The position numbers were made by a program, and so were the translations under genes. Shown one piece after another: positions 1 to 54,640 of a stretch of DNA of 54,640 bases (position 1 is its first letter; each line of letters begins with the position of its first letter). Source of the stretch: a bacterium (GTDB lineage: Bacteria > UBP14 > UBA6098); NCBI GenBank assembly GCA_023145965.1, contig JAGLDC010000066.1, forward strand, positions 1 to 54,640, given 5' to 3'. The notes beneath the pieces are model-generated. The model had not been told where the DNA came from, did no database searches, and saw only the letters and a program-made list of their open reading frames with translations.

Positions 1-1
1 G

Positions 2-658
2 TGGCAGCGGCAAAAAATACAAAAATTGTTGTGGACGATAATTCTGCTTATTATTCATTCGTCGGCTCTTCTCTCTGGAGTAGCTATCTATGGTCATTAT
101 TCGCCCTCACTTCCATTGATGGAACATTGGTTCGATTATGTTGACGAATATCCTACTCATGAAATTGGTGTTACACTCGAGTTTCCGGGAATCTCGAACT
201 TTAAATGGAGGATAGAGGCCGACTACACGCCTTTTCCAAAAGCTGGTATCATCTCTGAGGGACATGCCTTTTGGCTATCTGCAGGATTTGTAATTAACAA
301 CAGTATTAACGATAGGTTAAACCTATACCTCGGTCCGCAATTCACTCTGGGGTGGACATCTGCCAAAGGGACATATGATTATATCGACACAGATTCTACA
401 GGTTATTATATCGATTTCGACGGTAACGGCAACGGTTTAGGTATAAGTATGATAGCGGGAGCTGTTTATAAAATTTCAAGCAACATAAGGATCGGCCTGG
501 AACCGTCGATTATCTATTTTGGTTTAAAACAAGATGATGTTCCCATTACTGGCAGGGATGCCAGCGATCCTGAAGCTCCACCGGATCACAACATTTTCAT
601 ATATAAAGGCGAATACGTAGCGTTTTCCTTTCGAGTTTTTACAGGTTTTGAGTTTTAG
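2..658 (+). CDS. Outer-membrane beta-barrel-like protein, 5' end probably cut by the window
   Basis: The frame is open to the left edge of the window. The first possible start inside it is TTG at 26, but the codons before it add basic residues in front of the hydrophobic stretch LLWTIILLII, so the true start is probably outside. A signal-peptide-like segment is followed by about 180 residues of alternating polar/aromatic strands separated by Gly/Asp/Asn turns, and the protein ends in GFEF with a terminal Phe. Both traits are typical of outer-membrane barrels assembled by the BAM machinery. No specific family is recognised. The stop lies 9 bases before the next gene on the same strand, so the two are probably co-transcribed. 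Membrane placement is inferred from composition only. Confidence 0.6.
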   Translation, partial: WQRQKIQKLLWTIILLIIHSSALLSGVAIYGHYSPSLPLMEHWFDYVDEYPTHEIGVTLEFPGISNFKWRIEADYTPFPKAGIISEGHAFWLSAGFVINNSINDRLNLYLGPQFTLGWTSAKGTYDYIDTDSTGYYIDFDGNGNGLGISMIAGAVYKISSNIRIGLEPSIIYFGLKQDDVPITGRDASDPEAPPDHNIFIYKGEYVAFSFRVFTGFEF

Positions 659-667
659 GAGTTTAAC

Positions 668-1852
668 TTGAGTATTTTTGACAAATGCTATCGATTCGAC
701 GAATCCGAGAATATCAAGAAAGCGGGGCTTTACCCCTATTTCCGCGAGATAGATTCCGAACAGGATACATGGATTACTCTCAAGGGTGGAAAGCGCGTTT
801 TAATGCTCGGTTCTAATTCCTATATGGGTCTTACAAACCACCCTGAGGTTATTGAGGCTGCCGTGGAAGCCACACGCAAACTAGGAACCGGTTGTGCTGG
901 AAGCCGTTTTTTAAATGGAACACTGAAAATACACCGAGAACTAGAGGAAGAACTTGCGGATTTTATTGGCTCAGAAGCAGCCCTCATATACTCTACCGGT
1001 TATCAAACCAATCTCGGGACTATATCGGCGCTTGTTGGGCGAAAAGATTTCCTTCTCACAGATAAATTCGATCATGCGAGTATTTATGATGGTGCGCGTC
1101 TTGCATTAGGCAAGGCCCTCCGTTTTAACCATAACGATATTTCCGATCTCGAGGAGAAACTATCCTCGATTCCAATCGAGCGCAATAAGCTAATTGTAGT
1201 CGATGGTATTTTTTCGATGGAGGGGGATATTGCCAAGCTTCCGCAAATATGCGAGCTTGCAGAAAAATATGGCGCGGATATTTTTGTTGATGACGCTCAT
1301 TCTATAGGTGTTCTCGGGCCTAATGGCGAGGGAACCGCGACACATTTTGGCTTATCTGAACGAGTTAATCTTACAATGGGAACTTTCAGTAAATCCTTGG
1401 CTTCCTTGGGTGGTTTTCTTGCTGCGGATGCAAAAACAATCGAATACTTGAAACATAAAAGCAGGGCTTTAATATTTTCGGCTTCGCCTTCTCCGGCGAA
1501 TGTCGCTGCAGCAAGAGCTTCGCTAAAGATTATCAAACGAGAACCCGAACGAAGAGAAAAACTTTGGCGCAATACACACTTCATGCTCGATGGTTTCAAA
1601 GAAATGGGATTTAATATCGGCAACGCTGAAACGCCTATAGTTTCCCTTCATGTGGGAAACATCGAAAAGGCATTTTTAATGAGCAAAATGCTTGAAGATA
1701 GAGATATTTTTATCAATCCAATCATTCCGCCGGCAACACCTCCTGGGGATTGCCTTATTCGCGTTAGCTTCATGGCGACTCATAATCTCAAAGACCTCTC
1801 TTTCGCCCTAGAAGCCTTCAGGGATATCGGGAGAAAACTTGGAGTAATTTAA
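668..1852 (+). CDS. spt: Serine palmitoyltransferase-like alpha-oxoamine synthase
   Basis: Pyridoxal-phosphate enzyme of the alpha-oxoamine synthase family, which condenses an amino acid with an acyl-CoA and releases CO2. The N-terminal YPYFREI (22-28), GTGCAGSRFLNGT (73-85) and the wording around VDGIFSMEGD (178-187) match bacterial serine palmitoyltransferases of the Bacteroides type more closely than BioF or Kbl. The cofactor Asp and His lie in DDAH (208-211), and the Schiff-base Lys is K242 in TFSKS. The 394-aa length is normal for the family. The start is TTG at 668, with GGAG 7 bases upstream. The product would be 3-ketosphinganine, the first step of sphingolipid synthesis. The epimerase and glycosyltransferase downstream fit a glycosphingolipid role, but 2-amino-3-ketobutyrate CoA ligase activity cannot be excluded without an assay. 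Confidence 0.8.
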   Translation: MSIFDKCYRFDESENIKKAGLYPYFREIDSEQDTWITLKGGKRVLMLGSNSYMGLTNHPEVIEAAVEATRKLGTGCAGSRFLNGTLKIHRELEEELADFIGSEAALIYSTGYQTNLGTISALVGRKDFLLTDKFDHASIYDGARLALGKALRFNHNDISDLEEKLSSIPIERNKLIVVDGIFSMEGDIAKLPQICELAEKYGADIFVDDAHSIGVLGPNGEGTATHFGLSERVNLTMGTFSKSLASLGGFLAADAKTIEYLKHKSRALIFSASPSPANVAAARASLKIIKREPERREKLWRNTHFMLDGFKEMGFNIGNAETPIVSLHVGNIEKAFLMSKMLEDRDIFINPIIPPATPPGDCLIRVSFMATHNLKDLSFALEAFRDIGRKLGVI

Positions 1853-1875
1853 TATTTTCACGGAATTTTATTATA

Positions 1876-2850
1876 ATGGCAAAAATACTTTTAACCGGCG
1901 GTGCCGGATATATTGGATCGCACACAAACCTCGCGTTAGCAGAGGCGGGCCATAAGACCATCCTTTTTGATAACCTCTCGACCGGCTTTAAAGAATTAGT
2001 TATAGCAGGTGAGCTTATTATCGGGGATTTAATGGACAAGGAGGCTATTAGCCAAATTTTGCGAGAAGGCGGCTTCGATGCAGTTATTCATTTTGCGGCC
2101 AAATCGCTTGTGGGTGAATCTTTCGAGAATCCTTTATTATACTGGAATACTAATGTAATAGGTTCGTTGAACCTAATCGATGCGATGCTAAAATATGGAC
2201 CTCGTAAGATTGTTTTCAGTTCCTCTGCGGCGGTTTATGGCAATCCTTCGGAAATGCCCATTTTAGAGTCTTGCCCTACAAAACCAATTAATCCTTATGG
2301 AAAGACAAAACTCGCTATCGAGTGGATTTTGCAGGACCATTTCCGAACCTTAGATCATGTGAGTCTTCGGTATTTCAATGCTTGCGGTGCCGACATCAAA
2401 GGTAGAATAGGGCTACTCATCCCGAATGATCCCCATTTAATTCCAGTTTGTATGGATAATCTTCTTGGAAAACGCAAACGAGTCGAGGTTTTTGGCACAG
2501 ATTATAACACTCCAGATGGCACTTGCATTCGAGATTATATTCATGTGTCAGATTTAGCTGCAGCACACCTTTCTGCGGTCGAACATATTTTATCCAATAA
2601 AACCGCAATTTCGTTGAATCTTGGCACAAACCGAGGATATAGCATCCGAGAAATCATAGACAATATGGAAAAAATTACACATAAAAAACTCAATGTATCG
2701 CTCTCGGAAAGGCGTCCTGGCGATCCCGGCAAACTCATTGCAGACTCCTCTTGCGCTCGAGAATTTTTAGGCTGGGAACCCCGTTTTTCAGACCTCGGAA
2801 TTATAATTAATTCCGCCTGGGAATGGCATAAAAAACACTTTTCCGACTAA
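1876..2850 (+). CDS. galE: UDP-glucose 4-epimerase (extended SDR)
   Basis: NAD-dependent epimerase of the extended short-chain dehydrogenase family; GalE interconverts UDP-glucose and UDP-galactose. Visible are the Rossmann motif GGAGYIG (8-14), the FAAKSLVGES segment (73-82), the catalytic Ser region SSSAAVYG (115-122) and the Tyr-Lys pair YGKTK (Y141, K145). The later RYFNACGAD and VFGTDYNTPDGTCIRDYIHV segments are typical of GalE rather than of dehydratases. The 324-aa length is normal. It follows the SPT-like gene by 23 bases and precedes a glycosyltransferase by 7, so it probably supplies a sugar nucleotide for that enzyme. The start is ATG with a weak upstream Shine-Dalgarno sequence. 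Confidence 0.9.
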   Translation: MAKILLTGGAGYIGSHTNLALAEAGHKTILFDNLSTGFKELVIAGELIIGDLMDKEAISQILREGGFDAVIHFAAKSLVGESFENPLLYWNTNVIGSLNLIDAMLKYGPRKIVFSSSAAVYGNPSEMPILESCPTKPINPYGKTKLAIEWILQDHFRTLDHVSLRYFNACGADIKGRIGLLIPNDPHLIPVCMDNLLGKRKRVEVFGTDYNTPDGTCIRDYIHVSDLAAAHLSAVEHILSNKTAISLNLGTNRGYSIREIIDNMEKITHKKLNVSLSERRPGDPGKLIADSSCAREFLGWEPRFSDLGIIINSAWEWHKKHFSD

Positions 2851-2857
2851 TCGAGAT

Positions 2858-4105
2858 ATGCGCATCTTAATGGTAAACACATTTCATTATCCGCGTGGAG
2901 GTGCATCGATATATGCTCTCAGTTTAGCTAATCTATTGGAAAAAAGTAACCATGAGGTTTTGCATTTCGCGATGAATCATCCCTCTTCTATTCCATCTCC
3001 ATTAACAGAAAAATATTGGCCCCCTTACATAGAATTTCCTAAAATATTGAAGGAAGGTGTGCTCAGAGGCGGATATAAGGTTTTTAGAAGAACGATTTCC
3101 TCGAAAGAGGCAGAAACTGGGATGGATGAGCTACTCGACAATTTTGATATAAATTTAGTGCATGTTCACAATATACTTCATCACATTACTCCTTCGATAT
3201 TTAAACCTATTGTAAAGCGTGGGTTACCGATAGTTTGGACCTTGCACGATTACTCACTCATTTGCCCTAATACAAATACTTTTGATCAAAGAAAGAATGT
3301 GATGTGTTCGGCTTGTTTAAAGGGCGGTTTGTCGCTATTCAATGCGCCCCTGAGGCGATGTAAAAAGGGATCTTTTTCAGCCAGCACAATGGCAGCTATC
3401 GAAAATGCAGTTCACAGGTTTAAAAAAGTGAAGGATATTCCCGACCGTTTCATTTCACCTAGCCGCTTTCTCGCAGAAAAATTCATCGAATGTGGTTTCG
3501 ATGAGGATAAATTTGAAGTCGTTCCAAATTTTATCGAGAGGAAAGCACCATTCTATGAAAAAAAGGAAAATAGAAGCAGGGAATTTGCGCTTTATGCGGG
3601 TAGGCTTTCCGCAGAAAAAGGCTTAAAGACTTTGATCGAGGCGTGGCGAGGTATGCCAATTGAATGCTCTCTTAAAATTGCCGGCACAGGGCCTTTAGAA
3701 AGCGAATTAAAACTACTCGCAAAAGACATTGATAATATCGAATTCCTCGGTTTTGTTCATCCTGATAAGTTAGCTGAAATAAGAAATAGGACGGCTTTTC
3801 TTGTTGTTCCAAGCGAATGGTGGGAAAATGCGCCGCTGACTATTCTCGAAGCCTTTGCCGATGGAATCCCTGTGCTAGGGGCAAATATCGGAGGCATCCC
3901 CGAGATGGTTCGTTCTAATGTAACAGGGCTTCTTTTCGAATCGAGGAATTCCGAAGACCTGTTAAATAAAGCGCGGGAATTATTTGACAACACTGAAAAA
4001 TCAAAAAAATATGGTGAGAATGCTCGGAGAATATCCGAGAACGAATATTCTTCTGAATCCCATCTCCATAGGATATTGAAAATCTATATGGATTTATTGA
4101 ACTAA
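2858..4105 (+). CDS. GT4-family (GT-B fold) glycosyltransferase
   Basis: Retaining glycosyltransferase of the GT-B fold. The N-terminal acceptor domain begins MRILMVNTFHYPRGGAS and has the HVHNILHHITPSI and WTLHDYSLICPN blocks seen in group 1/GT4 enzymes. The C-terminal donor domain starts near FALYAGRLSAEKGLKTLIEAW and carries the E-x7-E motif in ENAPLTILEAFADG (roughly residues 320-345). Four Cys in the CSACLKGG...RRCKKG region recall the small Cys cluster found in many GT4 enzymes after the HDY motif. It is the last gene of the SPT-GalE set, and its stop codon overlaps the stop of the convergent gene by 4 bases. The donor and acceptor sugars cannot be read from the sequence. Confidence 0.85.
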   Translation: MRILMVNTFHYPRGGASIYALSLANLLEKSNHEVLHFAMNHPSSIPSPLTEKYWPPYIEFPKILKEGVLRGGYKVFRRTISSKEAETGMDELLDNFDINLVHVHNILHHITPSIFKPIVKRGLPIVWTLHDYSLICPNTNTFDQRKNVMCSACLKGGLSLFNAPLRRCKKGSFSASTMAAIENAVHRFKKVKDIPDRFISPSRFLAEKFIECGFDEDKFEVVPNFIERKAPFYEKKENRSREFALYAGRLSAEKGLKTLIEAWRGMPIECSLKIAGTGPLESELKLLAKDIDNIEFLGFVHPDKLAEIRNRTAFLVVPSEWWENAPLTILEAFADGIPVLGANIGGIPEMVRSNVTGLLFESRNSEDLLNKARELFDNTEKSKKYGENARRISENEYSSESHLHRILKIYMDLLN

Positions 4106-4656
4106 TGCTCTGCCAATTCTGAGAATTTTCGTGTTAGGCGCAGGATCGCTGGGAAGAGTATTGCAAATATCATACTGTTCGAGGCTATATGTATAAGGGA
4201 AAATGAGATACCACCGATAAGAAATGGAATTAAGGTTGCCGATGTTGCAACCACGATGTATGAACCGAGGTTAGTAAGAAGATCATAGATAAAAGTCGAG
4301 ATCAAACCAACGCAAAGTGAAATTAGTATAAATATCCATCTGCTTCCCATCTTTTTATAGGATCTTCCGAGTATAGCGCCCCCCAAACCTATCACTGCAC
4401 CTCCTAGAACCTGCGCCACTATTAATGGCGGCGGAGCCATACCATAGGGAGATAATATTGAATATAGTAAGAAACCCAATGCCCCGATAATAGGCCCACG
4501 AGCATAACCTAGAATCGCACCACCAAAAGCAAGTGTGAATGTAACTAACTCCACATTCGGAATAAAAGCAAGGGCATATCCTAAGGCGATTGCAAGCGCG
4601 ATTATTATACTCGAGAGCGTAATTTTTTTAAGTTCGTTTTGGCTTTGGATGCGCAT
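4102..4656 (-). CDS. Integral membrane protein, ECF-transporter S-component type
   Basis: About 184 residues with five or six hydrophobic helices, beginning ITLSSIIIALAIALGYALAFIPNVELVTF. This N-terminal pattern and the Gly/Ala-rich GPIIGALGFLLYSIL segment are typical of substrate-binding S components of energy-coupling-factor vitamin transporters. The substrate is unknown, and no ECF ATPase or T component is in the window. I chose ATG 4656 over the GTG at 4680 because the S-component fold starts just after it. The gene overlaps the 3' end of the glycerophosphodiesterase gene by 29 bases, suggesting translational coupling. Its stop overlaps that of the convergent glycosyltransferase. Confidence 0.6.
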   Translation of the reverse strand: MRIQSQNELKKITLSSIIIALAIALGYALAFIPNVELVTFTLAFGGAILGYARGPIIGALGFLLYSILSPYGMAPPPLIVAQVLGGAVIGLGGAILGRSYKKMGSRWIFILISLCVGLISTFIYDLLTNLGSYIVVATSATLIPFLIGGISFSLIHIASNSMIFAILFPAILRLTRKFSELAEH

Positions 4657-5326
4657 TTTTAACTTTATCTGGATAATCACTAACTATACCATCGACGCCG
4701 AAGGATTTCATCCTATCGATTTCTTCTATATCATCGACAGTCCAAACAAATATTTCTTTATTGTAGCTATGAGCGAGTTGTATAATATCTAAATTAATTG
4801 ACCCGTATTCGATTGAGAGACAATCTTCTATACCGGTTTTGATTATGTTTACAATACTATCTCCGCTTTGGTTGGTAATAGCAATGGTTTTTACTTCGGG
4901 ATATGTTTTCTTTATTAGTTCAAGATAAATCCTATCGAAGGAACCGATATAGAAATCCTCTGTGTTCATATTTTCGAGGGCCTGACCAATAATTATTCCC
5001 TTCCTGTCCCTAACTTTGGCCTCTATGTATGCTTTAATATTGTATTCCGAGATGAAGGAGCATACCTCGGCGAGAGTGGGTATATTTTCGCCATTAACAA
5101 GAGGGATATTTTTAATATTTTCATAGGACATCGCTCTGACAAAACCGTTTCGCCCTGTTACGCGCCTCAAAGTCCTGTCGTGCATTATTATTGGTATTCC
5201 ATTTTTTGTGATACGCACATCGAACTCTATCATATCTGAACCAAGTTCGATTGCTTTTTGAAATGATACCATTGAATTCTCTAATTCGTGTCCCGCTGCG
5301 CCTCTATGTCCGATAGATAAAGCCAT
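4628..5326 (-). CDS. Glycerophosphodiester phosphodiesterase
   Basis: GDPD-family hydrolase that splits glycerophosphodiesters to glycerol-3-phosphate and an alcohol. The N-terminal catalytic signature is complete: GHRG, then ENS, then IEFDVRITKNGIPIIMHD with the metal-binding Glu/Asp and second His. IEAKV and a terminal VDG.VSDYPD block follow, as usual. The length is about 232 aa, with no signal peptide, so it is probably cytoplasmic. The frame stays open to 5458, but those extra 44 codons run through the intergenic repeat at 5362-5463 and encode a non-family sequence, so I start at ATG 5326. It is coupled to the ECF-like gene by overlap. Confidence 0.88.
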   Translation of the reverse strand: MALSIGHRGAAGHELENSMVSFQKAIELGSDMIEFDVRITKNGIPIIMHDRTLRRVTGRNGFVRAMSYENIKNIPLVNGENIPTLAEVCSFISEYNIKAYIEAKVRDRKGIIIGQALENMNTEDFYIGSFDRIYLELIKKTYPEVKTIAITNQSGDSIVNIIKTGIEDCLSIEYGSINLDIIQLAHSYNKEIFVWTVDDIEEIDRMKSFGVDGIVSDYPDKVKNAHPKPKRT

Positions 5327-5361
5327 ATAGATTCTTTCTAATCTTTGTTGCCAGACCCACC

Positions 5362-5463
5362 ACGGATTGTCACGATTTTTGCTTGGAAGCTTAGAATTTA
5401 GCAGCCTTTTTTCCGCATGCAAAAATCCCCCCCTAAACCCACGACTCTTCCGCGCCAATCCGT
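5362..5463 (+). repeat. Dispersed intergenic hairpin element, copy 1
   Basis: The outer stem is ACGGATTG (5362-5369) with CAATCCGT (5456-5463), 8 perfect pairs. TCACG (5370-5374) faces CGCGC. The inner arm is GATTTTTGC (5374-5382) with GCAAAAATC (5419-5427), 9 pairs around a T-rich loop, followed by a C/A-rich linker. It shares these blocks with copies at 20063, 29192 and 38869. It lies just upstream of the GDPD start. Confidence 0.8.
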
Positions 5464-5473
5464 TCTATTTATC

Positions 5474-5517
5474 GGTCGCAGTTTCTGCTATAATTTGCAG
5501 AAACCGCGACCTTTTTT
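5474..5517 (+). terminator. Strong stem-loop with T-tract between the secreted-protein gene and GDPD
   Basis: GGTCGCAGTTTCTGC (5474-5488) pairs with GCAGAAACCGCGACC (5497-5511) with a single mismatch and an 8-base loop. TTTTTT follows on the + strand. The neighbouring genes are both on the - strand, and on that strand the hairpin follows the stop of the 1300-aa gene directly but lacks a clean U-tract. It may work as a 3' end stabiliser there, or as a terminator against + strand transcription. Confidence 0.55.
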
Positions 5518-8500
5518 ATTTAAGAAGGACGACCCTTGCTATAGATAATTTTTCACCTGAGACTACTTTTACGAAGTAGATTCCGGTTGGAAGTTCATTA
5601 TTAGAGGCATCCTTTCCATTCCATGTTATTTTATTTATTCCGGGAGCAAGCTCAGCTTTGAGAGCGGACGTCTTATTACCGAGGATATCGTAAACCTCGA
5701 TATTCGCGAGTGCAGAAACAGGAGATTCAATAACCAATACAGTTTTGGCATTGAATGGATTGGGTTCGCAGCGCACTATGGATAGTTTCTCCGGAATTTC
5801 AATTGTTTGCTGAACATTATATTTGCCTTTTTGGAGGCTAATTATATCTCCGTTATGATATTCATGGTTATCGACAATTAGAATAACTTTTCCCGGGCAA
5901 TCCAGAGTGAGGTTAATATCTTCGGAGCAAATTATCAACCAATCGATGGACGAGATTTTGCGACGATAGGAAATACCATCAGCGAAAAGTGCTGCTTTCG
6001 GAAGCGCCATACCTGGGGCTTCTGGCGGAAGTGCAACATCTCCGGGCATAAAACCTTCGGGGCAGGTTTCTAGGTAAGGTAATTCGAGTGTAATCTCGTC
6101 GTTTATCAAGCGATTTACCCAGAGCGGCTGAAGTTCTGGAGTCATTTTACGAGAGTAATCCGATGGGACATGAATTGTAGCATCGAACATAGCCAATAAC
6201 CAATAGGCTTTGTTAGGAATAAGCGAATCGGTTTCGATATATGTTCCGTCTTCGTATGTATATAAAGCACCGGATATCGCGCCCCCTGGTGTCGAGGCTA
6301 TTGATGAGACTGCAAGCGGAGTCGATATTGCTCCTATAAGGTTCCATCCGGGATATATTGAGAAGAGATAGTTCTCGATCTCTATGCCGGCATATTCGAT
6401 ATAGCGGGAGCTGTCCGACCATACCCAATATCCCTCACCAGCGTGAATGCGTTCGGTGTTAGCATAACGGAATTCGGGGGCGAGATAACGATAAACTCCC
6501 AACGATGTATTGAAAACCTCAGCGGCTGTTCTCTCGGTTGGAATAGCCGGACAGCTAACCATGTTCCAACCGGTTGAGAGGGCTTGTTCGGAATAGACGG
6601 GTTCTTCAAGCTCCCAATCAATTATTAAAGTATCGTTACGATTAAAATAGCATACTGAATCCCTTTTCATATCTGAAAGATGGTTGATTCGGAACTCCCC
6701 CTCGGGAAGTGATGCCGGATTCCATCGGGCTATACCGTTAGGCTCGTTATCTGTGATTATTATCCACCGTTTAGGAGGAGTCACATCGCGTATGTCCCTG
6801 GTGAGCCTGTTCATAAGTGGATAATCTTCGTCGGAAATAGTGAACCAGCCATTGACACGCCACAAAGGTGGTGGAATAAACTGAACATCGAGACCGGAAT
6901 TATAGCCATCGGTCCCCGGGCCAGATGCTCCAAACGTAAGCACGAAATCCTCAGAAGGTGTTCCTGCAGTGCGGTTAAGATAGATATCGCAGGAGAAGAA
7001 TTCCGGTTCGAGTTCCACCATGAAAAAGCCATCCTCATGCGTCACTAAAGGACTTCCTTCGTTGAACACGATGGTATCTATGATTATCTGGCAATAATCG
7101 CCACCAGAGGCATTACAATCGACCTCTGCTAGAAGATAAAGCAATATACCCTCCATGCCGGATGTTAAAGGCATTCCGGAAGCAGAGGCATGAATTTTAC
7201 CGAGCGCAAAATCGATAATAACATCGGAAATCGCCCAACCATCAATGTATGAGGAATCGGTTATAATATCGAGCGGATGCAAAATTTCGGGGTTGACGGA
7301 AAATTCCATCTCAATATCGGCTATCCAACTATAATCAAGGCCGTCGATATAGAGCGGAATAAGAACGGTATCGCAACGCGCACCTGATTCGTTGGAGAAC
7401 CAGATGAAGCGCTCGCGCATATTAATGAAAGACCAACAATCAGCCATGAGATTATCGGGGCAATAATCAGTGGTGTCTGTGCCATAAACACAAACCATTA
7501 TTGATTCTGCAGCTATAATCGGCTCGGATGGAGTCCAACTAATAAACCAGAGACTGTCATCGAAAACAAGCGAATAGTCGTTTATTGTGTCTCCCAACAC
7601 TGTGAAAACTATAGTGGCTGTATCGAGGCCGGAACCATAATCAACAATATTCGCGGATATCATAGGTGTCGGTTCATCGATGATACTATCCGGCATGGGA
7701 ATCCTGTTAGATACAACCGGAGGTTCGAGATCAACAAAGAAATCCCAGCAAAGAGGTTCAGTTAAATAGCCTCCACAAGTGTTTTCGAGCGAATTAAGAC
7801 AAACATGGACAGTGTCGCCATCGGAGAAGTAGTTCGTAGAATCGGGGGTATATATTAAATACATGGTATCGATAAGGGTTAACTGACCATCACCAACTGT
7901 ATGAAGTTCGCCATCGATTGATATCTCTATACTCGGCACGACTATCTCACAATCGATAGCATAAAGAATAGTCGCAAGAAAATCGAGTCCCACAGCAACA
8001 CCGGTAAGATCACAAGCCTCTATAGTCAGAGTATCCGAACCGGAGTGCATCGATGGCAACATATCGAACTCGAAAAGATGATTCCATGTTGCACCATCAT
8101 CATCAGCGCCGATAGAATCGCCGTTCATATAAAAAGTTGCGGTGTTATCACAATACATTTTCACGCTAGCCGAATCTATAACGGTCCCCGGTGGCGTCTC
8201 AATAATCGACCTAAAAGTCAAACAACGGTGAAGGATGGTTCCACTATAAACACTATCCCAAATCCATGAAGAGGTCGGAAAGACATAAGAACCCCAACCA
8301 CTAAAGGAAATATCGACAGCCGGCACCCATGAACCGGAAATTGTATCGTAATATTCGGTGCTGGTAGAACTACTCGGTATCTGCCTCTCGATACGCATAG
8401 ATCCTTCGGTGCCAATGATCATCGTGATAGGCTGGTTTTCGCACGATGTCCATGTATTGGGGAGCGGTTCGATTATCTCAGCTGTCACTGGTGGCGCTGT

Positions 8501-9418
8501 GCAATGAATATAAATAATTATTGGATTGGAACCACAAGGTTCATTGGTATTCGGCCATAGCGTATCGACATAAAGACCGGTATCTATCGCATAAAATGCT
8601 ATTTCAAACTCGCCCCAGGTATCCGGGGGCAATGCCCCGGGAGCCTCTGCAGTAGTAAATCGTGGGTCTGTATGGCTTGCGCCGGAAACAAGCAGAGTAT
8701 CGATTGTCTCGTCGGAATTGCAAACTGCAACCCGAAGGATAGTGTCATTCGCAACCATAACACTGTCAAAATAAATGGAATCGGAAGGAGAGGGCAATAG
8801 CTCGAGAAATCCGTGGCCAAGCACGAGAGTATCTTCTTGATCTATCAAGACTGTATCGAGATATATGGATTCTTCCCCTTCGTGACCACTTATCATAAGG
8901 TAATGACGGATGGGATCTATGCTACCGAAAGTAGTCCTAAGTATAAACTGCCACTCATCTCGAGGAATATAAAAAGCACCCCCATCGGTGTTATCCCACC
9001 AAGCCCAATCACCCTGAGGGTATGCCGATAAATTGAATTCCCCGGAATCATCGCTCATTGCGAGAGTGCAACCGGTAGGCAGGCCGTCGAGATAGGCAAC
9101 ACAGGTTGCATCGGTCGTGCCTGTGGCATCAATATTATGTTGTATAACCAAACCAATATTTCCTGAAAGCGGATTATAGAAAAAGAATACGTGGCTTTCA
9201 TAGGCCGTTTCGTAACCGGTGTGCATCGAGGAAGAAGTATAATCGAACCATGATGCTTCAGTTATTGAATCGGTGATAACAGGCTCGACACAAAAAGTAT
9301 CCCCCCTGAAAATAGCATAGAAATACCCTTCTGGATATCCTGTGCCCTGACTAAATAAGGCTAATGGAATGAAAAGAAATATGGCGATGAATTTAAGTGC
9401 TTTCATAATTTCCTCCAA
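5516..9418 (-). CDS. Large secreted multidomain protein with cohesin-like region and C-terminal sorting domain
   Basis: 1300 aa. An N-terminal signal peptide (MKALKFIAIFLFIPLALFS after MEEI) is followed by beta-rich domains. A DNTATFYMNGDSIG segment near 420-435 resembles galactose-binding/PA14-like adhesion modules. An Ig-like domain follows (DLEPPVVSNRIP...). A region near 675-810 (DTVLIPLYIDGLDYSWIADIEMEFSV, then ASASGMPLTSGMEGILLYLLAEV) looks like a cohesin domain. The last about 90 residues (EPNPFNAKT...VYDILGNKT...GIYFVKV...ARVVLLK) are the FlgD-Ig/Por-type sorting tail used by type IX-like secretion in FCB lineages. ATG has a clear GGAGG upstream. The protein shares its Ig-like and tail architecture with the gene at 14742. 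No catalytic site is seen; a surface or adhesion role is inferred. Confidence 0.8.
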   Translation of the reverse strand: MEEIMKALKFIAIFLFIPLALFSQGTGYPEGYFYAIFRGDTFCVEPVITDSITEASWFDYTSSSMHTGYETAYESHVFFFYNPLSGNIGLVIQHNIDATGTTDATCVAYLDGLPTGCTLAMSDDSGEFNLSAYPQGDWAWWDNTDGGAFYIPRDEWQFILRTTFGSIDPIRHYLMISGHEGEESIYLDTVLIDQEDTLVLGHGFLELLPSPSDSIYFDSVMVANDTILRVAVCNSDETIDTLLVSGASHTDPRFTTAEAPGALPPDTWGEFEIAFYAIDTGLYVDTLWPNTNEPCGSNPIIIYIHCTAPPVTAEIIEPLPNTWTSCENQPITMIIGTEGSMRIERQIPSSSTSTEYYDTISGSWVPAVDISFSGWGSYVFPTSSWIWDSVYSGTILHRCLTFRSIIETPPGTVIDSASVKMYCDNTATFYMNGDSIGADDDGATWNHLFEFDMLPSMHSGSDTLTIEACDLTGVAVGLDFLATILYAIDCEIVVPSIEISIDGELHTVGDGQLTLIDTMYLIYTPDSTNYFSDGDTVHVCLNSLENTCGGYLTEPLCWDFFVDLEPPVVSNRIPMPDSIIDEPTPMISANIVDYGSGLDTATIVFTVLGDTINDYSLVFDDSLWFISWTPSEPIIAAESIMVCVYGTDTTDYCPDNLMADCWSFINMRERFIWFSNESGARCDTVLIPLYIDGLDYSWIADIEMEFSVNPEILHPLDIITDSSYIDGWAISDVIIDFALGKIHASASGMPLTSGMEGILLYLLAEVDCNASGGDYCQIIIDTIVFNEGSPLVTHEDGFFMVELEPEFFSCDIYLNRTAGTPSEDFVLTFGASGPGTDGYNSGLDVQFIPPPLWRVNGWFTISDEDYPLMNRLTRDIRDVTPPKRWIIITDNEPNGIARWNPASLPEGEFRINHLSDMKRDSVCYFNRNDTLIIDWELEEPVYSEQALSTGWNMVSCPAIPTERTAAEVFNTSLGVYRYLAPEFRYANTERIHAGEGYWVWSDSSRYIEYAGIEIENYLFSIYPGWNLIGAISTPLAVSSIASTPGGAISGALYTYEDGTYIETDSLIPNKAYWLLAMFDATIHVPSDYSRKMTPELQPLWVNRLINDEITLELPYLETCPEGFMPGDVALPPEAPGMALPKAALFADGISYRRKISSIDWLIICSEDINLTLDCPGKVILIVDNHEYHNGDIISLQKGKYNVQQTIEIPEKLSIVRCEPNPFNAKTVLVIESPVSALANIEVYDILGNKTSALKAELAPGINKITWNGKDASNNELPTGIYFVKVVSGEKLSIARVVLLK

Positions 9419-9468
9419 TATTAGTAAATGTTTTTTTAATCAACACAACTTTCATTAAGGCTATAAAT

Positions 9469-9497
9469 ATTGTATTAGTTAATGCAACTTCTGTCAC
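9469..9497 (-). promoter_or_regulatory. Putative sigma-70 promoter for the 1300-aa secreted protein
   Basis: On the - strand, GTGACA (9492-9497) and TACAAT (9469-9474) are separated by 17 bases, about 50 bases before the start codon. Confidence 0.45.
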
Positions 9498-9588
9498 TAT
9501 TCACGTAATTGAATCGCTAAATAAATAAATAAAAACTTGCTATAAGAATCTTTTTAATATATTTTGAAATTGTCATTCATTGTTGATC

Positions 9589-9714
9589 TCGTAGATTGCT
9601 TCCCCTGCATAACTCTACGATTTGTTTTAAATTTACCGCATGGAACTTGGCGGTCTGATTTTGCTGGGCAGGGGGCAGTGAACAGAACGACATTGTCCCA
9701 TGCGGTTTAAATTT
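9589..9714. repeat. Two adjacent inverted repeats in a 343-bp gene-free stretch
   Basis: The gap 9419-9761 holds no gene. TCGTAGA (9589-9595) pairs with TCTACGA (9614-9620). Then CCGCATGG (9636-9643) pairs with CCATGCGG (9698-9705); the arms extend through AAATTT (9629-9634) and AAATTT (9709-9714) with a 2-base bulge, enclosing a 54-base loop. It lies 3' of the sigma-54 activator gene and 5' of the secreted-protein promoter, so it could be a terminator-like structure, a small RNA or a relic repeat. Confidence 0.55.
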
Positions 9715-9761
9715 TAGCCACAAAGTTTTGAAAAAGCAAAATTATTTAATCGATATTAGTT

Positions 9762-11261
9762 TTAAAATCGACGATAATCTTCAGTTTCGATAGTAAAGGT
9801 CTTTAATCGGTATCTAAGTTTATCCCTCGAAATATCCAGCATTCTTGCGGTTTTTGAAACATTCCCACCTGTAACTTCCAATGCATGTCGGATAAGAAGC
9901 TCTTCAATTTGTGGAAGCGTCATTTCTAAAGATAATCCGTTATTGGAGGAAATAGAATCTGAAACCTCGCTTTTTGATAATTCTGGAGGAAGCATGCTAA
10001 CAGTTATTAAATCCGAGATAGCAATAACAGCGCAGCGCTCGATAAGGTTTTCTAATTCACGAACATTCCCAGGCCAAGAATAGGACACCAAAATCTCCAT
10101 AGCCTTCTCATCAACGCTTTTAACTGTATGCGGGAAATCGTCAGAAAGGCGTTCTATGAAATATTCTGTTAGTATCGGGATATCCTCAGGATGTCCTCGA
10201 AGCGGTGGCATCTCAATGGGAAATACCTTAAGCCTATAATATAGGTCCTCTCTGAAAATACCTTTTTCGACGCTTTTAACAAGATCTCGATTTGTGGCTG
10301 CAATAACGCGAACATCGCTGGATATTGTTCTTCCTGAGCCTAGGCGTTCAAATTCTTTTTCCTGAAGAAAGCGAAGAAGCTTAGTTTGAACGGAATATGA
10401 AATTTCGCCTATCTCATCCAGAAGAATGGTGCCACCTCCAGCAGCTTCGAATCTGCCGATTCGCCTTTCGGTAGCGCCTGTAAACGCGCCTCTTTCATGC
10501 CCAAATAACTCACTTTCAAGTAAAGTCTCGGGAATTGCTGCACAGGATACCTTGACGAAAGGTCCTCCAGGACGAGATGAGTTCTCATGGATTTGATGAG
10601 CAACAACCTCCTTCCCCGTTCCAGACTCGCCAGTAATAAGAACACTCGTCGAGGTTGGAGCAACTCTATTTATCAAATCCCTGATTGTCGATATCTGGCG
10701 GGATCCGCCAATAAGATTCCATTTCCCGTAGGCTTGCTGCCTAAGTTCTTTATTCTGAAGTGTCAGATTCTCGAATTTCCTGGCATTAGATATAGCTACT
10801 GAAGCAAAGCCAGCAAAAGCGTTAAGCGCATTAAGGTCTGCATCTTCGAAGAAGCCACGCTTTTTGTTGACTGCTTCTATAACACCCAATATATTTTCAC
10901 CGGATAACATCGGGACAGCAAGAACGGACTTCGTAAGAAAACCAGAGAGATTATCGGTAGTCGCTGTATGTCTATCGTCGGAGACAACATCGTTCACCAT
11001 CGCCGATTTGCCTGTCCTTGCAACCCAACCTGCAATACCCTCACCGGATTTAAGGCGCGTATCTGAAAGCTTAGCTCCCTCCTTACCTGTTGCAATAGTG
11101 AATATTAAATCACCACTAAGCCTATCGAGAAGGAGAACGCTTCCAGCCTCAGCTCCTGTGATCTCCGCAGCGGTATCCATTAGTAACCGAAGCAATTCGT
11201 CAAGAGACAAAACGCCTGCTAGTGCAGCACTTGTGTTAAATATACCCTTAATGTCTTTCAT
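9762..11261 (-). CDS. Sigma-54-dependent transcriptional activator with N-terminal GAF domain
   Basis: NifA/NtrC-class enhancer-binding protein. A GAF sensor domain spans about residues 10-160. The AAA+ domain has Walker A GESGTGKE (211-218), the sigma-54-contacting GAFTGA (258-263) and Walker B LLDEIGE (280-286). A Fis-type helix-turn-helix ([20 protein letters not shown]) closes the 499-aa protein. There is no phosphoreceiver domain, so control probably comes from a small ligand or redox signal on GAF. No -24/-12 promoter was found nearby, so its targets are unknown. A terminator hairpin lies within 4 bases of its ATG, and no Shine-Dalgarno sequence is visible. Confidence 0.92.
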
Positions 11262-11264
11262 AAC

Positions 11265-11300
11265 AAAAAACGGGCGTTCATACCAAACGCCCGTTACTCA
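11265..11300 (-). terminator. Intrinsic terminator after tRNA-Ala
   Basis: On the - strand, AACGGGCGTT (11286-11295, complementary strand) pairs with AACGCCCGTT (11269-11278) across a 7-base loop and runs into a T-tract. It ends 4 bases before the ATG of the sigma-54 activator. Confidence 0.8.
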
Positions 11301-11305
11301 AAAAA

Positions 11306-11378
11306 TGGAGCTAAGGGGGCTCGAACCCCTGACCTCGTGACTGCCAGTCACGCGCTCTCCCAACTGAGCTATAGCCCC
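11306..11378 (-). tRNA. tRNA-Ala (anticodon GGC)
   Basis: A full cloverleaf on the - strand: acceptor GGGGCTA with TAGCTCC, D arm AGCTCAGTTGGGAGAGC, anticodon loop CTGGCAG with GGC, and T arm GGGGTTCGAGCCCC. Discriminator A is followed by T residues, so CCA is not encoded. A -10-like TATATT lies about 20 bases upstream. Confidence 0.95.
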
Positions 11379-11474
11379 TTTGTCCAAACGACTTGGCAAT
11401 ATACACAAAAAAAAGAAAAAAACAAGAACTAAATGGGGCGATATCCCCAAAAAGCCTCTCGCCGTTGTAAACAC

Positions 11475-11510
11475 TTCATTAGAGCGAAATATATATTTCG
11501 ATTTAATGAA
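11475..11510. repeat. 36-bp interrupted palindrome upstream of the transglutaminase-like gene
   Basis: The perfect 16-bp palindrome CGAAATATATATTTCG (11485-11500) is flanked by TTCATTA (11475-11481) and TAATGAA (11504-11510). It lies about 160 bases before the gene start, in the 290-bp gap between tRNA-Ala and that gene, and could be an operator or cruciform. Confidence 0.6.
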
Positions 11511-11619
11511 AATAAATCGAACGTAATAGCTATTTAAGAATCAAACTTTATCCTCCCAATCCGATGTGAAAGAAAATACTGAACGTCACCAAACCAGTGG
11601 CGCAAGAGCGTTTTTCCCA

Positions 11620-11648
11620 TTGACCGAAGCCTATAATTGCATTATCTT
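11620..11648 (+). promoter_or_regulatory. Putative sigma-70 promoter for the transglutaminase-like gene
   Basis: TTGACC (11620-11625), a 17-base spacer and TATCTT (11643-11648) end 21 bases before the ATG. Confidence 0.45.
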
Positions 11649-11669
11649 TTATGAAATTGAAAGGGAAAA

Positions 11670-12815
11670 ATGAAATATATATCGATACTCTTAGTGTTAC
11701 TCGCCTTATCAATTCAGGCAGACTGGCGCGAGACAACTGAGTCTGACTCACTTATTGAACAAGTAGAAGAAGCTCTGGTCCGCGCTGGAGAAAACAAGCC
11801 TATTCTAGAAGAAGCTCTGGAATCTTGCGATCCATCGTTCTTACCGGGATTGATCTTCTTAATATCGAATTCACCTGCAATCAATCTTGCTATTTTCGAT
11901 AAGGATAGTCTTCTCGCCGAAATCGAGTTAGCATATGAAACACGCAAGATATTCTCATGGGGCAATGAAATAAGCGACGAACTATTCATGCACTATGTTC
12001 TGCCTAATCAGGTTTCTCAGGAACCTGCAACCTACTACCGCGCTTTTTTCCTTGAACAACTCAGGCCTATTGTCGACACACTAACAAGCGGCTCTGAGGC
12101 CGCACTCGCTGTCAACAAGTGGTGTGGAGAACATGTAAATTTTAAACAGACCCAAAGACAGGACCAAGGGGTATTTCATACGCTAAGTTCAGGTTATGGC
12201 CGTTGCGAAGAGATGATGATTGTGTTTGTTAGCGCATTGAGATCGGTTGGCATCCCCGCTCGCGAGGCCTGGACACCTTACTGGGCAACCTCCGATAATA
12301 ACCACGCTTGGACAGAGTTACACTCCGATGGAGATTGGCATTATGCTGGAAGCTGTGAACCGAGTCCTACCCTTGACAACGCGTGGTTCAGTAAAACCTC
12401 ACAGCGAGCTGCTGTTATTTTTTCCTCTGCATTCGGTGTGCCGCCCAAAGGTAGCGATATCCTCTATCGCGAAAAAAAGAATTATGCGATTATAAATTCA
12501 TTCCCGCACTATGCCGATAATCCAGCTATTGTCGAAGTCGAGGTTTCTGAGGACAGCGCTTCCATTTTTCTATCCGTATTTAATTTTGGAGCATTACGCC
12601 CCATAATGCGAAGAGTAGCTGAAGATAATAAACATCCTGTTACCTTCCATATTGGCCAAGGAGATTATATCCTCTACACTGGCAATGATTCGACTTTCGC
12701 TTGGGAAAAAATCCATACAGAGTTTGGTGACACTGTAAAAGTTATTCTAAAACCAGAACAAAAAAAATCGCTCGACGCACAGGCCTTCTGGCTAAGGTAT
12801 CCTGTTCCCGAGTGA
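11670..12815 (+). CDS. Secreted transglutaminase-like domain protein
   Basis: 381 aa starting with a short signal peptide (MKYISILLVLLALSIQA). The centre has the transglutaminase/papain-like core: HTLSSGYGRCEEMMIVFVSALRSVGIPAREAW with the nucleophilic Cys, then DNNHAWTEL with the His, then GDWHYAGSCEPSPTLD with a likely Asp. Bacterial members usually act as proteases or peptide cross-linkers in the envelope. The N-terminal about 120 residues are helical and not recognised; the C-terminal about 110 residues are beta-rich. A GGGAAAAA run precedes ATG. The gene stands alone, convergent with ugd, and the 156-bp gap between them holds a possible decayed copy of the dispersed repeat. Confidence 0.8.
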   Translation: MKYISILLVLLALSIQADWRETTESDSLIEQVEEALVRAGENKPILEEALESCDPSFLPGLIFLISNSPAINLAIFDKDSLLAEIELAYETRKIFSWGNEISDELFMHYVLPNQVSQEPATYYRAFFLEQLRPIVDTLTSGSEAALAVNKWCGEHVNFKQTQRQDQGVFHTLSSGYGRCEEMMIVFVSALRSVGIPAREAWTPYWATSDNNHAWTELHSDGDWHYAGSCEPSPTLDNAWFSKTSQRAAVIFSSAFGVPPKGSDILYREKKNYAIINSFPHYADNPAIVEVEVSEDSASIFLSVFNFGALRPIMRRVAEDNKHPVTFHIGQGDYILYTGNDSTFAWEKIHTEFGDTVKVILKPEQKKSLDAQAFWLRYPVPE

Positions 12816-12823
12816 TTCTTTCT

Positions 12824-12932
12824 GGCTGACATGTCACGTGCGGCAAATTGATTTTTAGATAAGCACAACCCAGAAAAACACCACTCCCCTATTTCGAAGA
12901 TTTTCCTGTAGAAAGCACACGTCGCGCCAGCC
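12824..12932 (+). repeat. Possible decayed fifth copy of the dispersed element
   Basis: GGCTG (12824-12828) can pair with CAGCC (12928-12932). Internally there is TCACG (12834-12838), a GATTTTT run, a C-rich stretch and CGCGCCA (12923-12929), in the same order as the clear copies. The CAAAAATC arm is not preserved, so this is tentative. Confidence 0.3.
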
Positions 12933-12971
12933 TCCTTGCCAATGCGGCCTAATACAAAATCCTAAGTTATA

Positions 12972-14276
12972 TTATCCTCTTCCCATACCAATGTATTTCA
13001 GGCCAACTTTTTTCATTTCCACAGGATCGAAGAGATTTCTGAAGTCGGCAAAAACTCGACCTTTCATTAATCGAGCAATTTCAACGGGTTTCATCTCGGA
13101 GAACTGCTGCCATTCGGTCGCCACTATGACAAAATCTGCACCGTCTATAGCCTCCACTTCAGAGTGTGCGTATTCGATGGAATCTCCGAGTTCTCTCCGA
13201 GCAAGCCTCTCACCCTCGGGGTCGTAGGCTTTGACTATAACACTATGCTCTAAAAGTGCTTTAATCAGTTTAATAGCGGGTGATTCGCGAACATCGTCGG
13301 TGCCTCCCTTAAAGGTCAAGCCAAGAACACCGGCTTTTTTGCCGGAGAGGCTTCCAAGCTCATCACTCAGACGCTGGATCAACAAATCTGGGATACCGTC
13401 ATTAGTGCGCACTGCAGTTTGAACGATAGAGAGTTTTGCTCCAAAGTTTTCGGCGATATGAAGAAGCCCGTTAGTGTCTTTAGGAAGACAGCTTCCACCG
13501 AAACCTGGCCCGGGGCTAAGGAATTTATTGCCGATTCGATTATCCATTCCGATTCCTTTTGCAACATCGAGGGCATTAATACCAATTTTATCCGCTAGAA
13601 GGGCTATTTCATTAATAAAAGTCAGTTTAACTGCAAGAAAGGCGTTTGAAGCGTATTTGGTAAGCTCCGCTGCTTCGAGCGAGGTAAAAAGAAACGGCCT
13701 CCCCTCATCAGCAAGGTGTTTATAAACCCTTGCGAGTTTCATTGCGGCTTCCTTTGAATCCGAACCGATAATTACTCTATCGGGCTTCTTAAAATCCTCT
13801 ACCGCAGTTCCTTCGCGTAGGAACTCCGGGTTGCTAAGAACTTCAATATCTGAAGGCGCGCCGTTATCAAGAAGCAATTTTTTAACTTCTCGCGCGGTTC
13901 CCACTGGCACGGTGCTTTTATCGACAACAACAGCTCCTCTCGCCAGGAATTGAGCAATATCTTTGGCAGCTTGCCTGATATAGGTCATATCCACAGTGGT
14001 GTCGTTCTCGTTCATAGGTGTTCCGACAGCAATATAGACTACCTCTGCATCTTCAATGGCTTGCTTTTTGTCAGTGGTAAAAACAAAGCGAGCTTGGGCA
14101 GAATTCTTCTCTAGAAGCTCGCTTAACCCCGGCTCATAAAACGGAACCTTGCCCATTTTCAGGGCTTTTATTCGCTCCTCATTTATATCGAGGCATGAAA
14201 CCCGATGGCCGAAATCGGCCACACAAACTGCTGTCACAAGACCAACATATCCAGCGCCAATTACGCAAATCCGCAC
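12972..14276 (-). CDS. ugd: UDP-glucose 6-dehydrogenase
   Basis: NAD-dependent four-electron oxidation of UDP-glucose to UDP-glucuronate, a precursor for exopolysaccharide and envelope sugars. The N-terminal Rossmann motif GAGYVGL (7-13), VAVGTPM and STVPVGT are present. The catalytic Cys lies in GPGFGGSCLPKD near 255-266, and KAGVLGLTFKGGTDDVRESPAI marks the C-terminal NAD/UDP domain. At 434 aa it has the normal length. It is followed on the same strand, upstream, by the PPC-domain gene at a 33-base distance. GalE elsewhere in the window uses the same substrate. Confidence 0.95.
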   Translation of the reverse strand: MRICVIGAGYVGLVTAVCVADFGHRVSCLDINEERIKALKMGKVPFYEPGLSELLEKNSAQARFVFTTDKKQAIEDAEVVYIAVGTPMNENDTTVDMTYIRQAAKDIAQFLARGAVVVDKSTVPVGTAREVKKLLLDNGAPSDIEVLSNPEFLREGTAVEDFKKPDRVIIGSDSKEAAMKLARVYKHLADEGRPFLFTSLEAAELTKYASNAFLAVKLTFINEIALLADKIGINALDVAKGIGMDNRIGNKFLSPGPGFGGSCLPKDTNGLLHIAENFGAKLSIVQTAVRTNDGIPDLLIQRLSDELGSLSGKKAGVLGLTFKGGTDDVRESPAIKLIKALLEHSVIVKAYDPEGERLARRELGDSIEYAHSEVEAIDGADFVIVATEWQQFSEMKPVEIARLMKGRVFADFRNLFDPVEMKKVGLKYIGMGRG

Positions 14277-14309
14277 TTGTTTTCCTTCTTTTCTTCAATT
14301 AAGAAATAA

Positions 14310-14732
14310 TTAACTTAATTGCCAAAGTTTAAGGCCAGTTTTACTGTCGAATACCCTTCCAATCATCGAGGTCTGCTGAAAAAATATCTCACATGTCACG
14401 GAAACGACGCCCTTAAAAAGATGTCCTCCTTCGGTGGCAAAATCGGCCTTTCCAAATATAACATGACAATGGACTATAGGATTGCCATCGTTGTCGTGGG
14501 CGAGATTGCCTTTTAATGAAAGTAATTCCCTCTGACCTTCGATATTCTTTTTGATATACTCTTTTTTTTCGAGGTCGAAAAAACCAATTTCCGCCAAATT
14601 CATCGCGCCGACACCATAAAATACTCCCCCCTCTATTCCTTCCTTTTTGGCGAAATCGATTATCGAATCGACGAATTCCTCCCCAACATCCAATACAATA
14701 AGATATCCAGTATTCTCTTTTTTATAACGCAT
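14310..14732 (-). CDS. PPC/DUF296 domain protein (PD1-like)
   Basis: 140 aa, a single PPC domain (Pfam DUF296). Visible features are YLIVLDVGEEFVDSIIDFAKKEGIEGGVFYGVGAMNLAEIGFFD at the front and the family's HCHVIFGK and GGHLFKGVVSVTCEIF blocks with conserved His residues. The domain occurs alone in many bacteria and next to AT-hooks in plants. The bacterial function is not settled; the His cluster suggests metal binding. It lies between the large secreted protein gene (9 bases away) and ugd in one - strand run. Confidence 0.85.
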   Translation of the reverse strand: MRYKKENTGYLIVLDVGEEFVDSIIDFAKKEGIEGGVFYGVGAMNLAEIGFFDLEKKEYIKKNIEGQRELLSLKGNLAHDNDGNPIVHCHVIFGKADFATEGGHLFKGVVSVTCEIFFQQTSMIGRVFDSKTGLKLWQLS

Positions 14733-14741
14733 TATTGCTCT

Positions 14742-17609
14742 CTACTTCATATATATTATTCTAGCTGAGCTTTTTTCATTACCTTTTAATTTAGCGAAAT
14801 AAACGCCTGAAGGTAAAGACTCGCCGGAGAAATCTGTGCCATCCCAAACTTGGTAATCATTCTTACCATCATTAGAGGTTTCAATACACCTTACTAACCT
14901 ACCCGAAACATCGTATATCTCGACATCATCTTCCGCTACAATGGCACAAATCGAGTTGAATGGATTTGGAAATACAGATATTCCCCGAGATTCTGGTTTA
15001 GGTATGTTATTATATACACCTGTAAAATCAGTATATCCGACAGTTACATCATCGATAAACCAACCGGATTCGGCATTACGCGAACTGCTTCCGAAATCCC
15101 AACTAATATAGACTGTCTGTCCGGCCCAAGTCGAAAGATCGACAGTCACTCTGTGCCAAAAATCGCCGTTATCGTCATCTGCATAAGCCCGCTGGAAACC
15201 AACAAAGCGATTATAAGTGGACATTGTAGTGTCGTAATCCTTATCCGGCACGAGAAAAGTCGAGTCAGTTAAAGACCTCCAGAGTTTGACATTGCCTCCA
15301 TCGTGCCATGAATAAACTCTCGGCCAACCACTGGAAGTAGGTGCCTGAAAACGATACCATTGCCACCACATGATCTTAGGTGCTGAAAATTCCGGCAGAT
15401 CGATTGGCCCCAAAACGAGCCTGCTTTGGCTCGAATCGCTATAATCGGTATTGAGCTTGGTTGCCCAGCATTTACTTCCGCTATGAGCACTTCCGGGACC
15501 CGATGTTGGCTCTCCCCATTCCCAATCGTTGTAATAATCATAATTCCTCAATTCGAGGTCCCCATCGCTCGCCTCGAAATCAGAGAAATAAAGTGTAACG
15601 ATTGGATAAAGAGTAAAATTTGCCAACCCGAAACCACCCTCACCCATATTCACTGTGACTGTGGAATCGGAATAACCTTCTTTATAGGCCGTGACGTTTA
15701 TTCCATCGACTTCTAGGACACCTGGAATACTGTAATCACCATCGATATCGGTAATGTCGGCCCATAGGCTATCCCCATATCGAGCCTCCACTGTAACACC
15801 AGAGTGGTCTGACACCCCCGCAAGATGGACATTACCATATATCTTCGTTCCGGTAGTATAGAAATTCCAACATGTTGTAATCTCATTTTCTGTGCAGTAT
15901 TCAGCTCGATCTCTAACTCTCGCGCATACGTCTATCGTGTCGAACGGTTCGAAGGCTATGCCTTCTTCAGTGGGGTCAAAATGCATCGAAGTTCCATCCC
16001 AGCTGACAGCGGAAGAAGTTCCATAGACAAACCATGTCCCTTCAATCTGGAAAGCCATATTATCGGTTGAAACTCCACAACCAGCATCGGTAACTCCAAT
16101 TGAAATTGGCACTGCACCAGCACCGGTAGATTCTTCATCAGCGGGAATAGCTACACCAAAAATAGGATCGGTTTGGTCTATCATAAAGCTCCAACAAACC
16201 GGATTGAGAATGCCAAGACCTGTCATATCCTCAACAGCATTGATACAACATTCAATCCATATATTTTGTGGCCAAGCTGCAGATGGCGTGAAGGTAAGCT
16301 GATCTGAAGAATAGCTAAGTTCGCTGTCGGCTATATCATAGGACACACCGTTTGCGGTGAACTGGATTGTCGAAGTATTAATTCCATCGGAGTCTGTAAG
16401 TTCCATAACTGCATTCTGCCTAGAGCAACTCGAAGCTCCAAGGTCAGGTGGTGTGATAGGACTAACCGAAGGACCATTCCATGGAGTTTGATCTTCGCGT
16501 TTGCTATAAATATCCCAATTATAGGTTCCTCGATAATCCTGCCAGAAAATATCATAGGCAGTACCATTCCAATCAATCGAAGGCTTATTCTGATTATATG
16601 AACCGGGAGAAATAGTAACTTCGCCGCCTAAAGTAACTCCGGTAATCCTTCTGCCGTATATGTTTGCTAGCACATCCCTAGTATCTTGAAAAACTACCAA
16701 AAAACCTATACCGTCGAAATCGAGGTCGGGGTAACTTTCATTCTGGGGTCCAGCGCCGGTAGCAATTCCGAACGAAGAGCCTGTTGGTGCTCCAGAAGCA
16801 TCTATGTACCTACCATACACATCCATTTCATTTCCAGAAATATATATATCCCAAACAACCAGCCACTGAGTGCCATCCCATGCCACCGATGGATGCCCCG
16901 GCGAATAGGCCCCAGCACTATAATCCGCAACTATCTGCGCGGTTCCGGTTGCCGCACCTGCGGCTGTAACCTTTCGGGCGAAAATTCTTTTATTATCTAA
17001 ATCCGACCACGCAACCAGATAATCCGTATCGCTAGCCGAGACGTCTGGCGCGTAGGCATCAGTGGCGCCATCCGAGATGCTAAATACCGAGCCCGAAGGG
17101 CTATACGACGAACCGCCCCAAGTGAGTTTCTGTCCACGGATTGTGCTATTGGTCATCGCCTCTTCAAAAACAACCATTATGTCGTTATCTAAATTGTCGG
17201 CGGACGGTTTGCTTTTTTGCGTGTTGTTTGTTGTGACTTGAAAGTTCAATCCGCTAAGTGTGGCATCGATATTAACATGCTGACCCCAGATATCCCACTC
17301 ATCGGTAGTCCTCTCATCAACCCAGATGGCCATGAATTTTTGGCCAGCCGTAACAGCAACATCATACTGTTGATCATCTGCTACACACACTGGGAATTCG
17401 CTAGAAATAAGCGAACCATCGGTGTCAATAATGTTTCCATAGATATGTTTATTACCTGTGCCGGAGCGTGTATCAGTCCATGCTACAAAAGAACGGCTCG
17501 ACATTCCCGCGCTCGACACATCGGTTTGGTCTTGGGCAGCTACACTGACTGCGATATCCGCAAATATTGAGATCGTCGCGATCAGAAGAAGAAAGATAAT
17601 TTTTCTCAC
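14742..17609 (-). CDS. Large secreted beta-propeller/Ig-like protein with C-terminal sorting domain
   Basis: About 955 aa. I start at GTG 17609 (AAGGAAG 7 bases upstream, then RKIIFLLLIATISIFA, a signal peptide); a start at 17681 would read into tyrS. The first about 350 residues have repeats of the pattern W/F-x-D-x-R...DIYG-x-R (for example TDTRSGTGNKHIYGN, QDYRGTYNWDIYSKR), consistent with a beta-propeller. Two Ig-like segments follow, then a carboxypeptidase-regulatory-like domain (KIYGNVHLAG...DIDGDYSIPG), then a lectin/MAM-like module (SDFEASDGDLEL...WFIDDVTV). The Por-type tail SVFPNPFNS...GVYFAKL...ARIIYMK ends it. The tail matches that of the 5516-9418 protein. The function is unknown; surface display is inferred. 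Confidence 0.8.
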   Translation of the reverse strand: MRKIIFLLLIATISIFADIAVSVAAQDQTDVSSAGMSSRSFVAWTDTRSGTGNKHIYGNIIDTDGSLISSEFPVCVADDQQYDVAVTAGQKFMAIWVDERTTDEWDIWGQHVNIDATLSGLNFQVTTNNTQKSKPSADNLDNDIMVVFEEAMTNSTIRGQKLTWGGSSYSPSGSVFSISDGATDAYAPDVSASDTDYLVAWSDLDNKRIFARKVTAAGAATGTAQIVADYSAGAYSPGHPSVAWDGTQWLVVWDIYISGNEMDVYGRYIDASGAPTGSSFGIATGAGPQNESYPDLDFDGIGFLVVFQDTRDVLANIYGRRITGVTLGGEVTISPGSYNQNKPSIDWNGTAYDIFWQDYRGTYNWDIYSKREDQTPWNGPSVSPITPPDLGASSCSRQNAVMELTDSDGINTSTIQFTANGVSYDIADSELSYSSDQLTFTPSAAWPQNIWIECCINAVEDMTGLGILNPVCWSFMIDQTDPIFGVAIPADEESTGAGAVPISIGVTDAGCGVSTDNMAFQIEGTWFVYGTSSAVSWDGTSMHFDPTEEGIAFEPFDTIDVCARVRDRAEYCTENEITTCWNFYTTGTKIYGNVHLAGVSDHSGVTVEARYGDSLWADITDIDGDYSIPGVLEVDGINVTAYKEGYSDSTVTVNMGEGGFGLANFTLYPIVTLYFSDFEASDGDLELRNYDYYNDWEWGEPTSGPGSAHSGSKCWATKLNTDYSDSSQSRLVLGPIDLPEFSAPKIMWWQWYRFQAPTSSGWPRVYSWHDGGNVKLWRSLTDSTFLVPDKDYDTTMSTYNRFVGFQRAYADDDNGDFWHRVTVDLSTWAGQTVYISWDFGSSSRNAESGWFIDDVTVGYTDFTGVYNNIPKPESRGISVFPNPFNSICAIVAEDDVEIYDVSGRLVRCIETSNDGKNDYQVWDGTDFSGESLPSGVYFAKLKGNEKSSARIIYMK

Positions 17610-17631
17610 AACAATACTTCCTTTAAAAAGG

Positions 17632-18840
17632 CTATTCCGGAATAATTTCGAGGAATCTTCGTTTTCCGACTTTAATAACAAATCGGTTGTTTATTTCAAG
17701 TTCGAGTTTGTCGTCTTCCACTTTTTCACCATTGATAGACACTGCGCCCTGAACGATAAGCCTTCTTGCTTCTCCGCCTGTTTTGACGAGTTTATGATCT
17801 CTAAGAATATCTACAATCCAAGCTTTTGTTCCATGCGGATAAAGCACTTTTGGCATATCCTCGGGATTTTCTTTTTTGCTGAAAACCCGTTCGAATTCCT
17901 TTCGCGCCGATAAAGCCGCCTCTTTTGGGTGATAGAGTGAAATCACGCAGACAGCCATTTCTTTTTTTAATTCCATGGGATTGATCTGGTTTTCTTTCAG
18001 CTTATTTTCGACTTCTTTAAGGAGATTTTGATCAGCAAAGACTGCAAGTCTATAGTATTTGAGCAACAATGAGTCTGGGATACTCATAAGTCTTCCGAAC
18101 ATCTCAACAGCATTTTGAGTCAGGCCGACATAATTATCGTATGATTTGCTCATCTTGCGGTCGCCGTCTGTTCCCTCTAAAAGCGGCAATGTCATTATTA
18201 CTTGAGGTTCGAGGCCGTATTCACGTTGAACATCACGCCCGACTAGGAGATTAAATTTTTGGTCGGTTCCACCGAGCTCGACATCGGCTTCGAGTGTAAC
18301 CGAGTCCATAGCCTGAGCAAGCGGATACAGGAATTCATGAACACCTATTGGTTGTTCGGCGGCATATCGCTTACTGAAATCGTCTCGTTCGAGCATACGC
18401 GCGACAGTATACGTTGCGGCAAGGCGAATCACTTCGGTGAAATCCATTTTACCGAGCCATTCTGAGTTATAGACTATTCGCGTCTTATCGGGATCGAGAA
18501 TCTTCGCGGCTTGCTCGAAGTAGCTCTTGCCGTTTTCGCGGGTTTCTTCGAATGTAAGTTGCGGTCGAGTTGAATTCTTTCCAGAAGGATCGCCGATCAT
18601 AGCAGTAAAATCGCCTACTACAAGTATCGCTTGATGTCCAAGGTCCTGAAATTCTCGTAATTTGTGCAATACTACGGCGTGCCCGATATGAAGATCGGGC
18701 CTACTAGGGTCACATCCGAGTTTGATTTTAAGCGGTTTTTCAGTCTTGATTGATCTATCTAGTTTTTTGTGGAATTCTTCCTCTGGAATGACTTCGACGG
18801 TTCTTTTTAGGAGGATTTTCAGTTGTTCTTTTGCGTTCAT
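17632..18840 (-). CDS. tyrS: Tyrosyl-tRNA synthetase
   Basis: Class I aminoacyl-tRNA synthetase charging tRNA-Tyr. The signature HIGH (51-54), preceded by LGCDPSRPDL, and KMSKS (229-233) are intact. VTLEADVELGGTDQKFNLLVGRD is the tyrosine/tRNA-binding core. A C-terminal S4 RNA-binding domain follows (about 335-400: DILRDHKLVKTGGEARRLIVQGAVSINGE). The 402-aa length and wording match the TyrZ-like bacterial subgroup. It is followed 22 bases on by the large secreted protein gene, so read-through is possible. Confidence 0.95.
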   Translation of the reverse strand: MNAKEQLKILLKRTVEVIPEEEFHKKLDRSIKTEKPLKIKLGCDPSRPDLHIGHAVVLHKLREFQDLGHQAILVVGDFTAMIGDPSGKNSTRPQLTFEETRENGKSYFEQAAKILDPDKTRIVYNSEWLGKMDFTEVIRLAATYTVARMLERDDFSKRYAAEQPIGVHEFLYPLAQAMDSVTLEADVELGGTDQKFNLLVGRDVQREYGLEPQVIMTLPLLEGTDGDRKMSKSYDNYVGLTQNAVEMFGRLMSIPDSLLLKYYRLAVFADQNLLKEVENKLKENQINPMELKKEMAVCVISLYHPKEAALSARKEFERVFSKKENPEDMPKVLYPHGTKAWIVDILRDHKLVKTGGEARRLIVQGAVSINGEKVEDDKLELEINNRFVIKVGKRRFLEIIPE

Positions 18841-18870
18841 ATCGCTTTCTATTGAATTTATTTAATTAGA

Positions 18871-18898
18871 ATTATATTTCTCAAAGGAAATTTTGCAA
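18871..18898 (-). promoter_or_regulatory. tyrS: Putative sigma-70 promoter for tyrS
   Basis: On the - strand, TTGCAA (18893-18898), a 16-base spacer and TATAAT (18871-18876). The rest of the 276-bp gap to folD is AT-rich with no gene, and I see no T-box signature. Confidence 0.45.
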
Positions 18899-19116
18899 CA
18901 GATTATTAGAGTTCTTGGGTTGAAAAAACAAGGGATATGATGAACTCACAGAATTTTAGCAAGCTCCTGATCACCAAAACCTTCACATGAGAAGAATAAT
19001 AAATATTATTTTCTATAATACCATATTTTTGGAAATTGCTCGCTATCTAGGTAAAAAAAACTAAACGATCGCAACTTAAGAAATATATCCGTAATCATCA
19101 TCCGCAGTAATAAAGA

Positions 19117-19968
19117 TTATATTCCGAGTCTGCGTTCAGCTGCTTCCGTTGTTTGAGCTATCAAGGTAGCGATAGTCATCGGGCCGACACCACCGGGAAC
19201 AGGCGTATATGCTGAGCTTTTCGGTGCAGCGTTTTCGAGATCGACATCTCCACATTTCTCGACTGGATGATAACCGGCGTCGATAATAATCGCGCCTTCC
19301 TTTATCCAATCGGCCTTGATGAACCTCGGGATACCTACCGCGCCAACAACAATATCCGCCGTGCGAACTATAGAAGGCAGGTCGGTCGTCCTAGAATGGC
19401 AAATGGTCACTGTTGCATGGCGGTTTAAAAGCATCATGGCTAAAGGTTTTCCTAAAATCGGGCTTCTTCCGACAACAACAGCATGTTGGCCCTTGGGGTT
19501 TATTTGATAGTGATCAATTATCCTCATAATCCCGGCCGGAGTGGCGCTCCCGAAGGCGAACTCGCCCATAGCCATCTTGCCAAATCCAAGACTAGTTACA
19601 CCATCGACATCCTTTTCGAGAGCTATTCGATCAAAACAAGCTCGTTCATCTATCTGATTTGGCACCGGATGTTGAAGCAATATCCCCTCGACCGCAAGAT
19701 CATCGTTAAGCTCGTCGATCTTCATTAGGAGTTGTTCGGTTGTTGTTTCTTTCGGTAACTCAATTTTACGAGACTCCATGCCCACTCTCTTGCAAGCATT
19801 ACCCTTCATCTTAACATAGATCGCTGATGCCGGATCCTCACCAACAAGAATTGTAGCTAAAACAGGAACTCTTCCACCAAGTTCGACAATCTTTTTTACC
19901 CTCTCGATAAGCGAACTTTCTAATTTTTTTGATAGCTGTTTACCTTCGAGTATAATAGGCTCTCCCAT
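19117..19968 (-). CDS. folD: Bifunctional methylenetetrahydrofolate dehydrogenase/cyclohydrolase
   Basis: Converts 5,10-methylene-THF to 10-formyl-THF with NADP, in one-carbon metabolism. Family signatures are visible: [13 protein letters not shown] with the catalytic Lys (about residues 51-63), [13 protein letters not shown], the KDVDG substrate loop, and the dinucleotide-binding [14 protein letters not shown], with [13 protein letters not shown] near the C-terminus. At 283 aa it has the usual length. It is a single gene under its own promoter. Confidence 0.96.
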
Positions 19969-20000
19969 AATACAATCCCTCTCTTTTTTATGTTTGGTTG

Positions 20001-20029
20001 AATATATTGCCTTAAAGAGTTTCAGTCAA
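20001..20029 (-). promoter_or_regulatory. folD: Putative sigma-70 promoter for folD
   Basis: On the - strand, TTGACT (20024-20029), a 17-base spacer and TATATT (20001-20006), about 33 bases before the ATG. Confidence 0.5.
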
Positions 20030-20062
20030 CCTCGAAATGCTTTGAAGTAAACTCCCCCCTCC

Positions 20063-20167
20063 GGCGCTGTCACGATTTTTGCTATTTCGTAATTTTGGTG
20101 TTTTTTCTATTATTTCCCCGGGCAAAAATCCCCACCAAACAACCACCATCCCACTCGTGCCAGCGCC
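20063..20167 (+). repeat. Dispersed intergenic hairpin element, copy 2
   Basis: The outer stem is GGCGCTG (20063-20069) with CAGCGCC (20161-20167). TCACG (20070-20074) faces CGTGC (20156-20160) with four of five pairs. The inner arm is GATTTTTGC (20074-20082) with GCAAAAATC (20122-20130). The C/A-rich linker 20131-20155 is unpaired. It lies between the divergent folD and nfnA promoters. Confidence 0.85.
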
Positions 20168-20405
20168 TAACTATAGGTCGTTTTAATCAGGGCACAAGCC
20201 CTGATCAAACGCCGGAATTTCTTTGCCACATAAATAAAGTTCATTTTGGGCGTCGGATTTATTCGTTAGACGGAAAGCTGGCTTTCCATCGGCGAATAAA
20301 TCAGCGAAAGGCCGGAATAAAATATGCATTAAGGAACTCGATTTTCACCCGGCCTAACGCCAGCCTTTGAGGCCATAGGTCGAGAAGGCCGACGCCCCGG
20401 CGACA
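20168..20405. repeat. Highly structured intergenic block with several hairpins
   Basis: It fills the folD-nfnA gap directly after repeat copy 2. Hairpin A is ATCAGGGC (20186-20193), loop ACAA, GCCCTGAT (20198-20205), extended by CGTTT (20179-20183) with AAACG (20207-20211). Hairpin B is GATTTATTCG (20256-20265) with CGAATAAATC (20293-20302), with nested GGAAAGC/GCTTTCC (20272-20278/20281-20287). ATAGGTCG occurs twice (20173, 20385), and CCTAAC twice (20165, 20351). A 91-codon reading frame crosses the block but shows no protein-like features. It may be a composite palindromic repeat or a structured RNA. Confidence 0.55.
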
Positions 20406-20464
20406 GTGAAGGCATATTATTAGGGGCATTGTCAAGTAATAATGATTTGTTTTACTTTTTCAAG

Positions 20465-20493
20465 TTGACATATTGTTGCAATTTGAATATTTT
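20465..20493 (+). promoter_or_regulatory. Putative sigma-70 promoter for nfnAB
   Basis: TTGACA (20465-20470), a 17-base spacer and TATTTT (20488-20493), about 38 bases before the nfnA ATG. Confidence 0.55.
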
Positions 20494-20531
20494 CCAGAAA
20501 TCCGATAATTTAGGCCTTCAATGGAGATTAA

Positions 20532-21368
20532 ATGAACGAAATTATATTGAAAAAAGCGCTTTCAAGTGATGTCAAGCAATATGAAGTGAACTCTCCACTT
20601 ATTGCCAGTAAAGCACTTCCCGGACAATTCGTTATAATTCGATTATCGCAGAAAGGTGAGCGTATCCCGCTTACAATAGCAAATTGCGATACTCTGAAAG
20701 GAACTATAACGCTTATAGTCCAGGAGGTTGGAAAAACGACTCGACAGATGGGGCATTTTTCCGAAGGTGATATTATTCCCGATATAGCTGGTCCTTTAGG
20801 AACACCGAGTGAGATACACAATTTCGGCACCGTAATTATGGTTGGAGGAGGAATAGGCATTGCGCCCATATACCCTATTGCTAAAGCGATGAAAAAAGCC
20901 GGCAATGAAGTAATTTCTATAATAGGTGCTCGATGTAGCGATCTACTGTTCTTTAAGGATATACTCACCGCCTGTTCCGATGAGCTTATTGTTACCACTG
21001 ATGATGGATCTTGTGGACAACAAGGCTTTGTAACAGATGTGCTGAAAACAATCATCGCCTCAGGGAAGAAAATTGACAGAGTAATAACTATCGGGCCGGC
21101 CATTATGATGAAAATGGTTGCAGAGGTTACTAGACCTTTTAGCATCCCGACCATAGCCAGTCTGAACTCTATCATGGTCGATGGCACAGGTATGTGTGGC
21201 GCATGCCGTGTCGAGGTTGGCGGTGAGACGAAGTTTGCGTGTGTCGATGGCCCTGATTTCGATGCTCATAAAGTCGATTTCAATTTATTGATGCAGCGAC
21301 TTGCAACATATATCCCCGAAGAGAAGGAATCCTCCGAACATTATTGTCGTTGTAGCGAATCAAAATAA
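20532..21368 (+). CDS. nfnA: NfnA-type subunit: ferredoxin-NADP+ reductase/sulfide dehydrogenase FAD subunit
   Basis: Small subunit of the electron-bifurcating NADH-dependent ferredoxin:NADP+ oxidoreductase, also annotated as SudB. A ferredoxin-reductase beta-barrel with PGQFVIIR and RIPLTIAN binds FAD. The NAD-binding domain has VGGGIGIAPIYPIAKA (about 97-112). The C-terminus DGTGMCGACRVEVGGETKFACVDGPDFDA carries the Cys/Asp ligands of the [2Fe-2S] cluster. At 278 aa it has the usual length. It is followed by nfnB after 7 bases, forming the expected two-gene operon that balances NADH, NADPH and ferredoxin in anaerobes. GGAG precedes ATG. Confidence 0.9.
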   Translation: MNEIILKKALSSDVKQYEVNSPLIASKALPGQFVIIRLSQKGERIPLTIANCDTLKGTITLIVQEVGKTTRQMGHFSEGDIIPDIAGPLGTPSEIHNFGTVIMVGGGIGIAPIYPIAKAMKKAGNEVISIIGARCSDLLFFKDILTACSDELIVTTDDGSCGQQGFVTDVLKTIIASGKKIDRVITIGPAIMMKMVAEVTRPFSIPTIASLNSIMVDGTGMCGACRVEVGGETKFACVDGPDFDAHKVDFNLLMQRLATYIPEEKESSEHYCRCSESK

Positions 21369-21375
21369 GGAAATT

Positions 21376-22773
21376 ATGGCCAAAGTAGCTCCCAAAAAAA
21401 CTCCCATGCCCGAACAAGCACCCGAAATTCGTAAATCGAATTTCGATGAAGTTCCTTATGGATATACAGAAGAGCTCGCAATTGCGGAAGCCACGCGATG
21501 CCTTCAATGCAAAAACAAGCCATGTGTTTCTGGTTGCCCTGTGGAAATAGACATCCCGGCATTCATTAAAAAAATCGCCCAAGGTGATTTCGAGGGCTCC
21601 ATTAAGATATTGAAGCAAAAAAATCTTCTTCCTGCTGTTTGCGGGCGCGTGTGCCCTCAAGAGGAACAATGTGAAAAGGTATGTGTGTTGGGGAATAAAT
21701 TCGAACCGGTTGCAATAGGTCGTTTGGAAAGATTTATTGCCGATTGGGAAGCAAAAAAGGATTCTATCGAATTACCCAAGCTTCCTGCTAAAACCGGCAA
21801 AAAAGTTGCTATTGTCGGAAGCGGACCGGCAGGCCTCACTGTTGCTGGAGACCTAATCCAATTGGGACACGATACTACAATATTCGAAGCCCTTCACGAA
21901 CCGGGAGGCGTCTTAGTATATGGCATCCCCGAATTTAGACTTCCAAAAAAGATAGTTGCGCGTGAGGTTGACTACCTGATAAAACTAGGTGTCAAGATAG
22001 AAACAAATTTCATTGTTGGCCGCAGTAAAACCGTTGATGAGCTTTTGCAGGAATTTGATGCAGTTTTTCTGGGCACCGGAGCTGGGCTTCCTTGGTTCAT
22101 GTTCATACCCGGCGAAAACTCGAAGGGCATATATTCTGCAAACGAATACCTCACTCGGTCAAATTTAATGAAGGCCTATAGATTCCCTGAATACGACACT
22201 CCTATAATGCGCGGTGAACGCGTAGCCACTGTGGGAGGAGGTAATGTTGCCATGGATTCCGCGCGAACCGCTCTACGCCTCGGCGCCAAAGAATCTATAA
22301 TAATATACCGACGCTCACGAGAAGAGATACCTGCTCGCGACGAGGAGATCGAACACGCTATCGAAGAGGGCGTTAGATTTCAGTTTCTTACTAATCCTGT
22401 TGCTTATCACGCCAATACCGAGGGTTGGGTTACCGATGTCGAATGCGTCAGTATGGAACTTGGCACACCTGATGCCTCCGGTAGAAGAAGGCCTGTTGTC
22501 ATTGAAGGCTCAAACTTCAAGATACCCATCAATACTGTCATCGTTGCTATTGGGAACTCTCCAAATCCGCTTATATCACAAACCACCCCCGGTCTTGTAA
22601 CCACCAAATGGGGAACCCTTGAAACCGACCAAACAACTGGTAAAACCACAAAAATAGGCGTATTTGCTGGTGGGGACATCGTTACTGGAGCAGCAACGGT
22701 GATTTTGGCCATGGGAGCAGCTCGTATAGCCGCCCGTTCCATCGATGAGTTTCTACAAACCGGGATTTGGTAA
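21376..22773 (+). CDS. nfnB: NfnB-type subunit: glutamate synthase small-subunit-like NADPH oxidoreductase
   Basis: Large subunit of NfnAB (GltA/SudA family), holding two [4Fe-4S] clusters and the bifurcating FAD. CLQCKNKPCVSGCPVEIDIP and CGRVCPQEEQCEKVCVLG near the N-terminus hold the cluster cysteines. GSGPAGLTVAGDL is the FAD Rossmann motif, and GGGNVAMDSARTALRLGA the NADPH-binding one. The C-terminal GVFAGGDIVTGAATVILAMGAAR is the conserved FAD loop. I start at ATG 21376 (AAGGAA upstream, 7 bases after nfnA); an upstream in-frame start at 21301 would overlap nfnA by 68 bases. A single-gene glutamate synthase role is unlikely given the NfnA partner. Confidence 0.92.
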   Translation: MAKVAPKKTPMPEQAPEIRKSNFDEVPYGYTEELAIAEATRCLQCKNKPCVSGCPVEIDIPAFIKKIAQGDFEGSIKILKQKNLLPAVCGRVCPQEEQCEKVCVLGNKFEPVAIGRLERFIADWEAKKDSIELPKLPAKTGKKVAIVGSGPAGLTVAGDLIQLGHDTTIFEALHEPGGVLVYGIPEFRLPKKIVAREVDYLIKLGVKIETNFIVGRSKTVDELLQEFDAVFLGTGAGLPWFMFIPGENSKGIYSANEYLTRSNLMKAYRFPEYDTPIMRGERVATVGGGNVAMDSARTALRLGAKESIIIYRRSREEIPARDEEIEHAIEEGVRFQFLTNPVAYHANTEGWVTDVECVSMELGTPDASGRRRPVVIEGSNFKIPINTVIVAIGNSPNPLISQTTPGLVTTKWGTLETDQTTGKTTKIGVFAGGDIVTGAATVILAMGAARIAARSIDEFLQTGIW

Positions 22774-22880
22774 ATTTAACTTTGGTTTTGTTATTTTAGC
22801 TCAAACTTAAAAGCGGAGCCAATTTGTTATTATCCGTTTGAAAATAAATATAAAACCCCTGATTAACAAAGGTTGAAGAA

Positions 22881-23873
22881 ATGAGTAATCCAATAGAATC
22901 CGATATAAAACTACTCCATGATAAAGCCCCGCTGATCGATCTTCACGCGGATACTTTCTCATCATTAGAAAGCACCAGCGATTTTACATCTGCTTGGCTT
23001 AAAAAACACATAGACCTTCAACGCATGTTAAAAACCGGTTTATGGGCCGAGGCATTTAGCCTTTTCGTTTATCCAAAATGGGGGCGGGAAAAACCTAAAC
23101 GATGGCATAAAATAGCAATTCGTGAGCTGGAAAACATAGAAAACGCTGTTCAAAACTCCCAAGGGCAATTTGCGATAGCCCACAATAGCGCCGAAATCAT
23201 TGCAAACAAAGCTAAAGGTGTAGTTAGTGCTGTTATCGAAATCGAGGGATTGCACAGCCTTCTCGGGGAACTGAACGAGATAAATAATTTCTTCAATCGA
23301 GGCGTTCGCATTTTCACTTTAACCTGGAATAACTCAAACGACTGGGCAACATCGTGCATGGCACCAACCGCCAAAACCGAAGGGCTCACAGAAGATGGAA
23401 TCGAAGCAGTTCGCAAAATCGATTCCCTTGGAGGCTTCATAGATTTTTCGCATTCGGGTGAGCAAACATTTTGGCAAACGATGGATATAATCGAGCGTCC
23501 ACCTATTTGCACTCATTCGTGTTGCATGGCTCTTCAAACATCACCGCGCAATCTCACCGATGAACAAATTTCAGCAATTATAGACAAGAATGGCATTATC
23601 GGGGTCAATTTTTATCCCGCTTTTCTTTCGCCAAAGGATAAATCTGAGGTTACTTCGGTGGATATAGTTGACCATATTGAACATATAATTTCACTCGGTG
23701 GTGAAGGCAATGTCGGACTCGGTTCTGATTTCGACGGCATAAGCCACCTTCCAACGGATATCGATGATTGCACCGGCCTTGCCAATATAACGCGAGAGCT
23801 TATTCGCCGAGGTTTTTCCGAAGAGAAAATACTCAAAATACTTGGTGGCAATTTTTTAAGGGTATTCGAATAA
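22881..23873 (+). CDS. Membrane dipeptidase (peptidase M19) family protein
   Basis: Zinc dipeptidase of the renal-dipeptidase family. LIDLHADTF near residue 18 gives the H-x-D ligands, EIEG (about 120) the bridging Glu, and FSHSGEQTFW and CTHSCCMALQTSPRNLTDEQI the later His ligands. VGLGSDFDGISHLPTDIDD is the family's C-terminal signature. At 330 aa it has normal length and no signal peptide, so it is probably cytoplasmic and hydrolyses dipeptides. It follows nfnB by about 107 bases. Usual substrates are L,D- or L,L-dipeptides; specificity is not readable here. Confidence 0.92.
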   Translation: MSNPIESDIKLLHDKAPLIDLHADTFSSLESTSDFTSAWLKKHIDLQRMLKTGLWAEAFSLFVYPKWGREKPKRWHKIAIRELENIENAVQNSQGQFAIAHNSAEIIANKAKGVVSAVIEIEGLHSLLGELNEINNFFNRGVRIFTLTWNNSNDWATSCMAPTAKTEGLTEDGIEAVRKIDSLGGFIDFSHSGEQTFWQTMDIIERPPICTHSCCMALQTSPRNLTDEQISAIIDKNGIIGVNFYPAFLSPKDKSEVTSVDIVDHIEHIISLGGEGNVGLGSDFDGISHLPTDIDDCTGLANITRELIRRGFSEEKILKILGGNFLRVFE

Positions 23874-24166
23874 CCTTGAACCGAAATAAAATTTACCTTT
23901 CCTCTAATCTTAAATCAATAGTCATTAGATTAAAATTCCTCGCCTTTATGTTTACATTAGATGGACTATTTGATATAACTATAACCTCGACTCCCGGAAG
24001 AGTGATATTTACAAGTCGAGTATAAAGTAATTTTATTTCTTTTGATTAAATAGCCCGATTCCAAACTGATTCGTAATAACTTTTTATCGGTCCTGTTATC
24101 TTTTCACACCAAGAGCTTACCTCTTTTTACTTGCGAACATCTGTTCTAATCATTATCATCTCGGCA

Positions 24167-26983
24167 ATGAATCCATTGAATAAAAATAAACTTGTTTCTG
24201 TAGATATAGAGACCACCGGCCTCGATCCCAAAAACAATAGAATCACTGAAATAGCAGCTCTTAGACTAGAAAACGGTGAAATTACCGAAAAATTCGTCAC
24301 ATTCGTTAATCCAAAGATACCTATACCCTTAGCGATTTCGAGACTAACCGGCATCACTGACGAAATGGTCGCCGGCGCACCCTCCGAAAAGGAAGCTATT
24401 ACTGCTTTTTATGAATTCGTAGGAGACTCCGAAATACTTGGTCAGAGTATCGATTTTGATGTTAATTTCATTGCCACTCAAGCTAAAGCAAATGGCCTTA
24501 AAGTTAAGTCTTTTAGAACAATAGACACCATACCTATAGCTATACTCCTTTACCCGAGGGCGCTTCGTTATAATCTCACCTCCCTAGCGGGGCTTTTTAA
24601 GATAGAACACAATAATGCTCACCGCGCTGAGAGTGATGCGCAGGTGACAGCCGAGGTCGCCAGCAAACTATGGCAAAAACTTTTAAGCCTCGACGATAGA
24701 ACTGCGGAAATCCTTTCTGGCCTAGTCCAATCGAGTGGTGATCCAAAATTATCGATGTGGTTTTCCTCCGCCAAGCCTCTATTTAGAGGTGGAAAGACCA
24801 CTCCACCTGAGATCGATACAGCCTTAATCGCCAATTTTGATAATATAACAGGAAATCCATCCGATCCGGCACAATGTCAAATGAGTGAAAATGATATTGT
24901 TAAATTTTTAGGGCCGGATTCACCTATGAAGAGTTACCTCGACGGTTTCGTTGTCAGAGATATGCAAATAGAAATGGCGCAAGCTGTTTTGGATTCACTC
25001 GAATACGACATTTTTCTTCTTGCAGAGGCTGGCACCGGCACAGGCAAATCCTTCGCCTATCTACTCCCATCTATTGCCTTTTCGGCTAAAAAGGGACAAA
25101 AGGTTATTATCTCGACACGAACAAAAAATCTACAGGAACAGTTATATTTTAAGGATATTCCTTCACTTCGCAAAGGGCTGACTTTCGATTTTAGGTCGAT
25201 TCTTTTGAAAGGTCGAGGAAACTACCTTTGTCTGAACAGGTTCAATCGGGTTCTCTCGGACTATACCTCCCTCGGTTACGAAGACCGTGCGGTGGTCTCG
25301 CGACTTTTAGTTTGGTCCGCCGAGACTACCTCTGGAGATATAGCTGAAGTAAGCTCTTTTTATTTAAAGAAACATGCCGCATTGTGGTCTCGTTTGAAAA
25401 GCGAGGCTATATCCTGCATCGGCAAGAGATGTCCATTCAGAGGCAAGTGCTTCCTCAATCGTATTCGTTCCGCTGTAGTAGATGCCCAGATAGTGGTTGT
25501 AAACCACTCATTATTGCTTGCTGAGATAGGAGATACTTCGGTTATTGGAGAATATGATCATGCCATTATCGATGAGGCACACGATATCGAGGAGGTAGCG
25601 GCAGAATATTTCGGAGCAAAGGTAAACTCATGGAATTTCACAACTTCACTCGATGAACTATATCAAGACAGGCTTTCGAGTAAAGGTTTACTTTCTAGCA
25701 TAGCTGAATTTGCTGAGAAACACAAAGATTTACCTGACGACTTCGCAAATTGCTATCAAGCTTGTATTTCTAAAGTGATAACTTTGCGGAGAGAATCCGA
25801 TAATTTCTTTACCACACTTACGAATCAGCTAAATTTGAAATATAAATGGCGCAAAGCACCATACTCGTTGAAAATTCGCTTTTCCCCCGGCGAGGATGTA
25901 TTTGAATCACTTAGGTTTGACATAATTCAACTTGCCAAACATACGAAATCGCTTGTCGATAACCTGAGTTTATTTCTTGTAGCGCTCAATGACATTGAGG
26001 ACGATAATCTCGACGCCCTTCATCATGAAGCATTGGGCCAGATAGCACGCCTTGCCGAAGCTGCAGATGCACTCGAATACTCCTCAGAACCCACCGATCC
26101 TGATTCAGTGTATTGGTGGGAATCCCCTCAAAAACAAGATTCGATAGATTGTGCTGTATGTTGGGCGCCTCTCGATGTCGCTGAGCGGATGTTCGAGGTT
26201 TTTCATTCGCAAAAGAAGTCGCTAGTATTCACCAGCGCGACGATGTCGGTTGCCGACAGCTTCGATTTTGTCAAGGGCCGTTTGGGTCTTAATTTACTCG
26301 ATCCAGAACGGGTAGCGACTTTAAAGCTCGGAAGCCCATATGATTTTTCTGCACAACTTTTGGCCATTTTTCCAGATTTTATTCCCGAACCAAATGCGCG
26401 TGATTATATACCGAAGTTATCGATGCTTATTGAACAAATCAGTAAAGAAACCCGCGCGGGTTCATTGGCTCTTTTCACGAGTTACAGTTTTCTTAGGCAG
26501 GTCTATTCGATAATAACGCCATCATTAGAGGATGAGGGCCTACTTGTTATGGCTCAAGGTATTTCTGGGGGACGAAGCCAACTTACACGCCAATTTATCT
26601 CGGATAAAGAGTCTGTCCTTCTTGGAACACAATCCTTCTGGCAGGGAGTCGATGTCCGCGGTGATGCACTTCAGATCCTGTATTTGACTAAACTACCCTT
26701 CGCAGTTCCCACGGATCCATATGTTGCAGGCCAATGCGAGAGAATTCAACGCCATGGAGGTGATCCGTTTTCATGTTTTACTATCCCGCAGGCTGTAATT
26801 AAATTTCGCCAGGGCGCTGGAAGGCTTATTCGTGGAGAAGAAGATGTCGGAGTGCTGCTTATTTGCGATAAGCGTTTGCTTACTAAATCTTACGGCACAG
26901 TATTTTTATCTTCTTTACCAGTCGAAGTTGAGAGAGCAGCTTCTCTTGGGGAATTGCTATTAAAAATCAAGCGTTTTCTTTAA
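24167..26983 (+). CDS. dinG: DinG-family helicase with N-terminal DEDDh exonuclease domain
   Basis: About 938 aa. The N-terminal domain is a PolC/epsilon-type 3'-5' exonuclease: VDIETTGLDP (D13, E15), GQSIDFDVNFI and HRAESDAQ. The helicase part has Walker A EAGTGTGKS (about 287-295), DEAHDIEEVA and the arginine-rich motif VI FRQGAGRLIRGEED. Cys residues in NYLCLNRF and CIGKRCPFRGKC fit the XPD/DinG [4Fe-4S] cluster. The exonuclease-DinG fusion is the form known from Firmicutes and acts in repair of branched or RNA-containing DNA. I start at ATG 24167, because the TTG at 24131 adds 12 residues unlike the family. Confidence 0.9.
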   Translation: MNPLNKNKLVSVDIETTGLDPKNNRITEIAALRLENGEITEKFVTFVNPKIPIPLAISRLTGITDEMVAGAPSEKEAITAFYEFVGDSEILGQSIDFDVNFIATQAKANGLKVKSFRTIDTIPIAILLYPRALRYNLTSLAGLFKIEHNNAHRAESDAQVTAEVASKLWQKLLSLDDRTAEILSGLVQSSGDPKLSMWFSSAKPLFRGGKTTPPEIDTALIANFDNITGNPSDPAQCQMSENDIVKFLGPDSPMKSYLDGFVVRDMQIEMAQAVLDSLEYDIFLLAEAGTGTGKSFAYLLPSIAFSAKKGQKVIISTRTKNLQEQLYFKDIPSLRKGLTFDFRSILLKGRGNYLCLNRFNRVLSDYTSLGYEDRAVVSRLLVWSAETTSGDIAEVSSFYLKKHAALWSRLKSEAISCIGKRCPFRGKCFLNRIRSAVVDAQIVVVNHSLLLAEIGDTSVIGEYDHAIIDEAHDIEEVAAEYFGAKVNSWNFTTSLDELYQDRLSSKGLLSSIAEFAEKHKDLPDDFANCYQACISKVITLRRESDNFFTTLTNQLNLKYKWRKAPYSLKIRFSPGEDVFESLRFDIIQLAKHTKSLVDNLSLFLVALNDIEDDNLDALHHEALGQIARLAEAADALEYSSEPTDPDSVYWWESPQKQDSIDCAVCWAPLDVAERMFEVFHSQKKSLVFTSATMSVADSFDFVKGRLGLNLLDPERVATLKLGSPYDFSAQLLAIFPDFIPEPNARDYIPKLSMLIEQISKETRAGSLALFTSYSFLRQVYSIITPSLEDEGLLVMAQGISGGRSQLTRQFISDKESVLLGTQSFWQGVDVRGDALQILYLTKLPFAVPTDPYVAGQCERIQRHGGDPFSCFTIPQAVIKFRQGAGRLIRGEEDVGVLLICDKRLLTKSYGTVFLSSLPVEVERAASLGELLLKIKRFL

Positions 26984-27002
26984 ACAAAAAATCAAAGATA
27001 TA

Positions 27003-27030
27003 TTGACAGGCTGTATTTCGTCGTTATAAT
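27003..27030 (+). promoter_or_regulatory. Consensus sigma-70 promoter for the orphan HTH gene
   Basis: Perfect TTGACA (27003-27008) and TATAAT (27025-27030) with a 16-base spacer. Transcription from here would give a leader of about 255 bases before the ATG. Apart from this and a GAAGGAG ribosome binding site the 308-bp gap holds nothing I recognise. Confidence 0.7.
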
Positions 27031-27291
27031 AATTTCCGTGTAGAAAAGTTGGTGAAATGGTACAATTATTGGAAAATTTAATGTTGGTTGTTTGTTTTCA
27101 ACGCCCTATATCAATCGCGCAAACAGCGTATTCATTTAGATAAATTCGATTTACCTTTTTTCCAATCAAGAGGGTGAGTTTTTGGTTTTTGCTATAAAAT
27201 TTTTTTTAGTAAGTAAACACTTTTTAACTTTCAAACGGTAATTATAATACCAAAAAGGCCCCCCGCGCCTATGATTTGAAGGAGTTATAAA

Positions 27292-28005
27292 ATGAAAATG
27301 AGTAGAGAACGCAAAATCGCGCGGTTTGACGAGAAATATCGCCATAAGGGAGGATTTGAGAAATTTAAAGATATGGTAGATAATTTATCTACCTTGGAGG
27401 AGATAGGCGATCATTTTGGTTTTAGTCGCCAAAACACTGCCGGACTTTATCGAAGTTTTTTTGGCGAACAGTATAATAAAGTTCAGTATAAGCGGAAATA
27501 TAAGAAGGCTAAGGAAGCTAGAATTCGGAGCACAGACCTAGATGCTCGTCTCGATGAATACAATAAATTGGGCAAGGAACGCAGCGCTAAAAAGACTTTT
27601 TATACTAAAGTAGTTAAAGATAAAGCAGAAAAACTTGGCATCACAGCAGAACTCGATGCCAAACGCAATAGTGCAGTTAGAATGATCCTAAATGGCAATA
27701 GCGTTAACATTTCTGGGACTAATACTGAAACTATATATCATATTCCTCGTAAACGCAGACCCAGCATATATTATCGTTTCGCGATAACAAGCAGGTCGGT
27801 GGACTTCTGTATTTTTGTGCTCGACCTAGGCGAGGAAGAAGGAGATGAACGCTACACATTCTACATCATTCCATTTAAGGAGATCGAGAATCTTACACTC
27901 ATCACCCTAAAGGATAGATACTCCGATTACCGTAGAAAGCGCAATGGTGACCCTCCCAGTAAATATGCAAAGTATCGCAACGCTTGGCATCTTCTGAAAG
28001 ACTAA
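27292..28005 (+). CDS. Orphan helix-turn-helix protein of unknown function
   Basis: 237 aa, not assigned to a named family. Residues about 30-60 (NLSTLEEIGDHFGFSRQNTAGLYRSFFG) read as a helix-turn-helix like the sigma-region-4/resolvase type. A very basic helical segment (YKRKYKKAKEARIRS) follows. The C-terminal about 85 residues are alternating beta strands and Lys/Arg/Tyr-rich helices (VDFCIFVLDLGEEEGDERY, FYIIPFKEI, KYAKYRNAWHLL). These recall the second half of PD-(D/E)xK nuclease-like folds, but no complete catalytic set is visible. ATG follows GAAGGAG. It has its own consensus promoter and a long leader. The DUF362 gene starts 7 bases after its stop, so both may be co-transcribed. Confidence 0.75.
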   Translation: MKMSRERKIARFDEKYRHKGGFEKFKDMVDNLSTLEEIGDHFGFSRQNTAGLYRSFFGEQYNKVQYKRKYKKAKEARIRSTDLDARLDEYNKLGKERSAKKTFYTKVVKDKAEKLGITAELDAKRNSAVRMILNGNSVNISGTNTETIYHIPRKRRPSIYYRFAITSRSVDFCIFVLDLGEEEGDERYTFYIIPFKEIENLTLITLKDRYSDYRRKRNGDPPSKYAKYRNAWHLLKD

Positions 28006-28012
28006 TTTTAAA

Positions 28013-29161
28013 GTGCCTAGCCGCGTTTCCATTATTAGGGCGGAGGAATACGATGTTGAATCCCTCCGCCCTAAGATTATAAAGCTCCTCGATCAAATTG
28101 GTGGAATTGGAAGTTTTTTTTCTAAGGGTGAAAGAATCCTTTTAAAGCCGAATCTTCTCGCCGCAAGGACGCCTGAACGAGCTGTAACCACACATCCTGC
28201 TGTTGTCGAGGCATTAGCGCTTGAATTGATAGAATTTGGTGTCAATGTAGCGATTGGAGACTCTCCTGCGGGTGCTCACAAGGGTGTAGAACGAGTATTT
28301 CGTAACACAGGCATTCTCGATATAGCCGAAAGGCTCGGTATTCCATGGATTAACTTTGAGGCCTCCGGTGCTAATACTATCCAGTGTGAAGATGGTCTCG
28401 AAATTCATTTCACCAAGGCGCTAGAGAATTTTGACAAGATTGTAAGCATTTCTAAGCTAAAAACTCACTCCTATACGCATTATACCGGGGCGATTAAAAA
28501 TCTTTTTGGACTTGTGCCGGGATTTCGTAAAACGGCATTTCATAAAGCGTTCCCTTTAACCCGAGATTTTGCGAAGGTTATAGTTGCTATTTATAAGCAA
28601 GTGCCTGTGACGCTTCATCTTATGGATGCTATTATTGGGATGGAAGGCAATGGTCCTTCAAGCGGGGATGCTCGCGATGTCGGTCTTCTTTTGGCTTCGA
28701 CCGACGGTGTTGCTCTCGATCGTATAGCTGAGAAGGTAATTGGTGTAGTAAAACCTACAGACAGCCCAATAACCACCCTTGCGGCTTCGCGCGGCCTCGG
28801 TGAAGGAAATATTGAGCTGATCGAGCTTATTGGGGGTAATCTTGCTGAATTCATTCTTGATCCTCCCTTTGTCTTGCCCTCAAAGGCCCCTCAGCAAATA
28901 CTATCTACTTTTTTCCCAAGCTGGTTTTTAAGGAGTTTGGCTAAGGTTATCTGGATTCGTCCACGCGCAATTGATGAGAAATGTATCCGTTGTGGAATTT
29001 GCGTCGAGAGCTGTCCGGTCGATGCAATGACGATAGTTGGTGATAATCCACCGGATATCGATTATAAGAAGTGCATTACCTGTCTTTGTTGTAATGAGGT
29101 ATGTCCACAAAAAGCAATAGAGCTCGTTAAAAGCCCGATTACACGGTTTTTTGGAAGATAG
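28013..29161 (+). CDS. DUF362 protein with C-terminal 2[4Fe-4S] ferredoxin domain
   Basis: 382 aa. The N-terminal DUF362 domain (about 20-290) starts with GERILLKPNLLAARTPERAVTTHP and contains SKLKTHSYTHYTGAIKNLFGLVPG, the usual family core. The C-terminal CIRCGICVESCPVDAM and CITCLCCNEVCPQKAI each give the C-x2-C-x2-C-x3-C pattern of a bacterial ferredoxin. The domain order is common in anaerobes; the biochemical role is not established, though electron transfer to or from a substrate bound by DUF362 is likely. The start is GTG at 28013, 7 bases after the HTH gene, with a weak Shine-Dalgarno. It is convergent with ispH-ubiA. Confidence 0.9.
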   Translation: MPSRVSIIRAEEYDVESLRPKIIKLLDQIGGIGSFFSKGERILLKPNLLAARTPERAVTTHPAVVEALALELIEFGVNVAIGDSPAGAHKGVERVFRNTGILDIAERLGIPWINFEASGANTIQCEDGLEIHFTKALENFDKIVSISKLKTHSYTHYTGAIKNLFGLVPGFRKTAFHKAFPLTRDFAKVIVAIYKQVPVTLHLMDAIIGMEGNGPSSGDARDVGLLLASTDGVALDRIAEKVIGVVKPTDSPITTLAASRGLGEGNIELIELIGGNLAEFILDPPFVLPSKAPQQILSTFFPSWFLRSLAKVIWIRPRAIDEKCIRCGICVESCPVDAMTIVGDNPPDIDYKKCITCLCCNEVCPQKAIELVKSPITRFFGR

Positions 29162-29191
29162 CTCTCAGGTGGAATTCCGCCTCCACCCCCA

Positions 29192-29294
29192 CCGCTGTCA
29201 CGATTTTTGTTATCGAGTTATTTTACTATTATCAGCTTTATTTTCTTGTTCAAAAATCCCCATTAGCACCACACTTCACAACCCGTGCCAGCGG
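29192..29294 (+). repeat. Dispersed intergenic hairpin element, copy 3
   Basis: The outer stem is CCGCTG (29192-29197) with CAGCGG (29289-29294). TCACG (29198-29202) faces CGTGC (29284-29288). The inner arm is GATTTTTG (29202-29209) with CAAAAATC (29251-29258). It occupies the gap between two convergent genes. Confidence 0.85.
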
Positions 29295-29317
29295 CCCCCT
29301 TTTAAACTGCATATTTT

Positions 29318-31051
29318 TTATACAAGAGACATCAAGAGCGGTAGTATCCCAGAAGAAAGAAGGCCTGCGTCAATTGCGAATTCCACCCATGTTCCTCGAT
29401 ATATACCTATTCGGCGAAAGCGGATGATAATTATTATCATATAGAGAAGAAAAATAAACTCGATAGCGCAGACGGTTTTTATAATTCCCAAGCATAATCC
29501 CAATATTAGCAAAGCGCAAGCTATGCCCATGAGGAAATATGTTAACAGCCATGCGCGTTTTTCTCCGATAATACTAGCGACTGATTCTCTGCCTAGAACG
29601 CGATCAGTTTCCATATCTGTTATAGAGAATAGAATTGTGCGAAGAATGGAAAAAACGGCTACCCAAAGGATTGCGAGAGCGCTAAGCCAGAATCGAGTCG
29701 AAACGCTAAGAACTGGGATTAATCCAGCAGCATATATCCAACCTGAAGCATGAAGGACATCTTTTGCACCGGGGATACTTCGCCATGTGCCAAATCCTTT
29801 ATTTTTAAGGAATCTCGGCATCCCTTTCAAAGATACGAAAACCAATGCTGAGACACATCCTAAACAAAGCATAATAAAGGGCAAATATCCTGAAAGCATT
29901 GCAAGCGGTATCGCCAATAAAAGACTAAAAGCGGAAAAGAAACTTAAAAGTCGCCTATTGCCCCAGAAGAATCTTATTTTCGATGGGTCAACAAGCGCTA
30001 GGCCTTGCCAATCGACTAAATTATATAGCGTGTGCATTGACATCACGAAAAGGCCCGTAGCGAGGACAATCGATGGACTGATTTTCGCAGCGGCAAGGAA
30101 CACAGCCGAAACACCGAGTAATGCTGCTGACAAGCCTGTTAGAACATTGCTTTGAATTACAACATATCCGAATGCTTTAAGTTTAGGCCATTCCCATGGC
30201 GGCCGGTGTTTTTCGTTGAATCCTTCCAGCTTTTCGACGACTCTAGAGACTATCCAATGGGGCGTGCTTGCACCTGCTGTAACAGCTACCGAGATCATTC
30301 CGACAAAATCTTCTTTATGGAGTTCCGTCTCGGTCTCAATCCAAAATGTTGTTTTACCTGTTTCGACTCCAAGCTCGTATAATCTTTTTGTGTTACCTGA
30401 ATTCTTTCCTCCAATAACGATTATAGCATCGACATCTTCAGCAAGTTCTGGGATTTCCGCCTGTCTATTCGATGTTGAATCGCATAAAGTATCGAAGATT
30501 TTGGCTTGTGGGAATTTAGTTTTTATTAGATCGGTGAAGAGTTCATATTTTTTGCGATTTATTGTAGTCTGCCCAAAGACTGAAACCTCACCATTTGATG
30601 GAATATTCTCGATCTCGACCTCGTCGGAGACAACAAAACCTCGTCCTTTAGCATAACCGAGTAACCCTCTAACCTCGGCGTGTTCAGGATTCCCAATAAT
30701 AATCACCAATTCGCCGTCATTTGATGCTTTTTTGATGAGACCCTGCACTCTAGCTACCTTAGGGCATGTGGCATCACAGAGCTTAACTCCCAATTCGGAA
30801 ACAATTTGTCTTTCATCTGGAGGAACACCATGACTTCGGATCACGACTGTCGATTCTTGCGGAATCTCAAAGGAACCATCGTAAATATCTACACCCTGTT
30901 CTTTCAGGAATTCGACTGTTTGCGGATTATGAATCAAAGGTCCCAGTGTAAATATAGGTATGGGGCTTTCGCCCGCTTTTTTCAGCACTAATTCTACAGC
31001 ACGCTTCACCCCCATACAAAAACCGGCTGTTTTGGCTAATTTGACCTTCAC
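29318..31051 (-). CDS. ispH: IspH (HMBPP reductase) fused to a UbiA-family prenyltransferase-like membrane domain
   Basis: 577 aa. Residues 1 to about 285 are 4-hydroxy-3-methylbut-2-enyl diphosphate reductase, the last step of the MEP isoprenoid pathway. The three [4Fe-4S] ligands are in GFCMGV (C12), CDATCPKV and LCDSTSNRQ, with IRSHG and GQTTINR also present. From about 290 on there are eight or so hydrophobic helices with NLVDWQGLALVD and DMETDRVLGRES, which match the two Asp-rich motifs of UbiA-family prenyltransferases. No stop or frameshift separates them, so this is one protein. It would make isoprenyl precursors and use a prenyl diphosphate at the membrane. The stop of murA upstream overlaps the start codon by 4 bases. 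Confidence 0.85.
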   Translation of the reverse strand: MKVKLAKTAGFCMGVKRAVELVLKKAGESPIPIFTLGPLIHNPQTVEFLKEQGVDIYDGSFEIPQESTVVIRSHGVPPDERQIVSELGVKLCDATCPKVARVQGLIKKASNDGELVIIIGNPEHAEVRGLLGYAKGRGFVVSDEVEIENIPSNGEVSVFGQTTINRKKYELFTDLIKTKFPQAKIFDTLCDSTSNRQAEIPELAEDVDAIIVIGGKNSGNTKRLYELGVETGKTTFWIETETELHKEDFVGMISVAVTAGASTPHWIVSRVVEKLEGFNEKHRPPWEWPKLKAFGYVVIQSNVLTGLSAALLGVSAVFLAAAKISPSIVLATGLFVMSMHTLYNLVDWQGLALVDPSKIRFFWGNRRLLSFFSAFSLLLAIPLAMLSGYLPFIMLCLGCVSALVFVSLKGMPRFLKNKGFGTWRSIPGAKDVLHASGWIYAAGLIPVLSVSTRFWLSALAILWVAVFSILRTILFSITDMETDRVLGRESVASIIGEKRAWLLTYFLMGIACALLILGLCLGIIKTVCAIEFIFLLYMIIIIIRFRRIGIYRGTWVEFAIDAGLLSSGILPLLMSLV

Positions 31052-32340
31052 AAATTAGGTTTCCATGAATATTGGTCTATTCTTTCTATCCTCGCTCCAA
31101 GCTTGCTCAGTTTCTCTTCGATTTTTTCATAGCCTCTATCAACATGATAAATTCTAAGAACTTCAGTAGAGCCATTTGCGGCAAGAGCTGCGAGAATAAG
31201 CGCTGCACCAGCGCGTATGTCGCTAGCCATAACCTCTGCTCCCTCCAGCTTTGGGACACCGTTAATAGTCGCCCGATCTCCATTAATAGTTATGTCTGCG
31301 CCCAGACGAAGAAGTTCCATAACCTGAAGAAAGCGATTTTCGAAAATTGTTTCCCGAATTGAGCTGGTACCCTCGCATGTGGTAAGTGCTGTCATAGCGC
31401 ATGGCTGAAGGTCTGTAGGAAATCCGGGGAAAACAGCAGTAGTAATATTGACAGCCTTTGGGCGCGAATCCATCTTCACTCTGATATTCCCGGGTGAAGT
31501 TAATACCTCGGCACCCATCTCCTCCATTTTCAGAAGTGGAACAAACAGATGATCAGGCTCGACCCCTTTAACTGTCACATCGCCCATTGTCAAGAGTGCA
31601 CCATAAAGGTATGTTCCCGCCTCTAATCTATCGCCTATTGGAATATGGTCCGCACCACGAAGTTTCTCTACGCCCTCGATCTCTATAACAGGCCCTCCAG
31701 CCCCTTTAATTCTCGCACCCATTGCTGTCATAAAACGCGCAAAATCGACAATTTCAGGATCTGTCGCAGCATTTAGAATGGTTGTAGTGCCTTCTGCTAA
31801 GCAGGCTGCCATAATAACATTCTCGGTTCCTGTGTGGCTCGGTCTATCGAAATATAGGACATTGCCCTTAGGCTTGCCCGTGCAAGCCGCGCCTATGTAG
31901 CCATGGCTTTCTTCGATCTTTGCGCCCAAGCGGATGAAATTGCTAATATGCCAGTTTATCGGACGAGAACCGATAGCGCATCCTCCGGGCATAGAAACTC
32001 TGGCCGAGCCGAATCTTCCGATAAGCGCACCCATTATCATGAAACTGGCGCGCATCTTTCGCACAAGATCATATGGGGCTGGTTTATTCTCGACATTAGA
32101 GGAATCTATTCGCATAATACCCTCCACGGTATCGAATTGAACCTTAGCTCCAAGGTATTCAAGAAGCTGAACCATGGTCCTGATATCGGCTAAATTGGGG
32201 ACATTGCGAAGAACAACCTCGCCTTCCTCCGGCATAAGTGCGGCACAAAGCATTGGTAAGACGGCATTTTTTGCACCTCTAACAGTAATTGTCCCTTCAA
32301 GTGGTCTCCCACCCTCTATAACAAACATATCTAACGACAT
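31048..32340 (-). CDS. murA: UDP-N-acetylglucosamine 1-carboxyvinyltransferase
   Basis: First committed step of peptidoglycan synthesis, adding enolpyruvyl to UDP-GlcNAc. The N-terminal GGRPLEGTITVRGAKNAVLPMLCAALM includes the invariant KN pair (24-25), and the catalytic Cys is C121 in PGGCAIGSRP. TVEGIMRIDS, RPKAVNITTAVFPGFPTDLQ and DIRAGAALILAALAANG are family blocks. At 430 aa it has normal length. The Cys, rather than Asp, predicts fosfomycin sensitivity of the enzyme. It lies between the IrrE-type peptidase gene and ispH-ubiA on one strand. Confidence 0.96.
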   Translation of the reverse strand: MSLDMFVIEGGRPLEGTITVRGAKNAVLPMLCAALMPEEGEVVLRNVPNLADIRTMVQLLEYLGAKVQFDTVEGIMRIDSSNVENKPAPYDLVRKMRASFMIMGALIGRFGSARVSMPGGCAIGSRPINWHISNFIRLGAKIEESHGYIGAACTGKPKGNVLYFDRPSHTGTENVIMAACLAEGTTTILNAATDPEIVDFARFMTAMGARIKGAGGPVIEIEGVEKLRGADHIPIGDRLEAGTYLYGALLTMGDVTVKGVEPDHLFVPLLKMEEMGAEVLTSPGNIRVKMDSRPKAVNITTAVFPGFPTDLQPCAMTALTTCEGTSSIRETIFENRFLQVMELLRLGADITINGDRATINGVPKLEGAEVMASDIRAGAALILAALAANGSTEVLRIYHVDRGYEKIEEKLSKLGARIERIDQYSWKPNL

Positions 32341-32359
32341 TTTTCTCCTAAGAAGATTA

Positions 32360-32818
32360 TCATTTTAGTTTTAAATACCTCACCCTTGTTTCCATTGCAG
32401 TTTTCGACACTAAAAACAATTCTGCTAAAATGGACACCCTATATTCTTTGTTATCACGATAACGAGGCCACAGCTTGCGCAACGTGGTCTCTGGAATGAG
32501 AAGTTCAGCTGCAAAACGGTCTGCATCGGCCTCGACCCGGCTGCCATTATCCGGAAGACATACGCGATATGATATCGAATGGGGCATAACTATATGCCCT
32601 AATTCGTGAGCAATAGCAAACCTTTTTGCCTCGGGGCTAAGCTCGCGATTGACAACAATAGCCGGAGATTGGCCTTCCTTATATGCGATACCATCGACAT
32701 TCCCAACTTCCCCCTCAAAAAAAGCGATATTCAATACGCTAAGGATGGGTTCGATTTCGATTGGCGGTGACTCGATATCGATGTATTTGTATAATGAACG
32801 AGCGTAATCTTTAGCACG
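32360..32818 (-). CDS. ImmA/IrrE-family zinc metallopeptidase
   Basis: 152 aa from ATG 32818. The HExxH zinc motif is HELGH (72-76) in RFAIAHELGHIVMP, followed by the family block EADADRFAAELLIP with the third ligand. Members act on helix-turn-helix repressors (ImmA) or stress regulators (IrrE). Here no HTH gene is adjacent; instead it overlaps by 8 bases the stop of a small membrane-protein gene and is probably translated by coupling. A longer frame back to 32908 exists but overlaps that gene and adds no family sequence. The C-terminal helices SILAELFLVSKTAMETRVRYL look like a degenerate HTH, as in other single-gene members. Confidence 0.88.
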   Translation of the reverse strand, partial: RAKDYARSLYKYIDIESPPIEIEPILSVLNIAFFEGEVGNVDGIAYKEGQSPAIVVNRELSPEAKRFAIAHELGHIVMPHSISYRVCLPDNGSRVEADADRFAAELLIPETTLRKLWPRYRDNKEYRVSILAELFLVSKTAMETRVRYLKLK

Positions 32819-33122
32819 CATCTTCGTCCCCCTCAGATCGCCTGCAATTTTTAACATTCTGGAGATACTTAAGCGCGAATACCAGACCAAAAAAAACAAG
32901 AAATCCATGGATAAATAGGAAGTAGATGGTGAGGTCAGGTCTAACTTGCCTAATCGCGATCAGGTCGAAGGCAATTATAAAAAGACCACCCAAAGCCGGT
33001 AGGAATAACGCACTCTTGTTGGCATAAAATCCCTTTTTGCGCCACATAACGATTCTTAATGGCCAAAGTGTAAGATAAACTGTGGCAACAACAGATGTGA
33101 TAATAACAAGGGTTTGGCTCAA
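32811..33122 (-). CDS. Small integral membrane protein of unknown function
   Basis: 103 aa with three hydrophobic segments: TLVIITSVVATVYLTLWPLRIV, SALFLPALGGLFIIAFDLIA and IYFLFIHGFLVFFGLVFALKYL. It ends in a charged, Cys-containing tail (NVKNCRRSEGDEDAC). It is not recognised as any family. It starts 1 base after the zinc-ribbon gene stop and overlaps the peptidase start, so the three form a tight operon. A membrane-bound partner or substrate of the peptidase is a possibility, not shown. Confidence 0.7.
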   Translation of the reverse strand: MSQTLVIITSVVATVYLTLWPLRIVMWRKKGFYANKSALFLPALGGLFIIAFDLIAIRQVRPDLTIYFLFIHGFLVFFGLVFALKYLQNVKNCRRSEGDEDAC

Positions 33123-33123
33123 G

Positions 33124-33549
33124 TTAATCCTTATTTCTGCGGGTTATCGAGATCGCCCATGAGTCAGTCCAACCACACTTAGGGCATTTACGAGTTCTGC
33201 GCACTGTGTTTGGGTTGTCCGGAATATCCTCATCAAAAACATCGACCCATTCGCCACACTCCGGGCATTTCTCGCCCCAAGCTATCTTGTGCCAGATTCC
33301 GCCTTCGATTATGTGAATAAAAAGCAGTCCAATTGTCCATGCGACGAACCAACTTATCCCTTCGAGCCGTGTTAAAGCCCAAATATCAGGCGATATTAGT
33401 AGCACGAGAAATGATATACCTACAACCAAAGCGCGTCTGCGTTCGCGGCCCCTGTCCTTCACACGAGGTGAAACCCAGAATAGCCATACAAAAAAGACAA
33501 CCGTGCCAATAGTCCCATACCAATAATAGAAACTTGGAACCCCGCCCAT
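33124..33549 (-). CDS. Membrane protein with C-terminal zinc ribbon
   Basis: 141 aa. Three hydrophobic segments in the first about 85 residues (TIGTVVFFVWLFWV, ALVVGISFLVLLISPDIWAL, WFVAWTIGLLFIHIIEGGIW) are followed by CPECGEWVDVFD...RTRKCPKCGWTDSW, two C-x2-C pairs forming a zinc ribbon. No named family is recognised. It is the first gene of the operon with the 103-aa membrane protein and the ImmA/IrrE-type peptidase, and starts 9 bases after ilvE ends, so it may also be transcribed from the ilvE promoter. Confidence 0.7.
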   Translation of the reverse strand: MGGVPSFYYWYGTIGTVVFFVWLFWVSPRVKDRGRERRRALVVGISFLVLLISPDIWALTRLEGISWFVAWTIGLLFIHIIEGGIWHKIAWGEKCPECGEWVDVFDEDIPDNPNTVRRTRKCPKCGWTDSWAISITRRNKD

Positions 33550-33558
33550 ATTATGCCT

Positions 33559-34536
33559 TTATACGAAAGTCAACCAGTCAAATTTATCCTCGGCCTTACC
33601 CTGAACTATCTCGAAGAACCTTTGCTGAATTTGTTTAGTAATTTCTCCGCGATAACCTCTTCCAACCGGAATTCTATCAACTGAAGCAATAGGCGAAACC
33701 TCGGCAGCACTCCCAGTGAAGAATGCCTCGTCGGCAATATAGAGCATCTCTCGGGGTATCCTCTGCTCTACAACCTCAAAACCCATATCACGAGCTATTT
33801 TTATCGCTGAATCTCTAGTTATTCCCGGAAGCTCGCTTCCACTGAGTGGCGGGGTAAATATTTTATCATATTTAATAATGAATATATTCATCGCCGAGCC
33901 TTCGGAAACAAAACCATCTTTATCGAGTGCTATACCATCAACGTAACCGTTTATCATGGCTTCCATCTTGATAAGCTGCGAGTTCATGTAATTGGCGCAA
34001 GACTTGGCCATTCCGGGAAAAGTGTTCGGTGCTATTCGCGTCCATGTGCTGACCTGCACATCAACTCCGCGTTCGATAGCCGACTCACCGAGGTAAGCGC
34101 CCCATTCCCACACCGCTATTGCAATATGAGGTCTGCATTTAAAAGGATTGACTCCGAGAGCCTCATCTCCACGGAAAATAAGCGGGCGAATATAACAATT
34201 AGTCAGACCGTTTTCTCGTATGGTGCCCAATGTTGCTTTGCTAATATCCTCGATACTATAATTCAGAAACATCTCCTCAGGAAACATCTTGCTTCCATCA
34301 GATTTAATGGGATTACACTCGGCCATCATACGATATATCTTGGCCGAATCGAGAAGCCTTCTGCTATGGTCATTCAAACGGAAAACCGCCGAACCTTTGC
34401 TTGTGTTATAGCAACGCTCCCCCTCGAAAACCCCAGTTCCATAATGAATAACATGGGATAAAATGTGAATTTTTGCATCGGCGAAATCCACGAAATTGCC
34501 GTCAAACCATATCTTTTTGCATCCTGGAAAAGCCAT
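33559..34536 (-). CDS. ilvE: Branched-chain amino acid aminotransferase
   Basis: Class IV PLP aminotransferase that interconverts branched-chain amino acids and their keto acids. The front IWFDGNFVDFADAKIHILSHVIHYGTGVFEGER is diagnostic. The Lys that binds PLP is in the segment ANYMNSQLIKMEAM, with the family's ALDKDGFVSEGSAMNIFI after it. ELPGITRDSAIKIARDMG and EAFFTGSAAEVSPIASVD complete the set. I start at ATG 34536, preceded by AAGGAG at 5 bases; the GTG at 34542 lies inside that Shine-Dalgarno region. About 325 aa, normal for the family. Confidence 0.94.
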   Translation of the reverse strand: MAFPGCKKIWFDGNFVDFADAKIHILSHVIHYGTGVFEGERCYNTSKGSAVFRLNDHSRRLLDSAKIYRMMAECNPIKSDGSKMFPEEMFLNYSIEDISKATLGTIRENGLTNCYIRPLIFRGDEALGVNPFKCRPHIAIAVWEWGAYLGESAIERGVDVQVSTWTRIAPNTFPGMAKSCANYMNSQLIKMEAMINGYVDGIALDKDGFVSEGSAMNIFIIKYDKIFTPPLSGSELPGITRDSAIKIARDMGFEVVEQRIPREMLYIADEAFFTGSAAEVSPIASVDRIPVGRGYRGEITKQIQQRFFEIVQGKAEDKFDWLTFV

Positions 34537-34734
34537 AATCACTCCTTAATTGATAAATATAAGTTCGTAACAACTGTATTATACTAATGTATTTTAGATA
34601 AGGTCTTTTATCAAGCGAAAAAGGCGTTTTCTTATTGGCTGCTTTTTTTAAATAAACAATATTTACTGCAGTTCCTTCTTCCACTTTTAAAAAAGCTATT
34701 TCAACCGAAGACTTGAATAGGCATTTTCGCAAAT

Positions 34735-34760
34735 AAAAAAAGCCAGCAAAAGCTGGCTTT
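34735..34760 (-). terminator. Intrinsic terminator after the ferredoxin gene
   Basis: On the - strand, AAAGCCAGC (34752-34760) pairs with GCTGGCTTT (34739-34747) across a 4-base loop, followed by a T-tract. It lies 23 bases after the ferredoxin stop, so the ferredoxin is a separate transcription unit from ilvE. Confidence 0.85.
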
Positions 34761-34782
34761 TCAATAAACGCTATATCTAAGC

Positions 34783-34977
<195 letters not shown>

Positions 34978-35032
34978 TCATCAAACAGCTTCTGAAAAAG
35001 CGAACAAAGGATAAATTTGATAAAGGGTATTG

Positions 35033-35560
35033 TCAAGTTATAATTCTAAAAAATGCGAGGTTCCTCAAACCCTCGAATTTCAATAGCTCGCGCTTAAGTT
35101 CAATCCCACCTGCATACCCACCTAAACCATATAAAGATAAAATCCTATGACATGGAACAAGGATTGGAATGGGATTAGAGTTTAGGGCGCGTCCCACAGC
35201 GCGAAAGGCCCGAGGATTGCCGATACTCTCGGCAATATCGCTATACGAAGCAGCATGGCCTTTTGGGATAAACCATGTTTTCTTCCAAACTTCTCTTTGG
35301 AAGGCTGTTCCCCATAAAAAAACCGGTTTCAGTTCGGGCAAAAAGGAAGCAGTATTAAAATAATTTCCAAATGATTTAGGTATATCTTCGTCGGGTGAAC
35401 CCGTCCTTGAGTTACTCAAATATGTTTCGATATTAGTCTGAAGTTTCTTGCAACATTTATTATCGAGAATCACAACATAAACCTCGTGACCATTTCCATA
35501 AACAGTTATATTAGCAAGTGCCGTTTCTATACGATAGATGTTGCATTCAATATTCTTCAT
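35033..35560 (-). CDS. ogt: Methylated-DNA-[protein]-cysteine S-methyltransferase
   Basis: Repairs O6-alkylguanine by suicide transfer of the alkyl group to Cys. The active-site motif PCHRIL has C137, with the preceding GNPRAFRAVGRALNSNPIPILV helix-turn-helix containing the Arg finger, and GGYAGGIELKRELLKFE after it, all as in Ogt/MGMT. The N-terminal about 80 residues are the usual poorly conserved domain. At 175 aa it has normal length. It is monocistronic, with a small gap either side. Confidence 0.92.
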   Translation of the reverse strand: MKNIECNIYRIETALANITVYGNGHEVYVVILDNKCCKKLQTNIETYLSNSRTGSPDEDIPKSFGNYFNTASFLPELKPVFLWGTAFQREVWKKTWFIPKGHAASYSDIAESIGNPRAFRAVGRALNSNPIPILVPCHRILSLYGLGGYAGGIELKRELLKFEGLRNLAFFRIIT

Positions 35561-35630
35561 CGATTTGCAATGGTATTACATATGCCAATTATTGTGAGAG
35601 TATAGTAATTAATTCTAAAATCCTAAATTT

Positions 35631-36714
35631 CTATTTTAATAGCAAATAGGCTCTTATAAATTCATCGAGATCACCATCGAGAACAGCGCGTGTATTCGAT
35701 GTCTCTGCACCAGTTCGGAGGTCTTTAACCATATTATACGGGTGAAGGACATAGCTTCTTATCTGGCTACCCCATTCTATCCTCTTCTTTTTCGATTCGA
35801 CCTCGGCGCGTTCTTCGGCAAGTTCTTCCTCCTGTTTTTGTTTAAGTCTCGCGCGCAAAACGCTCAGTGCTCGGGCTTTATTCTTGTGCTGACTCCGTTC
35901 CGATTGACACTGCACAACTACCCCTGTTGGAATATGAGTTATTCTAACGGCGGAGTCAGTCTTGTTAACATGCTGTCCGCCGTGACCACTCGATCGATAC
36001 GTATCGATGCGAAGATCTTCTTCTTGAATCTCAATTATATCTAGTTCCTCAACTTGAGGATAAACAAACACACTCGCGAAACTTGTATGTCTTCTGTGGT
36101 TCGAGTCGAACGGGGAAAGACGCACCAAACGATGAATACCTATCTCGGCCTTGAGATAACCATAAGCATAGGCACCGTCAGCCTCGACAGTAGCGGATTT
36201 AATCCCAGCTTCATCGGCTGGTTCTATTTCGAGTATTTCGGTCCTATAGCCCGAATTCTCACACCATCGAAGATACATACGAAGTAGCATCTCTGCCCAG
36301 TCACAGGCTTCGGTGCCTCCTGCGCCAGAGTGAATATCGAAAAAGCAACCGCTTTTATCATTCGGCTCCGAAAGCATCTGTTCAAGCTCGAAATGTGAAA
36401 GGTCTTTCGATAAACGCGCAGCTTCATCCATGAGGATAGTATATTCCTCATCTTCTGGTGAATAAAGTTCAATCAATTCTACTAGATCACTAAATTTATC
36501 CTCGAAGGATTTCCATAAAAAAAGACGGTCCTCGAGTTCCTTCCGCTCTACCATGACTTTTTGAGCTGAAGCTTGATTATTCCAGAAATCGATAGCTTGC
36601 GCCGCTCGATCTATATGGGCTAATTTTTTCTCTATCGTAGGCGGGTCAAAGATACTCCCTAAGTTCGGCTATTCGCCCTTGGAGTTCCGCTATGTTTATT
36701 TTTTCTATTGCCAT
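35631..36714 (-). CDS. prfB: Peptide chain release factor 2, with programmed +1 frameshift
   Basis: Terminates translation at UGA and UAA. The catalytic GGQ is in SSGHGGQHVNKTD, and the tripeptide SPF in RLSPFDSNHRRHTSF, which marks RF2. The first 22 codons (ATG 36714, MAIEKINIAELQ...) end at an in-frame TGA at 36648-36646. The site has AGGGAG, three bases, then CTT TGA C, matching the known RF2 frameshift site (internal Shine-Dalgarno, CUU slip, UGA). After a +1 shift translation resumes with DPPTIEKKLAHIDRA and continues to the normal end, giving about 360 aa. The stop thus lets RF2 regulate its own level. It precedes no other gene on its strand within the operon; purA lies 6 bases upstream. 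Confidence 0.95.
36640..36662 (-). promoter_or_regulatory. prfB: RF2 programmed frameshift site
   Basis: On the - strand the site reads AGGGAG TAT CTT TGA C, with TGA at 36648-36646. The internal Shine-Dalgarno lies three bases before the CTT slip codon, as in E. coli prfB. When RF2 is low, the ribosome shifts +1 past the stop. Confidence 0.92.
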
Positions 36715-36720
36715 TGGTTC

Positions 36721-38010
36721 CTACTCTTTGGTAATTACACTCTTTCTCTCTGGACCAGTTGAAATCCAACCGACCTCGCAACCGGCTAATTGCTCGATGC
36801 GATTAATAAAATATTTTGCATTCTCTGGGAGGTCCTCAAATCGGTCGTAACTCGAGCATGGTTCGTCCCAGCCGTTAAGTTCCTCGTAAACCGGTTCGAG
36901 CTGTTCTAGCTCCTCGATTGTAGAGGGATATGAGCGGATGATCTTGCCGTTTAATTTGTAGGCACTACATATTTTAATTGTATCGAGCCCATTCAATATA
37001 TCCATCTTTGTAAGGAACAACCTGTCCACTCCCCAACGCCTACAATTTGTGCCAAGCACGAAACCATCGAGCCAACCACAACGACGAGGCCTACCTGTAG
37101 TCGCACCGAATTCATCCCAATCGTTCTGACCGGTTCCGCGAAGTCTTTCTGCTTCTTCGCCTTGAATTTCTGTCGGCATAGGGCCGTTACCCACACGCGT
37201 AGTAAAGGCTTTTACCAGCCCAATTATAGTGTCTATCTGGCGTGGATCTATGCCAAGACCAGAAGCAACTCCTGATAATGAAGTGGAACTTGATGTAACA
37301 AAGGGATACGTTCCCCAGTCGATATCTAACATCGAACCCTGTGCGCCCTCTATCAAGACCTTCTTTCCCGATTTAAGCAAATCGTGAATAAACACTGAGA
37401 CATCGCCGGTTATATTTCCCATAAATGATACTGTTTTCAACAGAGGTTGAATGATTTCATCCTCAGATGGTGGTTTTTCGCCCACAAAATCAAAAAATGG
37501 GCGGTAATAATCGATTAATTGTTGTGTCTTCGCAGAGAGACCTTTATTATAAACAATATCGCCCATGCGAATACCGAGTCGGGAATATTTATCTCTATAT
37601 GTAGGTCCTATTCCACGAAGAGTTGTCCCAATATTGGATAGCCTTTCTTCGATAGCTTCTACTCTTTTATGCAAAGAAGTTACTAAATGTGCTCGCGAAG
37701 ATATAAGTAACCGCCCTGTAGCGTCGATTCCACGCTCATGAAGTTGCTTTATTTCCTGCATCAAATTAGGTAAGTCGATAACCATTCCAGCACCTAAAAG
37801 CCCCGTTATACCATTCCTTAATATTCCCGAAGGCACCTGATGGAAAACAAATCTCTTTCCCTCGGCATAAACTGTGTGGCCAGCGTTTGCACCACCCTGA
37901 TATCGCGCTACCGCATCGACATCCTGATCGAGAACATCAACTGCTTTTGCCTTGCCTTCATCACCCCAAAAAAGACCAAAGACCAGACGACATTTGCTTT
38001 CATTCAACAT
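36721..38010 (-). CDS. purA: Adenylosuccinate synthetase
   Basis: Converts IMP, Asp and GTP to adenylosuccinate in AMP synthesis. Residues 16-22 are GDEGKAK, the GTP-binding loop; the usual form is GDEGKGK, so Ala21 replaces Gly. GGANAGHTVYAEGKR, LLGAGMVIDL, GIGPTYRDKYSRLGIR, EGAQGSMLDIDWGTYPFVTSS and TRVGNGPMPTE are intact, as is the late GATTGRPRRCGWLD segment. At 429 aa it has normal length. The Gly-to-Ala change is noted separately; the enzyme is otherwise canonical and probably active. It ends 6 bases before the prfB ATG. Confidence 0.94.
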   Translation of the reverse strand: MLNESKCRLVFGLFWGDEGKAKAVDVLDQDVDAVARYQGGANAGHTVYAEGKRFVFHQVPSGILRNGITGLLGAGMVIDLPNLMQEIKQLHERGIDATGRLLISSRAHLVTSLHKRVEAIEERLSNIGTTLRGIGPTYRDKYSRLGIRMGDIVYNKGLSAKTQQLIDYYRPFFDFVGEKPPSEDEIIQPLLKTVSFMGNITGDVSVFIHDLLKSGKKVLIEGAQGSMLDIDWGTYPFVTSSSTSLSGVASGLGIDPRQIDTIIGLVKAFTTRVGNGPMPTEIQGEEAERLRGTGQNDWDEFGATTGRPRRCGWLDGFVLGTNCRRWGVDRLFLTKMDILNGLDTIKICSAYKLNGKIIRSYPSTIEELEQLEPVYEELNGWDEPCSSYDRFEDLPENAKYFINRIEQLAGCEVGWISTGPERKSVITKE

Positions 38011-38050
38011 AAATTAACCTTTCGAATTCTAATTCGCTTTCGCCGATCTG

Positions 38051-38719
38051 CTAACAGCTTCCATTTCTCTCTAAGTCCAATATTATATTTTTCACTTTGG
38101 TGATATACGCAAAGCCAAATGCCAGATTGAGAAGACTGGCAACATGCATCTGCTCGCAAACCGAGCCAGTGCCATCAGCTGGGAAAAATACTCGATAATC
38201 ACGATAATAAGCATCACGTGCCGTGGATTCACAACACATATTGGTCATGATGCCGGATATCACTAAATCCTCTATCTTTAAACACCGGAGAATGGTCTCT
38301 AAATCTGTGTTGTAAAACGAGGAATATCTGTGCTTATAGATAACCTTCTCGTTACCAATCGGCGCAATATCTTTGTGTATTTTGCTTTCAGAGCTTCCCT
38401 CAAGACATCGACCTTCCCACCACCACGACATAATACCGAGATCTATCTCTTCAGGATGATGAACATGTTTAGTGAAAATTACAGGTCTTCCTGCAGAACG
38501 AAAGGCCTCAATAAGCCTCTTTAGATTTGGAATTATTGCCGAACCACCGCAGGTATACGTCGGAGAAGCCTCGTCCAAAAAAAAATCCTGCATATCCACA
38601 ACCAGAAGAGCACTCGCCGACGTATTTAATTGCATCTTATGCAAATTATACGGGCGGATACGCTCCAACCACCCATTCGATTTCGTTTCAAGATTCTCTG
38701 CCGTAACATAATTTTGCAC
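38051..38719 (-). CDS. Isochorismatase-family cysteine hydrolase
   Basis: 222 aa from GTG 38719, which has GGGAGG six bases upstream; an open frame back to 38776 lacks such a site. The catalytic triad of the family is visible: Asp in LLVVDMQDFF, Lys in IFTKHVHH, and Cys in SGIMTNMCCESTARDAYYRDYRV. A KHRYSSFYNTDLE segment is also typical. Members hydrolyse isochorismate, nicotinamide or N-carbamoyl amines; nothing in the sequence fixes the substrate. The family is cytoplasmic. It precedes purA on the same strand by 40 bases. Confidence 0.85.
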   Translation of the reverse strand: MQNYVTAENLETKSNGWLERIRPYNLHKMQLNTSASALLVVDMQDFFLDEASPTYTCGGSAIIPNLKRLIEAFRSAGRPVIFTKHVHHPEEIDLGIMSWWWEGRCLEGSSESKIHKDIAPIGNEKVIYKHRYSSFYNTDLETILRCLKIEDLVISGIMTNMCCESTARDAYYRDYRVFFPADGTGSVCEQMHVASLLNLAFGFAYITKVKNIILDLERNGSC

Positions 38720-38868
38720 TATAAACCTCCCAAAAGGAAACAGAGAGTAATATATGGCTGGGTTTACGCAAGTCAAGAAAAATACAATAAACCACTTCGG
38801 AGATTAATCTTCATCAAATTATACCTATTAAAATGCACCCCTTTTAAAAAACCCATGAAAGCAAAGAA

Positions 38869-39001
38869 GCTGGCGCGGGCGGCGGCGCGCTATTTGCCGC
38901 CTGCAAATAGCGCGACATCCGTGAAGGGTAGATGGGATTTTTGCGCGAAATAAATCAAGATAAAACTACGAAATAAACGCAATAGCAAAAATCGTGATAG
39001 C
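38869..39001 (-). repeat. Dispersed intergenic hairpin element, copy 4 (inverted, with extra arm)
   Basis: On the - strand: GCT then A, TCACG, GATTTTTGC (38985-38993) pairing with GCAAAAATC (38936-38944), then the C-rich linker and CGCGCCA. A perfect extra hairpin GCGCTATTTGC/GCAAATAGCGC (38887-38897/38903-38913) is inserted in the linker and makes this copy about 30 bp longer. The outer stem is the weakest of the four (three pairs then mismatches). The remainder of the 371-bp gap 38720-39090 shows nothing else. Confidence 0.75.
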
Positions 39002-39090
39002 GCTATAACTGAGTAAAAACAGAATTAGCCCAGCCGGTATCTGCGCTTCTAATTGCAATCTTACAATGCCAACAAAAATCCCGCAAAGGC

Positions 39091-40455
39091 TTAATTATTT
39101 CTTTTGAATAACCTCTTTGCCGATTCATTAGCCCTAGAAATAATCTCTTTCTCGTCAATATTCGCTATCTTTCCATTTTTAACAACGACTTGTCCATCGA
39201 CAACAGTATATTTTGCTGTATGATCAAAACCAGAGAAAACAAGCGCCGCCAAAGGATCTGATAATCCACCGGCATATCCAATACTATCGAGATTAAAAAC
39301 AGCTATATCCGCACCCATACCAGCCTGTAAAGAGCCAAGATTCGAATAACCGAGAAGCTTTGCGCCTCCATGCGAAGCCATAGATAAAACCTCACGAGCC
39401 GAAAGCGAGGAAGATCCGTATTTCACACGCTGAAGCAACATAGCATTGCGCACTTCACCAAGCATGTCTGATGAATCGTTTGAAGCCGAGCCATCTACAC
39501 CGAGACCAAGACGAATCCCTGTATCGAGCATCTCGCGAATCCTCGCTATTCCAGACCCAAGGCGCATATTCGACGTCGGACAGTGACAAACTCCCGTGCC
39601 GGTTTCCGCGAGTAACTCCAGTTCCATATCATTGAAATAGATACCATGAGCAAAATAAACATCCTCTCCCAACCAGTTCCATTTTTCCATAAGTTCCAAT
39701 GGTCGCTTACCATATTTTTCTAGACAAAAATCCTCCTCGTCCATCGTCTCACCAAGGTGTGTATGTAGGATGACCGACCTATCTCGTGCGAGAGATGCCG
39801 TCTCAATCATAAGCGAAGGATCGACTGAAAAAGGGCTACATGGAGCAAGAGCAATTTTATGCATCGAGAGCGGCGATGAATCGTGAAATCTGTCTATTAC
39901 GCGCTCCATATCGCAGACTACATCTTCCGTCGATTGCACGACGTTATCTGGTGGAAGTCCTCCATCCGCCTCGCCAAGCGTCATAGAACCACGCGTTGGG
40001 CTAAAACGAATTCCAAGCCTATCCGCAGCCTCGAACTGAAGCTCCATTATATCGCCTTTAAACTCACGCGGATAGAGATACATGTGATCCGAACTCAATG
40101 TGCAACCGGTTTTAAGAAGTTCGGCGCAAGCAAGAAGCGTAGAGTTAAAAACAGCATCGGCATCGAGCTTGGCCCAAATGGGATAAAGATATTTAAGCCA
40201 ATCAAAAAGTTTAGCATCTTGAGCACCCGGAAGATTGCGAGTTAGCGTCTGGTAAAAATGGTGATGACAATTAACGAGACCTGGAATTGCAACACATCCA
40301 GTGCAATCGATAACATCCGTCAACTCGGTATCGAACGAAATATCCTTGCCTATTTTCGATATAATATTCCCATCGATTAAAATATCGGCATTCGCTATCT
40401 CACTCCCCTTCTCATCGAAAGTTGCCACAAGCATACAATTTCTTAAAATGAGCAT
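39091..40455 (-). CDS. Amidohydrolase, 8-oxoguanine deaminase/TrzN-like
   Basis: 454 aa, metal-dependent deaminase of the ATZ/TRZ amidohydrolase group. LVNCHHHFYQTLTRNLPGAQDAKLFDWLKYLYPIWAKL closely resembles the 8-oxoguanine deaminase front, with the first metal-binding His residues. ILHTHLGETMDEEDF holds the H-x-H-x-x-E motif, YFAHGIYFNDME the next His, and GLGVDGSASNDSSDMLGE the catalytic Asp. These fit 8-oxoguanine deaminase or S-adenosylhomocysteine/guanine deaminase relatives; the wording favours the first. It stands alone under a divergent promoter. Confidence 0.85.
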   Translation of the reverse strand: MLILRNCMLVATFDEKGSEIANADILIDGNIISKIGKDISFDTELTDVIDCTGCVAIPGLVNCHHHFYQTLTRNLPGAQDAKLFDWLKYLYPIWAKLDADAVFNSTLLACAELLKTGCTLSSDHMYLYPREFKGDIMELQFEAADRLGIRFSPTRGSMTLGEADGGLPPDNVVQSTEDVVCDMERVIDRFHDSSPLSMHKIALAPCSPFSVDPSLMIETASLARDRSVILHTHLGETMDEEDFCLEKYGKRPLELMEKWNWLGEDVYFAHGIYFNDMELELLAETGTGVCHCPTSNMRLGSGIARIREMLDTGIRLGLGVDGSASNDSSDMLGEVRNAMLLQRVKYGSSSLSAREVLSMASHGGAKLLGYSNLGSLQAGMGADIAVFNLDSIGYAGGLSDPLAALVFSGFDHTAKYTVVDGQVVVKNGKIANIDEKEIISRANESAKRLFKRNN

Positions 40456-40483
40456 ATCTCAATCCTTTAATTCGAGTTAATAA

Positions 40484-40511
40484 AATCTAAATTAGATTCT
40501 GTTGATGTCAA
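40484..40511 (-). promoter_or_regulatory. Putative sigma-70 promoter for the amidohydrolase gene
   Basis: On the - strand, TTGACA (40506-40511), a 16-base spacer and TAGATT (40484-40489), about 29 bases before the start. It is divergent from the promoter of the DUF4139 gene in the 321-bp gap, which holds no gene. Confidence 0.5.
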
Positions 40512-40728
40512 GTATTAGAACGCCTTGAGATTTATAATCTCCTTTCCAAATTATTAAATCTTTAGAGGAACAATTTAAAAATTCTATATCTCACCCAAAA
40601 TTTTATGAGATTTGAACCCCCGATTAATATAATAAATTATATAAGGAATCACATTATCTTAATAAGCCAAGTTTCATGAAAATATTTGTTAGCCAATTCA
40701 GAAACTTAATCTATATAAACTGTCTGGC

Positions 40729-40756
40729 TTGACAATTGCTGTTTAAAATTTAAAAT
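40729..40756 (+). promoter_or_regulatory. Putative sigma-70 promoter for the DUF4139 gene
   Basis: TTGACA (40729-40734), a 16-base spacer and TAAAAT (40751-40756). GGAGGG then sits about 5 bases before ATG 40777. Confidence 0.5.
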
Positions 40757-40776
40757 AGTATAAAAATGGAGGGAAC

Positions 40777-42102
40777 ATGAAAAAAGCACTATTATTATGT
40801 ATTTTTTCAGCGGCAATAGCTTTTGGCGAAATTGCTGTTACTATTTATAGCGATGGATTCGCTCTCGTAAAGGAACAAAGAAAACTCGATTTTAAAAAAG
40901 GCACTACTGAATACAATTATTCCCCGGTTCCTTCGCAGATTACACCTCAAACAGTCCATTTTGCCGGTGATGGAATAGCCGTTCTAGAACAGAATTATGA
41001 ATACGATATAGTTAGCACGGACAGGCTTCTCCAGAAAAACCTCGATAAAAATATTCGTATCGACCTTGCCGACGGTGGAGAAAGTGTCACCGGAATATTG
41101 CTATCGGCTACATCCAATTCGATATTAGTGGATGTTAAAGGTGTTCTATCTTCATACCGTTTGGAGAAAATCGTTAATGTAGCCTTTCTCGAAAGGCCGG
41201 AAAAACTCTTTACTCGCCCTACGCTGGTCTGGATGCTTAATTCGGAAAACGATGGCAAGAAGGACACCGAGCTTTCATATATGACAGGGGGCTTGGATTG
41301 GGAAGCCGCATATGTTGCCAATGTTGACAAGGACGATAAACACCTTTCGCTCGATGGATGGGTAACTATTCGAAATAACTCCGGAATGACCTTCGATAAT
41401 GCCAAACTTAAACTCGTTGCCGGAGAAGTCCATCGAGTCCAAAACAAGCCGGCCCCAAGGTCGGCAAAGGCTGGCGGGATAATGATGATGGACGAGGCTA
41501 TGCCTGTGGGCTTTGAAGAGGAATCTTTCTTCGAATATCATCTCTACACACTTCCAAGACCAGCTACAGTGGCCGACAGACAAGAAAAACAACTTACTCT
41601 TTTTCCCAGCGCAAATACCGAAGTTAAAAAAATCTTTGTCTATGAAGCAAGCAGATCCAACGATGTTCGGGTAGAACTCGAATTCGAGAATTCCAAGGAA
41701 AAGGGCTTGGGAATGGCCCTTCCAGAAGGAATAATTCGTGTTTATAAGGAAGATAAATCCGGCGCACCTCAATTTGTGGGCGAGGATAGAATCGAACACA
41801 CTCCCAAGGATGAAGAAATTAGGATCTATCTTGGCAATGCCTTCGATATCGTAGCCGAGAGAACAACTAAGGACTACAAAAGGATCTCAAATAGAATCTA
41901 TGAGGAGAACTTTGAGGTTAAAATACGAAATCACAAAGAAGAAACCGTGATTGTAACAGTCGTAGAAAAGTTCTGGGGCGACTGGTTCATTAAAACTGAA
42001 AACATAAAGGGCAAACAGAAAGATGCTCGAACTAACGAATGGGAAATAACCATCCCGAAAGATGGAGAAACAGTACTCACATACACAATAAGGCACAAAT
42101 AA
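40777..42102 (+). CDS. Secreted DUF4139-domain protein
   Basis: 441 aa. Signal peptide MKKALLLCIFSAAIAFG. The body carries the DUF4139 pattern: LVKEQRKLDFKKGTTEYNYSPVPSQI near the start, LSYMTGGLDWEAAYVANVD, ITIRNNSGMTFDNAKLKLVAGEV and a C-terminal ENFEVKIRNHKEETVIVTVVEKFWGDW. The family is periplasmic or surface-exposed with beta-sandwich repeats and no proven activity. It is followed by mscS after 17 bases, so the two are probably co-transcribed. It lacks a Por-type tail, unlike the other secreted proteins in the window. Confidence 0.85.
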   Translation: MKKALLLCIFSAAIAFGEIAVTIYSDGFALVKEQRKLDFKKGTTEYNYSPVPSQITPQTVHFAGDGIAVLEQNYEYDIVSTDRLLQKNLDKNIRIDLADGGESVTGILLSATSNSILVDVKGVLSSYRLEKIVNVAFLERPEKLFTRPTLVWMLNSENDGKKDTELSYMTGGLDWEAAYVANVDKDDKHLSLDGWVTIRNNSGMTFDNAKLKLVAGEVHRVQNKPAPRSAKAGGIMMMDEAMPVGFEEESFFEYHLYTLPRPATVADRQEKQLTLFPSANTEVKKIFVYEASRSNDVRVELEFENSKEKGLGMALPEGIIRVYKEDKSGAPQFVGEDRIEHTPKDEEIRIYLGNAFDIVAERTTKDYKRISNRIYEENFEVKIRNHKEETVIVTVVEKFWGDWFIKTENIKGKQKDARTNEWEITIPKDGETVLTYTIRHK

Positions 42103-42119
42103 TAGAATAGGGTTAAATT

Positions 42120-43031
42120 ATGTTTGGTTTAAATTGGGACGAAATTTTAGATAGCGTTATTCTGCTAGGCGGTCGATGGCTTCTATCGAGCGGGCTCAGG
42201 ATATTACTTTACGTAATTGGTGCCGTGATAATTATCAAGTTGCTTAGAAAGATCGGAAACGTGGTTATCACCAAGTTCCAGGATGACGATCCGACGACGA
42301 TGAACGACCAGGAAAGAAGAGCCGAAACCCTCGTCACCGTGATGAATATCACTACCAAGGTTTTCGTTTGGAGCATAGTTTTCTTCATGATACTTCGGGA
42401 AATCGGCGCGAACATAACGCCGCTGCTCACCGGCGCGGGTGTAGTCGGTCTTGCCATCGGTTTTGGCGCGCAGAACATCGTTCGGGATTTTTTCAACGGT
42501 TTTTTGATTTTGCTCGAAAACCAATATCGCGTCGGCGATTTCGTGAAAATAGCCGAAAGGTCGGGCGGGGTCGAAAGCATTACCTTGCGCACGACCTCTA
42601 TTCGAGACCTCGAGGGGATTCTCCATATAATTCCAAACGGCGAGATTAGGGCGGTCGATAACTACACATTCGCGGTTAGCAAAAGCGTTGTCGATGTGGG
42701 AATCAGTTATAATTCCAGCGTCGATTTAGCCATGGAAGTGCTCGAGTCGATTGGAAAGGAACTGCCAGAGCTTCCAGAAATAGGCCGCTTCGTCAGAGAT
42801 TTCGCTATTCTCGGAGTCCAGAATCTCGGGGATAGCTCCGTCGATATACGCGTTTTGATCACGACGGATCCATCGCAGCAGTGGGCAATCGGCAGAAAAT
42901 TTAAATATCTTGTGAAGAAGCGTTTCGACGAGGCCGGAATCGAGATACCATACCCCCATCAAACCGTTTATATGAGAACCGAAAACGATAATAAACCCGT
43001 ACTCTCCATCGAATCCGAAAACAAAAATTAA
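42120..43031 (+). CDS. MscS-family mechanosensitive ion channel
   Basis: 303 aa. Three hydrophobic segments: LLSSGLRILLYVIGAVIIIKLL, VFVWSIVFFMILREIG, and the pore-lining VVGLAIGFGAQNIVRDFFNGFLILLENQYRVGDFV, which is the diagnostic MscS core. The beta domain and C-terminal alpha/beta domain follow, with IPNGEIRAVDN. It gates on membrane tension to release solutes under osmotic downshift. It follows the DUF4139 gene by 17 bases and precedes glgA by 20. No N-terminal extension as in MscK is present. Confidence 0.93.
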   Translation: MFGLNWDEILDSVILLGGRWLLSSGLRILLYVIGAVIIIKLLRKIGNVVITKFQDDDPTTMNDQERRAETLVTVMNITTKVFVWSIVFFMILREIGANITPLLTGAGVVGLAIGFGAQNIVRDFFNGFLILLENQYRVGDFVKIAERSGGVESITLRTTSIRDLEGILHIIPNGEIRAVDNYTFAVSKSVVDVGISYNSSVDLAMEVLESIGKELPELPEIGRFVRDFAILGVQNLGDSSVDIRVLITTDPSQQWAIGRKFKYLVKKRFDEAGIEIPYPHQTVYMRTENDNKPVLSIESENKN

Positions 43032-43051
43032 TCAACGAGGAGAATAGTCAC

Positions 43052-44533
43052 ATGTCAGAAAAACTTAAAGTCCTGCTTATCGCGGCGGAAGCCTATCCCT
43101 TTGCGAAAGTTGGCGGTTTGGCCGATGTTGCCGGCAGCCTCCCAAAACCACTTAAGAATAAGGGAATCGACATCCGCGTCATGATCCCCCTTTACGATAA
43201 AATTGATACTAAAGAATTCTCTATAGAATATTCGGGTGTTCAATTCGATGTCCCGATGGCTGATAAGACCTTTTCGGCCAAACTTTACTGTGGGAAATTT
43301 CCCGGGGACGATATACCCGTTTATTTTATCGAGTGCCCGGAGTATTTCGGGAGACCGGGTATTTATACCGATCCCGACACCGGCAAGGCCTATGCCGATG
43401 ATGGCGAGCGCTTCGTTTTCTTCTCGAAATCTGTGCCATTGGCTATTCAAGCTCTGGGCTGGACACCCGATGTAATCCATGCCAATGATTATCAGACTGG
43501 CTTGATCCCAGCAATTTATAAAATTCTGGAGCCTAAATCGGAAATGGCTTTTCTCTTCAGCATCCATAATCTCGCATATCAAGGTAGATTTCAACCGGAA
43601 ATACTCGACCTAATCGGTTTTGGGAAAGAACAATTTTACCCGACAGGACCGTTTGAATTCTTCGGAAAAGTCAATCTCATGAAACTTGGTATATTTTATA
43701 GCGAAATAATAAACACTGTATCACCAACCTACGCCCAAGAAATTCAATCCAGCGCCGAATTCGGTCATGGCCTGGAAGGCATACTGAGCTCAAAAAGCGA
43801 CCACCTTTATGGGGTTTTAAACGGTATCGACCAAACAGTATGGAATCCAAAAAACGATAGACATATTCCATATAAATTCAACTCGGATGATCTATCGGGT
43901 AAGCGAATGAACAAAGCGGCATTGCTCAAAGAACTCGGTCTTCCTGAAAATAGAATTAACAAACCACTTATTGCGACAATAAGTCGCCTTGCCGACCAAA
44001 AAGGTTTCGACTTGCTAATACCGATTATGCATGATATCGTTTCCAAAGATGCAACCTTTGTCCTTTTGGGAACCGGGCAAAAAGAATATGAGAAGGCTTT
44101 TAGAGAACTCGGCGAAAAGTATCCGGAAAGCGTCGCCGCAGTTATTAGCTTCAAAGGGGATCTTGCACACCGCATCGAGGCTAGTGCAGATATGTTCCTT
44201 ATGCCTAGCAAATATGAACCTTGCGGATTGAATCAAATGTATTCGATGGCTTACGGAACTATCCCCATCGTGCGCAAAACAGGAGGCCTTGCCGATACTG
44301 TTACACAAGCCGATTTGGCCACTGATAGCGGAACAGGCTTTGTTTTTGAAGAATATTCCAAAGAGGCATTCCTCGGGGCAATATCCCTCGCCCTGAAAGC
44401 CTTTGATGATGAGCGCGCTTGGCGTAAACTTCAGCAGAGAGCTATGAGCTTCGATTCTTCTTGGGAAAACTCAGCGGAAAAATATATTGAATTATATAAA
44501 CAAGCCATAGCTTTAGCTCGTAAGTCGGATTAA
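43052..44533 (+). CDS. glgA: Glycogen synthase (ADP-glucose type)
   Basis: GT5-family glucosyltransferase that elongates alpha-1,4-glucan from ADP-glucose. The N-terminal AYPFAKVGGLADVAGSLPKPL with the KxGGL motif binds ADP-glucose. HANDYQTGLIPAIYK, FSIHNLAYQGRFQP and the C-terminal SADMFLMPSKYEPCGLNQMYSMAYGTIPIVRKTGGLADTV are all present. At 493 aa it has usual length. It is cytoplasmic. The bifunctional nucleotidyltransferase gene starts 30 bases after it, so sugar-nucleotide supply and glucan synthesis may be co-regulated. Confidence 0.95.
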   Translation: MSEKLKVLLIAAEAYPFAKVGGLADVAGSLPKPLKNKGIDIRVMIPLYDKIDTKEFSIEYSGVQFDVPMADKTFSAKLYCGKFPGDDIPVYFIECPEYFGRPGIYTDPDTGKAYADDGERFVFFSKSVPLAIQALGWTPDVIHANDYQTGLIPAIYKILEPKSEMAFLFSIHNLAYQGRFQPEILDLIGFGKEQFYPTGPFEFFGKVNLMKLGIFYSEIINTVSPTYAQEIQSSAEFGHGLEGILSSKSDHLYGVLNGIDQTVWNPKNDRHIPYKFNSDDLSGKRMNKAALLKELGLPENRINKPLIATISRLADQKGFDLLIPIMHDIVSKDATFVLLGTGQKEYEKAFRELGEKYPESVAAVISFKGDLAHRIEASADMFLMPSKYEPCGLNQMYSMAYGTIPIVRKTGGLADTVTQADLATDSGTGFVFEEYSKEAFLGAISLALKAFDDERAWRKLQQRAMSFDSSWENSAEKYIELYKQAIALARKSD

Positions 44534-44563
44534 AATACATTCCTTTTTCCGGATGGTTCCCAA

Positions 44564-47065
44564 ATGAAATGTGTGATTCTAGCCGGCGGTTTCGGAACTC
44601 GCCTCAGGCCATTAACATTTAGACTTCCAAAACCTATGGTGCCGCTTCTTGGAAGGCCTATGATGGAACATGTCGTCGATCGCATCCGTGAAGCTGGCAT
44701 TACCGAAGTGATCTCCTTGCTTTATTTTGAACCAGAGATCATTAGTAAGCATTTCGGCGACGGAAGCCACCTCGGCGTAAACATGAATTATGTTCTCTCG
44801 CAGGCTGACTGGGGGACTGCCGGTGCGGTGAAAAATGCCGCCGGTCAAATAGACGATACCTTCCTCGTAATGTCCGGCGATGTTCTCACCGACTTCGATT
44901 TACGCTCAGCTCTTGCATTTCACAAAGAAAAGGGAGCTTCCGCCACAATCGTTCTCACGCAGGTTAAGAAACCACTTGCTTATGGCATTGTAATTACTGA
45001 TCCAAAAAGCGGGAAAATAGAGCGCTTCCTTGAAAAACCTGCATGGGGTCAAGTTTTCTCTGATACAGTGAATACCGGTATATATATTTTGGAACCGCAT
45101 ATTCTCAATTATATTCCTCAAAACGAAGAATTCGATTTTTCAAAAAACCTTTTCCCTTTACTTATGGCGAAAGGTGAGCCTTTGTTTGGGTTTGTCGCCG
45201 AAGGGTATTGGCGTGATGTTGGAGACCTCCGAGAATACCGTAGAGCAAATGAAGACGGTCTCGAAGGCAATATCAAACTCGGGATACCCGGTAAAGTAAC
45301 CGATTTCGACGGTGCCGAGGTATATGTTGGCGAAGACGTAATTATCGAGAAAGGCGCTACATTTCAAGGAAAAGTTCTTCTTGGAAACAGATGCAAAATA
45401 GGTTCCGGAGCAAGCATTCAAAATAGCGTTATCGGCGCTGGGTGTTCAGTGGGCAGGAGAGCCATTTTGCGTGGGGCTGTTATCTGGGAAAACACACAAT
45501 TGGGTGATAAAACAATGGTCGAACATGCCATAATCGCCAACAATGTGGAAATCAAGGACGGTGTGACAATATACGATCACGCAGTCGTTTCGGAGGGCTG
45601 TATTATAGGTAACGGCGCTTCGATAAGAGCAGCTGTAAAGATATGGCCGAGGAAAGAGATTGCACCTAATAGCGTAGTTACAGAAACTTTAGTTCACGGT
45701 GATAGAACCGGCGGCGAACTTTTCGCTGGAAGCAGGGTATCGGGTGTTATAAATTCTGAAATATCGCCAGAGTTCGCAGCCAAATTCGGCGCAGCTTTTG
45801 GAGCTAATCTTAAGGGCAAAGGCATTGTTCTCGTTAGTAGAGATGGCGACAGAGCAAGCCAAATAACCGAAAGGGCGCTTTTCTGCGGTGTGATGTCTTC
45901 AGGTGTCGATGTCGAGGACCTTGGAATCGCTCCAATTCCAGTTGCAAGGTGGCTATTATCGAGGAAACCCCGCTCGGCAGGGGTGCATATTAGAAAGTCG
46001 CCGCGTGATCGCAATGGCCAAGATTTGATCTTTTTCAACGGCAACGGAACCGACCTATCCATTGCCCAAACAAGATCGATCGAGAGACTTTTCGATAGAG
46101 AAGATTTTCCTCGCGCCTCTTATGATTCACTCGGAACCCTCGAACGCCCGACTGAAAGCCTTAACGATTATAAGAATGCGCTTATCAAAGCTGTCGATTC
46201 TGAAATTATCAGAAAAAGGAAATTCAAGGTCGTCGTGGACTGCTCTCATGGTGGAACCGCAAGCGTTTTACCAGATGTTCTCTCGAATATAGGTATCGAT
46301 TCGATAAATGTTAACGCCGTGGTAGAACCAAACCGCATCACAAAGACAAGAAAACAAAGAGATGCTGACCAAAAAAGATTGGCAGTCATAGCCAGAAGCC
46401 TCGAAGCAGATGCGGGATTCATGCTCGATCCTTCCGGCGAAACACTGCATCTGGTTGACCATACAGGTAGATTCCTTGACGAAGATGCTGCTTTATGCGT
46501 CGTCACAGATCTTTTTATTCGAGTGGAAAAACCCAAAATCATTTCCGTGCCTATCTCCGCGACCATGGGAGTTAATCGGCTTACTCGCGAAGCTGGCATC
46601 AAGCTTAGATACACATGTAACAACCATTTATCGATGATGGAATCAGCTCTTACAGGCGAAAACGATTTTATCGGTGGCACAAAGGGAGGGTTCATTTTCC
46701 CGAGGTGGCTTTTCGCCTCAGATGCTATGTTCGCTGTATTGAAAATACTCGAGATGATGGCTAAATCAGAACTTAGATTATCTGACCTAGTCGATGAATT
46801 GCCAGATTATACGAGATCTCAAAGAAAGGTTAAATGCCCCTTCGAAAAAATGGGCATGGTAATGAGGCGGCTTATAGAAGAAACTAACGACTGCCCAAGA
46901 GATATTATCGACGGTGTTCGCATTTACACACAGGATTCGTGGGTTCTGATAATACCAGATTCAGAGCATCCCGTTTTTCACTTAATAGCTGAAGCCAAGA
47001 AACTTAAAAAGCTAAATACCGTTCTCGATGATTCCGAAGATATGCTCCTTAAGTTGATTTCTTAA
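44564..47065 (+). CDS. Fusion of sugar-phosphate nucleotidyltransferase, left-handed beta-helix and phosphomannomutase-like domain
   Basis: 833 aa. Residues 1 to about 235 form a nucleotidyltransferase: ILAGGFGTRLRPLTFRLPKPMVPLLGRPMMEHV. Hexapeptide repeats follow (about 250-370: IGSGASIQNSVIGAGCSVGRRAILRGAVI). The rest resembles phosphoglucomutase/phosphomannomutase domains. The usual TASHNP phosphoserine loop is replaced by VHIRKSPRDRNG, a variant seen in the cyanobacterial and actinobacterial mannose-1-phosphate guanylyltransferase/phosphomannomutase fusions, with the Ser still present. The likely product is GDP-mannose or a related NDP-sugar. It is next to glgA. Confidence 0.85.
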   Translation: MKCVILAGGFGTRLRPLTFRLPKPMVPLLGRPMMEHVVDRIREAGITEVISLLYFEPEIISKHFGDGSHLGVNMNYVLSQADWGTAGAVKNAAGQIDDTFLVMSGDVLTDFDLRSALAFHKEKGASATIVLTQVKKPLAYGIVITDPKSGKIERFLEKPAWGQVFSDTVNTGIYILEPHILNYIPQNEEFDFSKNLFPLLMAKGEPLFGFVAEGYWRDVGDLREYRRANEDGLEGNIKLGIPGKVTDFDGAEVYVGEDVIIEKGATFQGKVLLGNRCKIGSGASIQNSVIGAGCSVGRRAILRGAVIWENTQLGDKTMVEHAIIANNVEIKDGVTIYDHAVVSEGCIIGNGASIRAAVKIWPRKEIAPNSVVTETLVHGDRTGGELFAGSRVSGVINSEISPEFAAKFGAAFGANLKGKGIVLVSRDGDRASQITERALFCGVMSSGVDVEDLGIAPIPVARWLLSRKPRSAGVHIRKSPRDRNGQDLIFFNGNGTDLSIAQTRSIERLFDREDFPRASYDSLGTLERPTESLNDYKNALIKAVDSEIIRKRKFKVVVDCSHGGTASVLPDVLSNIGIDSINVNAVVEPNRITKTRKQRDADQKRLAVIARSLEADAGFMLDPSGETLHLVDHTGRFLDEDAALCVVTDLFIRVEKPKIISVPISATMGVNRLTREAGIKLRYTCNNHLSMMESALTGENDFIGGTKGGFIFPRWLFASDAMFAVLKILEMMAKSELRLSDLVDELPDYTRSQRKVKCPFEKMGMVMRRLIEETNDCPRDIIDGVRIYTQDSWVLIIPDSEHPVFHLIAEAKKLKKLNTVLDDSEDMLLKLIS

Positions 47066-47067
47066 AT

Positions 47068-48375
47068 TTATTCAACTTTCTCGTGAATAAGTCGCGGCTT
47101 TCGAACAACCTCTTCAGAGATTGTGTAGGCTTTTACAAACCGCACTGCCGCTATATTAGCGCTCTCGGAGTCAGTTGCGTAAACCTCAGCAAACGGTTTG
47201 CCTTCCTCGACTTTATCATTTATTTCCTTAAAAACCTTGAACCCAACGCTTTGATTTATCTTATCTTCCTTTCGAAGTCTCCCAGCGCCAAGATTAACTC
47301 CGGCCATACCAACCTCACGAGTGTTGACAGATTTTATATATCCAGTTTTCGGAGCAACGATTGATTTTATAACAGAAGCCCTTGGAAAAATCGAAATATC
47401 ATCAGCAACGCGTGGGTTTCCAGATTGAGCTTCGACCATTTCAGCAAATTTAACCAGCACCGATCCGTCTGAGAGCTTCTTATTGGCCAAATCGAGACCT
47501 TCATCGACAGAACTAACAATCCCTGAAAACATGAGCATTTCGGCTGCTAACCTGCAAGTCAAATATTCGAGCCTTGGAAGATCTATTTCCCTGCGCATAA
47601 GGAGAATACATTCCTCGACTTCGAGCGCATTGCCTATAGCCGATCCGAGCGGTTGAGACATATCTGTAACAAGAGCCTTGACTTTCTGTCCATGCGATTT
47701 TCCAATAGCAATCAGCATTTTAGCAAGCGCACGCGCTCTGTCAATAGTATCCATGAACGCTCCCGAACCGGTCTTGAGGTCAATTACCAGACCCTCTGCT
47801 CCCTCAGCTATCTTTTTGCTCATAATCGAAGCTGAAATCAGCGGGATAGATTCGACAGTAGCGGTAACATCGCGAAGAGCATATATCTTGCCATCGGCGG
47901 GTGCTAGCTCTGGACTTTGGCGGGTTATTGCGCAGCCGATATTCTTAACTTGTAATTTAAATTCCTCGATAGACAGATTTGTTGTAAAACCGGGGATTGA
48001 TTCGAGTTTGTCAAGTGTTCCGCCCGTGTGACCAAGGCCACGGCCTGAAAGCATAGGAACATAACCACCGCACGCTGCAACCATCGGTGCTAGAATAAGA
48101 CTAACCTTATCACCGACTCCGCCGATCGAGTGTTTATCGACAGTAACGGCTCCCAAATCCGACCAATCTATGGTATAACCGCTTCTAATATAAGCTTCGG
48201 TTAAGGCCGAGGCCTCTACATCACTCATGCCATTGAGATAAACAGCCATCAGAAAAGCCGACATTTGGTAATCGGCAATATTACCTTTAACAAAACTAAG
48301 AACAAACGCCTCGATCTCTTCAGGGTCGAGGCGTTGTCCATCGCGTTTAGCGCGAATGAATTCAGATGGATTCAT
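47068..48375 (-). CDS. pdp: Pyrimidine-nucleoside (thymidine) phosphorylase
   Basis: Splits uridine, thymidine or deoxyuridine with phosphate to the base and pentose-1-phosphate, in salvage. TVDKHSIGGVGDKVSLILAPMVAACGGYVPMLSGRGLGHTGGTLDKLESIPGF is the diagnostic block, and the KTGSGAFM phosphate site is also present. At 435 aa it has normal length. The first domain helix SEFIRAKRDGQRLDPEEIEAFV is typical too. It sits convergent with the nucleotidyltransferase fusion gene, 3 bases apart. Confidence 0.93.
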   Translation of the reverse strand: MNPSEFIRAKRDGQRLDPEEIEAFVLSFVKGNIADYQMSAFLMAVYLNGMSDVEASALTEAYIRSGYTIDWSDLGAVTVDKHSIGGVGDKVSLILAPMVAACGGYVPMLSGRGLGHTGGTLDKLESIPGFTTNLSIEEFKLQVKNIGCAITRQSPELAPADGKIYALRDVTATVESIPLISASIMSKKIAEGAEGLVIDLKTGSGAFMDTIDRARALAKMLIAIGKSHGQKVKALVTDMSQPLGSAIGNALEVEECILLMRREIDLPRLEYLTCRLAAEMLMFSGIVSSVDEGLDLANKKLSDGSVLVKFAEMVEAQSGNPRVADDISIFPRASVIKSIVAPKTGYIKSVNTREVGMAGVNLGAGRLRKEDKINQSVGFKVFKEINDKVEEGKPFAEVYATDSESANIAAVRFVKAYTISEEVVRKPRLIHEKVE

Positions 48376-48381
48376 GGCTTT

Positions 48382-49695
48382 CTATTTGTATAGATGCACA
48401 AAAGATATTCTTCCGTTGCCGAGAGGACCTGGAGACGAAACCGCATAAAGCCCCCCTTTTTTACCATAAAACTTAGGAATAAACGATACTATAGTTCCGC
48501 ATTGAGCATCGGCAGAGCTTCCGTTGATATGAAAATCATTGACTGTGTCAAATTTATCACTGCCTTGAAATACCTCCACTCTTCCAGAGCGGTAATCGCC
48601 AATATCGGCAAATGGTGTCCCAATTAGAACATCAGAGAATTTATCTCCATTTACACTTCCAGAGCAAATATCATAGCCATAAAGATCTTTTGGATTTTGG
48701 CCATAAATAGTAGCTATAGGATCGCGAATAACCGGCCCGCCGGCGTAAATATATGCAACACCCTCTGTATTGGGACCATCACCCGGAGCACCTATCGCTA
48801 TATCCGGAGTGCCATCACCATTGACATCGCCGGCGGAGGCTAAAGCAAAGCCAAAATTGGCTTGCGGACGCTTCCCATCAACTGTCTGCCATGGTTTAAC
48901 GCTGATTATTGATCCACCCTGATAAAAATAAACCTTACCAGAGTTTCTTTGGCCAGCGGCATTGTGATAATAGGAACTAACTGCAAAATCAGATACCCCA
49001 TCTCCGCTGACATCGCCGAGTATGGCTATTCTTTCACCGAAGCTATCGCCTGAAGATTCACCTTCAATAACAACCGCCGGTGTAGTGAGGTTATTACCAC
49101 CAAGGAACACATAAACAACGCCAGAGTAGTTTTTGCCACCGTAACTCGCACCGACTAAAAGATCAGGAACATTATCCCCATTGAGGTCCTCGCCACCGGC
49201 GAGGCTTGTTCCAAACCAGTCGTTATATCTCTCGCCCATGAGTGTTATATCCGGAACCGTGTCGAACTGCTTGCCACCAAAATAAATATAGACTTTACCT
49301 GCATCGATTCCGCTATCGTCATTTTTGGAAGCTCCAACTGCAAAATCATCGATGCCGTCCCCGTTAATATCGCCGCAGGCACTTATTGCTGTGCCGAATC
49401 GGTCGCCAGCTTTATCTCCTACCAGATCGAATGCGGCCTTTGTGGGATCATTTCCGCCAAGATATATTGATACTTGACCTTTGAAATCAGACACTTGATA
49501 GCTTCCGGGGGCGCCAATTGCCAGATCGGTATAGCCATCGCCATTAATATCGCCGATTGACGCAATGGTCATACCATAGCGATCTCCAGCAATTTTACCC
49601 TGGAGGTTAGAAACAAAATTGAGACCTTTAACCCCAAAAGCGGCTAAAGTCAAGCCCAATAGGCAGATGACCACGAAACCAAAACGACGGTTCAT
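48382..49695 (-). CDS. Secreted FG-GAP (integrin-alpha-like) repeat protein
   Basis: About 437 aa. I start at ATG 49695 (AGGAG 7 bases upstream), giving the signal peptide RFGFVVICLLGLTLAAFG; an earlier in-frame start at 49752 adds residues before it. There are at least six FG-GAP repeats, each with a D-x-N/S-G-D-x-x-x-D-x-x-x-G calcium loop, as in GDINGDGYTDLAIGAPG, GDINGDGIDDFAVGAS, GDVSGDGVSDFAV and GDVNGDGTPDIAIGAPG. They form a seven-bladed propeller fold as in integrin alpha heads. No sorting tail is seen. Such proteins mediate adhesion or bind polysaccharide; the partner is unknown. Confidence 0.88.
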   Translation of the reverse strand: MNRRFGFVVICLLGLTLAAFGVKGLNFVSNLQGKIAGDRYGMTIASIGDINGDGYTDLAIGAPGSYQVSDFKGQVSIYLGGNDPTKAAFDLVGDKAGDRFGTAISACGDINGDGIDDFAVGASKNDDSGIDAGKVYIYFGGKQFDTVPDITLMGERYNDWFGTSLAGGEDLNGDNVPDLLVGASYGGKNYSGVVYVFLGGNNLTTPAVVIEGESSGDSFGERIAILGDVSGDGVSDFAVSSYYHNAAGQRNSGKVYFYQGGSIISVKPWQTVDGKRPQANFGFALASAGDVNGDGTPDIAIGAPGDGPNTEGVAYIYAGGPVIRDPIATIYGQNPKDLYGYDICSGSVNGDKFSDVLIGTPFADIGDYRSGRVEVFQGSDKFDTVNDFHINGSSADAQCGTIVSFIPKFYGKKGGLYAVSSPGPLGNGRISFVHLYK

Positions 49696-49977
49696 AAGAG
49701 GACTCCTGTAAATTAATGCATACTCAATGCTCAATAAATATCTTAATAACAACTCATTTTAAGGCGTATTTACTCTCAAGTCAAGAGGTTTTTGTGTTTG
49801 TTGAGAAAGCACCGTAAAATATGGGTTTCCGTTTCTTGCTTATAGGTAAGACCGTGGTTGGAACATCAGTGGACAAACAAAAGGCGGGTAAAGACTAAAA
49901 GGCATTACACGAAGGCGTTAGGAAAACACCGATTGCCTGCTCCTCTGCCATTTCGAACCGAAGGGAAAAATCTCCTT

Positions 49978-50007
49978 CATTGCCGTCGGTTTAAACCAAC
50001 GGCAATG
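49978..50007. repeat. 30-bp near-perfect palindrome
   Basis: CATTGCCGTCGGTTT (49978-49992) and AAACCAACGGCAATG (49993-50007) pair with a single mismatch; the centre GGTTTAAACC is perfect. It lies in the 386-bp gap 49696-50081 between divergent genes, where a 61-codon open frame looks spurious. GGCGTTAGG at 49916 is shared with the structured block near 20350. Confidence 0.65.
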
Positions 50008-50081
50008 AAATCGGACATTTTGGAACCGGTGCTTGACTATTAACCTTTATTATATAGTTTAGTAATCTCAAAGGTTTTACC

Positions 50082-52514
50082 ATGGAAAATAGTAAGAAAG
50101 AAATAAGACAGAACGCCCTACACCACGCTCTCGAGGTGCTCGAATTCCCGCGTCTGAAGAAATTGGTCGCGGAGTTTTGCGATTCCTCGATGGGCAAGGA
50201 GCAGGCATTTGCGATAGAGCCGCTCGAAGATGTCCCACAAATCCGCAACCGCCTGGAACTTATTGGTGAAATTGAAGCGGTTTTAGCTGAATCGGGTCAG
50301 CCCGACCTGACCGGTCTCTCTGACCAACGACATGCTATTGTCACTGCTCAAAAACAAGGAATTCTGGCGCCCGAAGAGATATGGGCTATTGGCCAAATCA
50401 TTACAATTGGCAACCGCCTCACTCTCTTCTGTAGAAGCGGATGCAATAATACGCCGATACTGTCCGATGTTCTTTCGGCAATCGAGGAAATTCCGGGGTT
50501 GGACAGTAAAATCGCGAATTATATTTTACCATCAGGTCAGATCGACGAAAACGCAACACCGCTTCTAACTGATTTGAGAAAGCGAAGGGCTATCGTTCAC
50601 GAAAGACTCAAAAACAAACTCGAAAGCTACCTTACTAATAAGAAATATTCGAAGTTCCTTCAGGATGAACTCATTACACTGAAAAACGGACGCTTCGTCC
50701 TTCCTGTAAAAATAGAAAGCAAACAAGAAGTCGCTGGAGTTATCCACGACAGATCTTCTAGCGGAGCGACGCTATTTATCGAACCACTTCCTGTGGTTGA
50801 GATGAACAACGAGCTACGCGAGCTCGAACTTGCGGAAAAAGCGGAACTCGAGAGAATTCTCAGGATGCTGACAGAGATGATAGGCGCTCATTCTGAAGCT
50901 CTAATGTCCAATTTAACAATATTCAGTAAGTTGGATTTTCTTGTTGGCTGCGCACGATGGTCAAAAAAATTCTCCTGCATTAAACCCGATTATGGTGTCG
51001 AGCGTAACCTCGTTTTGGTCGCCGCTAGGCATCCTTTTCTTGTCTTAGAGTTAGAGAAAGAAGCCCTTTCCAAGATAGTGCCTTTAGATGTCGAACTAAC
51101 CCGCGATAAACGCGCACTGATTGTCACCGGCCCTAACATGGGTGGTAAAACTGTCGCTTTAAAAACTATCGGATTGCTTTCGGCAATAGCCCGTTCAGGC
51201 TTGCCAATTCCAGCCTCCCATGGAACAAAGATACCGCATTTTTCATCTATCTTTGCAGACATTGGTGATGAGCAATCTATAGATGACTCTCTTTCAAGCT
51301 TTGCAGCACACGTTTTGCGCTGGAAAGAGGCTGCTCTTGCTGCAGATGACCGCTCTTTAGTCCTTATCGACGAGATCGGAAGCGCCACTGACCCAGAAGA
51401 AGGAACTCCTCTTTCTCGCGCTATACTCGAAGAACTCATTAAACGCAAGAGCTATATCATCGCTACAACACATTTGGGAGGCCTCAAGGCCCTTGCTACT
51501 GCAACAGAGGGAGTCACGAATGGCGCGATGGAATTCGACGAGCACAAACTCGAACCGACTTATACCCTCAAAACAGGGGCCCCCGGGCGTTCCTGGGCGT
51601 TTCAGATAGCACGTCGACTGGGATTTCCATCGGAAATTCTACAAAAGGGTGAAAACTACATCGCTAAAGGGGGATCGCAAGTAGATACTCTAATCTCCGA
51701 CCTAAAAAACAAAACCGATAATGCGGAGGAGCTTCGCCGGCAAGCACAAAAGGAGCTTGCCCAGCTTAAATCTGACAGGGAAACTCTAAACGCACTGATT
51801 CAAACTACCAAAAAAAAAGCCGCTCAAGTGGAAGAACTTCGACGGCGCTACGATGACGACCGCCTCGAACTGCTCGAAAGAGAGCTTTCTGCCGAAAAAA
51901 GAAAACTCGATTTAGAATTAAGGGATTATAAAAAGCTTCAAGAAGCTACTGAATTTGCCAAACAACATGTTCGTAAAAAGATAAATGAGGTTAAACAGCA
52001 CCAAAAAAAGCGCCGAGGCCCGCCAATCGAGGTTAAAAAGGACGATATGATCTGGCTTTATAGGCTAAAAAAACACGGCAAGGTCCTTCGCGAGACAGAC
52101 AAGCACGGTTATATTCTGGTCGAGGTCGATGGCATTAAAGTCCGCGTTCATAGCAGTTCAGCCATGCCTCCAAAGGAAAAAAGCCAACCTCGATCATCGA
52201 AAAAAAACGGGGTTAAATACTCCCGACCGAATGTTCCTTCGGCAAAAGACCTTCGCGGCATGAATTTCGAGGAGGCCTGGAAGATAGTCGATTCGTGGCT
52301 TTCGGATGCCCTAGTTATTAGAATGCCTCGACTGGTTGTCATTCACGGTAAAGGAACAGGAGTTCTGAGGGAAAAACTTCGGAAAAAGTTAGATTCCGAT
52401 AAAAGAATTTTGCGCTGGGAATATGCCGAAGCCAGCGAGGGCGGAGACGGCGCAACCATCGTTCATATTAAATTTGTTGACAAAAAAAAGGCACAGGAAT
52501 TGCACTCTGAATAA
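50082..52514 (+). CDS. mutS2: MutS2 family protein with Smr domain
   Basis: 810 aa. Walker A GPNMGGKT (about 349-356), the signature block FADIGDEQSIDDSLSSFAAH and Walker B SLVLIDEIGSATDPEEG are intact. A clamp and coiled coil span about 520-640 (DLKNKTDNAEELRRQAQKE...). The C-terminal Smr nuclease-like domain has DLRGMNFEEAWKIVDSWL and VIHGKGTGVLREKLR. MutS2 lacks the mismatch-recognition domain and acts in recombination control or in rescuing collided ribosomes. At its normal length it overlaps nothing, and it is followed 3 bases on by the YugP-type protease gene. Confidence 0.96.
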   Translation: MENSKKEIRQNALHHALEVLEFPRLKKLVAEFCDSSMGKEQAFAIEPLEDVPQIRNRLELIGEIEAVLAESGQPDLTGLSDQRHAIVTAQKQGILAPEEIWAIGQIITIGNRLTLFCRSGCNNTPILSDVLSAIEEIPGLDSKIANYILPSGQIDENATPLLTDLRKRRAIVHERLKNKLESYLTNKKYSKFLQDELITLKNGRFVLPVKIESKQEVAGVIHDRSSSGATLFIEPLPVVEMNNELRELELAEKAELERILRMLTEMIGAHSEALMSNLTIFSKLDFLVGCARWSKKFSCIKPDYGVERNLVLVAARHPFLVLELEKEALSKIVPLDVELTRDKRALIVTGPNMGGKTVALKTIGLLSAIARSGLPIPASHGTKIPHFSSIFADIGDEQSIDDSLSSFAAHVLRWKEAALAADDRSLVLIDEIGSATDPEEGTPLSRAILEELIKRKSYIIATTHLGGLKALATATEGVTNGAMEFDEHKLEPTYTLKTGAPGRSWAFQIARRLGFPSEILQKGENYIAKGGSQVDTLISDLKNKTDNAEELRRQAQKELAQLKSDRETLNALIQTTKKKAAQVEELRRRYDDDRLELLERELSAEKRKLDLELRDYKKLQEATEFAKQHVRKKINEVKQHQKKRRGPPIEVKKDDMIWLYRLKKHGKVLRETDKHGYILVEVDGIKVRVHSSSAMPPKEKSQPRSSKKNGVKYSRPNVPSAKDLRGMNFEEAWKIVDSWLSDALVIRMPRLVVIHGKGTGVLREKLRKKLDSDKRILRWEYAEASEGGDGATIVHIKFVDKKKAQELHSE

Positions 52515-52517
52515 ACT

Positions 52518-53195
52518 ATGTTATTTTGGGATCCAACATTTATTTTACTCATTCCCGCATTTATTTTAGCTGCGTGGGCTCAATCAAAGCTTTCACGCAC
52601 CTATAAACGCTACTCGGAGGAAAAATCAGCTCGCGGAATCACTGGCGCGAACGCCGCCCGTGGGATTCTCGATTCCGAGGGATTATCCTCCGTCCAGATC
52701 GAAAAAGTAAGCGGCAATCTCACCGACCACTATGATCCAAGAAACCGAACCCTTCGCCTTTCTCAGGGAGTTTACTCATCTGATTCGATAGCCGCAATCG
52801 GAATTGCCGCTCATGAGGTTGGTCACGCTATTCAGCATAAAAACGCTTATGCTCCACTTTCTATACGCAATGCAATTGTGCCAGTAGTTAATTTCGGGAG
52901 TTTCCTCGCGTGGCCCCTTTTCATCATAGGCTTTCTTCTTAGAACTCCTGTTCTAATACAGATCGGTATAGCGCTATTCTCGGGAGCAGTTATATTCCAA
53001 CTCATCACTCTTCCAGTCGAATTCGATGCATCGAAAAGAGCATTAGCGCAACTTTCCGACGGGGGTTATCTCACGATGGAGGAAATTTCTGGAGCGCGGC
53101 GCGTTCTAACCGCCGCCGCACTTACCTATGTTGCTGCTGCAGCCATGGCAATAATACAACTTCTCAGAATGATATTACTTTCGCGTAGAAGATAA
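52518..53195 (+). CDS. YugP-type zinc metallopeptidase (membrane)
   Basis: 225 aa. The zinc site is HEVGH in IGIAAHEVGHAIQHKNAYAPLSIRNAIVPVVN. The N-terminal helix DPTFILLIPAFILAAWAQSKL and two or three further hydrophobic helices anchor it in the membrane. NLTDHYDPRNRTLRLSQGVYSS and LPVEFDASKRAL are also family signatures. The family (COG2738) is widely conserved and its substrates are unknown. It begins 3 bases after mutS2 and so is probably translated from the same mRNA. Confidence 0.9.
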   Translation: MLFWDPTFILLIPAFILAAWAQSKLSRTYKRYSEEKSARGITGANAARGILDSEGLSSVQIEKVSGNLTDHYDPRNRTLRLSQGVYSSDSIAAIGIAAHEVGHAIQHKNAYAPLSIRNAIVPVVNFGSFLAWPLFIIGFLLRTPVLIQIGIALFSGAVIFQLITLPVEFDASKRALAQLSDGGYLTMEEISGARRVLTAAALTYVAAAAMAIIQLLRMILLSRRR

Positions 53196-53307
53196 TTTGC
53201 TTGAAAAGCCTTATCATTTGTCATTCTAGCAAAAGCAGAAATCCAAATAAGATATACTAAAACATCAATGGAATTATAATCAGAGAGTCTATTCATAAAG
53301 GAAAACC

Positions 53308-53728
53308 ATGAAACCTCAACTCTTTGCGCTTATGACCGCCATCGCTTGGGGAGTGGGCGGATATTTCGAAAAAAAAGGCCTGCATCTCGGGAATCTATCT
53401 CCTTAGATGGGGATAACTATACGCACAGCAATCGCATTTATTATTCTCGGCGCGTTGAGCTTCCCCCAATGGAAAACAATCGGCCACGCCAGAAGCAAAG
53501 CCTTGCTATATATGGTAATCAGTGGAGGCGTTGTCGCTGGTGCAGTCGGGATGTTGTGTTTTTATCATGCAATTAAAGGCGCACCGCTCGGGCGTGTGAT
53601 GCCTATTGCGTTTACTTCTCCATTATTCGGCTCTAATGGGACTGGCTTTCGGGGGAGAAACACTAACCTCTAAGGATGCTATCGGCATTCTTCTAACAGT
53701 AGGTGGAATAGCAATACTAACTTTATAA
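53308..53728 (+). pseudogene. Broken half-size EamA/DMT transporter gene
   Basis: Two frames together cover a 140-codon EamA-type (drug/metabolite transporter) protein. ATG 53308 opens MKPQLFALMTAIAWGVGGYFEKKG, then a TAG at 53404 stops it in frame, where homologues have a hydrophobic residue. The same frame continues MGITIRTAIAFIILGALSF...TSPLFG to about 53630. Then a frameshift of one base moves the sequence to a frame reading ALMGLAFGGETLTS...AILTL up to TAA 53728. The helices and order are those of the short EamA half-transporters. One nonsense and one frameshift indicate recent decay, or sequencing error if both are wrong. Confidence 0.85.
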
Positions 53729-53760
53729 GCTATAGGTGATAAATCAATAACTGAAGCAAT

Positions 53761-53781
53761 AAAAAAAACCGCTAAAGCGGT
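53761..53781 (-). terminator. Intrinsic terminator after initiator tRNA
   Basis: On the - strand, ACCGC (53777-53781) TTTA GCGGT (53768-53772) is followed by a long T-tract. Confidence 0.85.
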
Positions 53782-53785
53782 ATTT

Positions 53786-53862
<77 letters not shown>

Positions 53863-53873
53863 ACGATGGCAAT

Positions 53874-53902
53874 ATTATATGAAGTGTTACTTTATTTGTC
53901 AA
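53874..53902 (-). promoter_or_regulatory. Perfect consensus sigma-70 promoter for initiator tRNA
   Basis: On the - strand, TTGACA (53897-53902), exactly 17 bases, TATAAT (53874-53879), ending 12 bases before the mature 5' end. The remaining 319-bp gap to feoA is AT-rich and shows no gene. Confidence 0.85.
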
Positions 53903-54126
53903 GGCAATTATTTTGGTGTCGTTTATGGTATCTCAAAGATGCTCAGATCAGGGTTACTTATCAATAATGCTATCGTTCTCAATCTACTATAAACGGGAAT
54001 ACTTATTTCCATTCTATTGAAAACAATAGGATTATCTTGCTTTCGAGTATCAAATACATTTGATAAACAAACACTTTTTTGAGGCTATAAAATAAAGTCC
54101 TTGCTAATTCAATCATACTATATTCC

Positions 54127-54154
54127 TTGACATTATAAAAAAAATTTGTATTTT
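54127..54154 (+). promoter_or_regulatory. feoA: Putative sigma-70 promoter for feoAB
   Basis: TTGACA (54127-54132), a 16-base spacer and TATTTT (54149-54154), 27 bases before ATG 54182. I see no clear Fur box. Confidence 0.4.
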
Positions 54155-54181
54155 ACTATAAAAGTTAGGAGAGCTTAACAC

Positions 54182-54517
54182 ATGAAACTCGATAGACTCG
54201 ACAACGGAGATTTTGCCAAAGTTCAGTGGGTAGGCGGATGGGGGCCTATACGCTCAAGACTTCTTGATATGGGATTTGTAAAAGGTGAGATAGTCGAAGT
54301 CATACGCAGAGCGCCTATAAACGGGCCTATCGAAGTTAGTGTTAAGGGAGCGTTTCTATCTCTTCGCCCCGAAGAAGCGCAATGGATAGATGTCTTTCCC
54401 CTATCAAACCATATGCATCATCGCCACTTCAGGGGACACCATGGCGTTGGGGGAAGACACCGCTTCTTCCATAGATTATTTGGATTTCAAAATGAAAACA
54501 GTGATGAAGTAGAATGA
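54182..54517 (+). CDS. feoA: FeoA ferrous iron transport accessory protein with His-rich tail
   Basis: 111 aa. Residues 1 to about 77 form the SH3-like FeoA domain: LDNGDFAKVQWVGGWGPIRSRLLDMGFVKGEIVEVI and GPIEVSVKGAFLSLRPEEAQWIDV. This is fused to an unusual tail rich in His (NHMHHRHFRGHHGVGGRHRFFHR), likely to bind metal. FeoA aids the FeoB ferrous iron GTPase-permease. AGGAG precedes ATG. Its stop overlaps the ATG of feoB by the usual ATGA. The 3' end lies in a tandem duplication. Confidence 0.88.
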   Translation: MKLDRLDNGDFAKVQWVGGWGPIRSRLLDMGFVKGEIVEVIRRAPINGPIEVSVKGAFLSLRPEEAQWIDVFPLSNHMHHRHFRGHHGVGGRHRFFHRLFGFQNENSDEVE

Positions 54518-54640
54518 AGAATAATGGCGAGGGAAAAAACCTTCGAGTGGCAATTGCCGGTAATCCAAACTCAGGAAAAACATCCATAGATTATTTGGAT
54601 TTCAAAATGAAAACGGTGATGAAGTAGAATGAAGAATAAT
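54468..54640 (+). repeat. Direct duplication, 115-bp period, at the window edge
   Basis: Bases 54468-54525 recur at 54583-54640 with a single A-to-G change, 58 bases shared, continuing past the window. The repeated piece covers the end of feoA and the first bases of feoB. Confidence 0.9.
54514..54627 (+). CDS. feoB: FeoB N-terminal fragment, interrupted by duplication
   Basis: ATG 54514 overlaps the feoA stop. The reading begins MKNNGEGKNLRVAIAGNPNSGKTS, containing the FeoB G1 motif GNPNSGKT of its GTPase domain. After TSI it runs back into the duplicated end of feoA and stops at TAG 54625. A second ATG at 54629, one base out of frame with the first, would restart the gene past the window. 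Whether the full permease is intact cannot be seen here. Confidence 0.7.
   Translation: MKNNGEGKNLRVAIAGNPNSGKTSIDYLDFKMKTVMK

Follow-up and report, generated by a model that had tools for sequence, protein, structure and literature searches.

The window analysed here, a stretch of 54,640 nucleotides from a UBP14 bacterium of the UBA6098 lineage (contig JAGLDC010000066.1), contains four copies of a dispersed hairpin element. A sequence check found these look-alike elements at all the positions given for them in the first-pass annotation, and their bounds, set here by a covariance model (R1), shifted by only a few nucleotides. The copy at 20062–20168 (plus strand, bit score 92.7) is a short form, which lacks the second hairpin described below. 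Its outer stem is formed by the 5' arm CGGCGCTG (20062–20069) and its partner CAGCGCC (20161–20167). TCACG (20070–20074), part of the conserved arm TGTCACG, faces the conserved 3' arm CGTGCCA (20156–20162; consensus CGCGCCA) and includes a conserved T.C mismatch. The 5' strand of the inner stem, GATTTTTGC (20074–20082), is paired with GCAAAAATC (20122–20130), and a C/A-rich unpaired linker (20131–20155) leads to the 3' arm, all of these parts being on the plus strand. The copy at 5362–5463 (plus strand) has ACGGATTG/CAATCCGT as its outer stem and an ortholog in a genome of the same genus (L138), and the copy at 29190–29296 (plus strand) lies in a gap between convergent genes that holds two simple modules in the related genome G004 (L134). 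In the fourth copy (38865–39005, minus strand) the linker holds a second hairpin, GTCGCGCTATTTGC/GCAAATAGCGCGCC, at about 38884–38919. The C/A-rich linker had been described as unpaired; it is present, but it encloses a second hairpin in this copy. Roughly one in two of the copies aligned across the genome have such a hairpin, which is a simple form of the same motif, CTGTCACGAAATTTGC...GCAAATTTCGCGCCA.

The module core is TGTCACG-N5-TGC-loop-GCA-N5'-CGCGCCA. It is flanked by an outer stem that measures about 8 bp and mostly reads GCGCTG/CAGCGC, and the conserved arms TGTCACG and CG(C/T)GCCA pair with the T.C mismatch and, in 27 of 32 copies, with an additional A.C mismatch. The closing stem proposed by the first-pass annotation is paired but was drawn too short, as it comprises the outer stem together with the pairing of TGTCACG with CG(C/T)GCCA. 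In the window family, the inner stem GATTTTTGC/GCAAAAATC encloses a loop of about 40 nt, and the C/A-rich linker measures about 20–25 nt. In other phyla the element is simple, TGTCACG-8 bp-loop-8 bp-CGCGCCA, and has no linker; the stem of about 8 bp between the arms is free in sequence apart from its TGC/GCA top. Directly 3' of the 5362–5463 copy (5474–5518), GGTCGCA-GTTTCTGC-...-GCAGAAAC-CGCGACC followed by TTTTTT forms a terminator-like hairpin, which resembles a degenerate simple module and has the same A.C mismatch as the element.

The pattern GATTTTTG-N20..50-CAAAAATC has 37 matches in the 2.52 Mb genome and the reversed control pattern has none, so the pattern does not arise by chance. 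Over the 32 copies from which R1 was built, covariation amounted to 12 pairs and 38 cells altered on both sides, a level that none of 500 shuffles reached, and controls with slid partners gave far lower values. This bears out the earlier claim that the folded form is under selection. Within the window the inner stem does not testify to covariation, because GATTTTTG/CAAAAATC, although paired in each of the four copies, is identical in all of them; elsewhere its two strands co-vary, both in further copies and in relatives (GGTTTTTGC/GCAAAAACC, GCTTTTTGC/GCAAAAAGC). Double changes such as TCAATAAATTTG/CAATTTTATTGA are also clear in the second hairpin. Compensatory changes were also found at orthologous sites, with GGTTTTTGC/GCAAAAACC versus GATTTTTGC/GCAAAAATC at one locus (C14 and L139), and GCTTTTTGC/GCAAAAAGC plus GGCTG/CAGCC versus GGTTTTTGC/GCAAAAACC plus GGCCG/CGGCC at another (C36 and L135). 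These are cases of co-evolution at a single locus, which is better evidence than the comparison of different copies.

Among exact-arm modules from all sources, at least 6 of the 8 inner positions are paired in 113 of 133, and pairing was not a criterion for their selection; their inner stems comprise 46 distinct 8-mers, nearly all of which end in TGC, and at the IMG/VR places at least 7 of 8 pairs are formed in 31 of 39. We give hardly any credence to the idea that the window family is a lineage-specific repeat and that hairpins elsewhere are unrelated and resemble it by convergence or chance. A few pattern matches are indeed taken as chance, namely those in Nostoc/Anabaena, Kaistella and Clostridia, in which the 3' arm is missing, and the exact-pattern match L268. 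However, those 113 of 133 modules share the 14 fixed arm bases, the TGC/GCA top and both mismatches and have free stems that pair, which contradicts a chance resemblance and leaves room for convergence.

The first-pass annotation had extrapolated to hundreds of copies per genome; R1 finds 59 places at E<0.001 in 2.5 Mb, that is, about 60 copies. Copies restricted to the window and stems that do not co-vary, the two outcomes that it had named as counter-evidence, were not what we observed. Four members of the family carry 7, 19, 42 and 6 copies (R1), whereas R1 has no match in the 12 remaining genomes searched from the class, nor in 44 others. By a pattern scan of named genomes, the family with the element includes UBP14 UBA6098, SpSt-1142, B46_G16 and CSMAG_3036, and the same scan detects it in other phyla, in Melioribacteraceae, Bacteroidales, Marinilabiliaceae, Spirochaetes and HGW-Firmicutes-14. 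A covariance model of the simple module (R2) adds 6 further genomes among 386 sampled, and 27 of 296 Spirochaetota; these prevalences are lower bounds, because the large genome-wide searches were filtered and 12–16 candidates were scored per genome. Viral contigs gave no match to the initial search pattern, and the module pattern occurs on 38 IMG/VR contigs, at many of which it is attC-like. No paper on the element was found among open-access articles, so that an earlier description in a closed journal may exist.

The two strands of the element are not equivalent. When the complementary strand is read, A.C turns into a G.T pair and T.C into G.A. With DNA parameters, this strand gives the better fold in 112 of 113 modules and in 55 of the genome's own 59 copies; with RNA parameters, it does so in 106 of 113 and 54 of 59, respectively. 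Part of this strand bias stems directly from the conserved arms. Strong folding with RNA parameters in 54 of 59 copies, the covariation, and the T-runs that follow several copies, not all, would suit a structured RNA (such as a small RNA, a hairpin that stabilises RNA or an element at transcript ends) on the transcribed TGGCGCG...CGUGACA strand. We nevertheless consider this distinctly improbable. Intergenic copies lie in 32 tandem, 10 convergent and 8 divergent gaps, in agreement with the earlier statement that the element has no fixed gene context, and in the tandem gaps 18 copies have the orientation of the genes and 14 the opposite one, so that there is no orientation bias. Moreover, Rfam 15 at gathering score returned tRNAs only and no match for the element, and the module occurs within attC, which is a DNA recombination site.

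Some copies are old and hold their place and orientation in other genera, where the flanking proteins are 53–88% identical. Others are recent: in G002, a UBA6098 genome, about 14 near-identical dispersed copies (L081–L094) lie within a composite repeat of over 200 bp, and their near-identity indicates a recent amplification. The check for target-site duplications that the first-pass annotation had recommended revealed none, as direct repeats at copy edges show no clear excess over shuffled pairings, and no clean empty site was found for a dispersed copy. The flanks of 58 copies contain at most 0.44 bit of information per position, with no conserved flank and no tag; in particular, there is no unpaired GTAG or CGTC at the end of the palindrome. 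An alternative reading is a static site, in which a conserved host DNA-binding or nucleoid protein would bind the cruciform-extruded hairpin or the duplex inverted repeat, the copies being immobile and kept for function, and integrons would exploit the same host protein at attC. We regard this explanation as doubtful, though far from negligible. It is consistent with orthologous copies that, between genera, have kept both position and orientation while their stems changed in a compensatory way, with arms that are invariant while the stems vary freely, and with the absence of target duplications. However, the patchy distribution, the lineage-specific outer stems and loops and the recent amplification in G002 look like the marks of spreading repeats, and a simple inverted repeat read as duplex would hardly be expected to show the constant asymmetry between left and right arms.

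The module is also found at the tips of integron attC sites, a shared core that the first-pass annotation had not foreseen. In HGW-Firmicutes-14, a search for core boxes (GCCTAAC...GTTAGGC and its variants) retrieved 15 attC sites, and every one has the module or a variant of it at the tip. The module is present in all 16 attCs of a spirochaete array (G587), and attC tip modules occur in G301, Gracilinema and Treponema-like arrays as well. In G519, nearly the same attC exists as a 66 bp form without the module and a 143–144 bp form with it, a contrast that is a tip replacement and not a clean insertion. On plasmids (L349–L351), module-bearing attCs are located behind aphA16 and aac(6')-F72, and behind a DUF3788 gene next to aac(6')-Ia; these are aminoglycoside-resistance cassettes, and the resistance cassettes that carry the module include those of hospital plasmids. 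One IMG/VR contig has two sites (L305 and L333) with common arms and different stems, and further attC types occur in IMG/VR. In spirochaetes, HGW-Firmicutes-14 and plasmids, the module-bearing sites have R and L boxes and a cassette array. In the attCs examined by eye, the better-folding strand appears to be the recombining strand, as judged from the extra base of the L box; this assignment follows the usual attC convention. An HGW-Firmicutes-14 attC of 240 bp (L161, 490–730, minus strand) contains two tip modules, whose stem halves also pair crosswise.

A published survey noted T. succinifaciens attCs of 63/68 versus 132 bp, and described sequence conservation of attC as restricted to the AAC and GTT triplets (PMC3607928), whereas in some of the lineages analysed here conservation extends to a 14-base motif at the tip. 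Like attC, the element would be a hairpin of folded single-stranded DNA; both have unpaired bases that are conserved and favour one strand, and in several lineages the module fills the variable terminal structure of attC. Unlike attC, the window copies have no R and L boxes and no integrase: no conserved outer R''/L''/L'/R' boxes (RYYYAAC...GTTRRRY) surround the dispersed window copies, and no integron integrase scored above the cut-off in the window family, where IntI was accordingly dismissed as the cause. Because attC tips of at least four lineages have the core in common with them, the dispersed copies might be taken for remnants of single, SALIN-like attC sites of which only the tip survived after loss of the R and L boxes. 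This origin is very improbable, considering not only the missing integrase but also that no sequence is conserved beyond the outer stem, that the C/A linker and the second hairpin are absent from the attCs looked at, that there are about 60 copies with family-specific outer stems, and that so far no copy in any relative retains RYYYAAC/GTTRRRY arms.

BOX, RUP, Correia and other modular intergenic repeats or MITEs are, like the element, modular, dispersed and non-coding, with an optional internal hairpin. DDE-type MITEs are marked by target-site duplications and by the terminal inverted repeats of a resident IS; the element differs in having no target duplication and apparently no terminal inverted repeat of a known IS. 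The closest likeness in kind is to REP/BIME/REPIN sequences with TnpA-REP (RAYT) of the group 2 type, which are also dispersed intergenic imperfect palindromes, present in many copies, whose stem includes a conserved zone of mismatch. Copy numbers in the tens, variants specific to lineages, multi-hairpin composites and a preferred strand are further common traits. In E. coli, TnpA-REP requires the conserved mismatch zone of REP and reads imperfect folded hairpins (PMC8266576). REP super-families are marked by a GTAG/CGTC tag (PMC3733652), which the element lacks. It is also longer (about 60–150 nt), its arms are conserved across phyla, some copies reside at attC tips, and no RAYT is consistently flanked by copies. 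Since defining features of REP, REPIN, MITE and attC fail for the window copies, we claim only that the element works like one of these, not that it belongs to one.

A protein of 133 residues resembling Y1/HUH transposases is encoded at G000:C80:26769–27101 (L034; orthologs L242–L245 and L252). Its gene is single-copy and syntenic in all five genomes of the family, and the HxH motif and catalytic Tyr are invariant in the intact-looking protein, a putative domesticated nuclease. A copy of the element lies within 1.5 kb of this gene only in G002 and G003, and in none of G000, G001 and G004. Y1_Tnp is found in 14 of 18 module-bearing genomes and also in most other relatives (43 of 61 genomes sampled), and is about equally common in module-free relatives; a Y1/HUH transposase was therefore rejected as the cause and kept only as a candidate.

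We tentatively favour, as possibly rather than probably correct, a REP-like non-autonomous hairpin that acts as folded single-stranded DNA, is bound by a protein, was amplified in some genomes and is harboured at attC tips. Its fold, its distribution and its occurrence in attC are established by the analysis, and its mobility, protein binding and single-stranded action are what we infer. Among the three guesses of the first-pass annotation, the REP-like palindromic repeat fits best, while a cis-regulatory RNA fits poorly. The active form would most likely be the strand 5'-TGGCGCG-stem-loop-stem-CGTGACA-3', whose fold a protein may recognise by its arms and its unpaired position, in a manner similar to that of TnpA-REP on REPs and of IntI on attC. 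Copies would spread without coding capacity and become fixed in intergenic gaps, where selection would then keep them paired; in integron bearers, the same hairpin would have settled at the attC tip, with the better-folding strand on the recombining strand in the cases examined. A REP-like single-stranded hairpin would explain why an imperfect stem is conserved, why one strand is preferred, why copies have no set orientation to genes, why they were amplified in particular lineages and why they reside at attC tips. Against it, no transposase is tied to the element, and old copies that stay put also suit a static functional site.

A more far-reaching proposal, unlikely in our view, is that TGTCACG/CGCGCCA hairpins form an unrecognised cross-phylum class of single-stranded DNA elements with their own recognition protein, and that the attCs of several lineages, including those of antibiotic-resistance cassettes, acquired them or evolved from them, which would give attC a third conserved box. 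If this were so, it would help to explain the origin of attC sites and cassettes. The 14-base motif, found at the tips of attC sites as far apart as those of spirochaetes and of hospital plasmids, and as free repeats in integron-less bacteria, bears on the origin of attC and on the role of its variable tip; it makes testable whether the tip hairpin affects recombination or the choice of strand, and by which protein it is recognised. In addition, the covariance model labels an otherwise unannotated repeat in many metagenome genomes.

The composite repeat of G002 has flanks containing ...TTCCGAGTGAGGTTGATTGCGCT... and ...AAATGCCGTTTCGATACGCCC..., and next to the 20062–20168 copy (window 20180–20320) lie the palindromes ATCAGGGC...GCCCTGAT (about 20187–20206) and GATTTATTCG-...-CGAATAAATC (about 20256–20302), which suggest composite repeats as in G002 and Melioribacteraceae. 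In G273 (L210, L219), the modules, TTTGGCACG...CGTGCCAAA, come close to perfect palindromes and lie within a larger inverted repeat, either GGTAAAACC/GGTTTTACC or GGCAAAACC/GGTTTTGCC, which in turn seems to co-vary. In IMG/VR, the module lies inside a further recurrent palindrome at L307, L309, L322, L323 and L325, and inside another one at L310, L317, L332 and L335; neither is an obvious attC, and the two palindrome types may be other cassette or repeat types.
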